Shown here one piece after another: positions 1 through 64,000 of a stretch of 64,000 bases of DNA. Position 1 is the first letter of the stretch; each line of letters opens with the position of its first letter. Under the pieces are notes generated by a model. It did no database searches. It was not told where the DNA came from and worked only from the letters and a program-made list of their open reading frames with translations. The position numbers and the translations under genes are program-made. Source of the stretch: Candidatus Nitronereus thalassa (GTDB taxonomy: Bacteria; Nitrospirota; Nitrospiria; Nitrospirales; UBA8639); NCBI RefSeq assembly GCF_032191465.1, contig NZ_JAQOUE010000001.1, positions 434,001-498,000 on the forward strand, written 5' to 3'.

Positions 1-1
1 G

Positions 2-301
2 TACTTTTCTCGAGCATCAATTCCGCATACTCGGGACCAGGAAATGCATGGTTTGATTACCCCCTTTGCCTCCATTCATCTAGGAGTGTATATTTTTCAA
101 CGAGCGACATTGTTGCAATTTGCCGAGCTGCCCACCGGGAAACTAGAAGAGACGGAAAAGCTTGAACAATTACGAGCACTTGAACACGGCATACCCATTA
201 CCGTTTGGGAAACGAAGCAACCCTCATTGCGAATCGATACTCCGGAGGATTTGATTGAAGCCAATCGATCCTGGGATCGCCTCATGGTCGGGTCAGGTTA
301 G
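2..301 (+). CDS. kdsB: 3-deoxy-manno-octulosonate cytidylyltransferase (CMP-KDO synthetase), C-terminal part
   Basis: The reading frame is open from base 2 and enters from outside the window, so only about the last 99 residues are present. The family activates KDO with CTP to give CMP-KDO for the lipopolysaccharide inner core, in the cytoplasm. Visible signatures are YFSRASIPHTR near the start, HLGVYIF, EKLEQLRALEHG, and the closing RIDTPEDL segment, all in the order seen in KdsB proteins. The next gene starts about 27 bases downstream on the same strand, and kdsA lies two genes on, so this is a KDO/CTP supply cluster. The N-terminal nucleotide-binding part is off the window and could not be checked. 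Confidence 0.9.
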   Translation, partial: YFSRASIPHTRDQEMHGLITPFASIHLGVYIFQRATLLQFAELPTGKLEETEKLEQLRALEHGIPITVWETKQPSLRIDTPEDLIEANRSWDRLMVGSG

Positions 302-2803
<2,502 letters not shown>

Positions 2804-2826
2804 AACGATCGTCCCGGAAAATCACA

Positions 2827-3459
2827 ATGCCTGTTAGTAAAGTTATCAAACTCCCCCTTGAGAAGAATTCCCAGTCTCCTGAGCCCGTCGTGGAACGTTC
2901 TTTGAATTTGCCGAATGTGCTCACTGTTTTGCGGATTCTTATGGTGCCGATTTACGTGATATTGTTTTTGAACCCAACTCCCATACGATCGATTGCCGCT
3001 GCTAGTGTATTTAGCCTTGCCGCCTTAACGGATTTATTGGATGGGTATCTAGCACGCCGTCGTGGGCAGGTTACGAAAGTTGGCCGATTGTTAGACCCAA
3101 TTGCCGATAAATTTTTGGTCATTTCCGGGTTGATTTTGCTTGTGCAATTTCAACGAATAGATGCGTGGTTAGCCATTGCATTTATTGTCAGGGAATTAGG
3201 AATCACTGGAGTGCGAGCCGTGGCGGCTTCTAAAGGCTTAATTATCGCTGCAGGCCAATTGGGAAAATATAAAGTGGTGCTTCAGCTTGTGGGGATCATC
3301 TTTTTAACTCTTCAAGGAGCTTTAGTGATATCCTTTTTAGATTTTTATCTTCTAGGTACAGGTCTTCTCTATGGGGCGTTGGTGTTCTCCATAATATCCG
3401 CCGGTCAATATCTCTGGGAATTTTGGCAAGCTCTGGTGAATAAAGATTTTATTGAATAA
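2827..3459 (+). CDS. pgsA: CDP-diacylglycerol--glycerol-3-phosphate 3-phosphatidyltransferase
   Basis: This inner-membrane enzyme makes phosphatidylglycerol phosphate from CDP-diacylglycerol and glycerol 3-phosphate. The CDP-alcohol phosphatidyltransferase signature is clear: DLLDGYLARR, then GRLLDPIADK, which supplies the spaced aspartates of the DGxxAR...GxxxDxxxD motif. Several hydrophobic helices follow. The start carries a polar extension of about 25 residues before LPNVLTVLRI, the usual beginning of the family, so translation could start later, but no better start is visible. The phospholipid gene plsY lies 17 bases downstream, giving a small phospholipid pair attached to the KDO genes. 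Confidence 0.93.
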   Translation: MPVSKVIKLPLEKNSQSPEPVVERSLNLPNVLTVLRILMVPIYVILFLNPTPIRSIAAASVFSLAALTDLLDGYLARRRGQVTKVGRLLDPIADKFLVISGLILLVQFQRIDAWLAIAFIVRELGITGVRAVAASKGLIIAAGQLGKYKVVLQLVGIIFLTLQGALVISFLDFYLLGTGLLYGALVFSIISAGQYLWEFWQALVNKDFIE

Positions 3460-3476
3460 CGCTATCCAATTATTCT

Positions 3477-4079
3477 ATGGCCTCTGACCTCAACGGTCTT
3501 ATTTTTTTTCTCGCTGCCTACCTTATTGGTTCAATTCCCTTTGGTTTAGTTTTTTCCCGTCTATATGGTGTTCAAGATCCTCGTGAAGGGGGGAGCGGGA
3601 ATATTGGTTTTACCAATGTCTTGCGACTTTCAGGGAAAAAAGTTGGGATTCTCACTTTAGTGGGAGATTTAGGAAAAGGCTGGGTCATAGGCTGGTTGGC
3701 AACGGTTTTTTTCCTTCAAACCATTTGGGGGCTTTTGGGAGTTTTAGCCGTGGTGCTTGGTCATATGTTTCCCATCTTTTTGAAATTTCATGGTGGGAAA
3801 GGGGTTGCCACAGGATTAGGGGGTATCCTAGGGCTTCACTTTGGGATGGGATTAATCCTGGTCCTTATTTGGCTCACCACTGTAGGAATTTGGAGATATT
3901 CCTCAGGCGGGGCCATCACGGCCTTTGGGGTTTTTCCTTTGTTGGTATTCCTATTGGGAGGAAGACTAGACTTTTTTGTCTTCTCCGTGTTGATCAGTGG
4001 AATGATTCTTTATAAACACAAAGGGAATGTCGAACGTTTAGTTAATGGGACAGAATCAAAAATTGGGTCATCCTCTTGA
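3477..4079 (+). CDS. plsY: acyl-phosphate:glycerol-3-phosphate acyltransferase
   Basis: PlsY transfers an acyl group from acyl phosphate to glycerol 3-phosphate, giving lysophosphatidic acid at the inner membrane. Its three cytoplasmic motifs are visible: SGNIGFTNVLR (usually GSGNIGATN), GHMFPIFLKFHGGKGVATG, and the later HKGNVERL. The protein is almost entirely hydrophobic with about five membrane segments, and 200 residues is the normal length. It is co-directional and closely spaced with pgsA. A stretch of about 140 A+T-rich bases follows before the protease gene, probably with a new promoter. Confidence 0.93.
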   Translation: MASDLNGLIFFLAAYLIGSIPFGLVFSRLYGVQDPREGGSGNIGFTNVLRLSGKKVGILTLVGDLGKGWVIGWLATVFFLQTIWGLLGVLAVVLGHMFPIFLKFHGGKGVATGLGGILGLHFGMGLILVLIWLTTVGIWRYSSGGAITAFGVFPLLVFLLGGRLDFFVFSVLISGMILYKHKGNVERLVNGTESKIGSSS

Positions 4080-4219
4080 TAAATTTTTAATTTAACATAA
4101 TACTTGTTATGCGACATTAATTATTTTTGGCAATCTATTTAGGGTACCTTGTTTAAGCATCAATCCCCTTGTAAGCTGAATTTTATAGGATTTTTTAGAG
4201 ATTGGAAAAAACTATAACC

Positions 4220-5614
4220 ATGCAAACTCCCCAAATTAGAGACCTTTGGTGTTGGTGCCTTTCTGGTATTCTCCTTGCTCTAATACCCAATCCTTCTCAG
4301 GTCCAAGCTGCCTCAGATTCTCTTCTTTCTCAAACACGGGGTTTGCAGTTTCTCGAAGATATTCAAAATGCTATTTCAAGTTTGGCGGAAAACGTCACCC
4401 CCACGGTGGTGAATGTTTCCCCAATCCGGAGTTTCGGTCAAACAAAAAATCTTCCTCGACAACCCAGACCCAATACCCCAGGATCAGGTTCCGGTGTGAT
4501 CATTCATGAGGATGGTTATATCGTCACCAACAACCATGTCGTTGGCGCTGGGTTTGAAGCGGAAATTCGACTATCCGACAGGACGACTTTGATGGCCGAA
4601 GTGGTCGGACGGGATCCTGATACAGATCTTGCGTTGTTAAGGGTTCAAGTAGATAGAAAATTAGCCGCTGCAAAATTTGGCGATTCCAACCAAGTAAAGG
4701 TTGGCCAATGGGTCTTGGCTGTGGGAAATCCTTTTGGGTTGGACCGGACCGTGACCCTAGGAGTTGTGAGCGGTATTGGCCGGGAAAATATGAACCTCTC
4801 GCGATATGAGAATTTCATTCAAACCGACGCTTCGATTAACCCTGGCAATTCGGGTGGACCGTTATTTAACTTGCGGGGCGAAGTGATCGGCATCAATACG
4901 GCCATTATTAATTTTGCTCAAGGTATTGGGTTTGCCATTCCCTCGAACATGGCGGACCGGATTGTTTCTCAACTAAAATCCGGGGGCAAAGTAGTTCGTG
5001 GTTGGTTAGGTGTCGGCATCCAACCCTTGACCCCAGAATTGAGCGCCAAATTTGGGGTGAAGGATGGCAAGGGTATTTTGGTGAATGAGGTCTTTGAAGG
5101 AAACCCGGCAGAAATCGCTGGAATTAAGCCGGGAGATATTATTACGCAAGTGGGCAAAGAAACTTTGGAGTCGCCGAATCAATTATCCCGAGTGGTGGCG
5201 GCGTTTGGACCGGGCGACGAAGTTCAAGTTCAGATTGTTCGTGATGGGCAGGCCATGACGCTCCCGGTGCTTTTAGGAATTAAAAAAGAAAAGCCCATCA
5301 TGACCTCGTTACCCCCAATGCAAAATGGTATTGATTTAGGGATTGATGTTTCCCCGATCACCGACGATTTAGCCGATCATTTTAAAATTAAGGATCAGGA
5401 AGGAATTTTAGTCACAAAGGTGGGTCGGCAAAGCATTGCGTATTCCGAGGGACTCCGGGAAGGCGACGTCATAAAGGAAGTGAACAGGGCTGAAGTTCCC
5501 ACGCTTTCCCATTTTAGGGACGCATTGGAGAATGTGCGCCCGGGAGAGACGGTTCTTCTTCGTATTCTTCGCGAAGGGCGAGCCTTTTTTGTAGTATTAA
5601 AACCCGAAAGTTAA
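4220..5614 (+). CDS. periplasmic Do/HtrA-family serine protease with two PDZ domains
   Basis: This is an HtrA/DegP-type protease and chaperone for misfolded envelope proteins. From the ATG at 4220 the protein is 464 residues: a signal peptide (hydrophobic core about 11-27, probable cleavage after QVQA), a trypsin-like domain with triad His106 (TNNHVV), Asp136 (DTDLALL) and Ser211 (GNSGGPL), then two PDZ domains (about 255-345 and 375-460). An in-frame TTG at 4202 is an alternative start, but only the ATG places a normal n-region before the signal core. No clear ribosome-binding site was found for either. A second HtrA protein with one PDZ domain is at 48096-49268, so the two are probably specialised. 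It faces the EF-G-like gene tail to tail. Confidence 0.92.
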   Translation: MQTPQIRDLWCWCLSGILLALIPNPSQVQAASDSLLSQTRGLQFLEDIQNAISSLAENVTPTVVNVSPIRSFGQTKNLPRQPRPNTPGSGSGVIIHEDGYIVTNNHVVGAGFEAEIRLSDRTTLMAEVVGRDPDTDLALLRVQVDRKLAAAKFGDSNQVKVGQWVLAVGNPFGLDRTVTLGVVSGIGRENMNLSRYENFIQTDASINPGNSGGPLFNLRGEVIGINTAIINFAQGIGFAIPSNMADRIVSQLKSGGKVVRGWLGVGIQPLTPELSAKFGVKDGKGILVNEVFEGNPAEIAGIKPGDIITQVGKETLESPNQLSRVVAAFGPGDEVQVQIVRDGQAMTLPVLLGIKKEKPIMTSLPPMQNGIDLGIDVSPITDDLADHFKIKDQEGILVTKVGRQSIAYSEGLREGDVIKEVNRAEVPTLSHFRDALENVRPGETVLLRILREGRAFFVVLKPES

Positions 5615-5664
5615 CGTTCCTGGCCCCGTGTCGTTTTTGGCGACCAATGAACTGGTTCTAGTCG

Positions 5665-7761
5665 TTATCCTGCCACGGCCTGTTTCGCAGCCATATGTTC
5701 TTCCACCACCTTGGTCATGACTTCCCTTGGGGCTTGTTCGTAGCCTGAAAATTCCATCACATAAGAACCCTTTCCGGCTGTGATGGAAGTAAGGGCCGGT
5801 GCATACTTTAATATCTCCGCTAAGGGGACGAGGGCCTTCACGATCTGGTTATGACCCTTGACATCCATTCCCAATATTCGCCCCCGCCGACTATTTAAAT
5901 CACCAATCACAGCCCCAACCAATTCATCTGGAGCCGTGACTTCAACTTGCATGATTGGCTCAAGCAACACGGGATGTGCCGATTCCATGGCCTTTTTGAA
6001 TCCCATGGATCCAGCCACCTTGAAAGCCATTTCAGAAGAGTCCACGGGATGATGTGATCCGTCGTAGACAGTTACCTGGATATCGACAACCGGAAATCCG
6101 GCCAGCAGGCCGTCATGCATGGCTTCAACCACCCCTTTTTCAACAGCAGGAATAAAATTTCTTGGAATGACCCCACCGACAATTTTATTTACAAATTCAA
6201 ACCCACCCCCTCGTGGTAAAGGGTCAAGCTGCAGCCAACAATCCCCATATTGTCCATGGCCCCCAGTCTGCTTTTTGTACTTGCCCTGAGCTTGGGAAGT
6301 GGCTTGAATGGTTTCTCGATAGGCGACCTTGGGAGTGTGTAAATTCACATCCACGCCATATTTTCGATGAAGCTTTTCCAGGGTGAATTCAATGTGCGTC
6401 TGCCCTACTCCACTTAACAGCATTTCCTTGGTTTCATCGTTTCTAAAAAATTCAAGTGATGGATCTTCTTCCACGAGTTTGTGTAGGCCCAGGCTGACTT
6501 TGTCGATGTCGCCATTGTTTTTGGTTTCAAGCGCAAACGCCATGACTGGTCGGGTCAACTTCACTCCAGGAAGAATGACCGTATGTTTGTCAGCACAAAT
6601 GGTGTCACCGGTTTGGGTATCTTTCAGTTTGGCTATGGCCACAATATCTCCAGCGGAAACACGGTCAATCTGAGTCGTCTTTTTCCCTAATAAGCGATAA
6701 AGGTGTCCCCCCTTTTCTTTGGCATGACGGACCGAATTGTAAAAATGGGAATCCGCCTCAAGAACGCCCGATTGAACTTTGATATAAGTCAGGCGTCCCA
6801 TGAAGGGATCAATCGTGGTTTTGAATACATAGGCGGAAAATGGATCTTCCTCATAGAGAGGAACAACCTGTTCTTCTTCGGTTTGTGGGTTTCGGCCAGT
6901 CACCGGCTTCCTCTTCGATTGTTCTTGAGGCGACGGTAGCAAGTGCAAAATGGCATCGGTTAAAAGGGTGGTCCCGATATTTTTTGTTGCGGCTCCACAC
7001 AGGACCGGGACAAACGATTGGTTGCCGACCCCTAATTTTAACCCCTCTAGAATTTCCTCTTCGGTAAGCTCCCCCTCCCCTAGATATTTCTCCAACAACT
7101 CATCACTTCCTTCTGCGGCACATTCAATTAATTTTTTCCTCGCTTCTGCCACAAATTTCGTCAAATTGTCTGGTATTTCAATTTCCTGAACTTTATGGCC
7201 ATTGGCCACGGGGGTAATGGCCTTTTGTCTGAGAAGATCGATTGCTCCTTCCAGGTCTGCCTGTTGCCCGAGGGGGAGGGCAATGGGAATGCAATTGATT
7301 TCTAATGTTTTGGAAATTTCTTCAAGTATTGCATCAAAATTAGTGTGTTCCTTGTCAAGTTCATTGACAAAAATAAGAGAAGGAATTCCTCGCTCCTGAA
7401 TGATATCCCATACCCGTTCGACTTCTGAGCGGAGTCCCGAGGCTCCAATCACCAAGATTGCACCGTCGGCCACGTGAATCGAGGCTTTGGTATCCGCAAA
7501 AAAATCTAGGGAACCTGGAGTATCGAGAATGTTGAGGGAGCAGTCTTTAAGATCCAAACGAAGAAGGGCTGTACTCATTGAATGGTGGTGGTGAACCTCT
7601 TCGGGTTCGAAGTCACCGATGGTATTTCCTGTGGAAATAGAACCCATGGAAGGAATAGCACCAGCGGAATACGCCAACGCTTCTGCTAAAGAGGTTTTTC
7701 CCGCACCCGCATACGAAGCCAAAACAACATTCCGAATAGAGTCGGACGATGGTTGCGTCAT
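5665..7761 (-). CDS. elongation factor G-like GTPase (EF-G2 type)
   Basis: The 698-residue protein has the full EF-G architecture: a GTPase domain, domain II, and domains III-V. G motifs are present but altered relative to housekeeping EF-G: the P loop reads SYAGAGKTS (residues 16-24) instead of AHIDAGKT, G3 is DTPGS (80-84), and G4 is NELD (133-136) instead of NKMD. Domain IV contains GGHGQYGDC, as in translational EF-Gs. These features fit the EF-G paralogue often called EF-G2 or FusA2, whose cellular role is not settled; a ribosome-related or recycling role is only inferred. A strong AAAGGGGG ribosome-binding site precedes the ATG, and a sigma70-like promoter lies just upstream. Confidence 0.88.
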   Translation of the reverse strand: MTQPSSDSIRNVVLASYAGAGKTSLAEALAYSAGAIPSMGSISTGNTIGDFEPEEVHHHHSMSTALLRLDLKDCSLNILDTPGSLDFFADTKASIHVADGAILVIGASGLRSEVERVWDIIQERGIPSLIFVNELDKEHTNFDAILEEISKTLEINCIPIALPLGQQADLEGAIDLLRQKAITPVANGHKVQEIEIPDNLTKFVAEARKKLIECAAEGSDELLEKYLGEGELTEEEILEGLKLGVGNQSFVPVLCGAATKNIGTTLLTDAILHLLPSPQEQSKRKPVTGRNPQTEEEQVVPLYEEDPFSAYVFKTTIDPFMGRLTYIKVQSGVLEADSHFYNSVRHAKEKGGHLYRLLGKKTTQIDRVSAGDIVAIAKLKDTQTGDTICADKHTVILPGVKLTRPVMAFALETKNNGDIDKVSLGLHKLVEEDPSLEFFRNDETKEMLLSGVGQTHIEFTLEKLHRKYGVDVNLHTPKVAYRETIQATSQAQGKYKKQTGGHGQYGDCWLQLDPLPRGGGFEFVNKIVGGVIPRNFIPAVEKGVVEAMHDGLLAGFPVVDIQVTVYDGSHHPVDSSEMAFKVAGSMGFKKAMESAHPVLLEPIMQVEVTAPDELVGAVIGDLNSRRGRILGMDVKGHNQIVKALVPLAEILKYAPALTSITAGKGSYVMEFSGYEQAPREVMTKVVEEHMAAKQAVAG

Positions 7762-7785
7762 AGTTCCCCCTTTCTGCGTGCCCTC

Positions 7786-7815
7786 ATTCTATGCTTGCCT
7801 TAATTGGAGTGTCAA
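7786..7815 (-). promoter_or_regulatory. sigma70-like promoter of the EF-G-like gene
   Basis: Read on the reverse strand, TTGACA (7815-7810) is followed after 18 bases by TAGAAT (7791-7786), a five-of-six match to the -10 consensus. It ends about 25 bases before the start codon, leaving room for a short leader with the ribosome-binding site. This is a sequence match only. Confidence 0.5.
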
Positions 7816-8253
7816 TAAAATGCCTCTCTGTCAGGGTTTCTGACAAAAGATCGTCAAGATTCGAACTCTGGCGTAATGGATATATGTTCTTCTGCTTTGC
7901 CTCGTAGTCCCAACTCCCCGTTTTTTCATTACTTCTTGGATTCTTCCCCTACTGTCTTTTGGTCGAAATTCTTCCATGTTTCATGGCATGGCAGATGCAA
8001 AATAACCAACAGCGTTAGGCAATTCCTACCGACCACGAATAATAAGAATAAGGAGAAAACAACATGACGAATCGAGCGCCGTAATTCAAAAGAATTTTAA
8101 TAAAAATGGCATGAAATGATTTTTTGATCGTGTCCGCAGAGTCGGGCCATGGGGAAAGTCTACCCAAATTACTAAGTAAAATTAATTAGGTAATAAAAAT
8201 AATCTCTTCTTCAATTTTGGAAAGAAGGATTTCACCAAAGAAAGGATTCATCA
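7816..8253. other. intergenic region between divergent genes
   Basis: This stretch separates the EF-G-like gene (reverse) from the LuxD-methyltransferase fusion gene (forward). It becomes A+T-rich towards the forward gene and ends with an AAAGGA ribosome-binding site 7-8 bases before the ATG at 8254. A short open frame around 7876-8067 has no protein-like composition. No RNA gene or repeat was recognised, and the promoter of the fusion gene was not identified with confidence. Confidence 0.5.
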
Positions 8254-10497
8254 ATGTCACCCCTCCTCGATAAAAAAACAAACACCATTATTACACCGGA
8301 GTTGTCTTTCAGTAAGGAAACCCCCGTTCAATTAGAATTGCATGGATCTTCTTGGCAGGGAAAAATGATCACTTGGTGGAATACAGGGCTATCAATTGTC
8401 GTGGATGGGTATATCCCAGTTACCGTTTCCCAAGGAGTCACACTTTCCTTCACCAATCGAAATTCTTTTTTACGTATTTCTGGAAAAGTGAAAAAATTGG
8501 ATCTATGGGGAAGAAATCAGGAAGAGGAATTTCCCATACTAGGCCAGATGTGTGTACACATTGAATCACCGGATTTAGATGAATTCACTTCATTCAAATT
8601 GCGTAGCCTCTTAAAAAAACAGCAACAACAACCTCTTTTTACCCAGATATCATTAAAATTTTGTGCAGAGCAAACTGACGACCCCCTCATCGACGTCTCG
8701 CCACAGAAGTCGACCATGGTCAAACCCCCCATAGAATTACCGGAAATAGCCAAAGCTTTTCACCCCAGATTGGAAAGTACTCTGTTTCAATGCCGAAACG
8801 GAGCAGGAAAGACCATCATCGGATACCACGATTCACAAGAAAATTCTCACGACAACGCCCCGGTCATTATCCTCGCGCCTGGGTATGGTGAAACCAAACG
8901 AGAATATATTACCTTGGCGTATTTTCTTGCCAGTAATGGATTTCATGTGTTGCGTTATGACCATACGGACCATGTAGGAGAAAGCGAGGGCAGTCATGAA
9001 TATACCAGTCTGACGACGATGAAACAGGATATGCAGGCAATACTCGACTACGCACAACAGCAATGGAAGGGAAATAAAGTCACCTTAGTCGCCACCAGCT
9101 TGGCAGGTCGTGTGGCCCTCAAGGTTCTCAGGGAAGGATATCAGATAGACCAACTGATTCTGATTAGTGGAATTGTCGATGTACGGGCCACACTGGCCGC
9201 GGTGCATCAGGAAGATCTCATCGGTGACTATTTGGATGGCCATGGCCGCGGAGTGACGAATGTCCTGGGATTTAATGTGGATGGACAGGTTTTCCTAAAG
9301 GATACCGTAGAAGGAGGATATAGTGATTTAGCCTCAACAATACTGGATGTCCAGGAAATTAACGCTCCCGTAGTGTGGTTTTCTGCAGAACAAGATGCGT
9401 GGATTGACAAGTGTGCTCACCAACAAGTGGTAGAAGCCCTCCCTTCACAACAATGTCGATCTTTCGTGATTCCGGAAGGATTGCATCGCCTTTTGGAAAG
9501 TCCCCGCAAAGCAAAAGCAGTTTATCGTCAAATCGTTTTTGCCTGTCAGGAACAATTGGCCTGGCAACCAAAACCCGACGAACTGATTGAACCGTCGCGT
9601 AAGGATATTGGGAGACAGAATCGTTTGGAACGCGAAAGAAATCAGACGCGGCGATTTCAGCACGAAGCCGACCATGTAGATTTTTGGTCACACTACTTGG
9701 CAAATTTTCATTACATTGCCAACAGTCATGATTATATGGCCGCGTTGGATCATATTTACCATCTCTTAGGTCCTGTTTCGCCAGGCAACCGGGTACTTGA
9801 TGCCGGATGTGGAAACGGTCATTTTGGTTCATTACTATTCGCCAAAGAATGGACTCGACATCAACGGGAACTCCGATCCAACCAAGAACCAATCTATTAT
9901 TTCGGTGTGGATTTTGTGGAGACGGCTCTCACGCAAGCCAAGATCCAACTTGCCCAAGTTCTTCGACAAGCCGACGAGGGACATTCGGAGGCCACGGTTC
10001 CCTCCAATATTCTTCACCCGAATTTTTATCGACTGGATTTGAATAAACCCCTTCCCTTTCAAGACGAAAGTTTTGATCGAATTATGAGTAACTTAGTGAT
10101 TGGATACCTTCGGGATCCCGCAGCCAGCATACGTGAATTACTGAGGGTCTTGGCTCCTGGTGGAAAATTGGTGCTAACCAATCTCAAACCCTGCTCCGAT
10201 TTAACTCAAATTTATCGAAATTTTGTAGACCGCACCACCGTCCGAACTGCCATTCATGAAGCGCGAGAGGTATTAAATAATTCAAGCCATATTCGCCAAG
10301 GTGAAAGCGAGGGAGCATTCCAATTTTATTCACAAGAAGAATTTCGCCAGATCTTGTCCTCTTGTGGGGCTGTCAATCCTCAGGTGTTTCCAACCTTTGG
10401 AAACCAAGCCTATATTGGGATAATAGAAAAACCTTCATTGGCAATCAACGAGGATATAGCCAGCATCTGGAGTTCCGATGCACTGGTGGCTGCATAA
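8254..10497 (+). CDS. PilZ-like / LuxD-type acyl thioesterase / SAM methyltransferase fusion protein
   Basis: This 747-residue protein joins three parts. Residues about 20-120 form a small beta-rich region resembling a PilZ barrel, tentatively. Residues about 175-435 match the LuxD acyltransferase/thioesterase family: SNGFHVLRYDHTDHVG aligns with LuxD, and the triad is Ser282 (ATSLAG), Asp381 and His411. Those gaps (99 and 30 residues) nearly equal the LuxD Ser114-Asp211-His241 spacing. Residues about 480-725 are a class I methyltransferase with SAM motif VLDAGCGNG (514-522) and LAPGGKLVLTNL. LuxD releases fatty acids from acyl carriers for bacterial luciferase; no luxC, luxE or luxAB is present here. 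I infer an enzyme that releases or transfers an acyl group and methylates a related product. The actual substrate is unknown. It stands alone, apparently monocistronic. Confidence 0.75.
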   Translation: MSPLLDKKTNTIITPELSFSKETPVQLELHGSSWQGKMITWWNTGLSIVVDGYIPVTVSQGVTLSFTNRNSFLRISGKVKKLDLWGRNQEEEFPILGQMCVHIESPDLDEFTSFKLRSLLKKQQQQPLFTQISLKFCAEQTDDPLIDVSPQKSTMVKPPIELPEIAKAFHPRLESTLFQCRNGAGKTIIGYHDSQENSHDNAPVIILAPGYGETKREYITLAYFLASNGFHVLRYDHTDHVGESEGSHEYTSLTTMKQDMQAILDYAQQQWKGNKVTLVATSLAGRVALKVLREGYQIDQLILISGIVDVRATLAAVHQEDLIGDYLDGHGRGVTNVLGFNVDGQVFLKDTVEGGYSDLASTILDVQEINAPVVWFSAEQDAWIDKCAHQQVVEALPSQQCRSFVIPEGLHRLLESPRKAKAVYRQIVFACQEQLAWQPKPDELIEPSRKDIGRQNRLERERNQTRRFQHEADHVDFWSHYLANFHYIANSHDYMAALDHIYHLLGPVSPGNRVLDAGCGNGHFGSLLFAKEWTRHQRELRSNQEPIYYFGVDFVETALTQAKIQLAQVLRQADEGHSEATVPSNILHPNFYRLDLNKPLPFQDESFDRIMSNLVIGYLRDPAASIRELLRVLAPGGKLVLTNLKPCSDLTQIYRNFVDRTTVRTAIHEAREVLNNSSHIRQGESEGAFQFYSQEEFRQILSSCGAVNPQVFPTFGNQAYIGIIEKPSLAINEDIASIWSSDALVAA

Positions 10498-10552
10498 ACG
10501 GATTAATAATTTGATAGTGAATTAGACCTCCGACGATTTTGTGAAAAACGAA

Positions 10553-10598
10553 GGGTCGTGATGAGGTGTACAGGCTGCGGCCTGATTCATCACGACCC
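10553..10598. repeat. long perfect hairpin in the intergenic region
   Basis: A 12-base arm GGGTCGTGATGA (10553-10564) is perfectly complementary to TCATCACGACCC (10587-10598), and the loop holds a second stem CAGGC/GCCTG (10571-10575 with 10580-10584). On the forward strand no T run follows; on the reverse strand the hairpin is followed by a T-rich run. It could be a terminator for the fusion gene, a leader structure of the kinase gene, or a REP-type element. Confidence 0.5.
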
Positions 10599-10608
10599 AA
10601 CCGAAAAA

Positions 10609-10633
10609 CCCTCATTTTGCGGAGGGGATTTTT
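10609..10633 (+). terminator. weak intrinsic-terminator-like hairpin
   Basis: CCCTC (10609-10613) can pair with GAGGG (10622-10626), followed by GA and five T. The stem is short, so termination here, after the fusion gene and before the kinase gene, is only possible. Confidence 0.3.
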
Positions 10634-10778
10634 ATTTGCCCTTGGCACTCTTCATCAAAATAGCTTCCTAGCCAAGCGAAGAAATTTCTTTGCATGTCTT
10701 CGTCATTTCTATTACCCTCCTACCCGTGTTTGTCGTGGTACTTTCTATGTTTCTCATCTCTTCCCCCAAGTCACTTCT

Positions 10779-12929
10779 ATGACGCTTTGGGCCCTGAGTG
10801 GATTATTGAATGGTCTGGCAGCCACCGGGCTGACGATTTTAGTCTATTCCCGTGATCCGCATGATAGTCGGCACCGAACATTTGGGTACTTCGGTCTCGC
10901 CGTTGCCATTTGGAGTTTTGCGTATTTTGGATGGCAGTTGGCCGAAACTCGGGAGGTAGCCTTTTTTCTTGCCAGGATATTTATGATGGGTGCCATTTTT
11001 ATTCCGGTCACCTATCTTCATCATATTCTCGTCCTTCTTCACCGTGTCGGTCGGCACAAAACGATCCTGCGCGTATCGTATGTTTTGGCGGTCCTTTTTT
11101 TAATTGGGAGTATGACCCCAGCCTTTATTGCCGATCTGCAGCCTGCGTTATCGTTTCCATTTTGGCCTCGAGCCGGGTGGTTGTTTCATCCATTCTTAGT
11201 CTGGTGGACGCTATTGGCCATATTTCCGATCTATCTCTTGTCTGTTGCCTGCAAACGCGAAATTGGGTCAAAGCGCACGCAATATTTGTACCTACTCTTG
11301 GGAACCATCATTGGGTACAGCGGCGGCGCCACAAACTTTCCCCTGTGGTATGACATTCCTCTTCAACCGTTCGGCACCATTTTTACCACGATCTATGTCG
11401 CTCTAGTGGCCTATACCCTCCTGCGCCATCGATTAATGGACTTTTCTCTCGCATTGGAAAAAGGAGTGACGTACCTGCTCCTCATGGTTCTCGTGGCGTT
11501 ACCTGTGTATCCCTTGTTGCTGCTCATGCAAAAAATATTCTGGAATCAAATTAATTTACAGTTTTCATTCCTCTTGTTGGCCTTATTCCTTCTCACGATC
11601 ATCGGGGCGTATAAAATGAAAATTGGCACGGAAGGGGTTATTTCTCGGGCATTATTTCGAGAACGCCACGAGATGCATAGAACACTCACTAATTTTTCAA
11701 AAGCGTTAGTCACCATTCTTGACGTGAGCACTCTTACCCAAGAAATTGTTCGCACCCTGGGACGAACCATGGGGGCCAACACGGTCGTCCTCTATTTGCT
11801 GAACCAACAACAGGGCAACTATCGTTTAGCTGCTGAGTTCGGCCAAGCAAGCAGGAATACCCCCATTACTCAAACCCTGGCGCGTGAAAATCTGCTTCCT
11901 CAGTATCTCCAGAAAACCAAAGTGGGATTCATGGTGCACGATCTTGAGTCAGACCCCAACCAGGAAACAGCCCAATTGTTGGTATTACTTCGAGAATCCT
12001 TTGATGGTGAAGTAATGCTACCCCTCATCAATAAAACCCGGCTCGTTGGGTTTTGCTGCCTAGGGCCTCGAATGGGTTCTGATTCCTATTCTGAGCAAGA
12101 CTTGGCGATGTTAATGACCTTGGCCCAGGAAGCAGCCCTGGCGTTGGATAACAGCTTACTTTATGAGGAACTTAAAGATTCACAGGCGCAAGCCCATCGA
12201 GCTGATCGGCTCCGATCCTTAGAATCCATGGCTGGAGGGCTGGCTCATGAAATCCGTCCGCCTCTTGGTTCGATAAAAGCGTTTGTGACTCAAGTTCCTC
12301 AACGCATTCAAGATCCGGAGGTCGTGTCCAAATTGTCAGAAGAGGTGGCGCTTGATGTGGCGAAAATCGAACGATTGATCAAAGAAGTTTTGGATTATGC
12401 TCGGCAAACTAAAACGGAATTTCGGCAGGAAGACCTCAATGAAATCGTGGACTCCTGCTTGTGTTTTATCGAAGCCATTCCCACCTCCAAGCCAGTCATG
12501 ATTGAAAAAACCTTGTCGCCGGTGATTCCCCCCCTGTGGATCGATCGTCAGCAAATCAAGCAAGTCGTGCTGAATATTTTCATGAGTAGCCTGGACATGA
12601 TGGGTGCAGTAGGAGGAACCATCACGGTAGTGACTCAACCGCGAATGAAATCGGAGCAGGAACTTTGGGCAGAATTGGAGATTACGCTAGCGCGAGGTGG
12701 ATTACCATTGTCTGACCTTCAAGACGGAGAAGGCGTCTTGTTTGCTCGGGAAGCGACTACCGACAAAAATGTTGAGCGGTCAATGCGGAATGAAGGATTT
12801 GGGTTGTCCATTGCCAATCAAATCATTCAGGAACATCAAGGATTTATTGACGTCAAGCCCGGAGTTGGGGCAGATATTTCAATCACGGTGTTGCTGCCAG
12901 CCAAATCTCGCACATCGAGGGCAAGCTGA
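10779..12929 (+). CDS. membrane-bound histidine kinase with GAF domain and degenerate ATPase domain
   Basis: The open frame runs from GTG 10566, but its first 71 residues overlap the hairpin region and are not protein-like; ATG 10779 starts directly in the first membrane helix, giving 716 residues. There are roughly eight membrane segments to residue 275, of the seven-helix sensor type seen in PrsK-like kinases, a GAF domain (about 300-460), a dimerisation domain with His490 in GLAHEIRPPLGS, and a C-terminal ATPase-like domain. That last domain looks eroded. The N box reads LNIFMSSLD, with Ser603 where the metal-binding Asn is expected, and the G1 region reads DLQDGEG rather than DxGxG, although GFGLSIANQI is kept. 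It may bind ATP poorly. No response regulator is adjacent. Confidence 0.72.
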   Translation: MTLWALSGLLNGLAATGLTILVYSRDPHDSRHRTFGYFGLAVAIWSFAYFGWQLAETREVAFFLARIFMMGAIFIPVTYLHHILVLLHRVGRHKTILRVSYVLAVLFLIGSMTPAFIADLQPALSFPFWPRAGWLFHPFLVWWTLLAIFPIYLLSVACKREIGSKRTQYLYLLLGTIIGYSGGATNFPLWYDIPLQPFGTIFTTIYVALVAYTLLRHRLMDFSLALEKGVTYLLLMVLVALPVYPLLLLMQKIFWNQINLQFSFLLLALFLLTIIGAYKMKIGTEGVISRALFRERHEMHRTLTNFSKALVTILDVSTLTQEIVRTLGRTMGANTVVLYLLNQQQGNYRLAAEFGQASRNTPITQTLARENLLPQYLQKTKVGFMVHDLESDPNQETAQLLVLLRESFDGEVMLPLINKTRLVGFCCLGPRMGSDSYSEQDLAMLMTLAQEAALALDNSLLYEELKDSQAQAHRADRLRSLESMAGGLAHEIRPPLGSIKAFVTQVPQRIQDPEVVSKLSEEVALDVAKIERLIKEVLDYARQTKTEFRQEDLNEIVDSCLCFIEAIPTSKPVMIEKTLSPVIPPLWIDRQQIKQVVLNIFMSSLDMMGAVGGTITVVTQPRMKSEQELWAELEITLARGGLPLSDLQDGEGVLFAREATTDKNVERSMRNEGFGLSIANQIIQEHQGFIDVKPGVGADISITVLLPAKSRTSRAS

Positions 12930-12954
12930 TTTATCGTGTTGGGTGAATAATTTC

Positions 12955-13350
12955 ATGGCCCAAAAATCCTCGTCTTCCCTCAAGACCCCACACCTCATGG
13001 CCATCCTTTGTTTTGGTATCTTTTCAGGAGCCATGGCGCTGCATTCTATCCCTACCGCCTCCGAAACCATAGAGCCTTCTCGTGGAATATTGTGGAATGC
13101 CTTTCAGTATGGGTTGCCGCTACTTATCGGTGGGTTGTGTCTCACAGCGAAACGTTGGGCTTGCATGACAGCAATTATCTATGGAACCATCGGGTTAGCG
13201 TTGGATCTTGCCACAATTGTACAAAGCTTGACGGAAGAACCGGTTTCGCCAACATTTCTTGTTATCATTGTCACTACCGCTTTATTAAGCTTTTTTCTCA
13301 TTGTTCTGGGTGGGAAGTTCTTGTTATCAGAACACAAGTTATCGGTCTAA
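12955..13350 (+). CDS. small membrane protein of unknown function
   Basis: This 131-residue protein is not recognised. The frame extends upstream into the kinase gene, but ATG 12955, just after the kinase stop, is the first sensible start and begins MAQKSSSS. Four hydrophobic stretches are visible, around ILCFGIFSGAMAL, GLPLLIGGLCL, AIIYGTIGLAL and LVIIVTTALLSFFLIVLGG, so it should be an integral inner-membrane protein. It follows the histidine kinase by 25 bases on the same strand and may be co-transcribed. Whether it works with the kinase is unknown. It converges on the methyltransferase gene downstream. Confidence 0.55.
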   Translation: MAQKSSSSLKTPHLMAILCFGIFSGAMALHSIPTASETIEPSRGILWNAFQYGLPLLIGGLCLTAKRWACMTAIIYGTIGLALDLATIVQSLTEEPVSPTFLVIIVTTALLSFFLIVLGGKFLLSEHKLSV

Positions 13351-13395
13351 AACCAAAATATCTGCTTAGAACCCTTCTGAGCACTTTCGATCGTT

Positions 13396-14409
13396 TCATG
13401 ATATCTTGGCCTCTAAAATGACTCCATCCCAATCTCCTGTCCCCTTTTTCAATTGAAAATATCGTGTCTTTTTGAAGCCACAGGCTTTGAGCCAGCGCTG
13501 GACTTCGTTGGCGCTGTAGGTATTACCCGTGGGTGTATAGAGCAGCATGGTGACCGCAAACAGATTGGTTTCTAGTGTATCAAAGCCTGGCTTGTCCATG
13601 AGAAACGTATCTTGGATAAGGATTCGTCCGCCAGGATTGAGCGCTCGTTTCAATTTACGAAATAAGGCTTTGTTTTCTTTTGGCGAAAAAATGTGCAAGA
13701 CGTTAGACATCCACATTACATCGAATTTACCCGGTACACTGCTTTTGAATAAATCCCCTGGATAGAAAGAAAGTCGTTTGCCATGCCGAAGAGGTTTGGC
13801 GATGGTCTTGGCTACTTCCAGTGCAGGCTCACGATCCCAAATTCCAGCTTCAAGCTTGGGATTTTTCGCTAAAAACTCTAGGGCATAGGTTCCAGGGCCT
13901 CCACCCACATCTAGTAACGAACTCACCGTTTTGAGATTGAGTTGTGCTGCTACTTGTTTGGCGGATTTGAGAGACCGTTGATGCATGGCCCAGGTAAAGG
14001 AACGACGATTTTCCGGATCGTCAGGTCCTTCATTTTCCAAAGGTTTTCCCACACGCACGGAATCCGTGAGGTTGGCCCAGTTTTCCCATTGGTGATGAAG
14101 AAGCTCGAGATAGGCGCCTTGGTACTGAGGGCTGTGTTTATTCAGCACCGTCCGGCCAAGTGTTCCCACGCCAAAGGTTTGTCCACGTTTTGTAAGCAAC
14201 CCGGTTGTTTCTAAATTTCTGAGAACAATCTCAATGCCTCGCTCATTGGCTCTTAATGTTTTTGCCAAGGCCTTGGGTGCCCACCATCGCGAGCCCATGG
14301 TGGTGAAAATATCCAAGTCCAAGGCGGTTGCCAGAATTCGAGGTAAACGAAAAGCATACACGGCGTCGCGGAATTCATCCATAGTGCGAATGGAAGATGG
14401 AGAAGGCAT
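13396..14409 (-). CDS. O-methyltransferase family protein (acetylserotonin/hydroxyneurosporene type)
   Basis: The 337-residue protein has the layout of small-molecule O-methyltransferases: an N-terminal winged-helix dimerisation region (about 15-90, with TALDLDIFTTMG and the NLETTGLLTKRG turn) and a C-terminal SAM domain with LLDVGGGPGTYALEF, GDLFKS, FDVMWMSNVLHIF and PGGRILIQDTF. The histidine in NVLHIF is the usual position near the catalytic base. The methyl acceptor cannot be read from sequence. It is the last gene of an apparent reverse-strand run beginning near 16584, with 36 bases to the gene before it. Confidence 0.8.
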   Translation of the reverse strand: MPSPSSIRTMDEFRDAVYAFRLPRILATALDLDIFTTMGSRWWAPKALAKTLRANERGIEIVLRNLETTGLLTKRGQTFGVGTLGRTVLNKHSPQYQGAYLELLHHQWENWANLTDSVRVGKPLENEGPDDPENRRSFTWAMHQRSLKSAKQVAAQLNLKTVSSLLDVGGGPGTYALEFLAKNPKLEAGIWDREPALEVAKTIAKPLRHGKRLSFYPGDLFKSSVPGKFDVMWMSNVLHIFSPKENKALFRKLKRALNPGGRILIQDTFLMDKPGFDTLETNLFAVTMLLYTPTGNTYSANEVQRWLKACGFKKTRYFQLKKGTGDWDGVILEAKIS

Positions 14410-14445
14410 AGGTAAAATCCTTTTGGAAGAGGAAAGAGTAACGGG

Positions 14446-14886
14446 TTAGGCTGCCGTAAATTGCTGTTGATAGCGGACAATTAATTGATCAAGTTCTGAC
14501 AGATTCGCGAGGTTAATGGGGCGTTCAAAAAATACGGCAACATATTCATCAGTCATTTCTGTCCGCTCGGTAAACCCTTCTGCTTTGAGACGAGGCCGAT
14601 ATTTCGACACGACCTGTTGAATATAAAATTTAACCTGTTTCGCAAGCTCATCACTCCCTAGGTCTTCGGGAGTTCCATCGGATAGGAGGCTCTGCATATC
14701 TTCCAGCGAATAGCCGGCTTGGCAAATAAGTTGACCCTGTGGTGTGATTTCAAGTTGCCAGTCTTCATCGTCTAACCCTAAGGTTAACGCACCTCCAGCC
14801 TCATACTGAACAAACCCAGGATAGGTTTTTTTTAGATGTTTTTGAACTTGATCCCATAGCGGAGAGGTATTCGATGCGTCACTCAT
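14446..14886 (-). CDS. conserved hypothetical protein, 146 residues
   Basis: No family is recognised. The protein is acidic and soluble, has no signal peptide or membrane segment, and reads as alternating helix and strand, starting MSDASNTSPLWDQVQKHL. It lies 15 bases after the TPR gene and 36 bases before the methyltransferase gene on the same strand, so the three are probably co-transcribed. The composition fits a real gene and no overlapping frame competes. Confidence 0.65.
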   Translation of the reverse strand: MSDASNTSPLWDQVQKHLKKTYPGFVQYEAGGALTLGLDDEDWQLEITPQGQLICQAGYSLEDMQSLLSDGTPEDLGSDELAKQVKFYIQQVVSKYRPRLKAEGFTERTEMTDEYVAVFFERPINLANLSELDQLIVRYQQQFTAA

Positions 14887-14901
14887 GATGTCGATCTTTC
14901 C

Positions 14902-15702
14902 TTATGAATTTGTTTGAGTCTTTTCGGCGAGTCGTTGCTGAATTTTCGCAAGACGCTGTGAGTTTTCTTCAAGTTTCGGTAATCCATATTTTCGATCAAC
15001 ACGAATGACGCGATGCAATAACCGCGCGGCTTCCTCATCATGGCCGGAGGCTTCATGACATCCTGCTAAGGTATACCAAGCCCCCCCCATTCGAAGTTCG
15101 TCACGTAATCGTTCGGCAATGGCCAAGCTTGTGTTTGCACAAGCCATGGCATCATCAAGGCGGTTCCAGGCTAAATACATGCGCGCCAGCATTTTATAAA
15201 CATCCGCCTGCCCTGCATGATTGCCTACACGGTTCATGAGGGTAATCGATTGGGAATAATACTCCAAGGCTTGATCAAACTCTTTGGTTTCTTTGGCCAC
15301 AAGTCCCAAGTCAGAGAGGAGCACGGCCTTGGCTCTATCATCCTTATAGAGGTTCATGATATCGAGCGCTTCTAGGTAATAAGCGCGTCCGCGTTCCCAT
15401 TCCCCAGCATCGACATGCAAATTGCCAAGATTAGCCAATGTCGAACTAATACCCCGATCATCGCCAAGAAGTTTTTGAAGCACCAAGACTTCTTGGTAGT
15501 AATTATTGGCCTGTTCACGTTGCCCGCTGACGGCGCAAATATTTCCCAAATTTCCCAAGGTGGCGACCATTGCTCGTTGATCCCCGCTTTTTCGATCAGC
15601 TTCCAAGGCTTTGACATAACACTGATAGGCCTCCGTATAAAAGCCACGAGAAAAATGCTGATTGCCTTGGTCGTTGAGTTGGGCTGAATGAGATGGCCGC
15701 AT
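14902..15702 (-). CDS. tetratricopeptide-repeat protein
   Basis: The 266 residues consist of about five to six TPR units. Examples are AMVATLGNLGNICAVSGQ, then ISSTLANLGNLHVDAGEW, then AVLLSDLGLVAKETKEF and DVYKMLARMYLAWNR, all with the small-Gly/Ala spacing of TPR helices. There is no signal peptide, so it is probably a cytoplasmic protein-protein adaptor. The partner is unknown; neighbours in the run are a degenerate metallo-beta-lactamase-fold protein, two hypothetical proteins and a methyltransferase. Confidence 0.85.
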   Translation of the reverse strand: MRPSHSAQLNDQGNQHFSRGFYTEAYQCYVKALEADRKSGDQRAMVATLGNLGNICAVSGQREQANNYYQEVLVLQKLLGDDRGISSTLANLGNLHVDAGEWERGRAYYLEALDIMNLYKDDRAKAVLLSDLGLVAKETKEFDQALEYYSQSITLMNRVGNHAGQADVYKMLARMYLAWNRLDDAMACANTSLAIAERLRDELRMGGAWYTLAGCHEASGHDEEAARLLHRVIRVDRKYGLPKLEENSQRLAKIQQRLAEKTQTNS

Positions 15703-15754
15703 GGAAAAAATGAGGAATGGTGATTGACACGAAAGGTCAAAAAAAATCAGCGGA

Positions 15755-16348
15755 CTACTGCAATGCTTGTTTGACTATGGGTTTGGCTCCCGTCAAGATT
15801 GAAACACCGTCCCCAACTAACATGGAATCAAAATTATATTTCAAGAGACGCCGGAGTCCTTCTTTAGCCTTGGCCGCGTCTGTGTATTTCTCAGCCGGCA
15901 ACATGCACACTGAACCTGCAGGCTTTCCTAGCAGGGCATCTCCGACAATCAATACGCCCTTTCCTTGTTGGATAAATAACGCGGATTCTCCTTTGGATTT
16001 TTGATCGGCAAGGTGAATGGCCCAGATGCCACCAGGTAAAAGTTCTTGGTCACGGTATACTTCGTCAGGAGTCACATTCATTTCCGATGCATCGCTTTCC
16101 GGAACGTACAGCCGACATTGAAATTCTTTTTGATACGCCGCAGCTTCACGCTCATGATCGCGGTTGGTCAAAAGGATGTAATCAAGTTGTCCACTATGTT
16201 TGACCTGAGCAATTTCTGAAGAAGTCATTGGAGGAGGGTCGACAAGAATACGGTGTTCGCCAACGTGGAGGAAGTGGCCGTTAAAATCAATCTGCTTCTC
16301 TTCAGAAAACCACGACCACTCCGAGATTCCCGGCAGTAACCCTTTCAT
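15755..16348 (-). CDS. metallo-beta-lactamase-fold protein with degenerate metal site
   Basis: The 197-residue protein has the fold order of small MBL hydrolases: HFLHVGEHRILVDPPP, DYILLTNRDHERE, IQQGKGVLIVGDALLG, and a late VGDGVSI. The usual THxHxDH signature is replaced by TNRDHER and the final histidine is not evident, so the classical two-metal site is incomplete. It may be non-catalytic or use altered ligands. Its start codon overlaps the stop of the upstream 79-residue gene by four bases (ATGA), indicating translational coupling. Confidence 0.7.
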   Translation of the reverse strand: MKGLLPGISEWSWFSEEKQIDFNGHFLHVGEHRILVDPPPMTSSEIAQVKHSGQLDYILLTNRDHEREAAAYQKEFQCRLYVPESDASEMNVTPDEVYRDQELLPGGIWAIHLADQKSKGESALFIQQGKGVLIVGDALLGKPAGSVCMLPAEKYTDAAKAKEGLRRLLKYNFDSMLVGDGVSILTGAKPIVKQALQ

Positions 16349-16584
16349 AGGGCCGCAATTTCTTTTTTAAGCATGGACGTCACTTTGGTGAGAATATCCT
16401 CTTCCGTTGGAATATCAAGAATGTCGTCTTCAGGTACGGTAATAAACTTTCGGTTAGAACCTTTCGTGAGTGAGATGAGAAAAAGACTATTGGAAGGAGT
16501 GGTCGGAATCACCACTTCGACATTAGGATCAATGCCGGAAATGACCTCAAGAAATTTCGCCTTGCCTTCTTCAAAATCTTCCAT
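16345..16584 (-). CDS. small conserved hypothetical protein, 79 residues
   Basis: No family is recognised. It begins MEDFEEGKAKFLEVI, is acidic, and appears to be a mixed alpha/beta soluble protein. Its stop codon overlaps the start of the MBL-fold gene by ATGA, which supports real translation and a shared role. It is the first gene of the reverse-strand run 16584-13396. Confidence 0.6.
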   Translation of the reverse strand: MEDFEEGKAKFLEVISGIDPNVEVVIPTTPSNSLFLISLTKGSNRKFITVPEDDILDIPTEEDILTKVTSMLKKEIAAL

Positions 16585-16680
16585 TCCTTTTATTCAATCC
16601 TTTCACTATTCATAACAAAATACGAAAGTATTATCCTGGGAACTTTTGTCCATCTGCAAATTCACCGTCAAGCCAAATGT

Positions 16681-17226
16681 CTATAAACTTCCGGAACTAG
16701 TGGATGGAACTGGTCCTAACAATTTATTCACCTCGTCTAAAATGATCTTATGATCGGCTAAATCCATATTTCCGACCCTCTGCCACCGAATCACGCCTTG
16801 TTGATCCAGAATGTAGACGTTAGGAATAAAGCGTCCTCCTCCATATAAGCGATCCGTGACTTGATCAGGGTCGATGAGATAGGGATAGGTCACCTTCAGG
16901 GGAAACATTCCCATAAATTCAAGAATATCAGCCTTGGAATCCCCGGAGGAATTGACGCCCACTACCGCCACGTTTTTTCCTTGTGTCGCTTCGTGAACCT
17001 TTTGCAAATTGGTACTTTGAATGAGGCAAGGTTCACAAATATGAAAAAGACCCAGAACTACGACTTTTCCCTTCAAGTCATTTAAAGACACTTGTTGCCC
17101 TGCCACAGAGGTAAGGGAAAATAACGGAGCTATCTCTCCGACTTTGAAAAATCCTTTAGCCCAACTTGTACCCCCTATTGCCAGGAAGCCGATCATGAGA
17201 CCGATCAAAACATATCGACGATTCAT
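16681..17226 (-). CDS. TlpA/ResA-like thioredoxin-fold protein
   Basis: This is an exported AhpC/TSA-TlpA family protein. An N-terminal signal or anchor (MNRRYVLIGLMIGFLAIGG) is followed by a thioredoxin fold with the redox pair in HICEPC (Cys64 and Cys67 counted from this start). GRFIPNVYILDQQGVIRW contains the cis-proline region. The longest frame begins at GTG 17238, but a GGAGG ribosome-binding site lies five bases before ATG 17226, so that start is used (181 residues). Family members reduce or oxidise periplasmic disulfides, often in cytochrome c maturation; no cytochrome gene is adjacent, so the partner is open. Confidence 0.82.
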   Translation of the reverse strand: MNRRYVLIGLMIGFLAIGGTSWAKGFFKVGEIAPLFSLTSVAGQQVSLNDLKGKVVVLGLFHICEPCLIQSTNLQKVHEATQGKNVAVVGVNSSGDSKADILEFMGMFPLKVTYPYLIDPDQVTDRLYGGGRFIPNVYILDQQGVIRWQRVGNMDLADHKIILDEVNKLLGPVPSTSSGSL

Positions 17227-17398
17227 AGCGTCCTCCACCTAGGTTAAATGGTCGATGAGAATACCCAACAACCTGAACAGATCTTAACATACGATTTTGG
17301 AAGGGAGCAATTTACATGGGGGTAGTTATTTGAAAAGGAAAAGAATCAGGGGTTTTCCTAGCTTATTGCAAGAAAGGCAATGCCCATACTGGCATGTT

Positions 17399-17602
17399 TT
17401 ATTGAGTTGGTTTGGCATTGCGTTCCCGATGATATTCGTCATAATTCTGTGTCTCGGGACATTCCCTTCCAGGTTCAAGGTGACACTGCTGGTCTCCCCA
17501 ATTTTGAAAAATATCGTAAACAGTTCGTTTGACTGTATCGACGCTGCATCCTTGGCACATCAATATGACCATGAAATAAAAAACGCACCAATGAATTTTC
17601 AT
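17399..17602 (-). CDS. small predicted lipoprotein, 67 residues
   Basis: The protein starts MKIHWCVFYFMVILMCQGC, a short signal peptide with a lipobox-like end (MCQGC), followed by a Cys-containing polar tail (DIFQNWGDQQC, ECPETQNYDEYH). Similar tiny lipoproteins with a CxxE...CP pattern are common in Gram-negative bacteria, but I cannot name a function. The opposite-strand open frame at 17297-17719 is longer but less protein-like. The ribosome-binding site is weak (AAGAG-like). Confidence 0.45.
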   Translation of the reverse strand: MKIHWCVFYFMVILMCQGCSVDTVKRTVYDIFQNWGDQQCHLEPGRECPETQNYDEYHRERNAKPTQ

Positions 17603-17788
17603 TTTCTCTTTTTTCTTGCAGTGAACAAGGAAAACAATATAGCCAGTGACCCGAATGTTGCACCTATAATACCTCAGAAAATAGGAAATTCTTTCCCGGG
17701 GGGGCTTGCAATTCTGTGAGGTGCCACAGAGATCAGAATTTTTATTAAAAAATGCTTCTTTCAGTTCTCCACATGAACCAATCTTTTT

Positions 17789-18901
17789 TTAATACCCAGG
17801 AAAACCCGGAACGAACGGAAGGAGAATGGACACAGCAATCAAAATAATAATAATCCATTCTAATACTTCCATTCTCTGGTTTCCGGTTTGATCGGACAAT
17901 TTTTCGTAAATATTTTCAATGGTGTTGAGTTTTCTTAGGATACTGGAATCCCACCCTTCAAGATGAAAACGCTTGGAGGTCATACGATACACACGAGCGA
18001 GATATTGATCCCCTAACAGTTTAAGTGAATTAGTGACGCGTTCAAACAAAATGGCCCCATCGACCTGTAGTTGAGCAATGCGACGAAGATCGGTTTTATA
18101 AAACCCTGGCCAAAATGATTTTGCCCCGGCCTTTCGTGTCAGGGTTTCATAGGCTTCGTCCAAGGCATCATCTAATTGTTGGTCAAGGTAGCGTCGCTCA
18201 AGTAGCTGCACATTGGCAAATTCCAGTACCGCCAAGACATCGGCCATCTCCGTGCCAAATATCACCGCACCATTCCAGTCAATGACGGTAAGATCCTGAA
18301 CGCCAAAAGAAATATGACTGGAATTCGAATCCTGTACTTCTTCTAGGGATAAAGTTTCATGTTCGGATCGGAGCAATTGAGCCATCTCTTGGGCATAAGT
18401 CTGTTGTAATTCCTGAGGACTGAGGTTGGGTGTGAATTTTTCAAAATGCCAAATAGTATAGTCCTCAACAAAAGGCGAGATGTGGTATTTTTCAATGGCA
18501 TTGGAAAACGTGGCGGTGATGTGTTGAACCAAATCTTGAGCCCCTTTTAGGAGCAAAGCATTTTCGAATAAGGCCTCGCTTAGTGATTGAAAACGGGAGA
18601 AGGGCCCTTGTAAGGGGATGCGAAAGTGAACCGACACAGCTCCAAAATCGTAGAGAACCACCTCGACCTTAGAGGAGGTCGTCCATTGGCCAATGGAAAT
18701 GGGAGGTACTTCTTGAGTCACTCTCAGGGGTAAGGGCCGGTAGTCAAAGTACTCTGGTTCGGCACGCGTGCGTTGGATCCGAAGGCGTTCTTTGGTTGAT
18801 ACAATCTGCTTGTCAGCTAGATCTAAATCGATCCCAGCACCAATGTCATAGGAAAATATGGCGAAACATGTGCCTTGTTCAATTGTTACGCTATTATTCA
18901 A
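17789..18901 (-). CDS. RMD1/YagE family protein (DUF155)
   Basis: The 370-residue protein matches the RMD1 (DUF155) family. It has an N-terminal beta-rich half with EVVLYDFGAVSVHFRIP, then VIDWNGAVIFGTEMADVL and VLEFANVQLLERRYLD, and a single C-terminal membrane helix (EWIIIILIAVSILLPF) ending FVPGFPGY. In eukaryotes relatives are mitochondrial membrane proteins; in bacteria the function is not established. It is expected to be anchored by its tail in the inner membrane, with the bulk on one side. It appears to be a single-gene unit. Confidence 0.78.
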   Translation of the reverse strand: MNNSVTIEQGTCFAIFSYDIGAGIDLDLADKQIVSTKERLRIQRTRAEPEYFDYRPLPLRVTQEVPPISIGQWTTSSKVEVVLYDFGAVSVHFRIPLQGPFSRFQSLSEALFENALLLKGAQDLVQHITATFSNAIEKYHISPFVEDYTIWHFEKFTPNLSPQELQQTYAQEMAQLLRSEHETLSLEEVQDSNSSHISFGVQDLTVIDWNGAVIFGTEMADVLAVLEFANVQLLERRYLDQQLDDALDEAYETLTRKAGAKSFWPGFYKTDLRRIAQLQVDGAILFERVTNSLKLLGDQYLARVYRMTSKRFHLEGWDSSILRKLNTIENIYEKLSDQTGNQRMEVLEWIIIILIAVSILLPFVPGFPGY

Positions 18902-18940
18902 TTTCAGGTTTCCAAAAATTGTTTATAAGGCGAATTTATA

Positions 18941-19138
18941 ATGTCCCTAGCAGAACTTGCAGTTTTGGGAAAGCCTTCAACTGTCTTCCAAACTCTTTTA
19001 GCTCGTACCCAAAACCCTCTAAACAACAGCACTACTGCTCTAGTCGAAGATCAGAAGAACCAAAAGGATGGCAAAATTTGGATAGATACCACCAGAGTCA
19101 ATACAGCGAATCAAAAAAGATGTCCCAAACGACTTTAA
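18941..19138 (+). CDS. possible small protein, 65 residues
   Basis: An open frame starts MSLAELAVLGKPSTVFQ and is preceded by AAGGCG eight bases before the ATG. The first half reads like a plausible amphipathic protein and the end is lysine/arginine-rich. I recognise no family. It lies alone between two reverse-strand genes. It may equally be a chance frame. Confidence 0.3.
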   Translation: MSLAELAVLGKPSTVFQTLLARTQNPLNNSTTALVEDQKNQKDGKIWIDTTRVNTANQKRCPKRL

Positions 19139-19203
19139 GCAAGGTATACATTCAATATTCTTATTCTCCTCTGCCAGATCAGGATTGAGAAATTTTTTTC
19201 CCG

Positions 19204-19617
19204 TCACTTTGTCCCGAGGGTTTTGGCGGCTTTTTTTACATCTTTTTGATTGACCCACAGAACGGCTCCACACCGCCCTGCGCCACCTCGCACAGCTGCT
19301 GTCGCCCGGATGTTGATTTTGGCTTTTGCAAGCTTTGCGGCATGTGGGGCAAAGGCCCCGACCTGATCCTTTTCATCGATTATAAAACATGCTTTAGGGC
19401 CCTTGATGTTCCATTTGGCTTGTTCTGCAGCAGCAGTAAACTTGGCAGGGTCAACTGGTACAAAATCGATTTGGGCTTTTCCATTTTTCGGAAATGCCAG
19501 AAAGGCCAACAGGTTTACCTTGGATTTTTTTAAATGCTCTAATCTCTTGATGCCTTGTCCAGCTTTGTGGGGAACCTTCATTTTGTAATACTGCGCTAGG
19601 TGTACGGAATTGGACAT
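19204..19617 (-). CDS. ACT-domain-like protein
   Basis: From ATG 19617 the protein has 137 residues. The longest frame begins 21 codons earlier, but an AGGAGG ribosome-binding site lies five bases before this ATG and decides the start. It shows two ACT-like halves: YKMKVPHKAGQGIKRLEHL with NLLAFLAFPK, then ACFIIDEKDQVGAFAPHAAKL with INIRATAAV. Such proteins bind amino acids or act as small regulators; the ligand is unknown. It is a single-gene unit on the reverse strand. A region without a recognised gene (19618-20008) separates it from the next gene. Confidence 0.7.
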   Translation of the reverse strand: MSNSVHLAQYYKMKVPHKAGQGIKRLEHLKKSKVNLLAFLAFPKNGKAQIDFVPVDPAKFTAAAEQAKWNIKGPKACFIIDEKDQVGAFAPHAAKLAKAKINIRATAAVRGGAGRCGAVLWVNQKDVKKAAKTLGTK

Positions 19618-20008
19618 GGGGACCTCCTCGGATTTGGAAAGCTGTAGTGTCTCGGAAGATGGTGTGGCTGACTTTGCCAAAAATATTCCGGTCTGGTTGC
19701 TTCGAGAATGTGTCGCATGAGACTTGTATCATGTTTTTTGATCTTTTCAAAATGCAGGGCAATTACCTGAAAATTATGCGGTACATTTTGGGACAGCAAC
19801 AAGATGGACACATACCTATGAACTAGAATGACAAGGCAGGTCCTTATCAAAATGGTGCAATCAGGGGACGGAAATATGGTACAGTTTTTCATGGTTCGGG
19901 TTTCAATTTTCTCGACGTCTTTAATAAAATGAATAGAAGGGCTAGTTGCTTTGACGGCATTCATTGGTTTTTGCGTTAACCGTTCATTCTAACCACATGG
20001 GTGACATC
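19618..20008. other. intergenic region between divergent genes
   Basis: Apart from the AGGAGG site of the ACT-domain gene, nothing firm is seen. A CATTCTAAC word occurs about 25 bases before the next gene's start and recurs in the intergenic region 20343-20500. Open frames here are short and not protein-like. Confidence 0.4.
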
Positions 20009-20284
20009 ATGAACTTGCATCAACGTGGCGCGGAACTCGTTAATCAATTGAAGGCCCTTGTGTTGGAGGCTCTGTTGAGTCATCCCGAGGGTGGAGTTGG
20101 CAACCAGGGAGTTTCCCAACGCGAAATTGCTCGGCGAGCGGGGCTCCATAACATTGGGACAGTGGAGTTAGATCGTACCTGCCATGAAATGTTGAGTTTG
20201 CTACGGAAGGATGGAAAAGTGGAGCCCCTTGCCGAAACCAATCGGACCGACGAAGAAGTTCACTGGAGACTCTCTCAAAATTGA
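20009..20284 (+). CDS. small winged-helix-like DNA-binding protein
   Basis: The protein (91 residues from ATG 20009) contains VSQREIARRAGLHNIG, which reads as a helix-turn-helix recognition segment, followed by TCHEMLSLLRKDGKVEPL and VHWRL, the wing-like end of a small winged-helix domain. The frame is open from 19964 with other ATGs at 19964 and 19997; 20009 is preferred because a GGGTGA sequence lies shortly before it. It is probably a local transcription regulator with unknown targets. It stands alone, separated by 528 bases from the universal stress gene on the same strand. Confidence 0.55.
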   Translation: MNLHQRGAELVNQLKALVLEALLSHPEGGVGNQGVSQREIARRAGLHNIGTVELDRTCHEMLSLLRKDGKVEPLAETNRTDEEVHWRLSQN

Positions 20285-20342
20285 ATATCTTTTTTTCTTA
20301 GAGGGAAGACCTTAGAGGTAGACAGTTTAGTTTTGATTAACA

Positions 20343-20500
20343 GGTTTGATCAATGGGAGAAAAGCATTCTAACTTAAAAAGTCTTCACAAAAATATTACC
20401 AAGACTCCAATTTCAAAGGCGATGCGTAGTATTCCGGCCAACTGCTCCACGAAGCCACGAAAGACATGAGTCGGTTGATCGTTGGGAAAATCATTCTAAC
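20343..20500. repeat. two imperfect direct repeats
   Basis: GGTTTGATCAATGGGAGAAA followed by AGCATTCTAAC (20343-20373) and GGTTGATCGTTGGGAAAA followed by TCATTCTAAC (20473-20500) are two imperfect copies about 130 bases apart. They may be binding sites for a regulator or degraded repeats. The rest of 20285-20812 holds no convincing gene. Confidence 0.4.
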
Positions 20501-20732
20501 GCAACTTGAATTCTTCTTTCCGAAAAGGCATAGGCCCGGACCCACTATTCCAAAAACTTTCGTCCATAGCTAATCATCTTATCCGAAATTGTTGGAATAG
20601 TGCGGGCAATGACATCCACGCATTCACTACATTATTCCTCACCGAATCGAACCCTCTGTCCAGGAAAAGGAACAAGAGGAGCACATGGGGCGTTCTGACT
20701 TCTTGGCCATTCTTTACCTACCCTTGTTTAAT

Positions 20733-20761
20733 TTGACAGGTCACCAACAAATACCAAAAAT
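20733..20761 (+). promoter_or_regulatory. sigma70-like promoter of the universal stress gene
   Basis: A perfect TTGACA (20733-20738) is followed after 17 bases by AAAAAT (20756-20761), within an A+T-rich run ending TAATTAAT. It lies about 50 bases before the universal stress gene start. The -35 is strong and the -10 weak. Confidence 0.4.
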
Positions 20762-20812
20762 AATTAATCTAGTGTTGATGGAGGTGTTTTAAATGACTCG
20801 GAAAGGAACAGC

Positions 20813-21763
20813 ATGAAAATTCTCTGGAGTGTGGACTTTTCGCGTGATTCGAAGGCAGCAATCCGATGTTTATCGGGTGTAGATTTTCCGAAAGGATCAG
20901 AAGGGTTATTGCTACATGTGATCTCGAAAAACGAAGAACTTCGAAGGTTGGGACATATTTCTGACTTCGCGATAAATTTGAGCCAACTTCAACAGAAGAC
21001 CATTGAGCGTGTTCACCGAAACCTGAAAAAACTGGCCGATCGATTTTTGCCGTCAACGCTTTCACGATCCATTCTAGTGAGAGAAGGCAATCCGGGAAAA
21101 GAGATTTTAACCGTTCTCAATAAAGAACACCTTGATTTGGCGGTATTGGGTACACGAGGGGTTACCGGAATCAATCGTTTCCTGCTTGGCAGTGTGAGCG
21201 ATTGGATTCTCCAAGAGGCCCCCTGCCCAGTACTTATCGCCCGAGGAGCTGGACGGAAAGAAAAGCGTGGCATGCGAATCGTCCTGGCCACGGATGGTTC
21301 TAGTAAGACTGAGATCGCAGTAGAGTTTATCAACCAGTTATCTTTCCCCCCCAACTCAGAGATTGTCCTCTTTCATGTCATCGAGCCAATCGACTATACG
21401 ATAGTGCAAGATGATTATCGAACCTTAGGTCTCGGGCCTTCTGGTCTCCAGGAATTACAAAAATTAGTCAAGGAAGTTCACGGGCGACGAAAAAAATCCC
21501 AAGAATCCCTCTTGAAGCAGACCAAAAAAAGTCTAACCCTACGCAAGGGAAAAGTGGAACATATTGCCGTGGGGTATGCTGCCGAGGAAATTGTCAAAGC
21601 TGCCTATCGATTTCGGGCAGACTTGGTCGTCATAGGCTCTAGGGGGCTCACCGGCGTGAAGCGAACCTTGCTCGGAAGCGTCTCCAGTCGTGTGGTGCGC
21701 CATGCGCCATGCTCCGTCCTGGTTGTACGAAAAAATGAAAAGTCAAAAAGAGTACGAATCTAA
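20813..21763 (+). CDS. tandem universal stress protein (two UspA domains)
   Basis: The 316 residues form two UspA domains, about 1-145 and 150-310. Each ends with the ATP-binding signature: GTRGVTGINRFLLGSVSDW in the first and GSRGLTGVKRTLLGSVSSR in the second. Both domains keep the G-2x-G-9x-G(S/T) spacing, so both may bind ATP. Each opens with an aspartate-containing first strand (ILWSVDFSRDS; IVLATDGSSKT). Such proteins are induced under starvation, hypoxia or other stress. AAAGGA precedes the ATG. It is a single-gene unit that converges on the MFS transporter gene. Confidence 0.92.
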   Translation: MKILWSVDFSRDSKAAIRCLSGVDFPKGSEGLLLHVISKNEELRRLGHISDFAINLSQLQQKTIERVHRNLKKLADRFLPSTLSRSILVREGNPGKEILTVLNKEHLDLAVLGTRGVTGINRFLLGSVSDWILQEAPCPVLIARGAGRKEKRGMRIVLATDGSSKTEIAVEFINQLSFPPNSEIVLFHVIEPIDYTIVQDDYRTLGLGPSGLQELQKLVKEVHGRRKKSQESLLKQTKKSLTLRKGKVEHIAVGYAAEEIVKAAYRFRADLVVIGSRGLTGVKRTLLGSVSSRVVRHAPCSVLVVRKNEKSKRVRI

Positions 21764-21818
21764 AGATTGCTGGGCTTTTCAAAATTTCAAGAAAAAGGCA
21801 GGTATGCCATAATTTTTG

Positions 21819-23111
21819 TTACGCAGCTTGCTGTAGCTTACTTGCTTGAGGTTCGGTAAACCCGCGGAGCAGTCCTCCAATGACGATGGCGCGTAAGAAT
21901 CCTGAGACTAAGAAAACCAAAGGGAGACTCGTGGTCAAAGAAATTTGTAAGATGGGCACGACGGCTTGGCTTGGTAAAGTGACAGCCAACCAACTGCCGG
22001 CCATAGCGCCAATAAACCATCCCAAGGCATTCGCCGTATTATAGACTGCCACGCCCATTGCCCGATCTTCGCGTGGCACCGCATGAAACACAAAATTCTG
22101 TAACCCCAGCGCCATCCCACTCCACAACACCCCGCCAAAGAAATTGATTGCCACCAAGTAGGGCACGCCGGTATGGAACAAATACAGCATCGGTAAAAAT
22201 GGCACGAAGATCCCACACCAGCGGATCAGGGCCTTGGTTCCATATTGATCACTCAATCGTCCCCACAAGGGAAACGTGAGAATTTGTCCTAGGACTCCTG
22301 AAGCCAGCCAGAATGTATATTCCAGGTAACTCCAGTGCAGATCTTGTAACAGGTAAATCACGAAGTATGGACCGGCAATCAATACCGCTGCATGAAGGGA
22401 GCCGGAAAACAGAAGAAATTTTCCGAAATTTTGGCTGTGGATCCATTGCTTTGAGGGCAAGAGCGAAATATCAAGTTTGGGGAGAGCGGGAACCACGCTT
22501 TCATCCACTCGAGCCAACGACAAAGCCGAAGCGGCTCGTGCGGCTGCGGCAAAGAAAAAGAGTATGCCAAAACCGATAAGGGGCCGGCCTAGGCCCTCAA
22601 CCCAATGCAACAACACCCCTCCTCCAACTAATGCCAGAAATTGTGTCATCGTCATAACGCGTGCGCGCCGACTAAAATAAGATCCCCATTGATGAGAATG
22701 CACCAAATCGGTCATGAGACTATTCCAGGCAGGAATGACCAGGTGCCCCATAGTGAAATACGCCACCGCACAACCAATGACCAGCCACGCCCCGATTTCA
22801 GGGAAGACCCACGGTAAAGCCAACAATGGTCCCCACATACACATTTGGGCGACCATGCCCGTGAGAATGACCGGCCGACGTGCCTGGAGTCGATTGAGTA
22901 ACCAGACGGAAAGGAACTGGGCCCATACGCCTAGTGTTTGGGGAATGGCCGATAAAAGTCCAATTTGAAACGGGGAAGCATGAAAGATCAACGCAAAAGC
23001 TGAGAGGTACGATTCGCCTCCGCCTTGAGAAAGGGCATAAAAGAAGGCATCCCGTAAGCCATAGCGTTGTCCCCGTTTCATTCCAGGGTGTGATGAGAGA
23101 TGGTCGTTCAT
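21819..23111 (-). CDS. MFS transporter
   Basis: The 430-residue protein has about twelve hydrophobic helices and the soft MFS pattern, with a central basic loop (RARVMTMTQF) and WGRLSDQYGTKALIRW after helix 8, a version of the GxLaDrxGrkr loop. The N-terminal half includes SQGGGESYLSAFALIF. The substrate cannot be deduced. It resembles MFS proteins often found as single genes in Nitrospirota. It is separated by about 125 bases from purF, which is on the same strand. Confidence 0.8.
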   Translation of the reverse strand: MNDHLSSHPGMKRGQRYGLRDAFFYALSQGGGESYLSAFALIFHASPFQIGLLSAIPQTLGVWAQFLSVWLLNRLQARRPVILTGMVAQMCMWGPLLALPWVFPEIGAWLVIGCAVAYFTMGHLVIPAWNSLMTDLVHSHQWGSYFSRRARVMTMTQFLALVGGGVLLHWVEGLGRPLIGFGILFFFAAAARAASALSLARVDESVVPALPKLDISLLPSKQWIHSQNFGKFLLFSGSLHAAVLIAGPYFVIYLLQDLHWSYLEYTFWLASGVLGQILTFPLWGRLSDQYGTKALIRWCGIFVPFLPMLYLFHTGVPYLVAINFFGGVLWSGMALGLQNFVFHAVPREDRAMGVAVYNTANALGWFIGAMAGSWLAVTLPSQAVVPILQISLTTSLPLVFLVSGFLRAIVIGGLLRGFTEPQASKLQQAA

Positions 23112-23237
23112 ATTTAGGAAAATAAAATAGAGTTAATCAGCATATGTCTGCACGATAGTAATGAAGGGAATACAGCTCGTACGCTTAACCGTGGTGATAA
23201 AATAACATTCCAAAGGAAGAGGCTATTTTGGGGGCGG

Positions 23238-24719
23238 CTAACGTGGAGACGTGTTTACATCAAACAAGCCAAGTTGGATTTCTTCAGCCTTGGTGAAGGG
23301 AATGGGGTATTGATCGGTGAAGCAGGCATGGCAGTAGTGGTCGTTCCGGCCTGGGGCAGCATTCAACATTCCTTCGAGACTTAAATACGCGAGACTGTCA
23401 GCGGTAATGTATTTTCGAATTTCTTCAATGTTATGACTGGACCCGATCAGTTCTTTTTGGGTCGGCGTATCGATCCCATAAAAACAGGGCGCGATCGTGG
23501 GCGGTGAACTGATCCGCATATGAATTTCCTTGGCCCCGGCGTTTCGCAACATTTTCACGATTTTCCGGCTGGTGGTTCCCCGCACGATGGAATCATCCAC
23601 CACGACCACCCGCTTTCCTTCAAGCACATCCGGCACGGCATTGAGCTTGAGTTTGACCCCAAAATGCCGAATCGACTGTTCAGGCTCAATAAACGTTCGC
23701 CCAATATAATGGTTACGGGTTAACCCGATTTCAAACGGTATTCCGGCACCCTCCGAAAATCCCAAGGCCGCGGGCACTCCAGAGTCCGGGACGGGAATGA
23801 CAATATCCGCCGGGACCATGGCTTCTTTAGCCAATTGCCGGCCCAACGCCTTCCGCACAGGGTAAACCGCATAATTGCCAAATATCTTTGAATCAGGTCT
23901 GGCAAAATAGACATATTCAAACACGCATTTGGCCGGAGTTTCCGGCACAATAAATGGGTGGTGGGAGGTCAACCCTTGGTCATTGACCACGATCACTTCG
24001 CCCGGTTCCACTTCGCGCACGAATTCAGCCCCAATTAAATCAAAGGCACAGGTTTCCGACGCCACGATCCAGGCATCTTTATAACGACCCAGGCAAAGAG
24101 GACGAAATCCATAGGGATCCCGTGCCGCCACCATCTCATGCTCCGTCAGTAAGGCGAGTGAATAGGCGCCTCGGACCAGAGAGAGGGCTTCGATGAGTCG
24201 GTTGAGGAAGCTCTCCCCTTTGGAATGAGCAATCAGATGCACGATGACTTCGCTATCGGAGTCGGATTGAAAGATGGAACCATAGGCTTCGAGTTCACTT
24301 CGCAGAACGGAGGCATTGGTGAGATTCCCATTATGCGCCAGCGCCAAATGCCCAAAAGCATAGTTAACGGTCAGGGGTTGAATATTTCGATGATTGCTTT
24401 CCCCGGCGGTGGAATACCGATTATGCCCTATGGCTTTCGTCCCCTTTAACCGACGAATCTCTTTTTTCGTAAAAATATCCGCTACCAATCCCATCCCTTT
24501 TTCCACGTTGAAATTGTGGCCATCGGTCGACACAATCCCCGAGCTTTCCTGCCCACGATGCTGGAGCGCATACAAACCCAAATAGGTCAGATTCGCCGCT
24601 TCCTTATGACCATAAATCCCAAAAACGGCGCATTCATCATGAAATTTATCAGGCATAATAAGTTCCGTGGGATCGGGATTCATTGAAAGGGAATTGGGAG
24701 AGGTTATGTGATTTTTCAT
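23238..24719 (-). CDS. purF: amidophosphoribosyltransferase
   Basis: PurF catalyses the first committed step of purine synthesis, making phosphoribosylamine from PRPP and glutamine. The N-terminal glutaminase domain shows ECAVFGIYG, whose Cys is the nucleophile, HNRYSTAG, and HNGNLTN. The phosphoribosyltransferase domain shows VVVVDDSIVRGTTS, the PRPP-binding loop. The frame opens with MKNHITSPN and two later Met codons; starting at 24656 (MPDKFHDE) would leave only a short propeptide before the catalytic Cys, as in most PurF proteins. No start has a strong ribosome-binding site. Conserved cysteines near the C-terminus (HYCHACF) may bind an Fe-S cluster, as in the Bacillus type. It directly follows purL. 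Confidence 0.94.
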   Translation of the reverse strand: MKNHITSPNSLSMNPDPTELIMPDKFHDECAVFGIYGHKEAANLTYLGLYALQHRGQESSGIVSTDGHNFNVEKGMGLVADIFTKKEIRRLKGTKAIGHNRYSTAGESNHRNIQPLTVNYAFGHLALAHNGNLTNASVLRSELEAYGSIFQSDSDSEVIVHLIAHSKGESFLNRLIEALSLVRGAYSLALLTEHEMVAARDPYGFRPLCLGRYKDAWIVASETCAFDLIGAEFVREVEPGEVIVVNDQGLTSHHPFIVPETPAKCVFEYVYFARPDSKIFGNYAVYPVRKALGRQLAKEAMVPADIVIPVPDSGVPAALGFSEGAGIPFEIGLTRNHYIGRTFIEPEQSIRHFGVKLKLNAVPDVLEGKRVVVVDDSIVRGTTSRKIVKMLRNAGAKEIHMRISSPPTIAPCFYGIDTPTQKELIGSSHNIEEIRKYITADSLAYLSLEGMLNAAPGRNDHYCHACFTDQYPIPFTKAEEIQLGLFDVNTSPR

Positions 24720-24760
24720 AGTTCCATAATTTTAAGTTCGACTTGAACTTAACTTTAAAT

Positions 24761-27019
24761 TTAGTCGTGAAGCTTGTGTTCTAAGCTGCTATTCCAAAGA
24801 TCAAATAAATCAGTGACGGGCAAGTGAAGGCTGCATCCAGGAGTTGACCGCCCACCAGTTACCGCAATATCTAAGTCGACCCCACCAACTTCTCCCACAT
24901 CCATGGCAGGAACCTCTCGTTCCTGACAGAAAGACAACACCTGTTTCGAATGTTCGGGGGAAATAGAAAGTACCACACGGGAGGGGCTTTCTCCAAAAAG
25001 CAGCGCATCCAATCGCTGCCCATCCGACTCCAGCTGAATTTTTCCACCCAAGGCTTTCCCGTCAACGACTTGAGGAGAGAAGCAACATTCGGCAAGTGTA
25101 ACAGCCAGGCCTCCATCCGAACAATCATGCGCGGATTGAACCCACCCTTGGTGAATCATGGCCAGCAAGCAATCGTGAAGAGCTTTTTCCGTTTCCAAAT
25201 TAAGCCAAGGCGGACTCCCCTGCTCCCGATAATGTACGATTTTCAGATACTCCGTTCCACCTAAATCTTCCTTGGTTTCCCCCAGCACAATAACGCGATC
25301 CCCAGGGTTCTTAAACCATTGGGTCGTGGCATGTTCCGCAGGCTCGATAAGCCCAACCATCCCGATAACGGGGGTGGGATAAATCGATAGCCCATTGGTC
25401 TCGTTGTACAGGCTTACGTTGCCGCTCACGACAGGAATGTGAAAGGCACGGCAGGCATCCGAAATGCCTTCGACGGCAAGCACAAACTGCCACATAATGT
25501 CCGGCCGTTCGGGGTTCCCAAAGTTCAGACAATCCGTTACACCAATAGGTTGAGCGCCAGAACACACCAAATTGCGAGCCGCTTCGGCAATAGCTAAGGT
25601 GCCGCCCATGTAAGGATTGAGCAGGCAATACCGGCTGTTACCATCGGTGGTCATGGCCAAGGCCTTGTTTGTGCCTTTAATTCGTACGACTGCTGCATCC
25701 GAACCAGGACGAACGATGGTATTAATCCCCACCATATGGTCGTATTGCCGATACACCCAGGACTTGCTGGCGATCGTAGGAGATTCTAAAAGGGAACGCA
25801 GAACAGTCTCGGGGTCTTTTACATCAGGCAGATTGTCAAAAGAGTAGGATTGCAAGACGTCTTGATATTCTGGTGGCTTTATCGGGCGCTCATATTTTGG
25901 GCTTTCGTCGGCTAAGGCCTTCGCGGGAATTTCAGCGACCACCGTTCCATGCTCCTTTAAACGCACAAAACCGTCATCGGTCACCTTCCCGACTACTGCC
26001 GCATCAATGCCCCATTTTTTGCAAATTGCCAGGACTTGATCTTCTTTTCCCGCCTTAGCCACCAGCAACATGCGCTCTTGGGATTCCGAAAGCATGAGTT
26101 CGTACGGGGTTATGTTAGGTTCGCGCCTGGGGACATTCGCCAGTTCCAGTTCAATACCCGTCCCAGCCCTTGAGGCCATTTCACAGGAAGAACTCGTCAA
26201 TCCAGCCGCCCCCATATCCTGGATACCTGCCAAAATATCTTTATCCAAGAATTCCAGACAGGCTTCGAGCAAGAGTTTTTCCAAAAAGGGATCGCCCACC
26301 TGGACATTCGGCCGTTTCTTCTCCGAAGCGTCATCAAAACTGTCCGAGGCCATGGTGGCCCCATGGATGCCATCGCGCCCAGTTTTGGCGCCGATATACA
26401 ACACGGGATTGCCGACTCCTTCGGCGGCACCTCGCAGCAGTTGATCTGTTTTCACAATGCCCAGGCAAAACACATTCACCAGCGGGTTTTTGCCATAAAT
26501 ATCGTTAAACACAATTTCGCCGCCGACCGTGGGCACGCCAATACAATTGCCATACCAGGAAATGCCGGAGATCACGCCTTTGAGTAAATGCCGGTTTTTT
26601 GCCTGATCCAGCTCGCCGAATCGAAGAGAATCCAGAAGCGCAATGGGTCTGGCGCCCATCGTGAAAATGTCGCGGAGAATACCCCCGACTCCGGTGGCCG
26701 CTCCCTGAAATGGTTCGATGAACGACGGATGGTTGTGGGATTCCATTTTAAACACAGCGCAAAGTCCATCCCCGATATCCACTGCTCCGGCATTTTCCCC
26801 TGGTCCTTGGATCACGCGCTCCCCTTCTGTGGGAAATCGCTTAAGATGAATCCGAGAACTCTTGTACGAGCAATGCTCGCTCCACATCACGGAAAAGACA
26901 CCTAGCTCGGTGAGATTCGGCTCGCGTCCAAGATGTTTGAGGATCTGCTGATACTCTTCATCCGACAGGCCGTGCTGTTGAATCACCTCTGGCGTAATGT
27001 CAGTCGAAGAGCGCTGCAT
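24761..27019 (-). CDS. purL: phosphoribosylformylglycinamidine synthase subunit PurL
   Basis: PurL catalyses the ATP-dependent amidation of FGAR to FGAM in purine synthesis. At 752 residues it is the small-type synthetase that works with separate PurS and PurQ, which are not in this window. Visible signatures are [10 protein letters not shown] near the N-terminus, [18 protein letters not shown], the duplicated AIRS-like halves, and [17 protein letters not shown]. It precedes purF by 41 bases, and a short inverted repeat AAGTTC/GAACTT lies between them; the pair is likely an operon. No clear ribosome-binding site precedes its ATG. Confidence 0.95.
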
Positions 27020-27089
27020 GGATTAGAAAATTAAAGTGAAGCTTTAGATGGCTGTTTGGTCTTTAATGGCCGATTTTCTTAAACTTATT

Positions 27090-27110
27090 CCCCTCCTTTG
27101 TAAGGAGGGG
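27090..27110. repeat. REP-like hairpin
   Basis: CCCCTCCTT (27090-27098) pairs perfectly with AAGGAGGGG (27102-27110) around a three-base loop and is followed by TTAGGGGAGGT. I recognise this as a widespread dispersed intergenic palindrome in diverse bacteria. It lies upstream of purL and close to the repeat-bracketed islet. Confidence 0.55.
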
Positions 27111-27183
27111 TTAGGGGAGGTAGAAAACTTCTAACTCATGAGAGCAGATCATACACGTTCCGAAGAAAAAAAGAAAAGATGTT

Positions 27184-27400
27184 GATTATATGTGGGGTTT
27201 CGTCCCCACACGACGAGTCCCTTTTGTTTCGGCAAAAGGGACCAAAACCATTTCCGCCCGTGCGCGGCCCTACGGGTGTCTGGACTACCACCACGAATCA
27301 AGGTGGCTCAGAAACTCGCGAATTCTATCCTGAGTCTTACCGGAGGACTCAAACAGTATTCGCCTAAAGAGGTAAGATTCGTGGCGGCGGCCCAGCCGCG
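27184..27400 (+). repeat. dispersed intergenic repeat, copy A
   Basis: The core reads TGGGGTTTCG, then CGACGAG, then CCCTTTTGTTTCGGCAAAAG (itself a palindrome) followed by ACCAAAACCATTT and GCCCGTGCGCG (27193-27266). A looser match continues through GTGGCTCAGAAACTCGCG and ACTCAAACAG to about 27380. The same order, on the opposite strand, occurs at 29190-29437. The elements contain short open frames that are not genes. The region 27020-27492 carries no other gene. Confidence 0.7.
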
Positions 27401-27492
27401 CCCAACGCGGGGCGACCTGGGGTCACCATAATTTTTGCACTCAAAAATTTTCAACCAAAGGATTGATCTAAAAGGTAAATCGCCTAGGCGTC

Positions 27493-29118
27493 TCACATTA
27501 GGGCCAGCTTTTTGGACCTGTCTGGGTCCTCAATAAGATCATTATGTTCTTCATATAATTTTCTCAGCGTAGACAGGGCAATCTCTAAACATTCATTTCT
27601 TTTTTGAACTGCATCCTCATGTGATATTTCTATTACCCCATGCACAATCTGGCTTCTATAGTTATAGAATTTCACGATTTTCTTCTGTAAACCTAACCTA
27701 TCCTTTGGCAAGTCCTTTAGAAGTTTCGAAATTGAGATAGATATTCTAAAACTTAACTCGTCATTACCTCCAAATAGGTTTTCCCACGCTATAACAGCGT
27801 CCACGAATCCATCAATGGGATTTGTGCGTTCATTGATTGCAGAAAGGATTCGCCGAATAGCTATTCTTATTGTCTCATCATTTGACGAATTTATAGTCGA
27901 AGACCAATGCTTTAGTGACTCCGATGACCCTGCGCTTAATAGATAGTGCTGCACTGGCGACCTTAGTTTGTTTGACCAAGATATGTTTGTGCCAAGACTT
28001 ATGGGATCAACAATAAGTGTCCAAGCAGGCGTAATGCCTACTGGTGGGTTCCTCTCTAATGCCAAGGCAAATGTCAAACTCAAGTTTTCTTGAGTTTTTT
28101 CTAGTTCACTCCTCGCTTGTCTAAATTCAGGTGGCCATGTCAGCTTCTCATCTGCACTTGGCTGTAAAAAATCAACTTTGTATTGATACTCAGATTCTAG
28201 AATGAATCCTAAGGATACATTTTCTTCAGATAGAACAGACGGTCTAGCTGCTGAAGGTACAAGGTCCAGAATTTCTGAATTATATCCTCTTATTTTACCC
28301 CACTCGATATCTAGAGAATCTAGACTTTTCAAACCCACGTTATGAAATCCAATAAATACGGGAACCCTAATCGTTTTCCCATCAGCAACATCTCGAACCA
28401 TATTTATAACTTCTTCAATCGGAGGTAAAAGAGCCTCTTTTGATATGGTTCCACGTAGCTGCATGAGCTCAAATGCATTTGAGATTAGCGTTTCCGGGAA
28501 GCCCGATAGCTGAAAACTACCACCGCGACCAGTAGATGAACTATAATACCCAATTGTCTCCATATCATTCTTACCAATTTTTGAGAATATTTTTTTCAAT
28601 GAATCATCTTTTAATATTTCCTTAAATAGCTCATAACGAGCAGGTAATTTATATAATGCAGACCCTATCCGGAAAAAAGGATTTGCAAAATAAGAACTGT
28701 TAGACGGTGGTTTTATTAAAAATAGTGGATATATTTCGAACGCAAGGCAGGAGACTAAATAAGCAACTCTGTCTTTGCTCTCAATTGTAAGTGATTCCCC
28801 ACCCAAATGCTCTCGCCATAAATTAAACAAGTGCCTCTGCCCTTCAAAAAGATCAGAAAAACTATGCATAATGGGGAAATCGACATCGCCTTGATCAATA
28901 GACTGCATCCTTAACTGGCGACAAATTCGAATATAGTCTTTAAGAACCACTGGTTGGTTTCCATCCAATTCAAAATTTCCATTGATTAGATCCTGGGCGT
29001 CTTGATTATTTATATTTAGTATGTATGCAATAATCTGATGCCCCATATTCTTCACAAATAGTGGGATCTCCACACTGCTCATTGTATCTTCCTCTTGGTT
29101 GTTAGGTGAATTCGTCAT
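27493..29118 (-). CDS. ApeA-like HEPN-domain protein, possible defence gene
   Basis: The 541-residue protein starts at ATG 29118, five bases after a GAGGGAG ribosome-binding site. The longer open frame to 29286 runs into a dispersed repeat and should be ignored. The C-terminal part (about 430-510) resembles the ApeA-like HEPN domain: AVIAWENLFGG, a helix pair, and Arg488 to His493 in RSQIVHG, the Rx4H motif of HEPN ribonucleases. The first 430 residues are not recognised. The gene is clearly more A+T-rich than its neighbours and is bracketed by inverted repeat copies, suggesting acquisition. ApeA-type HEPN proteins act as abortive-infection effectors; the same role here is inference from the domain and setting. 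Confidence 0.65.
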   Translation of the reverse strand: MTNSPNNQEEDTMSSVEIPLFVKNMGHQIIAYILNINNQDAQDLINGNFELDGNQPVVLKDYIRICRQLRMQSIDQGDVDFPIMHSFSDLFEGQRHLFNLWREHLGGESLTIESKDRVAYLVSCLAFEIYPLFLIKPPSNSSYFANPFFRIGSALYKLPARYELFKEILKDDSLKKIFSKIGKNDMETIGYYSSSTGRGGSFQLSGFPETLISNAFELMQLRGTISKEALLPPIEEVINMVRDVADGKTIRVPVFIGFHNVGLKSLDSLDIEWGKIRGYNSEILDLVPSAARPSVLSEENVSLGFILESEYQYKVDFLQPSADEKLTWPPEFRQARSELEKTQENLSLTFALALERNPPVGITPAWTLIVDPISLGTNISWSNKLRSPVQHYLLSAGSSESLKHWSSTINSSNDETIRIAIRRILSAINERTNPIDGFVDAVIAWENLFGGNDELSFRISISISKLLKDLPKDRLGLQKKIVKFYNYRSQIVHGVIEISHEDAVQKRNECLEIALSTLRKLYEEHNDLIEDPDRSKKLALM

Positions 29119-29189
29119 CATTTCTCCCTCTGTGCAGTATATCTGACCAATATCAAACCATCTAGGCAATGACTTCTTAAATAAATACA

Positions 29190-29437
29190 TTGGGTGCGGC
29201 GGAGCTGGAGTGCCGAATCGACTTTTCGGCGAGGGCTGTTTGAGTGGAGAGGTGGCTTTGCACCTCGGAGCGAGTTCCCGAGCCATTGTGATTTGGTACG
29301 GAAGCGGAGGAACCCGGAAGAGAATGGTACGCTTTTTCGCAATTCTCTGGAGGGACGCGCACGGGCAAAAATGGTTTTGGGTCCTTTTGCCGAAACAAAA
29401 GGACCTCGTCGGCGGGGGCGAAACCCCGCTATAATAA
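29190..29437 (-). repeat. dispersed intergenic repeat, copy B (inverted relative to copy A)
   Basis: On the reverse strand from 29437 downwards the order is GCGGGGTTTCG, CGACGAG, CCTTTTGTTTCGGCAAAAGG, CCAAAACCATTT, GCCCGTGCGCG, then TGGCTCGGGAACTCGC and ACTCAAACAG and TCGCCGAAAAG. This matches copy A at 27184-27400 in inverted orientation. Between the two lies only the HEPN gene. Open frames across this copy explain the false N-terminal extension of that gene. Confidence 0.7.
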
Positions 29438-29445
29438 AATCCTGG

Positions 29446-29470
29446 ATCCCCGATAAAGAACGTCGGGGAT
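29446..29470. repeat. REP-like hairpin
   Basis: ATCCCCGA (29446-29453) pairs with TCGGGGAT (29463-29470), within CCTGGATCCCCG...CGGGGATGAC, a form I recognise from common dispersed palindromes of the type GGATtCCCG...CGGGAATGAC. It sits just outside copy B and downstream of the methyltransferase gene, where it might also stabilise or end transcripts. Confidence 0.5.
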
Positions 29471-29502
29471 GACCGATTGGGAAGATGAGAAAGGAGAGAG
29501 AT

Positions 29503-30366
29503 TTACTTCGGATTTATCCCAATGATATAGGCGATCCAGGCGGTTTCTGGCTCTGCTTTTTTGACTCGTCGGTAGGTTTCTGTGCCTTTGCCTGTTTTTT
29601 TGTCGGTGCCTTCCCAGAGAAAGTGCACATCCTCGAACCCGGCTTCCCGCATGAGTTCCATGACTTCGGGCATGGTCCATAGTCGCCAGTCGTAGACAAA
29701 GGCATTGCGCATTTCACTGCCATCTTGAAAGGCATAGTGAATGCGGCAGGTGTAATAATGCGTGGCGGGGTCGAAGACATCCTGATCCCAGATAAAGGTG
29801 AAATTGCCGATTCCATCGTTGTCGCGATTTTTCACTCTCCGGGGCTCTTCTTGCATGACAAAGCATTGACTCCCCCCCCAAATGTCCACCATGAACATGC
29901 CACCAGGACAGAGAGACTGCTTGGCTCGTTTAAAATATTGGAGCAAGGTCGGTCGTTCTTTAAACACCATATAGCTGAAATTCATGGCGACTGTTAATTG
30001 TGCCTCCGAGGGATGATGATTTAGCACGTTCCCATTCACGAGATTGAGACGTTGTTGTTGATTGGGAGTCAGGCATGACACATTATGCTTGATGCCCCAA
30101 TTGAGGGTAGGCCAATCCAAGTCCACGCCCATTGCATGGTTATCACGATGGGCTGTGACGAAATGGGAGGCCAAGGCCGCCGTTCCGCAAAAGTCCTCGC
30201 GAAAATGTCGAAGGGTTTGCCCGGTATATTTTTTGTAATGATAGGAGAAAAATGGAATGTCGCTCTCCGGGCCTTGGACACTTTTTTGATACAACACATG
30301 ACGGTCTGCGAGTTTGGCCATCTTCAAACGACGACCTGATGGTGTGGCTTTTCGTTTAGTCAACAT
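29503..30366 (-). CDS. class I SAM-dependent methyltransferase
   Basis: The 287-residue protein contains LREDFCGTAALA-type sequence (here REDFCGTAALASHF), the SAM-binding glycine loop of a conserved bacterial family, followed by GVDLDWPTL and later ICPGGMF-like CPGGMFMVDIWGG. An in-frame ATG at 30321 gives MAKLADRHVLYQKSVQ, the usual start of this family, so translation may begin there rather than at 30366. The substrate is unknown. It stands alone on the reverse strand between the repeat islet and a divergent DUF3386 gene. Confidence 0.75.
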   Translation of the reverse strand: MLTKRKATPSGRRLKMAKLADRHVLYQKSVQGPESDIPFFSYHYKKYTGQTLRHFREDFCGTAALASHFVTAHRDNHAMGVDLDWPTLNWGIKHNVSCLTPNQQQRLNLVNGNVLNHHPSEAQLTVAMNFSYMVFKERPTLLQYFKRAKQSLCPGGMFMVDIWGGSQCFVMQEEPRRVKNRDNDGIGNFTFIWDQDVFDPATHYYTCRIHYAFQDGSEMRNAFVYDWRLWTMPEVMELMREAGFEDVHFLWEGTDKKTGKGTETYRRVKKAEPETAWIAYIIGINPK

Positions 30367-30690
30367 ACCCTCTTTGTTTCTTTTTAATAGTGAATGGGTG
30401 GTCCTTTGCTGCTTATGGCAACGGGTGGCATCATACGGAAAGAAGGTTGCCAGTTTCTAGAGGAATGATGCCTTAACTGTAAATTTCTTTTGCGAGATGA
30501 AGTTGTCCGTTAGTTCTGAGTCACTTATAATCGAGACGAGTGAGGTTTTTCGCGAGTCTTTCAATTTTCAAGATTCGACCCAAGCAAAGTCTCAACCTCT
30601 GCTTGATGAAACCTTCACAAACAACACAGCTCACGATGACCTTAGTCATCACCCTGACATTTATTTATTCATCGAAAAAGGAGTAGACAC
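30367..30690. other. intergenic region between divergent genes
   Basis: A small perfect hairpin GATGAC/GTCATC lies at 30635-30650, about 40 bases before the next gene, and AAGGAG lies seven bases before its ATG. The open frame that crosses this region (30497-30844) is out of frame with the real gene and not protein-like. No promoter stands out. Confidence 0.4.
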
Positions 30691-31359
30691 ATGGAATACG
30701 CACGGGAAGAAGCCAAAACCGATGTCCAGGATGATCCAAAAGCCCGGGAGCTATTACGCCAAGCGTTTGAAAAGACTTCGCGATGGCCTGAGGGGTTTGC
30801 CGGGTTTGAAGCGGATCTATCCATCAACGTCAACGGCGAAGTGACCAATGGCAAGGTCACCGTCAAATCATCCAAAGAGGTTGATGTCTCTTTGCCAAAT
30901 GAAGATCTTCAAAAATGGGCTCAAGGCCAAATTTCAATGATTGCCACTCATCGGGGTCCAAGAAATTTCGAAGACTCTGATGGCAAGTACAACCTGTCTT
31001 TTGCTGGGCAGGAAAATCATCCCCAGGGGCCACGCATTAGTTTAGGCGACTCGATGGGGTCCACCTATCGTATCAAGGATAATCGGATTACCCAGATTAA
31101 TCGCAAAATGCCCTATGTGGCGTTCACCATTAATGTCGAAGATAGCGCGGTGACTCAAGATGATAAATATCTTACGACCCGGTACACGGTGTATTACTTC
31201 TCCCCCAAGGATGGGTCTTTAGCCAACGTCGAAAGTTTTTCCGACACGCACACCAGAATGGGCAACGCCGACCTTCCCGCTACGCGACGGATTATCTCTT
31301 ATGAAAAAGGCGAAATGGTCACGCGGCTGATCACGTTCCAGAACCATAAACCGTTATAA
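30691..31359 (+). CDS. DUF3386 family protein
   Basis: The 222-residue soluble protein matches the DUF3386 pattern known from cyanobacteria and some other bacteria: DPKARELLRQAFEKTSRWP at the start, FEADLSINVNG, TVKSSKEVDV, and a beta-rich remainder with DNRITQINRKM. There is no signal peptide. Its function is unestablished. AAGGAG is seven bases before the ATG. The DUF5069 gene follows on the same strand after a spacer containing an inverted repeat. Confidence 0.75.
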   Translation: MEYAREEAKTDVQDDPKARELLRQAFEKTSRWPEGFAGFEADLSINVNGEVTNGKVTVKSSKEVDVSLPNEDLQKWAQGQISMIATHRGPRNFEDSDGKYNLSFAGQENHPQGPRISLGDSMGSTYRIKDNRITQINRKMPYVAFTINVEDSAVTQDDKYLTTRYTVYYFSPKDGSLANVESFSDTHTRMGNADLPATRRIISYEKGEMVTRLITFQNHKPL

Positions 31360-31374
31360 GGCAGCCCTTTGATT

Positions 31375-31461
31375 TCTGTAGCTGCAGCATCTCATGCTGC
31401 CCTTCGCCGAAGCGTTTTGCGTGTCTGCCTAAGAGGCGCCATGAGATGGCGCAGCTACAGA
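31375..31461. repeat. imperfect inverted repeat, REP/MITE-like
   Basis: Arm 1 (31375-31401, TCTGTAGCTGCAGCATCTCA...) and arm 2 (31435-31461, ending GCGCAGCTACAGA) are 27-base inverted copies with about five mismatches, separated by a 33-base loop. The element fills the gap between the DUF3386 and DUF5069 genes and creates a false upstream extension of the DUF5069 frame. It looks like a dispersed palindromic repeat. Confidence 0.6.
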
Positions 31462-31485
31462 TTTCTAGAAGAACAAAAATCGTTT

Positions 31486-31914
31486 ATGGATCTTCGAACT
31501 GGGTATCCACGGAGCGTTCGCAATAAACTTGGGGAATTTGTGCACTTGGCCCGGATGATTGATAAATGCCGGGCCAAGCAAGACGGCCAGTTGGGTGAAT
31601 ATTTGTATCCGTGCCCAATGGACCAAAAATTTTTGGATTTTGTTGGTATAACCAGAGATGCGTTTTTTAATGCCGTTGGCTCCCGCACCGACGAGGAAGT
31701 CCTTCACTGGGTTCACATGAACGCCAAATCCCACACCCCTCAGGAAATTGAAGCCTGGAACACCGCCCTCCTGACTCGTGGTCCAAACACCGACGAAAAA
31801 GCCGAGTACTTCTTGAAAACTCGCGACAGCATCGACCCGACCCGCACCGATATCACCACCTGGGCTGATTTATTGGACCTGGACGAAGGCAGAGAGGTGC
31901 CGATACGAAAGTAA
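31486..31914 (+). CDS. DUF5069 family protein
   Basis: From ATG 31486 the protein has 142 residues and begins MDLRTGYPRSVRNKLGEFVH, then LARMIDKCRAK, the typical start of DUF5069. The open frame extends upstream to 31369 through the inverted repeat, but those residues are repeat-derived. Later features include CPMDQKFLDFVGI and SRTDEEVLHWV. The protein is soluble and its function is unknown. The ribosome-binding site is weak (AGAAGAA). It converges on the TPM-domain gene. Confidence 0.75.
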   Translation: MDLRTGYPRSVRNKLGEFVHLARMIDKCRAKQDGQLGEYLYPCPMDQKFLDFVGITRDAFFNAVGSRTDEEVLHWVHMNAKSHTPQEIEAWNTALLTRGPNTDEKAEYFLKTRDSIDPTRTDITTWADLLDLDEGREVPIRK

Positions 31915-31939
31915 AATGTTTCTGAAAAGACCGTGTTTG

Positions 31940-32665
31940 TTACGACAAACCCTGCCCGCTGGTGCCGCCACCAAAGCCGCCGAACCCGCCACCAAAGCCG
32001 CCTTGGCCAGTTCCCCAATATTCACCTCGCCGCCATCGTTGAAACGGATGTCGACGTTCGGGACGAGTGAAACGCCAGAGTGCAAAGAGCATCGCCACCA
32101 CCACAGCGACATTCATCCAAAACCCTGCGCTTGATTTTTTCTTTTTAACCGGATCTTTGGTGACTTTTCCCGACGCCGCCGAGAGTCCGACCACCGTTTG
32201 GAATATCGCTTCCCCATAGTTGGAAGACTGAAACATGGGTATGAGGTGCTGCTCGGATAATATATCAAGCTGAGGTTTTCCAATGACCGGGATTAAGGTT
32301 TTTCCCAAGACTACCACCGCTTGCCGTTCATTCAATGAGGTCAATAGCAGAATCCCTTGTTCTTTCTGTGCTGTGCCAATTCGCCATTCTTCATACAGCG
32401 CTTCCGCATAATTACGAGCATGGGGATAGGGTTTTACGGTGGGGATGGTCACCACAATTAATTCCACCCCGGTCCGGGTTTCTAATTCCTTACACACCCC
32501 ACGAATCCGCGATTTCCATTCCTGATCGAAGAGTTCGGCAAAATCACTCACATAACCCCGTGGGGTTGGGAATGTCTGTTTTTTAATGCCATACGGCGAG
32601 TCAGCCCAACACACTGGAGTGACAAAAAGACAGACAATCAAAAGGAACAACGGAAAACGTTTCAT
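31940..32665 (-). CDS. TPM-domain membrane protein (YgcG type)
   Basis: The 241-residue protein has a signal peptide (MKRFPLFLLIVCLFVTPVCWA), a TPM domain (about 30-160) with YVSDFAELFD, GVELIVVTIP, and EQGILLLTSLNERQAVVVLG, then a membrane helix (VAVVVAMLFALW) and a glycine-rich tail (GGFGGGFGGFGGG). TPM domains are linked to photosystem repair in plants and to unknown envelope roles in bacteria. It overlaps the upstream nucleotidyltransferase-fold gene by four bases (ATGA), so the two are translationally coupled. Confidence 0.85.
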   Translation of the reverse strand: MKRFPLFLLIVCLFVTPVCWADSPYGIKKQTFPTPRGYVSDFAELFDQEWKSRIRGVCKELETRTGVELIVVTIPTVKPYPHARNYAEALYEEWRIGTAQKEQGILLLTSLNERQAVVVLGKTLIPVIGKPQLDILSEQHLIPMFQSSNYGEAIFQTVVGLSAASGKVTKDPVKKKKSSAGFWMNVAVVVAMLFALWRFTRPERRHPFQRWRRGEYWGTGQGGFGGGFGGFGGGTSGQGLS

Positions 32666-33441
32666 GATTTTCCCCCTTGGAATCTTCCCTCCTGATCAAG
32701 AAGGTCGACCCGTGCAGTTAAGGCTTCCAAGGCCCCAAGATATCGGTTCAGAAGATTCGGGAAATCATGTTTGCCGGGGGTGCTTTGTCCGCGTTTCAAT
32801 AACCAGACTTCATGAAACGCCCCGGGGTCAAGATTTAATATAGAGGGCATCCGTTTCAGAATTTCATCGGGAGTGCCTTTGGAAGGTTGTTCCATCAACC
32901 GATACAACCCCCGCAAACAGGGAATTACGGTAGTCAACGAAATGGGAAGCAAGGCATGAATACCTTCTGGATTCCCTCGGGTTTCGACAAATTGTTGGCG
33001 GACCCGGAGCAAGTTTCCACGGATTTCTCGTTCACATTCAATGAATAAATGTCGACCTTCGATGTGCAGCTCGGGAAAAGGATCTCGGCCGGCTAATAAG
33101 ATATGGTGATCTTGAATCTCATAAAACTCTAATGGAAAGGTTTCGAGAAAACTCCCTAATTCTTCCCGGGTAAACATGAGTGGAGCCAAGATGCGTTCCT
33201 TAGACCATCGACGGTTCAGTTGGCTACATCGCTCCATTATATTCATGGTGAGATGCTCAAACACCATAAGGATGTTCATATTGGATCGGTCTTGCAGATA
33301 ATCACCACGAGCCAAACTGCCATAAAGGATAATGGCGCCTACATCTGCACCAAGAGATTTCGTGGCATCACGAAGGTACGCATCCAGGGTACGTTGCGCC
33401 CGCTCTGGCATTTTTTCCCAGTTGGTCGGAAATTGAGACAT
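32662..33441 (-). CDS. nucleotidyltransferase-fold protein lacking the catalytic aspartates
   Basis: The 259-residue protein carries an N-terminal nucleotidyltransferase fold: AIILYGSLARGDYLQD is the usual GS-containing strand-turn, but the following SDxD is replaced by SNMN, so both metal-binding aspartates are asparagine. A helical region follows (about 110-250) that may resemble the HEPN-like substrate-binding part of minimal nucleotidyltransferases. Its stop overlaps the start of the TPM gene. It is probably non-catalytic or a binding protein; this follows from the missing residues, not from experiment. Confidence 0.6.
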   Translation of the reverse strand: MSQFPTNWEKMPERAQRTLDAYLRDATKSLGADVGAIILYGSLARGDYLQDRSNMNILMVFEHLTMNIMERCSQLNRRWSKERILAPLMFTREELGSFLETFPLEFYEIQDHHILLAGRDPFPELHIEGRHLFIECEREIRGNLLRVRQQFVETRGNPEGIHALLPISLTTVIPCLRGLYRLMEQPSKGTPDEILKRMPSILNLDPGAFHEVWLLKRGQSTPGKHDFPNLLNRYLGALEALTARVDLLDQEGRFQGGKS

Positions 33442-33474
33442 CGGTGAATTGGGTTTCTTGAACCTAGAGTAAAA

Positions 33475-34749
33475 TTAGTGAAAGCCTGCCTGAGATGGGA
33501 GTTGATTCGCGCGTGGATCAGGGAGAAATCCGGCTGCTTGCAGTCGGTCGATCATTCCAAAGGGCGGTGTCTTACGCAATCCGGCAGTTGCAGTCAGGAC
33601 TTGATATTGCAATCGCCGATTGTGATCTAAGGTCGAAAAGACCCGGTTGCGAAGCCAAGCCAATAACGGATTTCCTGTATTCCAAAACAACACCTCTTCA
33701 TCCGCCAATCGCTGAAGCATCTCAACTTGTGGACGCCGTTGCGCCTCAAAGGTTTTGAGTGCGTTGGCGGTGAAGTCGTCTTGTGAAAAACACGAGGACA
33801 ACACTTTGGCCAACACTACAGCGTCCGCCATGGCCTGCATCCGGCCTTGTGAGGCATGGGGATTCATTCCATGGGCAGCATCTCCGATTAACACTGCGCC
33901 ATCGGCTACCCAGGTTTTGGCTCGAGCACGGCCCGTCCCCATATACGCGGTTTGTTCCCAAGACTGTAAATTCTCAAAGGTGCGCGCGAGGCCTGGATAA
34001 ATGGCTTTCCACTTTCGTTGCAAACTTTCAATGCCTTCCTGTTTCACGGCCTGAAGCGAATTTGAGGCGATCATATAGAACACATAGACCTGATGGCCGG
34101 CTGCGGGAAACACTCCAAGAATTTCATTTTCTCCAAGAAAGTACTGGGATTCTTCCAGTTTTTCAGGACAAGGGAGAATCGAAATCAGGTAACTTTCTTT
34201 GTATCGATGCAATTGAGTGGAAATGCCCAGAGTGTCACGAACACGAGAAAACGGGCCATCTGCGCCTACCGTCACTTTGGCAGAAATGCGAACGGGGGTT
34301 CCTTGGGTTTGGGCCTCGACTCCGGTGACCGTATTCCCTGTTTTGACCAGTGATTTAAAGCTCGTGTCATACCACAGCCCACCAGGGTTGTGTTTTTCAA
34401 GTTCGGCAAGCACGGCATGGTGGACAGCATTTGGAAGCGTTACCAATGCACGGTTATAAGGCGGTGGAAGGAGATCATAATCAATGGTACATAATCGTTC
34501 CCCGCCCATTTGCCGAAAATGAAAATGTCGAACGGATTGGACCGCCTCTTTGGGAAGCTTGTCCAAAAGTTCTAATTGATCAAGGATTTGCTGGCCGTTG
34601 GGTTGAAGAATCTCGCCCCGTAGCCCGGTTGGTGGGCCAGGACTTTGTTCCACAACCAAAGTTTTGATGCCCTGTTTGGCGAGGATCAGGCCAAGGATTG
34701 CGCCGCCTCCTCCAGCGCCTACGACCACCACATCGGTTTGAATATCCAT
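33475..34749 (-). CDS. FAD-dependent monooxygenase (UbiH/PHBH family)
   Basis: The 424-residue flavoprotein shows the dinucleotide fold at its start (VVVVGAGGGGAILGLILAKQG with VVEQ), the family motif GADGPFSRVRD (DG fingerprint) and the second FAD motif VLIGDAAHGMNPHASQG. These belong to aromatic-ring or polyprenyl-quinone hydroxylases and related squalene-type oxygenases. The substrate cannot be assigned; quinone modification is one option. It is 33 bases upstream of the nucleotidyltransferase-fold gene on the same strand, so co-transcription is possible. Confidence 0.82.
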   Translation of the reverse strand: MDIQTDVVVVGAGGGGAILGLILAKQGIKTLVVEQSPGPPTGLRGEILQPNGQQILDQLELLDKLPKEAVQSVRHFHFRQMGGERLCTIDYDLLPPPYNRALVTLPNAVHHAVLAELEKHNPGGLWYDTSFKSLVKTGNTVTGVEAQTQGTPVRISAKVTVGADGPFSRVRDTLGISTQLHRYKESYLISILPCPEKLEESQYFLGENEILGVFPAAGHQVYVFYMIASNSLQAVKQEGIESLQRKWKAIYPGLARTFENLQSWEQTAYMGTGRARAKTWVADGAVLIGDAAHGMNPHASQGRMQAMADAVVLAKVLSSCFSQDDFTANALKTFEAQRRPQVEMLQRLADEEVLFWNTGNPLLAWLRNRVFSTLDHNRRLQYQVLTATAGLRKTPPFGMIDRLQAAGFLPDPRANQLPSQAGFH

Positions 34750-34835
34750 AGGGTTCGAGTTGGTTTTTTCGACGATTTGCAGAAGGAATTTATTGGGAAT
34801 TTCCCCTCAATTCTGAAAATGGGGAAACCTTACTT

Positions 34836-35207
34836 CTATTCAAATATATCTTGGAAATGGTCCCCAGCCTCTTCCCACGCCGGCAGATTGGTTTTTTTTA
34901 ACCACTCCTTGAGGAAGACTTTCTGGTCCTTCGTCAACATTTGCTTAATTTGGTGGGTTCGTCCCTGCAAGGGCTGCAAAAACCCAACATTCTTTTCCGG
35001 ATCCAATGTCGCTGTGCGCACATACACGTTGGTGTAAGCCGTGGGGGCATCTTCTTCCCCCTCCCCTTGTAGCCACACTGACAAGTATTTGTCTAAATTC
35101 AACCCAGAACTATCCAACGCCGGATCGGTTTCATGAAAAAGATCGTTTTCCGTTTGGGGCAACGGGTTGGCTTCATGGGCCCGGAAAAGAAAATTATGAT
35201 TCCACAT
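34836..35207 (-). CDS. conserved hypothetical protein, 123 residues
   Basis: The protein begins MWNHNFLFRAHEANPLPQ and is acidic, soluble and without signal peptide or membrane segment. I recognise no family. Its frame is clean and it precedes the FAD monooxygenase gene on the same strand by 86 bases. The 300 bases upstream (35208-35507) hold no other gene and are shared with the divergent lipoprotein gene. Confidence 0.5.
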   Translation of the reverse strand: MWNHNFLFRAHEANPLPQTENDLFHETDPALDSSGLNLDKYLSVWLQGEGEEDAPTAYTNVYVRTATLDPEKNVGFLQPLQGRTHQIKQMLTKDQKVFLKEWLKKTNLPAWEEAGDHFQDIFE

Positions 35208-35507
35208 AGATTTGGCAGAGCACTAGTTAACCCTTTGATAATACGACCTTCTCTGAAAACCATAGTGTCAAGGACTTCAATTGAAAGTCAACTTCATTAA
35301 GAGCGGAGATGGAAAAATTTACCTACTTGATAGAAAGTTCTCCGGTCCAAGGATTGGCAACTGGGCATTCGTCTAGGATTTACTCACTGGGGAGAATTCT
35401 GGTAGGGTGAATTCAGGTTGTCCGGTATCACCATTTTACGAAAACGTTGTCTTGTATTGGCCTAATATTTGTTTAGAAAGTTTCCCTAGAGGAAGGAGCG
35501 AGAATTT

Positions 35508-36116
35508 ATGAAACGATTGATTCTCTTGTTGTTCGTATTGAGCTTGGTGTCTCTCAGTGGTTGTGCAAGTTCTGGCGAAGTCACCAAACTGCGATTGTAC
35601 GACGTGATGCATTCCACCTTGGAAAATGCTGGAGGAAACCTTTCGGTTGCCGTGTCCGGATTTGAAGACAAACGACCTCCCGCCCAACATCTTGGGTCCC
35701 ACTACTGTTTTTTCGGTGGAGTCAATCATTTCGACCTCATGGACGGTAATCTGAGTGATGGCCTCTCCACGGCCTTTGTGAATTTTCTGAACAAATCAGG
35801 ATTTAAAGCCTCTGGTAAAAATAGTGGGCCTGCTGATGTTCGCATTACAGGCAAAGTCACCAAATTTACGGCGAATGCCAAAGGCCAGTTTCTTTCCACG
35901 AACATCAATGTTGATGCCATCATGGAATTCACCATTTCTAATGTGGCCGATGGCAGCACGGTCCGCATGACCATTGGTGCCGGCGGAAGTGACGACGTAA
36001 TATTTTTCGGCCCAGAGGATCTTGAAAATTTGGTCAACGAAGTTCTTCAGGAGGGGTTCGAAGAATTAGTCGAAAAAACATCCGTGCAAGGAAAAACCTT
36101 GCGAAGAAAAGTGTAA
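35508..36116 (+). CDS. lipoprotein, YajG-like
   Basis: The 202-residue protein has a lipoprotein signal peptide with lipobox LSGC (MKRLILLLFVLSLVSLSGC), followed by GGNLSVAVSGFEDKRP, a strand typical of YajG/DUF-type outer-membrane lipoproteins, and the LSDGLSTAFVNFLNKSGF helix. The rest is beta-strand rich (GKVTKFTANAKG). AAGGAG lies before the start. It is expected in the outer membrane; its function is unknown. Confidence 0.72.
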   Translation: MKRLILLLFVLSLVSLSGCASSGEVTKLRLYDVMHSTLENAGGNLSVAVSGFEDKRPPAQHLGSHYCFFGGVNHFDLMDGNLSDGLSTAFVNFLNKSGFKASGKNSGPADVRITGKVTKFTANAKGQFLSTNINVDAIMEFTISNVADGSTVRMTIGAGGSDDVIFFGPEDLENLVNEVLQEGFEELVEKTSVQGKTLRRKV

Positions 36117-36189
36117 GCCGTTTTCTCTCCTTTTCTCTCACCCTTAGAATTTTGACGGGGCGGTTTGGCTATTGCCCCCTACCGTAAAT

Positions 36190-36224
36190 CCTCCCAGCCG
36201 GTTTTTCATCAGTCGGTTGGGAGG
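36190..36224 (+). terminator. hairpin downstream of the lipoprotein gene
   Basis: CCTCCCAGCCG (36190-36200) pairs with CGGTTGGGAGG (36214-36224), with one mismatch. It lies about 75 bases after the stop codon. No T run follows, so it is a weak terminator or mRNA-end structure. The rest of 36117-36466 shows no gene. Confidence 0.35.
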
Positions 36225-36466
36225 ATCTCACCTTAATTCAACCTACTTATGGAATTTTCAAAGGCCAAACACACATTCCCCTCTACTGGAAGGCCAATTC
36301 GACAAAAAACCCATCAAGAATTTTTTGTTATTTTGGAAAAAAGAATTACTTGCTTTTCCCTAGATAAAAAGCTATAAACCGCCTAACTGGAGGGATTGAA
36401 ATATTGAAATTTTTGTCAAGATTTTGAAGTCCAGTTTTTAGAATCTACACGGTACTTCTGGCACGT

Positions 36467-37456
36467 ATGGAATCATCTCAAAGCCCGCAAGCTACCATTT
36501 TGATTGTGGAAGACGAGGAAGGTCCTCGCGAGTCTCTCAAAATGGTGTTAAGCCCTCACTTCAATCTCTACTCCGTGGACAACGCCGAGGTTGCCCTGAA
36601 TATCCTTAAGGAACAGGAGATTGATTTAGTGACTTTGGATTTAAAGCTTCCTGGCAAACAAGGCATGGATCTGTTGCAAAAAATTCGTGATGAAGGACGT
36701 GACACGGAGGTTGTGATTATCACGGGATACGGAACGTTGGAATCCGCGGTGAATGCCATTCAGCACGGCATTGCTGCCTATATTACCAAACCATTTAATA
36801 TCCCTGATCTCCTCGGCGTGATTCATAAAGCCCTAGATCGGCGTCGACAAGTGGATACTTTGCGAGGCTCGTTAGAAGCCTTTAGCTCTCTTTGGGTGCC
36901 CGCGGGAGAGCCTGCCTCTCTCACTGAGAAGCTCCGGACACTCCTTGGAGCGAAAAATCCTGAGCTAGCGCAACATGCTCAGCGGGTTCATTATTACACC
37001 TCCTTGCTCTTAGAGCATATGGAATTGCCAGCTAAAAGTAAGGAAGGTATTCAGTTGGGGGCACTTCTGCATGATATTGGCCAATTAGGGTTACAGGGCC
37101 GATTGGCCTTGGGAAACTCTGAACATACGACCGAGGAAAAGGAACTCCTCGCCTGCCATCCAGTGATTGGGGAACGGATGCTTCAATCAATGACTTTTCC
37201 TGAAGAAACTCGTGACGTCATTCGATCGCATCATGAGCGATTTGACGGAACGGGGTTTCCCAATCAGCTTCAAGGGGAGGCCATTCCTTTAGCGGCGCGT
37301 GTTGTGGGAATTGCCAACACTTTTGACAATCTTGTCTCTGGCGGGGTGGACACCATGCCGGTAACCGTTCCGGAAGCCCGTGAATACATTCGTCAGGAAG
37401 CCGGGAAGGCACTTGATCCAGCTCTTGCAGACTTGTTTGCCAAGATTGTTGGATAA
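36467..37456 (+). CDS. response regulator with HD-GYP-like output domain
   Basis: The 329-residue protein has a receiver domain (about 10-125) with acidic pocket VEDEE, phosphorylatable Asp58 (TLDLKLPG) and Lys108 (TKPF), and an HD-GYP-type domain (about 165-325): LLHDIGQLGL with His202/Asp203, His231, the HH pair at 255-256, and DGTGFP at 260-265 where most members have DGxGYP. HD-GYP domains hydrolyse cyclic di-GMP; the changed middle residue leaves activity likely but unproven. It lies 35-80 bases before the interrupted hybrid kinase on the same strand, so the two probably formed one signalling unit. Confidence 0.87.
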   Translation: MESSQSPQATILIVEDEEGPRESLKMVLSPHFNLYSVDNAEVALNILKEQEIDLVTLDLKLPGKQGMDLLQKIRDEGRDTEVVIITGYGTLESAVNAIQHGIAAYITKPFNIPDLLGVIHKALDRRRQVDTLRGSLEAFSSLWVPAGEPASLTEKLRTLLGAKNPELAQHAQRVHYYTSLLLEHMELPAKSKEGIQLGALLHDIGQLGLQGRLALGNSEHTTEEKELLACHPVIGERMLQSMTFPEETRDVIRSHHERFDGTGFPNQLQGEAIPLAARVVGIANTFDNLVSGGVDTMPVTVPEAREYIRQEAGKALDPALADLFAKIVG

Positions 37457-37538
37457 CTCTGAACCGTTCTGATCCACATCGACATCTCCCGTGTTGAGAT
37501 GGTTCAGAGTTGGCTCACCCCCCGTCCAAAATGATTTT

Positions 37539-38966
37539 ATGAGTAAAATTCACCAAACCCCACAAGAATTAACCGACGAAGTCACGACGCTCAAAGCCCG
37601 TATTGCGCAACTTGAGGCTAGTGAAGTCAGACGAAAACGTGCGGAACTCACGTTGCGTGCTGCCGCGGAAGAATGGGAACAGTCTTTTAATGCCCTAACC
37701 GATGACGTCATTATTTTAGATAAATCCGGAACGGTTCTGTGGGCGAATAAAGCGGTTCGTGATCGGTTCGAGGGACATCATGGAAATATTCTTGGGCTTG
37801 ACTATCGCGTACTGTATTACGGGACCGTCAACCCAAATGTTCGCCCTCCTTGGGATTCAGTGTTACAAGGCGCATTATCTGCAGCGGTAGAAATTCCGCT
37901 TCCCAAACTGAATGGATGGTTTTCCGTTTCCTGCTATCCCTTGTACGACATTGAAGGAAAGCAATGGGGAGCGATATCAATTATTAAAGACATTAGTGAC
38001 CGTCGGCGTGTAGAAGAGGCCCTTCGGGATATTGCTCAGGGGGCCCCTGCTGCTGGTGGCGCCGCGTTCTTTCGGGCTTTGGCTAAAGACCTTGCCAAGG
38101 CCCTCGATGTTCAATACGCATTTCTGGCGGAGCTAAACGAATCTACCCTTCAAGAAGCCAAGACCGTGGCAGTTTGGGCCCGAGATCATTTTACGGATAA
38201 CTTTGCATGGAGCTTGGTGGATACTCTAGGTTCGCAAATCCTTCAAAGTAAATCGCCTTGCTGGGGAAACGAATGTCAACATCTCCATTCCAAAGATCCG
38301 TTATTAGTCAAATGGAACATTCAGAGTTATATTGGCATTCCCCTTCAAAATTCTTTAGGCCAAATCATTGGGTTAATCGTCGGAATGGATTCGGAGCCCG
38401 TGCGGAATTTGCCGTTGGCTCAATCCATCCTTGGAGTGTTTGCCGTTCGTGCCGCAAGTGAATTGGAACGCAAACGTGCTGAAGAAGCCTTGCGTGACAA
38501 CAAAGAACGCTATCGAGCGATTGCCGAACATGCCTATGATTTAATTTTTGAAATCCGGCCCAATGGATCTCTTCTGTATCTGAGTCCCAGTTGTGGAGAA
38601 GTTCTTGGATACGACCTTCAAGAATTTCAGCAATATAATTTTCTCGACCTTCTTCATCCTGAGGATCAAGAATCTCTCAATCCTAACTTTGAAAACAATA
38701 TTCGTTTATTGCATGACTGGCAGATGGAATGCCGATTACATCACCAATCAGGAGAATGGAGGTGGTTTGAAAGCCATGTTAAACCCTTCCGGACCACCAC
38801 AGGAGATATTCTTGCCGTTGTCGTATCCAGAGATATTACGGAACGGCGACGAATCGAGGAGGAACGTCTTCGTGCCACAAAATTAGAATCCATTGGTATT
38901 TTGGCTGGTGGGATTGCCCATGACTTCAACAACATTCTCACCGCGGTGTTTGCGAATATTGGTTAG
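37539..38966 (+). CDS. hybrid histidine kinase, N-terminal part ending at an in-frame TAG
   Basis: From ATG 37539 (GTG 37491 is an alternative) the 475 residues contain a coiled-coil start, a PAS domain (about 50-160, ending VIKDISDR-like IIKDISDRRR), a GAF domain (about 170-320), a second PAS domain (about 340-450) and the first dimerisation helix with the H box GGIAHDFNNIL. Translation stops at TAG 38964-38966, right after AVFANIG. The next codons continue in the same frame as Ala-Lys-Met-Leu-Thr, which is exactly how this kinase family continues. The ATPase and receiver are encoded by the next frame. The part on its own has the phospho-accepting His but no ATPase. Confidence 0.75.
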   Translation: MSKIHQTPQELTDEVTTLKARIAQLEASEVRRKRAELTLRAAAEEWEQSFNALTDDVIILDKSGTVLWANKAVRDRFEGHHGNILGLDYRVLYYGTVNPNVRPPWDSVLQGALSAAVEIPLPKLNGWFSVSCYPLYDIEGKQWGAISIIKDISDRRRVEEALRDIAQGAPAAGGAAFFRALAKDLAKALDVQYAFLAELNESTLQEAKTVAVWARDHFTDNFAWSLVDTLGSQILQSKSPCWGNECQHLHSKDPLLVKWNIQSYIGIPLQNSLGQIIGLIVGMDSEPVRNLPLAQSILGVFAVRAASELERKRAEEALRDNKERYRAIAEHAYDLIFEIRPNGSLLYLSPSCGEVLGYDLQEFQQYNFLDLLHPEDQESLNPNFENNIRLLHDWQMECRLHHQSGEWRWFESHVKPFRTTTGDILAVVVSRDITERRRIEEERLRATKLESIGILAGGIAHDFNNILTAVFANIG

Positions 38967-38972
38967 GCTAAA

Positions 38973-40028
38973 ATGTTAACTACCAAAGAATCAACGGGAT
39001 CGAGTCCGACAACCGTCGAGCGATTAACCGCCGCCGAAAAAGCTTGTCTCCGAGCACGGGACCTGACCAAACAGTTGCTGACGTTTGCTAAAGGTGGAAC
39101 TTCGGTCAAAAATCGCGCCTCTGTCATTCGATTAATTAATGATACGGCCGGCTTTTCCCTGCGAGGATCAAATGTTCGGTGCGATCTGATATTGCCTGAA
39201 GACCTGTGGTCGGTGGAGGTCGATGAAGGACAAATGAGCCAGGTAATCCAAAACCTCATTATTAATGCTGATCAAGCCATGCCGAATGGAGGGGTAATCA
39301 AAATCGTTGCGGAAAACATCGCCGTGGACAATTCTCAAAGTTTACCCATTCAATCCGGTCAATATGTCAGGGTATCGATTCAAGACCAGGGTACTGGCAT
39401 TCATCCAGAGAACCTTTCCAAAATTTTCGATCCCTATTACACCACTAAACAAAAGGGCAATGGCTTGGGGCTCGCGACAACCTATTCAATTATTAAACGC
39501 CATGATGGTCATATCACGGTCCAGTCTGATCTTGGCATTGGCACGACCTTTGTCTTTTATTTACCGGCCGTCGAAATGGGTGGGACGGAAATTGTCGTTG
39601 AAGAACAACGTTTCACACATGGCTCTGGTCGTCTGCTCGTGATGGAAGATGAGGAAGATATTCGTGATATCCTTGGGACGATGTTAGTTCATTTGGGCTA
39701 TGAAGTAGATTTTGCTTCTGATGGCATTGCCGCCATTGAACTCTATCGGCAAGCTCAACAGGCAGGGCAACGATATGTAGCCACCATCATGGATTTGACC
39801 ATTCCTGGTGGGTTAGGCGGGAAAGAAGCCATTCATCAACTCAAAGATCTTGATCCAGATATCGTGGCGTTAGTCTCCAGCGGTTATTCGAATGATCCGG
39901 TGATTGCCAATCCCGAACAATTTGGATTTAAAGGCATGGTGGCAAAGCCCTACAATCTTTCCGACCTAGGTAAAGCACTGGATCGGGCTTTAGGCCAGGA
40001 TGACCAGACTAGCAATTCATCTTCCTGA
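38973..40028 (+). CDS. hybrid histidine kinase, C-terminal part (ATPase and receiver)
   Basis: The 351-residue frame starts at ATG 38973, two codons after the TAG and in the same reading frame. It contains the second dimerisation helix ([19 protein letters not shown]), a complete ATPase domain with N box [39 protein letters not shown], and a C-terminal receiver with MEDEEDI, phospho-site Asp in IMDLTIPGG and VAKPYN. It may be made as a separate protein by restart after the TAG (an AGG lies shortly before), by readthrough, or not at all if this is a pseudogene. Its end overlaps mtnA (opposite strand) by 12 bases. Confidence 0.72.
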
Positions 40029-41054
40029 AGAGAACTCCCGCGCAATATCGTCGGGAGAAAACACCCCTCGCTCCGTAATAATTCCTGCGACATACTCCGC
40101 CGGAGTGACATCAAACGCAGGATTGACAATTTTCACATCTTCAGGAGCAATTCGAGGACTTCCATGGACGGATAAAACTTCCTCTCGACTTCGTTCTTCA
40201 ATAGGAATGGCATCGCCGTTTGGGGTGTCCATATCAATGGTTGAAGACGGTGCCGCGACATAAAACGGGATGCCATGAGCTTTCGCTAGCACTGCCACGG
40301 AATATGTTCCAATTTTATTAGCCACATCTCCATTGGCAGCAATCCGATCCGCTCCTACGACACAAACGTGAATTTTTCCCTGTCGCATCATGGTGCCCGC
40401 CATGTTATCGGTGATTAAAGTCACAGGAATTCCATCTTGCATTAATTCCCAAGCCGTGAGCCGTGCGCCTTGGAGGACAGGTCTGGTCTCATCAGCAAAC
40501 ACTTCAATATTTTTTCCAGATTCCCACGCTGCCCGAATTACACCTAACGCCGTCCCATATCCCGCAGTGGCCAGTGCGCCGGCATTACAATGTGTCAGAA
40601 TTGTCTGCCCATGCTGAATTAACTCGGCCCCATATCGTCCCATCGTTCGACACATCTCAATATCTTCCTGACAAATCGCTTCCGCTTCATGAACCAAGCA
40701 TGCCTTGAGCTCTACAATTGAGAGGTTTGGTTGAAGCTCTATCACCTGCTTCATTCGATTAATGGCCCAAAACAGGTTCACCGCCGTCGGTCTGGTGGAC
40801 GCCAGATGATCCCCAATCTTGCCGATGGCTGTTACAAATTCTTGGCGGTCGGTACTCTGAACAGCATTTGCTCCTAGGGCTATCCCCATAGCGGCAGTCA
40901 CCCCAATGGCCGGGGCGCCTCGCACACGAAGTTCACGAATGGCATTGGCCACCGCCTGATAGTCTCGACAGTCTAGGATCTCAACTCGGCCAGGCAACTG
41001 GCTCTGATCCAATAACCGAACCACGCCATCCTTCCACTCTACGGTTGGAATCAT
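40017..41054 (-). CDS. mtnA: methylthioribose-1-phosphate isomerase
   Basis: MtnA isomerises methylthioribose 1-phosphate to methylthioribulose 1-phosphate in the methionine salvage pathway. The protein shows [15 protein letters not shown], the catalytic-region cysteine in [17 protein letters not shown], the conserved ETRP and later [20 protein letters not shown] with the catalytic aspartate. At 345 residues it is the usual length. No other methionine salvage gene is nearby. It lies upstream of the interrupted kinase in convergent orientation with a 12-base overlap. RtcB lies further upstream on the same strand, 65 bases away. Confidence 0.93.
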
Positions 41055-41119
41055 GAATTGCGCCCTTTTCTTTCTCCGTTCTCAATCAACGTCTGAGTCC
41101 TGTTTGGTTCCATGCGACT

Positions 41120-42571
41120 TTACCCTTTGATATTTCCGATGGGCAAGAACTCGGCTACTTTCTTTGTAATGCCGGCTGTTTCAACAGCTTCCACAATCTG
41201 GGAAATATTTTTATAGGCAAGCCCAGCTTCTTCTGCCAACCCTGACATGGACACCGCTTTCACTAAAATCCCGCGTTGGGCCATCTCCTGTAATAATTGA
41301 CCCCCACGAACTTGCCGTTTGGCTTGGGCCCGAGACATGGTTCGCCCCGCGCCATGCATGGTAGACCCAAAGGATTCCTTCATGGCCTGCGACGTTCCCA
41401 CCAAAAGGTAGGACCCTGTTTCCATCGAACCCCCACAAATCACCGGTTGCCCAATCTGCCGAAAGGCATCAGGAAGTTCAGGGCTGCCAGGACCAAAGGC
41501 CCGCGTCGCTCCTTTTCGATGTACGAGCAAAGGTTTATTGAAGTACTTTTCAACCTTGGCAATGTTATGTGCAACGTCGTACACCTGATGCATACCCAGA
41601 GATTCTGGAGATTGTTGAAAGACCTTACCAAAGGCTTCTCGTATTTGGTGAGCAATGACCTGACGGTTTGCAAACGCCGTATTCGCGGCACAATTCATCG
41701 CGGCAAAGTATTCCTGTCCCTCGGTGGACTGAAAGGGAGCACAGGCTAATTGTTGATCTTTAACATGAAGTCCATAGCGAGGCATCGCTTTTTCAAACGT
41801 TCGCAGATAATCCGTACCAACTTGGTGACCAAACCCTCGAGAGCCACAGTGAAACATGATCACGATTTGGTCATGTCCGTGAATACCTAGAGCTTCAGCG
41901 ATCGCATGGTCATAAATTCGATCGTGGTGAACCACTTGCACTTCCAAGTAGTGATTACCCGCCCCTAAGGTTCCCAATTGATTCATACCCCGTTTCATCG
42001 CATGTTCAGAAATACAATCGGGATCCGCGCCTGAAAGACAGCCGCTTGCCTCAGTCCGACTGAGGTCTTCATCCCATCCATATCCCTGATCTACACACCA
42101 GCGAGCGCCCTTTCGCATAATCTCTTGAAATTTCTTATTGTTGAGTTTCACAAATCCTCTCGCCCCAACACCTGCTGGTACGGTACGAAATAATTCAGTC
42201 ATTAAGGCATCTAATCGTGGACGCACATCGGCCAGGGTCAAGTCTGTTCTGATCAATCGCATACCACAATTAATGTCATACCCCACACCGCCTGGAGATA
42301 TAATTCCATGCTGCAGATCAAATGCTGCAACCCCTCCAATAGGAAATCCATATCCCCAATGGCCATCGGGCATACACAAGGCATATTCCTGAATGCCTGG
42401 CAGGCAAGCCACGTTCGTTACTTGTTCAAACACACCGGCATCCATATCTTGCAATACTTTTTCCGTGCCATATATACGAGCAGGAACCTGCATGCCAGGC
42501 TTTTCCGATTTGGGTATTTCCCACAAGGCCTCGGAAATTCGATTTACGGTCATGGACGTTGAAAATTTCAT
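41120..42571 (-). CDS. rtcB: tRNA-splicing/RNA-repair ligase RtcB
   Basis: RtcB joins RNA 2',3'-cyclic phosphate or 3'-phosphate ends to 5'-hydroxyl ends using GTP and manganese. The protein has PDGHWGYGFPIGGVA, GGVGYDINCGMRL (with the metal-binding Asp and Cys), MFHCGSRGFGHQVG, HRKGATRAFGPG and the GTP/His site GTMHGAGRTMSRA. It has 483 residues, as expected. Its gene is 21 bases downstream of the archease gene, the family's activator, so the two form a complete repair unit. In bacteria this pair is linked to repair of cleaved RNA after stress or toxin attack; no RtcR-like regulator is present here. Confidence 0.95.
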   Translation of the reverse strand: MKFSTSMTVNRISEALWEIPKSEKPGMQVPARIYGTEKVLQDMDAGVFEQVTNVACLPGIQEYALCMPDGHWGYGFPIGGVAAFDLQHGIISPGGVGYDINCGMRLIRTDLTLADVRPRLDALMTELFRTVPAGVGARGFVKLNNKKFQEIMRKGARWCVDQGYGWDEDLSRTEASGCLSGADPDCISEHAMKRGMNQLGTLGAGNHYLEVQVVHHDRIYDHAIAEALGIHGHDQIVIMFHCGSRGFGHQVGTDYLRTFEKAMPRYGLHVKDQQLACAPFQSTEGQEYFAAMNCAANTAFANRQVIAHQIREAFGKVFQQSPESLGMHQVYDVAHNIAKVEKYFNKPLLVHRKGATRAFGPGSPELPDAFRQIGQPVICGGSMETGSYLLVGTSQAMKESFGSTMHGAGRTMSRAQAKRQVRGGQLLQEMAQRGILVKAVSMSGLAEEAGLAYKNISQIVEAVETAGITKKVAEFLPIGNIKG

Positions 42572-42592
42572 GAAGAACCCTATTTAAAACTA

Positions 42593-43033
42593 TTACACAT
42601 CGACCACCACTCGAGCTTGATACTTGCCGAGTTCGGCATGTACCTCATACAGATGCTTAGTAATCGCTTTGACATCGGAGCGAAGTTCCTGAATCTTTCC
42701 ATCAATCTGATCACCAAAAACCATACCGCGAATATGCCATGTGTGAGAATCAAGATCTTCTTCTACGTCCGCCTTAATTTCATGATACACAACTGCTTCT
42801 GCATCTTTGAGAAACACCAAGGTAGAAAGCCATTCAAACAACAGCTCATCCAAGGAGGCTTGGGTCAACCTGACTTCATGCGACCACTGAGAGCCAACTG
42901 TGAAGGGATCAGCCATCAAATTCAATAGCGCCTCCCCAGCGGCCATGAATAATTCCGAGGGGGTATCTCCCCATGCATCAAATGCCATATCGGCATGGGC
43001 TACATTTTCAATAAACTGAAAGCCTCTACTCAT
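42593..43033 (-). CDS. archease, RtcB activator
   Basis: The 146-residue protein is a typical archease: GFQFIENVAHADMAFDAWG at the start with the conserved aspartates, ELFMAAGEALLNLMAD, LLFEWLSTLVFL, and the C-terminal KAITKHLYEVH segment that precedes a final beta strand. Archease speeds RtcB guanylylation and turnover. Its stop is 21 bases before the start of rtcB. The following 138 bases up to the AsmA gene hold no gene. Confidence 0.9.
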   Translation of the reverse strand: MSRGFQFIENVAHADMAFDAWGDTPSELFMAAGEALLNLMADPFTVGSQWSHEVRLTQASLDELLFEWLSTLVFLKDAEAVVYHEIKADVEEDLDSHTWHIRGMVFGDQIDGKIQELRSDVKAITKHLYEVHAELGKYQARVVVDV

Positions 43034-43171
43034 TAATTGGGTAGCAAATTGTTAATATTGTTTAGGTAAATTGCAAAAGAGAAAGCACCCGACAACCGAA
43101 AGATTGATGCTACGTTGAAGCTTATATTCACAGCAGAGAACTAACTAAATTAAATAGATTAACTCAAAACG

Positions 43172-46100
43172 TTATTGCCCCTTCCCTTTATCAGCCTTAG
43201 GAGGGATATCTGAATCTTCAGTCTTCTTGGGAAATAAAATATTTTTGGGAAGCGAAACCGTATTTTTGAGTACATTAAATGCTGCCCTTGTAAAACCCGT
43301 TAATCCAGCTTTAAATGACTCCAATGGAAGGGGCTTAATCACTGGATCTTTCAATGGTCCCTTAATATCGAACAGGGCTATATGACTATTTTTTTGTTCA
43401 CTTTCAAACAATATTCGAAATAATGAAATTTTTTCCAACAAATCAAAATAGGCTCCTAACGGACTTGCGGCCACAGCAAGATCTAATTGGTCATCAACAA
43501 GATTATAGGTGCCCGCACCCGTAAGCTTAAGAATAGGCCCATCCATAAAAATATCTTCAGAGGTAATAATTCCGCTGCTAATCCTAAGAGTGGCTGATTG
43601 CTTTTCGAACGGATACCCATCTTTTTTTAGATCAACTTTCCCTTGGAGGACTGCCGGAAGGTTCATCAAGGCCAACATTTTTGGTATCACGGTGCCACGT
43701 TGAATTCGACCATCCCTTACAAGAATTTTCAAATCCCCATTGAGCGTAGGAAAAACTCCGCGGGTATCGTTTCCATTTCCCTGAACCATTCCCTGCATAG
43801 AAAGAGTTCCCGTCCAGAATCGCTCGTCGAGTCTTTCGGCACTGAGAAAAGTCGTTTGTAAAGTTTCAAAGGGCACATCCTTTATCTTGAACCACGTCTT
43901 GACAGTCGCCGGTTGCCGGACCGGCAGATGAATGAGAAATCTTCCTTCAAGACTTCCTGAATCGGTTTTACCGGTTATTTGGTCTACCCCCACAAAACCA
44001 TTTTTAATCCGCAGCCGACCTTTGAGATTTTGTAACTGCAGATCTTTATACCATGCACGAGTAAAGATAAGGTTGCCACCAACGGTATGAGTTGCCGCGA
44101 TGGTTTCCAACACATCCCGAAGGGGGGAACGCTCCCCCTTCGGGACTAACAGATCAATATCAAACTCAGGAGCGTTTATCTGGAAGGTCACCTGTGGCGT
44201 CGAATCCCAATTTTTTATAGACCCGGCGATCCCCGCTTCACTATCCTGCATTTGAAATTGCAAACGCTGAACAACCGCATCATGACGAGCCAATTTCACA
44301 CGAACAAACACATTCTGCATCGGGCTATTCAGTCCATCCACGGGAACAACGGCATCGCTGAGTACCAACCATCCATCTTTTTTCCATTGACGCCAATTGT
44401 CCCCTTTCCCGTCAATTTTCAAGGAAAACTCCATCGCCCCTTTTCCTATGGCTCCATCCAACAATGTCAGACCCGCCGGCAACGATTGGAATTCGAAAGG
44501 GGACGCCGTCACCGATGCTTGGAACTGCCCCATTTTGCTTTCGTCAAAGAAGCCGTTTCCGGAAAGTGTCAGGGGAGGAATGGCCAAAACCATTCGGTGT
44601 GCCTTCAGGCCCAATCCCGCGCCGAATTCCAAATTGGCGTTGAATGTGCCCTTAACTTTTAATTCCTTGCGGAGTACCCCCTTCAGATTCAGGTCGAGAT
44701 TTTCAAGATTCCATAAAGTTTGAATACGGGGACGCTCCATTGGACCGGAAAGAGTAGAAACAAACGTAGCGGAGCCAGACACCATTTCTTGATAGGGTGA
44801 AAAAAATTCCTTGAACTGAGATTGGAGATCTTTGGTAAAAACTCGTCCACCAATTTGAAAATTTTCAAATGCTGGGGCATTGTGGAAATTGATACTGCCT
44901 TCTACGGTTATGGGACTGGATTGGAAAACCCCTTTAAAAGAAGTAAAGTTAAGAAGCTTGGACGAGAAATTGATGGTTCCAGATACATTACTCATGGCTC
45001 CCTCAATTCCAGGAAGACGAAGCATCACGGCCTGAGGGTTATATTGAGCCTGCACAACAGCAATGTGGGCAGGTTTGTCAAGAGGACCGGCCAGGCGGAT
45101 CCTTAGTTCCCCACCCCCCTTCTCCCCCATAAATCCTGCCATGGCATGATTGGGAGTCGTCCACTCAAAGAGATTTTTTAGAAAACTGATAAGTTTCTTC
45201 GATGGAACCTGCCCCTGAAGTTCGGCGAAGAGCCAGGGACCTTCTTCCCGGAATTCAATTTCCCCAGATCCGGAAGATACAGGAATAGAATCATAGATTC
45301 CTGAAAATTCTTTTAATTGTGCCCCTGATGGATTGAGCACCACTGTTCCCTGAACCTTTTCTGCTACACCCCAGGTCTTTCCCAAATCAAGATAACCTTC
45401 GGAAACTTTAAATTCCCCAATCAGATCAAATTTCCTTCCTGGGGAACTGGAGGTGGATAGGGTCGCCGATGCAACTTCCAGTTTGGCTTCCAGTGGTTGA
45501 TTCATGATGGCGTCATGGATTTCATTTGGGATCAAATGTATCGGAACGATCTTCAACAAATTTGTAACGCTTATCGGCGCACTCGTCCATGTCGCAGAAA
45601 CCGTAGGAGAAACTTCAGTTTGTAATCCTGAGATATTGACCTGTCCTTGTACATTGATGGCATCCGTTAAGACGATGACATCGGATAACGTCAAGGCATA
45701 CCCATTTTGGTCTGGTGCATATCCGATCTGTCCTTGAATTTGCAGGTGGCCATGCGGCTGGATTGGAAAATCCTTAATATGAAAAAGTCGAGCGAATTGG
45801 ATTAACTCCCCCTCTTTCAGATCTAGGTTCGTTCGAACCTCAACCTGAGGGCCTGTAGTTTTTTCTCCCGATAATGGAGTTGCAAAAAATCCTTGTGCTT
45901 CAGATATGGTGCCTTGGATGGAGAGATTCGATTCTCCCCGTTGATTCAGATCTGCGACAAGCGAAACTTCCATTGGTTTTATCGCAGATAGGTTGGAGAC
46001 ATGCATGACAACATGTTGGAGCGTAAGTGTTTCGGGATTAGTCACGTCCAAGGCATCAATGATCTGAATCGTTCCATTTTCAATTGTCAGCGAATATTCA

Positions 46101-46546
46101 GCGAGGAAGGCACCAGCTTCTATTCCTCCTGCTGGGCGATTTTGTAGAAGTGAATTAATGTTCCATTGCCCCAATTCATTGCGTCGAAGATAGATCTTGG
46201 GATTTTCAATGACTAAGCCTTTGGGAATGACTTCATCCTGCAATACCGAAAGAAAACTTAAATTCAATTGAATTTCTGAGGCTTCAACAATGGGTTTACC
46301 TTGCTCTGATTCAAGAATCTGAAGATCCGTCAAGGTTAACCGGGGAAATGGGAAAAATGTGACTCGGACCTCCCCCACTCTAAGATTGGGACCAAAGGCG
46401 CTCAACATCTGTTGTTGAACCACCCGTCGCACCGTATCAAGATGAAAAGTGAGAAGATAGCCAACGGCCAGCGTCCCGAACATCACCAAAAGGAGCAACA
46501 TTAAAATGGTACGCCGTCGTGCGGACATCCTGTCACGCATAATCAC
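43172..46546 (-). CDS. very large AsmA-like envelope protein
   Basis: The 1124-residue protein starts with a short cytoplasmic tail and one membrane helix (ILMLLLLVMFGTLAVGYLL), then a long beta-rich periplasmic part. AsmA-type features are the first strand block (LRVGEVRVTFFPFPRLTLTDLQI), repeated beta motifs (GTINFSSKLLNF) and the closing GTYNLVDDQLDLAVAAS with a final KPLPLES segment. The AsmA/TamB group forms long lipid-carrying bridges between membranes in Gram-negative bacteria, so phospholipid transfer to the outer membrane is the likely role. Three Met codons (1, 3 and 7) near the start leave it uncertain by a few codons. Confidence 0.82.
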   Translation of the reverse strand: MIMRDRMSARRRTILMLLLLVMFGTLAVGYLLTFHLDTVRRVVQQQMLSAFGPNLRVGEVRVTFFPFPRLTLTDLQILESEQGKPIVEASEIQLNLSFLSVLQDEVIPKGLVIENPKIYLRRNELGQWNINSLLQNRPAGGIEAGAFLAEYSLTIENGTIQIIDALDVTNPETLTLQHVVMHVSNLSAIKPMEVSLVADLNQRGESNLSIQGTISEAQGFFATPLSGEKTTGPQVEVRTNLDLKEGELIQFARLFHIKDFPIQPHGHLQIQGQIGYAPDQNGYALTLSDVIVLTDAINVQGQVNISGLQTEVSPTVSATWTSAPISVTNLLKIVPIHLIPNEIHDAIMNQPLEAKLEVASATLSTSSSPGRKFDLIGEFKVSEGYLDLGKTWGVAEKVQGTVVLNPSGAQLKEFSGIYDSIPVSSGSGEIEFREEGPWLFAELQGQVPSKKLISFLKNLFEWTTPNHAMAGFMGEKGGGELRIRLAGPLDKPAHIAVVQAQYNPQAVMLRLPGIEGAMSNVSGTINFSSKLLNFTSFKGVFQSSPITVEGSINFHNAPAFENFQIGGRVFTKDLQSQFKEFFSPYQEMVSGSATFVSTLSGPMERPRIQTLWNLENLDLNLKGVLRKELKVKGTFNANLEFGAGLGLKAHRMVLAIPPLTLSGNGFFDESKMGQFQASVTASPFEFQSLPAGLTLLDGAIGKGAMEFSLKIDGKGDNWRQWKKDGWLVLSDAVVPVDGLNSPMQNVFVRVKLARHDAVVQRLQFQMQDSEAGIAGSIKNWDSTPQVTFQINAPEFDIDLLVPKGERSPLRDVLETIAATHTVGGNLIFTRAWYKDLQLQNLKGRLRIKNGFVGVDQITGKTDSGSLEGRFLIHLPVRQPATVKTWFKIKDVPFETLQTTFLSAERLDERFWTGTLSMQGMVQGNGNDTRGVFPTLNGDLKILVRDGRIQRGTVIPKMLALMNLPAVLQGKVDLKKDGYPFEKQSATLRISSGIITSEDIFMDGPILKLTGAGTYNLVDDQLDLAVAASPLGAYFDLLEKISLFRILFESEQKNSHIALFDIKGPLKDPVIKPLPLESFKAGLTGFTRAAFNVLKNTVSLPKNILFPKKTEDSDIPPKADKGKGQ

Positions 46547-46792
46547 TACTTCTCCTTATCTGTTCCATAGTAGTTCGTGTCATCCATTCTAACAAAGGCC
46601 TGACAAAGAATCTTGTGCTTTTGAGTAGTCTGCCGGATTTTCCATTTCACATACCTCGGTCCGTGGTCCTTGACACTCTACACCGTCGCCGATATGGTCC
46701 TCACCCAACTGATTGTTTGGCCCGGTGATGGAACAAATCAGCAACCTCCACGACATTCATTCGACCATTTGAACACGCTTACGGCCTAGAAT

Positions 46793-47659
46793 ATGAGCGC
46801 CTTATCTCTCAGTCCTCGACTGCTTCTCTCTCGAACACTTACCTCTTCATTATTGAAACTGTACGACTACCCACACCCGGGTTCGCCACATAAAATTATC
46901 AAAGGCTACGACAAGGCCCATGCACTACGGACCGCAAAAATGTGCATGGCCGTCGCCTTGTCCTTACATCATGATCAAAACCTTGTCCGCCACTATCAAA
47001 TTGCTTGTTTACTGCATGACCTAGGACGTGCCGGGTTGGATCAACATCTATTTGGAAAAATTTGGTCTTGGGCCAAAACGCATCGCATTCCAACTCGCCC
47101 TGCCGAATGGCGAGCCAAACACCCTGACACTCCATATGGCAAGGAAGCCGAGGCATTTATTCGGATATACCGTGAGCAATTACAAAAAGAAGGGATAATT
47201 ATTGATAAATGGGCCAGCGAACAAATCGAAATGCGTTTAGGCTATGCTCGACGGATGAAAAGAGTCCTTCGCTGGCGAAAACCCCAACTACGACAACTTG
47301 GAATTTCGTGGCATCGATGGATGGAAAAAGTTATTTTGTATTACTATTATCCAGAGCTCATGCCGCAAACCCCTAAGTGGGTTAAGGAGTTTGGAGAGAT
47401 TTTAGTGGCCTGTGAGCAACTCGAAGCCTACAGCAATCGGCAACGCGGGAAAGATTACTATACGCGATCACAGGAAAGTTTCAAAAGTGCATTTGAGTAC
47501 CTCAATTCCTTACAACGAAAAAAACAGTTAAGCCAAAAGGTTGTTACGGCCGTGAGAGCCTTGACGGCACAGGGACACTTTGATTCAATTCTTCAAGCTG
47601 CCAAAGGGGCGGCCTTGACATCCAATGACCTTCGGTTTCTTCGATCCTTATCATCCTAG
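46793..47659 (+). CDS. HD-domain phosphohydrolase-like protein
   Basis: The 288-residue protein holds an HD domain in its first half, with AHALRTAKMC and CLLHDLGRAGL (the His-Asp pair), and a basic helical remainder (LGYARRMKRVLRWRKP). HD proteins hydrolyse phosphate esters or act on nucleotides; the substrate is unknown. The gene begins a forward-strand trio with yjbQ-like (8 bases further) and an HtrA protease (5 bases further), presumably co-transcribed. About 245 bases upstream separate it from the divergent AsmA gene and contain no other gene. Confidence 0.75.
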   Translation: MSALSLSPRLLLSRTLTSSLLKLYDYPHPGSPHKIIKGYDKAHALRTAKMCMAVALSLHHDQNLVRHYQIACLLHDLGRAGLDQHLFGKIWSWAKTHRIPTRPAEWRAKHPDTPYGKEAEAFIRIYREQLQKEGIIIDKWASEQIEMRLGYARRMKRVLRWRKPQLRQLGISWHRWMEKVILYYYYPELMPQTPKWVKEFGEILVACEQLEAYSNRQRGKDYYTRSQESFKSAFEYLNSLQRKKQLSQKVVTAVRALTAQGHFDSILQAAKGAALTSNDLRFLRSLSS

Positions 47660-47667
47660 TCACGACT

Positions 47668-48090
47668 ATGGCTGTTCTTACCCATCACGTATCTCTTCAG
47701 ATGAAAGGTGATTCTCATATTGAAAATATGACATCTCAAGTACGTCATCTGCTTTCGGATAGCGACTTGAATGCAGGCATTGTCACCATTTTTGTGAAAC
47801 ATACGACCGCCTCCGTGTTGATCATTGAAGATGAACCAGGACTTCGAGCAGATACGAAGACGATATGGGATCGGTTAATACCAGCGGACCCGACATGGCA
47901 ACATAACACCAGAAATCCTGGAGAGGTGAATGGACACAGCCACCTTCGAGGGCAATTCCAGGGGCAATCAGTCACCATCCCATTTATGGAGAGAGAATTA
48001 GCGCTTGGAACCTGGCAAGAAATTGTGATGATTGATTTTGACACACGCGCTCGGACACGAGACCTTATCATTCAAATCATGGGAGAATAA
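47668..48090 (+). CDS. YjbQ/UPF0047 family protein
   Basis: The 140-residue protein matches the YjbQ (UPF0047) family, sometimes annotated as a secondary thiamine-phosphate synthase. Signatures are GIVTIFVKHTTASVLIIED near the start, NGHSHLRGQFQG, and LGTWQEIVMIDFDTRARTRD at the end. A thiamine role was reported from weak complementation and should be treated as uncertain; a housekeeping metal-binding role is equally possible. It sits between the HD gene and the HtrA protease gene. Confidence 0.88.
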   Translation: MAVLTHHVSLQMKGDSHIENMTSQVRHLLSDSDLNAGIVTIFVKHTTASVLIIEDEPGLRADTKTIWDRLIPADPTWQHNTRNPGEVNGHSHLRGQFQGQSVTIPFMERELALGTWQEIVMIDFDTRARTRDLIIQIMGE

Positions 48091-48095
48091 GATTT

Positions 48096-49268
48096 TTGGT
48101 GAATATGACTTCTTGCGTAAATAACCTCCTTGAGAGAAGACCTTTCCGTCCTGTTCTCCTCAGGATCCTTACATTTGGGACGATGCTCTTGGTTCTGTCC
48201 ATCACTTTATCGGGATGGTCATACTGGAAAAACTCTCAGACTCAGCCACAGGAATTTTCGTGGCACACTTCCTCTTCCCCATTTTTCAGACTGGTGGATT
48301 TGGGAAATGATGAACTAGAAAATATTTCTATTTTCGAACGTGCCACCAAATCCGTGGTCTTTATTACCAATACTGCCATACGTCGAGACATTTGGTCGCT
48401 CAATACCTTTGAAGTTCCCCAGGGATCGGGGACGGGAATCATTTGGGACAAACAAGGGCATATTGTGACAAACTTCCATGTTGTCTATGGAGCAGATTCC
48501 ATTGAAGTGGTCCTCTCGGATCAATCCACGCACCAGGCCCAAGTCGTGGGACTCGATCCAGATCATGATTTAGCCGTCCTACGCATTCGCACGGCCAAGG
48601 AACAGTTGATTCCCATCAACATTGGGAATTCCCAAGGGCTACGAGTGGGGCAAAAAGTTCTGGCTATCGGAAATCCCTTTGGATTGGACCATACCCTTAC
48701 CACCGGTGTGGTGAGTGCATTGGATCGAACCATCAAATCCATGAACGAACGAACCATTGAAGGCGTGATTCAAACCGACGCGGCCATCAATCCCGGAAAT
48801 TCCGGAGGTCCCTTACTGGATAGCTCGGGCCGATTGATAGGGATCAATACCCAAATTGTCAGCCCTAGTGGAGCCTATGCTGGCATAGGATTTGCCGTCC
48901 CTGTTAATACGATCACCCGAGTCACCCCTCAATTAATCAAGTTTGGAAAATTGATTCGTCCCGGGATGGGAATCTCTTTAATTCCTGACTCCATCGCCGC
49001 TCGATGGGGCATTCAAGGTCTCATCATTGCCAAAGTGGAACCTGGAAGCCCTGGCGAAAAAGCAGGATTGCAAAGTGCCAAGGAAACTCGGCTTGGTCGA
49101 ATACAGCTTGGAGATATTATTACCAAAATTGATCAAGAACCCGTGAAAGTCTTTGATGATTTAGTCCGAATCCTTGATCGGCACAAAATTGGAGATCGAA
49201 TCACTGTGGAAGTGCAACGAAAGGGCAAACCCCGCAATGTGGTCGTTGAGTTGCAAGCCATTAATTAA
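48096..49268 (+). CDS. membrane-anchored HtrA-like serine protease with one PDZ domain
   Basis: The 390-residue protein (DegS/DegQ-like) has a single N-terminal membrane helix (ILTFGTMLLVLSITLSGW), a trypsin-like domain with VTNFHVVYG (His), DHDLAVLRI (Asp) and GNSGGPLL (Ser), and one PDZ domain (about 280-385). It is shorter than the DegP-type protein at 4220-5614. A GGGAGA site lies nine bases before TTG 48096; GTG 48099 and ATG 48105 are alternatives. DegS-like proteins cleave a membrane anti-sigma factor in stress signalling; that role is only suggested by the architecture. Confidence 0.88.
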   Translation: MVNMTSCVNNLLERRPFRPVLLRILTFGTMLLVLSITLSGWSYWKNSQTQPQEFSWHTSSSPFFRLVDLGNDELENISIFERATKSVVFITNTAIRRDIWSLNTFEVPQGSGTGIIWDKQGHIVTNFHVVYGADSIEVVLSDQSTHQAQVVGLDPDHDLAVLRIRTAKEQLIPINIGNSQGLRVGQKVLAIGNPFGLDHTLTTGVVSALDRTIKSMNERTIEGVIQTDAAINPGNSGGPLLDSSGRLIGINTQIVSPSGAYAGIGFAVPVNTITRVTPQLIKFGKLIRPGMGISLIPDSIAARWGIQGLIIAKVEPGSPGEKAGLQSAKETRLGRIQLGDIITKIDQEPVKVFDDLVRILDRHKIGDRITVEVQRKGKPRNVVVELQAIN

Positions 49269-49417
49269 TGTCTCTCCGCCCTTCTCCCCCTGACAGTGAA
49301 CCTGTTAGTGACTAGCCGTATCAAAATTGAAGGGTTATTGGCTCCTTATTTGCTCAAAACCAGAAAAAATTGTATTTTGAAAATAGATCCTCTTCCTGAA
49401 TTTCATGGAGATTGAAC

Positions 49418-50143
49418 ATGACACAGATTCAACAAAGTCATACTGAAACTCGCCAGCATGTGAGACGTTTCACAATGTTTCTCACTTTGACGATTTGGTT
49501 TTCTATGTTTAGTGGGTTGGCGTGGGGTAATTCAGCCAACCAGAAACAGCTGGTGGAGAATGCTAAACATACATTGGAAAGTTTCATGGAAGACCCCAAC
49601 CTCACTTGGTTTCAAGAACATGTGATCGATGCCAAGGCATTACTTATCATTCCTCAATCGCTCAAAGGCGCGTTTATCTTTGGTGCGGAGGGTGGGAGTG
49701 GAGTCCTCATTGTCCGTGACTCCGAAACCCATGAGTGGAGCCACCCAGCTTTCTATGTTTTGGGAGGCTTAAGCTTCGGATTTCAATGGGGTGGACAAGC
49801 ATCGGAGGTCATTATCATGGCCCGAACCGATGGGGCAGTGGAAAAACTCTATTCTTCTTCCTTTAAATTGGGCGGGGATGCCTCGATTGCCGCTGGGCCC
49901 TATGGAGGCGGAGTAGAAGGATCAACATCCGCCAATCTCCGCGCCGACTTCCTTTCATTTTCTCGTTCAAAAGGCGCGTTCGCGGGAATCTCTTTTGAAG
50001 GAGCCGTAATTTATTCAAGCGAGGATTCTAACGCGGCCTATTATGGAAAACCCGCCAGGCCCATCGATATTTTCGTCAAAAAGACGGTGAGCAATCCTCA
50101 TTCCGATGGCCTGAGACAGGCCGCCAAAAACGCGGTTCATTAA
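49418..50143 (+). CDS. SYLF-domain lipid-binding protein, exported
   Basis: ATG 49418 lies seven bases after GGAG and is preferred over TTG 49412. The 241-residue protein has a signal peptide (FLTLTIWFSMFSGLAWG), then a SYLF (Ysc84) domain: AKALLIIPQSLKGAFIFGAEGGSGVL, FYVLGGLSFGFQWGGQASEV, then KLGGDASIAAGPYG and GAFAGISFEGAVI. SYLF domains bind lipids; in bacteria the domain is found in periplasmic proteins of unknown role. A strong hairpin terminator follows. It is a single-gene unit that converges on clpB. Confidence 0.88.
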   Translation: MTQIQQSHTETRQHVRRFTMFLTLTIWFSMFSGLAWGNSANQKQLVENAKHTLESFMEDPNLTWFQEHVIDAKALLIIPQSLKGAFIFGAEGGSGVLIVRDSETHEWSHPAFYVLGGLSFGFQWGGQASEVIIMARTDGAVEKLYSSSFKLGGDASIAAGPYGGGVEGSTSANLRADFLSFSRSKGAFAGISFEGAVIYSSEDSNAAYYGKPARPIDIFVKKTVSNPHSDGLRQAAKNAVH

Positions 50144-50184
50144 CGCATTGACCTGTTCTTTCTTTTTTCTGCCTACCAAATAAG

Positions 50185-50225
50185 AAGACCCCCTAAAGAT
50201 GGCAAGGCATCTCAGGGGGGTCTTA
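50185..50225. terminator. hairpin terminator between SYLF gene and clpB
   Basis: AAGACCCCCT (50185-50194) pairs with the AGGGGGGTCTT segment (50214-50224), with an inner AGATG/CATCT stem. It separates the convergent SYLF and clpB genes and can act on both strands. On the forward strand the run after the stem is ATATCG, so it is not a perfect T-run type. Confidence 0.65.
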
Positions 50226-50269
50226 TATCGAACTCTATAGAACTCGGCAAAAGGGTTAAGGAGGTGCTT

Positions 50270-52867
50270 TTAGCTTTGAACCGCTGGAATAATCACAACC
50301 TGGCCATCCTTATAGTCTACAGTGACTGAATCCCCATCCTTCACTTCTCCCTTGACCAACAATTTCGATAATGGGGTTTCCACATCATGTTGAATCAACC
50401 GTTTCAAGGGGCGAGCACCATAGACTGGATCGTAGCCACGGGTCCCTAAATCTTCTAATGCTTCAGGCGTCACCTGGAGTGTGATTCGACGGTCAGCTAA
50501 TCTCGCCTTTAAACGAACTAACTGAATATCCACGATTCGACTCAACTCGTGAGCCGTCAATGGATGGAAAACGACCGTTTCATCAATACGGTTTAAAAAT
50601 TCTGGACGAAAATGATGTTTGATCTCATGAAACACCAGTGTTTGCAATTCTTCATAGGAACGACCATGTTGCTGGGCTTCTAGAATTTCTTGGCTTCCGA
50701 TATTTGAAGTCATGATCAGAACCGCGTTTTTGAAATCCACCGTCCGTCCCTGTGAATCAGTGAGCCGTCCATCATCTAAGACTTGAAGCAATACATTAAA
50801 TACATCATGGTGAGCCTTTTCGATTTCATCGAAGAGGATGACAGCAAAGGGACGACGACGAATGGCCTCCGTCAACTGGCCACCTTCTTCATAGCCCACA
50901 TATCCGGGAGGGGCTCCAATGAGCCGTGCCACGGTATGTTTTTCCATGTATTCGGACATATCGATCCTGACGAGATTGGCCTCATCATCAAAAAGGGTAT
51001 AGGCCAAGGCCCTGGCCAATTCGGTTTTCCCGACACCCGTTGGGCCAAGGAACAAGAATGAGCCAATGGGTCGATTCGGATCTTTGATCCCTGATCTTGC
51101 ACGAAGCACCGCATCCGCGACCGCTCGAACTCCTTCTTCCTGTCCCACGACTCGTTGATGAATTAAATCGCCAAGCTTCAAAAGTTTTTCCATTTCACCC
51201 TGGAGTAACCGACTGATGGGAATGCCTGTCCATCGACTCACCACTTCGGCAATATCTTCTTCATCAACTTCCTCTTTTAATAGACGTGACGACTCACCTT
51301 TATTTTGGTCAAGACGATCTTCTTCGGCTTGCAGTTCACTCTCTAGTCGAGGTAGTGACCCGTACCTCAACTCAGCCACGCGGTTTAAATCATATTCCCG
51401 CTCCGCTTTTTCAATCTGATGCCGCATATCTTCAATCTGTTGGCGAATGTGTTGCAATCGCCCCACCGATGCCTTCTCGGCATCCCATTGTGTCTTGAGC
51501 CTAGATAACTCCGCACGCTTTCCTTCAAGCTCGCCTTCCAAAGTTTCCAACCGTGCCTTACTTCCCGGGTCTACCTCTTTTTTTAAGGCTTCCCGTTCAA
51601 TTTCGAGTTGTAACACCTTGCGGGAAATTTCATCCAATTCCGCCGGCATGCTGTCGATTTCCGTACGAAGCCGCGCCGCGGATTCGTCGACTAAATCGAT
51701 GGCTTTATCAGGAAGAAATCGATCACCGATGTAGCGATGAGAAAGGCGAGCCGCTGCTACCAAAGCGGAATCCTTGATCCGCACTCCGTGATGCACTTCG
51801 TAGCGCTCCTTGAGCCCACGCAGAATGGAAATGGTATCTTCGACCGAGGGTTGTTCCACATACACCGGTTGAAACCGTCGCTCCAAGGCTGCATCTTTTT
51901 CAATATGTTTTCGATATTCATCAAGAGTCGTGGCTCCGATCAGATGGAGCTCTCCCCTCGCCAATAAAGGCTTTAACAGATTCGCGGCATCCATGGCCCC
52001 TTCAGCGGCTCCTGCTCCCACCACGGTATGCAATTCATCAATAAAAAGGAGAATTTCACCTTGGGATGATTGAATTTCTTTCAAAACAGCCTTTAATCGT
52101 TCTTCAAATTCCCCACGAAATTTGGCCCCGGCAATTAACGACCCCATGTCTAAGACAATAAGGCGTTTCCGTTTTAACCCTTCGGGAGTGTCTCCCTTCA
52201 CAATCCGTTGGGCAAGCCCCTCGACAATCGCCGTTTTCCCAACCCCCGGCTCTCCTATTAATACCGGGTTATTTTTCGTACGACGCGAGAGAATTTGAAT
52301 CGTCCGACGAATTTCTTCATCCCGTCCGATGACCGGGTCGAGTTTCCCCTGGCCTGCCAGACGGGTGAGGTCTCGTCCGTATTTTTCTAACGACTGGTAA
52401 GTCCCTTCCGGGTTTTGACTTGTGACTCGTTGATTTCCACGAACTTTTTGTAATCCTGCCAACAGTTTATCTCGGGTAATACCTAATTCTTTGAACACCC
52501 CAGATTCTTTCACCATGGCCAACAAAAGATGTTCAGCACTAACATACTCATCTTTCAGGCCTTGCATTTCCGTTTCGGCATTGGTGAGCAGATTTGCAGT
52601 TCGCTGGGTCAAATGAATCTGTCCAGGAGCAGAACCCGCCCCTTGAACCTGTGGAATTCGCGTAAGAGCCTTTTCCGCCGCGGATTTTACCGCAGAAAGG
52701 GATACTCCCGTTTGCTCAATGATGGGACCAGCTAAACCCTCAGGCTGTTCCACCAACGCCATTAATACATGCTCGACATCAAGTCCTTGATGATTTCGTC
52801 TCATGGCGATGGACGACGCTGCCTGTAAGGCTTCCTGAACTTTCAATGTCATACGATTCATATCCAT
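50270..52867 (-). CDS. clpB: ATP-dependent chaperone ClpB
   Basis: ClpB is the AAA+ disaggregase that works with DnaK to rescue aggregated proteins. The 865-residue protein has an N-terminal Clp repeat domain, a first ATPase ring domain with Walker A GEPGVGKT, a coiled-coil middle domain (about 400-520, with [20 protein letters not shown]-like heptads) and a second ATPase ring domain with Walker [13 protein letters not shown] and [15 protein letters not shown]. The length and middle domain distinguish it from ClpA and ClpC. It ends 45 bases from the terminator hairpin. No heat-shock promoter was confidently recognised upstream. Confidence 0.96.
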
Positions 52868-53053
52868 GGTCGGTGACTCCCTTCCCGCAGTATTTGATCC
52901 TTCCCTTTTGTAGAGATAACCACCATTGGTGCCAGATCAAGTCATGAGGAGGGAAAAGTATGTGAGGATGCCTGTCTCGCCCACATATTTCCCGCCAGAG
53001 TGGCCCTTACCCTCCGGAAAATTTCTTGTATCCCTTGTATCCAATGATATCTG

Positions 53054-54658
53054 TTAAAAAAGTATTGTATGAAAAAGCTCTTCAACTTGCCCAGTAACCG
53101 TCCGATAGTCTGACAATAGCCGCAAGGGATTGCCTTGAAGAGTTTTATGCGTGTGGCCCATACGCACCGCACATTTGAATAGTTCTGATTCTTGAGAAGG
53201 GAGCGTGTGGGTTTGGAGTTCATGAACCATTTGAAGTTTATGTTCGACGTCACGAAGATAGAGGTAATATCTTTTGAGTTGAGCACCTTGCTCAGGCGAA
53301 AGATGTCGAAACTCGATAAGACGTTTTAGGCCTTTTAGATTATTGGGTTCAAACAACTCCGGCTCTTCTGCAACATGAAGCAATTGGAGCGTTTGAACAA
53401 TAAATTCAATATCTCGAATCCCTCCAGGGCTCAATTTGACGTTTCGATCTTCCTCACCTTTTCGGTGCACTTTTTGATGTATCTGAGTTCTTAGGGTACG
53501 CACGGCCTCAACGATATTCGAGTTGGCATTGGGCTCTTGCCCTATCACAAAGGGCTGGATTTTGCGTAAGAACGTCCGTCCTATCGCTACCTCTCCGGCA
53601 ATGGGGCGAGCCTTTAGAAAGGCTAAACGTTCCCAGGGACGTCCCCTTGTCTGGTAATAGGTAACCGCTTCACCAACAGACCACGCCAATGGACCAATGC
53701 CTCCCTCTGGCCGCAATCGCAAATCCACCCGAAACAAGAACCCTTCGCCGCTAGACTGGGACAATACCTGGGTCAGTTTCCTGGCGAGGGCTTGAAAGTA
53801 GGCTTCATTGGTAATACTGGATTGTCCAGTCTTGGCGTTCGTGTGCCCATGACTAGATTCGTAAATATAGACCAAATCAACATCTGAACTATAATTAAGC
53901 TCTCCTCCACCGAGTTTTCCCATTCCCAGAATGGCAAACCGAGTTTGAAAAGATTTGCCTGTGGGATTGGTATGGTGCGGAATCCCATGCTGTTGCTCCA
54001 TCTCAGTTTTCACAATTTGATACGCCGAATGGATCACAATTTCGGCGAGTTGAGAAAGTGAGACAAAAGTTTCCTGGACCTTCGCCACTCGAAATAAATC
54101 CCGAGCCCCAATGCGAAGCATTTCTCGGCGATGAAATCTTCGTAAAATTTCTATCTTTCGGCCACCGGAAGTTACAACGCTCAGCGCCTCATGTAACATT
54201 ACCTGGAGTCGCTTTTTTGTAGGCCGTGTTTTAAGAATGCGTTGGTCTTCCATCCAATAAATCACCATGGGGTCACGTATAATCGTTTCGGCCATGGCTG
54301 GACTATTACCGAATAACACGCAGAGCAACCGCAAAAGATGTGGAGTGTTGGATAAAAAACTAAAGACCTGGGCCCGGGCATTCCCTGCTTCCAGGTATCG
54401 TTCCCACTCATTCAATCCCTGGTCAGGATCGGCGGTATGGGAAATGGTGTGCAAAATACTTGGGAGAATCCGAGCAAGCAATTGTCGGCTTCGCGGATCA
54501 CCCGCCATCGATTGCAAATTGGCATCAGCCTTTTCAATATCATGAAACCCATAGGGAGTGAGTAATCGGGAAACCTCGTCCCGTGGTAAGTCTCGCGCCA
54601 AAAGAAGCGGCGTTGGGTCAGGCCGGTAGGTGAATGTGGATTTTGAGGGAAAGGCCAT
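53054..54658 (-). CDS. GlnE-like protein, half corresponding to the deadenylylase domain
   Basis: This 534-residue protein is a single nucleotidyltransferase half of glutamine synthetase adenylyltransferase, whereas classical GlnE (about 945 residues) joins two. It aligns best with the N-terminal (adenylyl-removing) half: AILGMGKLGGGELNYSSDVDLV with catalytic Asp259 and Asp261, RVDLRLRPEGGIGPLAWSV, GRPWERLAFLKARPIAG and KLSPGGIRDIEFIVQ. So deadenylylation of glutamine synthetase is the inferred activity. The other half lies divergently at 54740-57028. No good ribosome-binding site precedes the ATG. Between its stop and clpB lie 186 bases with no other gene. Confidence 0.82.
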   Translation of the reverse strand: MAFPSKSTFTYRPDPTPLLLARDLPRDEVSRLLTPYGFHDIEKADANLQSMAGDPRSRQLLARILPSILHTISHTADPDQGLNEWERYLEAGNARAQVFSFLSNTPHLLRLLCVLFGNSPAMAETIIRDPMVIYWMEDQRILKTRPTKKRLQVMLHEALSVVTSGGRKIEILRRFHRREMLRIGARDLFRVAKVQETFVSLSQLAEIVIHSAYQIVKTEMEQQHGIPHHTNPTGKSFQTRFAILGMGKLGGGELNYSSDVDLVYIYESSHGHTNAKTGQSSITNEAYFQALARKLTQVLSQSSGEGFLFRVDLRLRPEGGIGPLAWSVGEAVTYYQTRGRPWERLAFLKARPIAGEVAIGRTFLRKIQPFVIGQEPNANSNIVEAVRTLRTQIHQKVHRKGEEDRNVKLSPGGIRDIEFIVQTLQLLHVAEEPELFEPNNLKGLKRLIEFRHLSPEQGAQLKRYYLYLRDVEHKLQMVHELQTHTLPSQESELFKCAVRMGHTHKTLQGNPLRLLSDYRTVTGQVEELFHTILF

Positions 54659-54739
54659 AGGAAAATAAAAATAGTAAAGCTTGATTATAGAAGGGCAGAC
54701 CAGACCTTACAATGCCTAGACTTTTCGGTATACTGAGGA

Positions 54740-57028
54740 ATGATGAACACTTCTCCCGACCTGACAACGTTACAGGCACTTTTGCCAGCTGTTGACACAC
54801 GCCAGATCCAAGATTTTCTGGATCGGATGGATCCGGATTATTTTTCTCAGTTTCCTCTTGAAACCGTGAGCTCCCATTTGGGCCTAGCAAATACCCTCAG
54901 CCTAAAACATCCCTGCGCTCTTCAAATCCTACCTGATAAACACAAAGCAAGATTTCAGTTAACACTGGCGGCATATGATTATTTTGGAGAATTTGCGACG
55001 ATTTGTGGCTTATTGTCAGCCTACGGATTAGATATTCGAGAAGCCTATATTTTTACTTATCTGGACGAAACCCCACCACCCTCCTCTCAACCCAGATCAT
55101 TGAAGGTCATCAAATGGTCAGCCAGACGCAAGTCTTTCCATTCCGGGTCCTCCCGCAAAAAAGTCGTGGATGTCTTTTATGTCCAAGTACTTCCCGGGTA
55201 CACCTTTTCAACCGAGGAACAACAAACGTTCTCAGAAGAACTTTTAGCAATGATTCGTTTGTTAGAGGGGCACCAAACACAAGAAGTACGACAAATGGTC
55301 AATCGAAAATTAGTTGAAGCCCTTGGTAAAAGGAAAACTCCCCTAGCCAATGTCGTTCATCCTGTGGAAATTCAGTTCAATAACACGTTGTCTCCGCGAG
55401 ATACTGTTATGGACATTGGAGGCACTGACTCTCCGGCCTTTCTCTATGCCTTTGCCAACGCTTTGACGATGCGGGGTCTGTATTTATCGAAAGCTACCAT
55501 CGAGGTAGATGGAACACGAGTTCGAAACCGCTTTTACGTGAGAGGTCGCCAAAATCAAAAAATCGTTACCGCGGAGGAGCAACAAGAATTAACTATCGCA
55601 GCCACCTTTATCAAAGAGTTTACGCTGTATTTAACTTGGGCTCCAGACCCAAGTAAGGCCCTCGCACATTTCGATCAATTTCTGGATCAGCTCCTAGATA
55701 CCCATCCGACGAAGAAACAATTTACTTGGTTGAATAAAAAAACCTCTCTGGCCCAACTTGCGCAATTATTCGGCACCAGTGATTTTCTGTGGGAAGATTT
55801 TCTCAGACGGCAACATAGCAACCTTCTCCCCATCATGGAAGACTTCCACAAACACACGGGACCGCCGTCGAAGGCTAAATTGAGCAAAACCCTGCGCAAA
55901 AGACTTGGCAAAACCAAACGTCCAGAAGCAAGAAAGTCCATTCTTAATGAGTTCAAAGACGAAGAGTTGTTCCGCATTGATATGGACCACATTCTCAACA
56001 GTACGCCGCTACCAAAATTTTCCAGTAGTTTGACCGTCCTCGCCGAAGTTATTTTGGATCAAGCGCTTATTGAGGCACAAACCGTTGTGAATCAATCAGG
56101 GACGCCACCAAAAACAAAAAAAGGGCAACCCCTTCCCTTGGCGATTTGTGGATTGGGAAAACTCGGCGGTCAAGAATTAGGCTACGCCTCGGATATCGAA
56201 GTTGTGTTCATTTATGATGTGCCTTCTAAAACCACTCCAAAGAACTTGCCCAACATTGGTGAATATTACGAACGGCTCATTCAGGAGTTTCTTCATTGGA
56301 TTGAGGCCAAACAGGAAGGGATTTTTCAAATTGACACCAGACTTCGCCCCCATGGAGAGAAAGGTTTGTTGGCAAATTCCTTGGAGGAAATTCAACGGTA
56401 CTACGCAGAAGATGGAAGCGCGGCGCCTTTTGAACGCCAGGCCTGGATCAAACTCCGCCATGTTGCGGGCAACGCCGCTCTTGGTCGAAAGGTGGAGGCC
56501 CATCGAGATGTCTTTGTCTACAGCTCAGTTTCTTGGCCCCTCGACACTGCCCTACATTTACGTCATCGCCAAATTCGTGAACTGGTACCTCCAGGGGCCA
56601 TTCATGTGAAATATAGTCCCGGAGGCTTAATTGACATTGAATATACCGCGCAATATTTGCAGTTAATGTATGGCCACACGGAACTCACCTTACGCACCAC
56701 CCATACCCTCGATGCCTTGCAGGCTTTACAAAAATCGCAACATCTGTCATCCCAGGACGAACAATTTTTGAAAGACGATTATGTCTTTATGCGAAGAGTC
56801 ATTGATGGGCTTCGCATTGTGCGTGGAAACGCCAAGGATTTAGTGCTACCCGAATCGAATTCCGAGGATATGATATATCTCGCGCGTCGACTCGGATATA
56901 TCACGGAAGTGTGGAAGGAGGGTGCGAGAACTTTCGAGGAGGATTTAAAAGAACGGATGACACGAGCCCACCAAATATTCACGAAACTATTCAGCACCAA
57001 AACATCGAATCCAACAAGCTCACCCTAG
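54740..57028 (+). CDS. ACT-ACT-GlnE fusion, half corresponding to the adenylylase domain
   Basis: The 762-residue protein has two parts. The N-terminal 280 residues contain two ACT-like domains, about 72-150 (LTLAAYDYFGEFATICGLL, then DVFYVQ) and 208-270 (PVEIQFNNTLSPRDTVMDIG, then RNRFYVRG), very like the C-terminal glutamine-sensing pair of GlnD. From about 430 on follows a GlnE adenylyltransferase half: CGLGKLGGQELGYASDIEVV, IDTRLRPHGEKGLLANS, AAPFERQAWIKLRHVAG, then SPGGLIDIEYTAQYLQLMY, closest to the C-terminal (adenylylating) half of E. coli GlnE. The second catalytic carboxylate reads Glu487, not Asp. It divides 81 bases of upstream DNA with the other half. Confidence 0.82.
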   Translation: MMNTSPDLTTLQALLPAVDTRQIQDFLDRMDPDYFSQFPLETVSSHLGLANTLSLKHPCALQILPDKHKARFQLTLAAYDYFGEFATICGLLSAYGLDIREAYIFTYLDETPPPSSQPRSLKVIKWSARRKSFHSGSSRKKVVDVFYVQVLPGYTFSTEEQQTFSEELLAMIRLLEGHQTQEVRQMVNRKLVEALGKRKTPLANVVHPVEIQFNNTLSPRDTVMDIGGTDSPAFLYAFANALTMRGLYLSKATIEVDGTRVRNRFYVRGRQNQKIVTAEEQQELTIAATFIKEFTLYLTWAPDPSKALAHFDQFLDQLLDTHPTKKQFTWLNKKTSLAQLAQLFGTSDFLWEDFLRRQHSNLLPIMEDFHKHTGPPSKAKLSKTLRKRLGKTKRPEARKSILNEFKDEELFRIDMDHILNSTPLPKFSSSLTVLAEVILDQALIEAQTVVNQSGTPPKTKKGQPLPLAICGLGKLGGQELGYASDIEVVFIYDVPSKTTPKNLPNIGEYYERLIQEFLHWIEAKQEGIFQIDTRLRPHGEKGLLANSLEEIQRYYAEDGSAAPFERQAWIKLRHVAGNAALGRKVEAHRDVFVYSSVSWPLDTALHLRHRQIRELVPPGAIHVKYSPGGLIDIEYTAQYLQLMYGHTELTLRTTHTLDALQALQKSQHLSSQDEQFLKDDYVFMRRVIDGLRIVRGNAKDLVLPESNSEDMIYLARRLGYITEVWKEGARTFEEDLKERMTRAHQIFTKLFSTKTSNPTSSP

Positions 57029-57056
57029 CTCTTCCGTGTCCACTTCACTCATAAAA

Positions 57057-57096
57057 AACACGCCCCTCTCTTAATTTTTCAAGAGAGGGGCGTGTT
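57057..57096 (-). terminator. strong convergent hairpin terminator
   Basis: AACACGCCCCTCTCTT (57057-57072) is perfectly complementary to AAGAGAGGGGCGTGTT (57081-57096) around an eight-base loop. On the reverse strand, the direction of glnA, the stem is followed by TTTTTTAT, making an intrinsic terminator for glnA; it also ends the converging ACT-GlnE gene region. Confidence 0.85.
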
Positions 57097-57140
57097 CATT
57101 CTCACCTCTCACAGAATAAGAGGTAATGTCACAACCTTGA

Positions 57141-58550
57141 CTAAATATCGTAGTACATGAAAAATTCGTGTGGATGAGGACGAACTCTCAGAGCATCCAC
57201 CTCATTCTCCCGTTTATAATTGATCCAGGCCTCAACAAGATCTTCCGTAAATACTCCCCCTTTGAGGAGGAATTGGTGATCGTTGGCCAAATTATCTAAG
57301 GCATCCTCTAAACTGGCCGGAAGCGTGGGAATATTGGCCGCTTCTTCTGGTTCCAGATCGTACAAATTTTTATCCATGGCTTGGCCTGGATCAATTTTAT
57401 TTTGGATGCCATCAAGTCCAGCCATTAACATGGCACTAAATGCTAAATAAAAATTCGCCGTGGGATCAGGGAACCGAACTTCAATCCGTTTGGCTTTGGG
57501 ATTGGGGGAATACATGGGAATTCGAATTCCCGCGGACCGATTTCGACTGGAATAGGCCAACAAGACGGGAGCCTCAAATCCTGGCGTCAATCTTTTATAA
57601 GAATTGGTTGTGGGATTCGTAAAGGCCGCTAATGCCGGCCCATGCTTTAAAATGCCTCCAATATAGTATAGGCACATCTTTGACACCCCGGCATATTCTT
57701 TTCCTGCGAACAACGGCGTTTTATCCTTCCAAATACTTTGATGCGTATGCATTCCCGTACCATTATCTTTGAACAGAGGCTTTGGCATAAACGTCGCCGT
57801 CTTATTGTGACGCTTGGCTACATTTTTCACGATGTATTTATACCACATCATTTTGTCAGCCATGCTCAGCATGGTGTCGAAACGCAGATCAATTTCCGCC
57901 TGTCCGCCTGTCGCAACTTCATGGTGATGCTTTTCAACATGAATCCCGGCCTTTTCCATTTCTCGGACCATTTCCGAACGAATATCTTGTTGGGCATCGG
58001 TGGGCGAGACAGGAAAATAGCCTTCCTTGTGTCTTGGGCGTGCGCCGAGATTGTGCCCTTCCAACCCGGAATTCCAAATGCCTTCTTCGGAGTCGAGAAA
58101 ATAATATCCAGAATGGCTATTTTGATCATAGCTCGCATGATCGAAAATGAAGAACTCCGCTTCCGGTCCCCAAAACGAGACATCCCCGATTTTGGTGCTC
58201 TTTAAATACTGTTCTGCGCGTAGAGTCACACCCCTTGGATCACGCTCATAAATTTCTCGGGAAACAGGATCTTGCACATCACAAATCATACTCAAAGTAG
58301 GAATTTCCATAAATGGATCCATTTTGGCAGTGGATGGATCAGGAACCACCAACATGTCACTATTTTGAATCATCTTCCATCCACGGATCGAAGACCCGTC
58401 AAACCCTGAGCCATCTTTGAATAAATCCATGGTCAGTTCTGAGGTGGGAATTGAAAAATGCTGCCAAGCACCCATCAAGTCCACAAATTTCAAATCAACC
58501 ATTTCTACTTTGTTTTTTTTGGCAAAATCCAACACTTCACGCGCGGTCAT
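57141..58550 (-). CDS. glnA: glutamine synthetase type I
   Basis: GlnA makes glutamine from glutamate, ammonium and ATP. The start is ATG 58550, six bases after an AAGGAGG site, in preference to TTG 58556, giving 469 residues, the E. coli length. Features are DGSSIRGW, the [12 protein letters not shown] metal site, [27 protein letters not shown], and NRSAGIRIP. The adenylylation site is kept: Tyr397 in [10 protein letters not shown] (codon 57362-57360), so it should be a target of the two GlnE halves lying next to it. It follows the amt gene in the same direction by 99 bases. Confidence 0.97.
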
Positions 58551-58649
58551 TCTCAACCTCCTTCAAATAATGTTGTATAAATCTCTTAAAAATCTAAAGC
58601 GGTCATGTGTTTCTCATCATCTTAAAACAACCAATGATTGAGTGCTGGA

Positions 58650-59945
58650 TTACGAATAAGCCCGTTCATTATGTTGGCTCAGGTCTAACCCGACATTCTC
58701 GTCATCCGCAGTTACTCGAAGACCAATGGTCACATCCACAATTTTCAAAATAATATAAGTCCCCACCACAGAAAAGATCATTGTCACAATCGCCAATCCA
58801 GCTTGGATGCCAAATTGGCCAGCATTGCCGAAGAATAATCCTTGGGCTCCAATCGATGCAAACAGCCCAGTTGCGAGAATTCCCGTAAACCCGCCGACGC
58901 CATGAATCCCTACAACATCAAGAGAATCATCGTACCCGAGCCGGGTTTTCCAAATCACCGCAACATAACAGACCACCCCTGCCACGAGCCCCACGAATAA
59001 TGCAGAAAGTGGTCCAAGAAATCCAGCACCCGGAGTAATGGTGGCTAAACCAGAAATCATTCCGCTGGCTACCCCCAAAATAGTGGGTTTTCCCTGATTA
59101 ATCCATTCCGCAATCATCCAGCTGAGCCCGCCGGCACAGGCCGCAATATGCGTGGCCACAAACGCCGAAGCGGCGACCCCATTGGCGCCTAACGCACTTC
59201 CTGCGTTAAATCCAAACCACCCAAACCATAAGAGCCCCGTTCCCAGCACGGTCATGGGAAGATTATGTGGAGGCATGGCTTCCGTACCAAGCCCTTTTCG
59301 TTGGCCAACGAGAATAGCACAGATTAACGCGCCGAATCCTGAGCTGATGTGCACAACCGCCCCCCCGGCAAAATCAAGAAATCCCATTTGCGCCATCCAC
59401 CCTCCACCCCACACCCAATGGGCCAGTGGTGAATAAATAAAGGTGGACCACAGGACGGCGAAGGCCAATAAAGCCGTAAACTTCATACGTTCAGCAAAAC
59501 TCCCGGTAATGAGCGCGACTGTAATCGCCGCAAACATGAGCTGAAACACCATAAACACCAGATGAGGAATGCCCGTCCCGGGAAAGGCCTCCACTCCAAC
59601 GCCCATCAGTCCCAGATGGTCCAATCCTCCTATCACACCACCGACATCTGGACCAAAAGCCAGGGTATATCCCCACAGCACCCAGACGATGCTAATCACG
59701 CATAAAATGATCGCCGTATGCATGATGGTGCCCAAGACATTTTTGCTTCGGACGAGGCCTCCATAAAACAACGCCAAACCAGGGAGGGTCATACAAAGCA
59801 CCAGGGCGGAAGAAACCAAGATCCATGCGGTATCTCCAGTATCAATGGCTGAGGTCCCTTCCTGGGCCCACACAGTCGAAATACTCAGGCTTCCTAATGC
59901 CACCATTAAGAGTAGCCAGATTGTGCACTGTTTGGCTCGTTTCAC
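58650..59945 (-). CDS. amt: ammonium transporter (first copy)
   Basis: The 431-residue protein has a cleavable-type signal sequence (about 1-27) and eleven membrane helices. Transport signatures are DFAGGAVVHISSG with the first of the twin pore histidines, DVVGIHGVGGFTG with the second, and NAGSALGANGVAASAFVATH. It starts with GTG, with GAGGTGA seven bases upstream. The C-terminal tail DLSQHNERAYS is the region regulated by PII in family members. It lies between glnK and glnA. Confidence 0.93.
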   Translation of the reverse strand: MKRAKQCTIWLLLMVALGSLSISTVWAQEGTSAIDTGDTAWILVSSALVLCMTLPGLALFYGGLVRSKNVLGTIMHTAIILCVISIVWVLWGYTLAFGPDVGGVIGGLDHLGLMGVGVEAFPGTGIPHLVFMVFQLMFAAITVALITGSFAERMKFTALLAFAVLWSTFIYSPLAHWVWGGGWMAQMGFLDFAGGAVVHISSGFGALICAILVGQRKGLGTEAMPPHNLPMTVLGTGLLWFGWFGFNAGSALGANGVAASAFVATHIAACAGGLSWMIAEWINQGKPTILGVASGMISGLATITPGAGFLGPLSALFVGLVAGVVCYVAVIWKTRLGYDDSLDVVGIHGVGGFTGILATGLFASIGAQGLFFGNAGQFGIQAGLAIVTMIFSVVGTYIILKIVDVTIGLRVTADDENVGLDLSQHNERAYS

Positions 59946-60018
59946 AAGATCACCTCGGTTTAAGGTTTATCAGTCAATATTTGTACGATCGTTGATGCGG
60001 CATCCCTAGAGAGGAAAA

Positions 60019-60435
<417 letters not shown>

Positions 60436-60449
60436 GCAAATTCCCAATT

Positions 60450-61763
60450 TTATGCATACGCGCGTTCGCTGTGTTCACTCAAATCGAGACCGAGCGCTTC
60501 TTCCTCTTTGGTGACTCGTAGCCCAATAGTCATGTCCAAGACCTTCAAGATGATAAAGGTTCCAATGAAGGAAAAAATCCACGTCGCACCCACCCCTACC
60601 AATTGAATGACCACCTGTCCCGGATTTCCGAAAAACAATCCGGTGCCTCCACCAACGCTGGCAAAGAGCCCCGTAGCAATGGCACCCCAAGTTCCACCAA
60701 TACCATGTATCCCAAGCACATCCAATGCATCGTCATATCCCAACTTACTCTTCCACATCACTGCGGCATAACAAAAAACGCCACCGCCTAATCCCACCCA
60801 AATAGCGGAAATGGGTCCCACGAAGCCAGCTGCGGGGGTGATCGCGACCAACCCGGCCACCGCACCACTGGCCGCACCAAGAACCGTAGGTTTCCCACGG
60901 TAGACTCTTTCGATGGCAATCCACCCAAGCGCACCAGCGGCCGTAGCCACATGTGTGGCCACAAATGCACTGGCAGCCACACCATTGGCAGCTAAGGCAC
61001 TACCGGCATTGAATCCGAACCATCCTACCCAGAGGAGAGCCGCACCCACGATAGTAAACGGAAGATTATGCGGGGAAAGATTTTCCGATCCATAGCCATG
61101 CCGCTTTCCAAGCACCAACGCTGCGGCTAAGGCGGCTACCCCTGAGCTAATATGCACGACAGTGCCACCAGCAAAATCAAGTTCTCCCAGCCCTGCCAGC
61201 CAACCGCCACCCCAGACCCAATGGGCCAACGGTGCATAAATGAAGGTGGCCCAGAGAACTGCAAACAGAGCAAAGGCACTAAATTTCATGCGTTCGGCAA
61301 TCGCTCCACTAATCAAGGCGACCGTAATTCCGGCAAACATCAATTGAAACACCATAAAGGCAAGTTCTGGGATGGCGGTACCGGAGAAGGCTTCGGTTCC
61401 TACTCCACTCAGGCCAAAGAATTCGAAGCTTCCCATGACTCCGCCGACATCAGACCCAAAGGCAATTGTGTAGCCCCAAAACACCCAGACTATGCTGACG
61501 ATACAGACCGAAATAAAACTATGCATCATGGTGCTGAGAACATTCTTATTGCGCACCATTCCCCCATAAAATAAAGCTAACCCCGGGATGGTCATTAAAA
61601 GCACCAACGCTGAGGATGTAAGAACCCACCCGGTATCGCCAGCGCTGATTGCTTGGGCCTCTTCCACTTCTTGTGCGAAGGTGGAAGTTGGTACAAGTAC
61701 TAGTAAAAATACGGAAATTATTATACTTAATATCCTATTAAACTCGTTTTTCGTATAGTTCAT
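60450..61763 (-). CDS. amt: ammonium transporter (second copy)
   Basis: The 437-residue protein is a paralogue of the copy at 58650-59945, with signal peptide (about 1-30) and eleven helices. DFAGGTVVHISSG and DVLGIHGIGGTWG hold the twin pore histidines, and the same tail DLSEHSERAYA is present. An AGGAGGGG site precedes the ATG. It follows the porin gene by 18 bases and precedes glnK by 92. The two Amt proteins are clearly related but have different loops, so they are not a recent exact duplicate. Confidence 0.93.
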   Translation of the reverse strand: MNYTKNEFNRILSIIISVFLLVLVPTSTFAQEVEEAQAISAGDTGWVLTSSALVLLMTIPGLALFYGGMVRNKNVLSTMMHSFISVCIVSIVWVFWGYTIAFGSDVGGVMGSFEFFGLSGVGTEAFSGTAIPELAFMVFQLMFAGITVALISGAIAERMKFSAFALFAVLWATFIYAPLAHWVWGGGWLAGLGELDFAGGTVVHISSGVAALAAALVLGKRHGYGSENLSPHNLPFTIVGAALLWVGWFGFNAGSALAANGVAASAFVATHVATAAGALGWIAIERVYRGKPTVLGAASGAVAGLVAITPAAGFVGPISAIWVGLGGGVFCYAAVMWKSKLGYDDALDVLGIHGIGGTWGAIATGLFASVGGGTGLFFGNPGQVVIQLVGVGATWIFSFIGTFIILKVLDMTIGLRVTKEEEALGLDLSEHSERAYA

Positions 61764-61781
61764 GTCCCCTCCTAAGCTTCC

Positions 61782-63068
61782 TTAAAAGAGGAAGATAGTT
61801 TCAAAGGCCAAGGTTTCTTGATGATTGACAGCACTTGCACCGGACTGAAACGTATTTTTGTCGGACTTATCATAACGAAATTCTAACCGGGTAATTAATG
61901 GCGGAACAGGTTTAAACTGAAGGGTAACTGTCGATTCCCAAAGCGTTTGGGCAACTCCTGCCCCTGCTACAGCAACACAGGTATTCGACTTTCCCACGGC
62001 AGAGGCCCCTGGGCCTGTTGGTGCAGTAACCAAACACGTCCGAGAACCTCCGGCATCCTCAAAAATTTCTCCCCTGATGTGCACTCCCCACTGATCCGTG
62101 AATTCATGAAGGGCATAGGCTGCCACTCCATTCCATCGTGCAGTCCCTCCACCTGGACCTACCGCTTCCTGGTTGGCATAGTAACCTTCCAAAGCAAAAG
62201 ACGTTTGATCAGTGGCCTGGAAGGTTGCTATTCCGCCTGCAAGAATTAAATCGCCTTTCGGCCCAACCGTCGCAGGGGCCACCCCTGGAAGTTCTGGTCC
62301 CCAAAATAAGAAACCCGTCAAACCGACTTTGTCATTTGGATTTATAAAAAGGGCCGTCTCAACGGATTTTCCTCTATTGAAGTCCCCAGGACCCTGAGTA
62401 AAAGAATCAATACCTCCAATCGCAAAGGCCACATATTCATTAAATGCATATGAAGCCCGAATTCCTGTCGTCGTGAAAGGCTCACCAAAACTAAACATGA
62501 AAGAGCGAGAAAAATTAGGATTTAAAGGGCTTTCAATGACTTCATACCCGATCAGCGTATTTTGTCGGCCAAACTTTAAGTCCACCCCTTTTCCCAAAGG
62601 CGCAATGTATTGGACATACACCTCCTGGAAATCAAACTCATCACCAAAATCATCCCCTCCTGTGAATTGGGAGTCTTCACCAAAATTTAACTTTACGTGA
62701 AACCCTGCACGGTCAGTCATACTCCCATCGTGTTTTCCTTCTCGTTCCAACACTAATTGCGCAAGATTTACTCGAAAAGACTGAGCATCAGTATCAAACG
62801 CGCGCAATTGATTGACCTGATTTCCAGGATTATTAAAATTATGCGTGTACGACACATCCACAAAACCATAAAAAGAAATATCCAATTTGTTAGCTAGAGA
62901 ATGTTTTTCCACATCCTCGCGCTGAACTTTTTCCAATTGTTTCAAGACATCCGAAGGGTCACCCTGGGCTAAGACCTTGGAAATTCCTCCAGGTAAAAAC
63001 AGCGCACAACACAAAATAAGGTTAAGGGTCATTATCATCCGAGAACAAAAAACTTTTAAATTCTTCAT
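61782..63068 (-). CDS. outer-membrane beta-barrel porin (BBP2-type)
   Basis: The 428-residue protein has a signal peptide (about 1-35, ending VLAQGD), a short coiled segment (LKQLEKVQREDVEKHS), then alternating amphipathic strands typical of a barrel (ISFYGFVDVSYTHNF, GVDLKFGRQNTLIGYEVIE) and a C-terminal strand ending in phenylalanine (ETIFLF). It resembles putative beta-barrel porin-2 family proteins. AAAGGAG precedes the ATG. It is the first gene of the porin-amt-glnK-amt-glnA run, so it may admit ammonium or another nitrogen source; that is inferred from context. Confidence 0.78.
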   Translation of the reverse strand: MKNLKVFCSRMIMTLNLILCCALFLPGGISKVLAQGDPSDVLKQLEKVQREDVEKHSLANKLDISFYGFVDVSYTHNFNNPGNQVNQLRAFDTDAQSFRVNLAQLVLEREGKHDGSMTDRAGFHVKLNFGEDSQFTGGDDFGDEFDFQEVYVQYIAPLGKGVDLKFGRQNTLIGYEVIESPLNPNFSRSFMFSFGEPFTTTGIRASYAFNEYVAFAIGGIDSFTQGPGDFNRGKSVETALFINPNDKVGLTGFLFWGPELPGVAPATVGPKGDLILAGGIATFQATDQTSFALEGYYANQEAVGPGGGTARWNGVAAYALHEFTDQWGVHIRGEIFEDAGGSRTCLVTAPTGPGASAVGKSNTCVAVAGAGVAQTLWESTVTLQFKPVPPLITRLEFRYDKSDKNTFQSGASAVNHQETLAFETIFLF

Positions 63069-63645
63069 TTTTTCTCCTTTACTTTTTAAGCAGATGGAGC
63101 GAAAGCGGACGATTTCTCAGCATGCCGACATTGGCCAGGTATGTCATCGTGGGTTTATCCGTTAGGCGATACAAGAAATACATAATCGTGAATATTTGGG
63201 TTCGGGTTGAAAGCTAGCTATGAACAACAGACCATCCTTGATGATTTTTGTCACGCATTAAACCTAAATGGACCAATTCAAGCAAAAAAAAAGCCCCCAA
63301 CCTAGTTATGACAGGCTGAGGACTACATTGTCCTAGTATTATATTTTCCACCCCCACTGAAACCTCGCTGTCCCAATGGTGGGAGTATTTATAATCGGCA
63401 ACTAGGCAGAAAGTCAAGAAAAATTTTTATTTTTTGAAAAGCACGACAAAATAAAACTTAACATTAATACTTTCCACATTTGAATGGGGCCACACCTCGC
63501 CCTATTTACAGGCTCTTCAATATGGTACAAATACCTTTCCCTAGATCTTTCGAATGCCAATCTTAGTTATAAGATTACTTGATGAAGTATCGCTCATCAC
63601 CTTGCAACCTAGTTTTCTTTTCTAGTTGAAAATCATGCTAAAACT
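63069..63645. other. intergenic region upstream of the porin-amt operon and of the beta-helix gene
   Basis: Besides the terminator-like element at 63284-63343, it contains AAAGGAG for the porin gene and A+T-rich stretches before the forward gene. The reverse open frame 63214-63417 runs through the terminator and is not protein-like. No sigma54 promoter with proper spacing was found. Confidence 0.45.
63284..63343 (-). terminator. intrinsic terminator just downstream of a promoter-like TATAAT
   Basis: On the reverse strand, CCTCAGCC (63321-63314) pairs with GGTTGGGG (63302-63295), with two G-T pairs, followed by a run of T (63292-63284). A TATAAT -10 sequence lies at 63343-63338, only about 20 bases before the stem, without a clear -35. 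No reverse-strand gene precedes it in the window, so it may end a short RNA or form a leader attenuator of the porin-amt run. Confidence 0.4.
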
Positions 63646-64000
63646 ATGAGTTCCATTCCCCCGTCAAATCCTGATGAAATAGATCCTTCCGCAAGTGTTT
63701 CGGAAATTCCCAAAAATCCATTGGGTGGGCAAACACTTATTGTGGATCAATCGGATTCGAACTCGTATCCTCGCCCAAGTGCGGCCATCAAAGATGCTGG
63801 ACCACAAGACCTCATTTATATTCGTGCGGGCCAATATGAAGATCGTCTATTCATTGCTGAAAAGCCTATTCATATCGTTGGTGCAGGGCGCGACCAGGTA
63901 GAAATTTTTAGCCGGCGAAGTGGACCGCTCTATCTCCAAAAAGTTCCCAGCGGTCATATATCCGGGATCACATTTCGATATGTGGGCAGTGATCAGCATT
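63646..64000 (+). CDS. right-handed beta-helix repeat protein, N-terminal part
   Basis: The frame opens at ATG 63646 and runs off the window after 118 residues. It starts with a Pro/Ser-rich segment (MSSIPPSNPDEIDPS), then repeated beta-helix turns: TLIVDQSDSNSYPRPSAAIK, LIYIRAGQYEDRLFI, KPIHIVGAG, and GHISGITFRYVGS. This pattern of short strands ending in small or polar residues is typical of pectate-lyase-like or NosD-type parallel beta-helix proteins. No signal peptide is visible. Function cannot be stated from this fragment. Confidence 0.6.
   Translation, partial: MSSIPPSNPDEIDPSASVSEIPKNPLGGQTLIVDQSDSNSYPRPSAAIKDAGPQDLIYIRAGQYEDRLFIAEKPIHIVGAGRDQVEIFSRRSGPLYLQKVPSGHISGITFRYVGSDQH

Follow-up and report, generated by a model that had tools for sequence, protein, structure and literature searches.

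A LuxD-family hydrolase-methyltransferase fusion linked to a histidine kinase gene in Candidatus Nitronereus thalassa and its relatives

The window, a stretch of 64,000 nucleotides of the Candidatus Nitronereus thalassa genome, harbours on its plus strand a gene (8254..10497) for a protein combining a PilZ-derived domain, a LuxD-family hydrolase and a class I SAM methyltransferase, as judged from profiles and an AlphaFold2 (AF2) model. The same fusion recurs across the phylum, mostly with a histidine kinase gene directly next to it. In a broad sense, the gene product is probably an acyl enzyme acting together with this kinase, whereas its more specific assignment as a bifunctional acyl enzyme within a lipid-signalling operon of two-component type is tentative and falls somewhat short of probable. 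LuxD is familiar from bioluminescence; in the present case, an enzyme of its family forms a conserved part of an apparent lipid-signal operon across a phylum. No description of the fusion was found in literature searches.

The open reading frame of 747 amino acids occupies positions 8254-10497 exactly, begins with ATG, contains no internal stop and is preceded by a Shine-Dalgarno-like AAAGGA (8241..8246, plus strand; 7 bases 5' of the ATG, from reading of the sequence). An assembly join, named in the sequence-only reading as a finding that would overturn it, is ruled out since the fusion was detected at 34 further loci among 60 relatives (a few of them broken by contig ends) and matched in 93 of the 396 genomes forming an even sample of the phylum (E <= 1e-25). 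Plasmids yielded only partial LuxD or methyltransferase matches and not the fusion, and a contig scan with query-specific peptides, which is of low sensitivity, led to one relative. Distant members comprise compact or PilZ-led forms of 547-672 amino acids (L090-L093) as well as longer and divergent ones of 971-1046 amino acids (L094-L096). The latter retain residues aligning as Ser, Asp and His together with a glycine-rich SAM-type motif, and a PilZ domain is present in L095 and L096.

The middle domain (residues 172-434; 8767..9555, plus strand) is assigned to the LuxD family of alpha/beta hydrolases. Pfam PF02273 (LuxD family, Acyl_transf_2) matches residues 195-417 with E 2.8e-31 and 109.3 bits (gathering cut-off 20.3), and Methyltransf_31 matches further downstream (see below), in agreement with the earlier proposal that both domains reside in one protein. 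Among solved structures, LuxD (1tht) was retrieved by phmmer against the PDB with E 6.5e-22 for the window protein and with E 1.6e-35 for a profile of 23 active relatives (next protein 4.5e-11), and it also ranked first in a Foldseek search with the AF2 model (E 1.2e-17; mean pLDDT of the model 79.9). As 1tht was best by all three routes, the domain is LuxD-like and not an average alpha/beta hydrolase; placement in a common hydrolase family distant from LuxD, which would have spoken against the initial interpretation, did not emerge. The motif NGFHVLRYD, also pointed out at the outset, pairs with NGFHVFRYD of 1tht, and the A-x-S-L nucleophile elbow, the triad and the NGFHV-RYD and HVG-S motifs are likewise shared with LuxD, the myristoyl-ACP thioesterase of lux operons. 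Unlike LuxD, however, the window protein also contains a methyltransferase and a PilZ-derived domain, and its partner is a histidine kinase. Membership in PF02273 notwithstanding, LuxD proper is ruled out by the curated cut-off of the LuxD equivalog NF052253 (108 bits versus 420). The gene does not belong to a lux operon: the bacterial luciferase domain PF00296 has no match anywhere in the genome, and PF05893 (LuxC) has a single borderline one (20.7 bits) inside a 1036-aa ORF, in line with the absence of nearby lux partners noted in the sequence-only reading. Since luciferase is absent from the genome, a lux operon remnant can be dismissed.

The predicted triad consists of the nucleophile Ser282 in the ATSLAGR elbow (9097..9099), the acid Asp381 (9394..9396) and the base His411 (9484..9486), all on the plus strand. 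These three residues, recognized already in the sequence-only reading, and the SAM-motif core GCGNG are present without exception in 23 aligned active relatives; Ser282 is replaced in other paralogues. The core belongs to SAM motif I, D516-A-G-C-G-N-G522 (9799..9819, plus strand), of the C-terminal domain (residues 436-727; 9559..10434, plus strand), which by profile, its own AF2 model and fold search is a class I SAM methyltransferase. Methyltransf_31 (Pfam) matches residues 510-645 with E 3.2e-16 and 59.8 bits (cut-off 27), and several further Pfam methyltransferase profiles match over 497-705. The profile and fold searches favour no particular methyl acceptor, so that carboxyl methylation, as considered below, is a proposal from logic and not from similarity. 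For BioC (TIGR02072), 40.7 bits were obtained against an equivalog cut-off of 184.95, which is passed by no locus of the genome.

The N-terminal domain (residues 23-125; 8320..8628, plus strand) is modelled by AF2 as a six-stranded barrel (strands within 23-104) followed by a helix (110-125). Pfam PilZ (PF07238) does not match the window protein up to E 1 but does match relatives, and hhalign of 15 family N-termini against the PilZ-bearing regions of relatives yielded a probability of 96.9 and E 1.9e-10. By this profile comparison the domain is of PilZ ancestry, and the designation as PilZ-like in the sequence-only reading thus applies to its descent and not to a Pfam PilZ match. The c-di-GMP motifs RxxxR and [DN]xSxxG are absent from the window N-terminus and from the family members read; they are retained in L097 and L105.

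Linkage of the fusion to a histidine kinase gene is well supported. The kinase gene follows immediately on the same strand at 44 of the 50 loci with a visible neighbour and lies one gene further at two; this count derives from a simple prediction of ORFs, representatives of which were checked with Pfam, includes L105 and does not represent 44 independent events, because related genomes are included. The two genes are separated by -7 to 33 bp in several families, and the genomic surroundings of the pair differ between families. One locus (L036) carries the fusion without a neighbouring kinase. The kinases of the window family are of 7TM-GAF-HisKA-HATPase architecture; that of the clade lacking catalytic residues (below) is shorter (about 425 amino acids), and L094-L096 have other kinases, including an HK-REC-HK protein in L094. 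An apparent 1641-aa protein of fusion plus kinase in L105 (7382-12307) is no evidence for a one-protein fusion: the expected methyltransferase C-terminus runs on in another frame, so that a frameshift explains the single ORF.

The kinase gene in the window is located at 10566..12929 (plus strand); the GTG listed as its start probably lies too far upstream, an ATG at 10779 being suggested by relatives. In the three genomes of the window genus the His box is kept, while the N-box Asn is replaced by Ser and the G1 Asp by Ala, two residues that are both present in 37 of 37 other kinases compared. Owing to these losses the window kinase may not autophosphorylate. Within the genus, identity amounts to 76-80% in the 7TM and 83-89% in the HisKA part, and a pN/pS of about 0.2 was obtained, pS being close to saturation; judged from the coding sequence, the gene is maintained and shows no decay. 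The degenerate kinase may act as a membrane receptor pairing with another kinase. A second, intact kinase paralogue (37% identity) is encoded in the same genome (L121 9150-11303; G000:C1:2555192-2557306), near genes for a fatty-acid desaturase and a TENA/haem-oxygenase-like protein.

In extended operons, a sigma-54 NtrC-type response regulator and a REC-HD-GYP protein are added to fusion and kinase. Genes related to acyl chains adjoin distant relatives of the fusion and are not found in the window: FabF-like synthase genes are located upstream of L092 and L093, and acyl-CoA dehydrogenase genes upstream of L094-L096. The proposed release and methylation of an acyl chain gain support from these fatty-acid genes. 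Between fusion and kinase of L051 (7158-8756) and L099 (5932-7497), a PilZ-ketosynthase III is encoded, in the sequence of which the Cys, His and Asn active-site motifs are visible. It is not a general partner, as it adjoins the fusion in these two loci alone and the other matches among the 60 relatives resemble ordinary ketosynthase III.

Not all members of the family retain the catalytic residues. The sequences classed as dead number 14, of which 13 are devoid of the triad and mostly have a degraded SAM motif, while L099 has lost the hydrolase and kept the methyltransferase; the placement of L099 is unsure owing to its very long branch. Three members of family f2 carry Asn instead of Ser and retain Asp, His and the SAM motif. 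On a tree of 51 sequences the active label requires 1 change and the dead label 2 (shuffled-label means 12-14), a single split between active and dead having moderate support (73/79). The paralogues in L052-L060 and L104 (1395-1435 amino acids; REC-PAS-coil-PilZ-PilZ-LuxD-methyltransferase) are without the catalytic triad, and their operon contains kinase, NtrC and HD-GYP genes, with genes for PP2C and SnoaL-like proteins upstream. L097 displays the arrangement REC-PAS-PilZ-PilZ-LuxD-methyltransferase with intact catalytic residues and is apparently an active enzyme equipped with REC, PAS and two PilZ domains of its own. Catalysis is evidently not always needed, since paralogues lacking the catalytic residues stay conserved beside the kinase. 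The idea that the active enzyme requires the dead paralogue as its receptor is unsupported, several genera possessing the dead form alone. The division into active enzymes and dead paralogues provides a natural experiment on whether a signal synthase may turn into a receptor. Overall, the initially proposed domain identities, LuxD kinship and lack of lux partners were upheld by searches with profiles, against solved structures and by fold. Overlooked at that stage were the histidine kinase partner, the REC-PAS paralogues devoid of catalytic residues and the loss of the N-terminal c-di-GMP motifs.

According to the proposed mechanism, the hydrolase would release an acyl chain from its carrier, either acyl carrier protein or CoA, or transfer it, and the methyltransferase would methylate the product, most simply at the carboxylate to form a fatty-acid methyl ester. 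The membrane-soluble methylated product would then be sensed by the neighbouring kinase, and in complete operons the signal would be passed on to the sigma-54 response regulator and the REC-HD-GYP c-di-GMP phosphodiesterase. This full sequence of events up to a methyl-ester signal is possible, though we would not call it probable. It is favoured by the LuxD kinship, the invariant triad and SAM motif, the kinase linkage, the acyl-chain genes, the extended operons and L097, as well as by the PhcB/PhcS precedent described below. It is weakened by the lack of preference for a particular acceptor, the loss of Asn and Asp in the window kinase, the conservation of dead paralogues, the occurrence of acyl genes beside distant relatives alone and L036 with its missing kinase. 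More speculative, and on balance unlikely, is the extension to a phylum with an undescribed form of lipid signalling, in which release and methylation of the acyl chain fall to one enzyme and detection of the product to a 7TM-GAF kinase, and in which the same enzyme has become, in a paralogous lineage, a catalytically dead receptor of REC-PAS-PilZ type that feeds into sigma-54 and c-di-GMP output.

The proposed signalling would work along the lines of two known systems. In the DSF system RpfF/RpfC/RpfG, an acyl-ACP-acting enzyme, a histidine kinase and a REC-HD-GYP protein are encoded in one locus. Fusion loci with an extended operon would follow the same three-part plan, with the LuxD-methyltransferase fusion in place of RpfF, which is a crotonase-fold enzyme. 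The methyltransferase PhcB makes 3-hydroxy fatty-acid methyl esters that are sensed by the PhcS kinase of the same operon (PMC8578825, PMC6989110). As in PhcB/PhcS of Ralstonia, a gene for a SAM methyltransferase is followed by one for a sensor histidine kinase (here at 44/50 loci), and fatty-acid chemistry is implied. PhcB is described without a LuxD-type or PilZ domain (PMC8578825, PMC6989110), and the likeness, one of gene order and implied chemistry, does not suffice to assign the fusion loci to a Phc-type system; moreover, the downstream parts of the fusion loci are NtrC and HD-GYP proteins. A methyl-ester signal, if true, would be the second instance of Phc-like communication, here with the two reactions united in one protein, and would open a way to study how these bacteria signal with fatty acids.

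Other explanations differ in what they assign to the LuxD-methyltransferase module. It might mainly be a ligand-binding sensor for acyl-ACP or acyl-CoA and SAM, catalysis being secondary, that reports the state of lipid synthesis to the kinase. The dead paralogues lend support here, as they show the module to be kept without catalysis: the 14 dead sequences and the three with Ser replaced by Asn retain both the module and the kinase, NtrC and HD-GYP neighbours, and PilZ, PAS and REC domains have sensory or regulatory roles. Binding alone, however, needs neither triad nor SAM motif, which the 23 aligned active members keep without exception, and we regard a mainly sensory module as unlikely. 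Somewhat less likely still is a module that modifies a membrane or exopolysaccharide-linked lipid, with the kinase controlling envelope or exosortase-related genes, as thought for the PEP-CTERM/exosortase two-component system PrsK/PrsR, and with no diffusible signal. The L051 kinase aligns with PrsK (TIGR02916) over the whole model, the sigma-54 NtrC-type regulator resembles PrsR (443 bits versus the PEP-CTERM regulator model), an exosortase is present in the genome, and the intact second kinase paralogue lies near a fatty-acid desaturase gene. Yet the scores stay below the curated cut-offs of both PrsK and the regulator (PrsK equivalog cut-off 300 bits; L051 kinase 164.7, window kinase 49.8), so that by this profile the window kinase is not PrsK, and the exosortase gene is situated about 950 kb from the fusion rather than beside it.

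The pairing of a methyltransferase with an alpha/beta hydrolase acting on acyl carriers has a known precedent in BioC and the hydrolase BioH. A corresponding methyl-ester switch, in which methylation hides a carboxylate until the hydrolase unmasks it in biotin synthesis or another chain-building pathway, would agree with BioC being among the better methyltransferase matches. We consider it very improbable: the score lies far under the BioC cut-off (185 bits) and is exceeded at 8 other loci of the genome, the hydrolase groups with LuxD, and the kinase linkage would be left unexplained. An identity with BioC/BioH was rejected on account of the weak matches and unreached cut-offs. Equally remote, if not slightly more so, is the view that a commonplace lipase or esterase has been combined with an unrelated methyltransferase and that the kinase gene lies beside them by chance. 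Hydrolase_4 does match as well (76.9 bits) and the fold resembles monoglyceride lipases, but LuxD is by far the closest solved relative, and the kinase linkage persists in differing surroundings with gaps of few base pairs.

Behind the kinase gene, a block on the minus strand of the window (13396-17238) is conserved in family f1. It codes for a PF00891 O-methyltransferase, a 146-aa protein without Pfam match, and TPR, metallo-beta-lactamase-fold and AhpC/TSA proteins.
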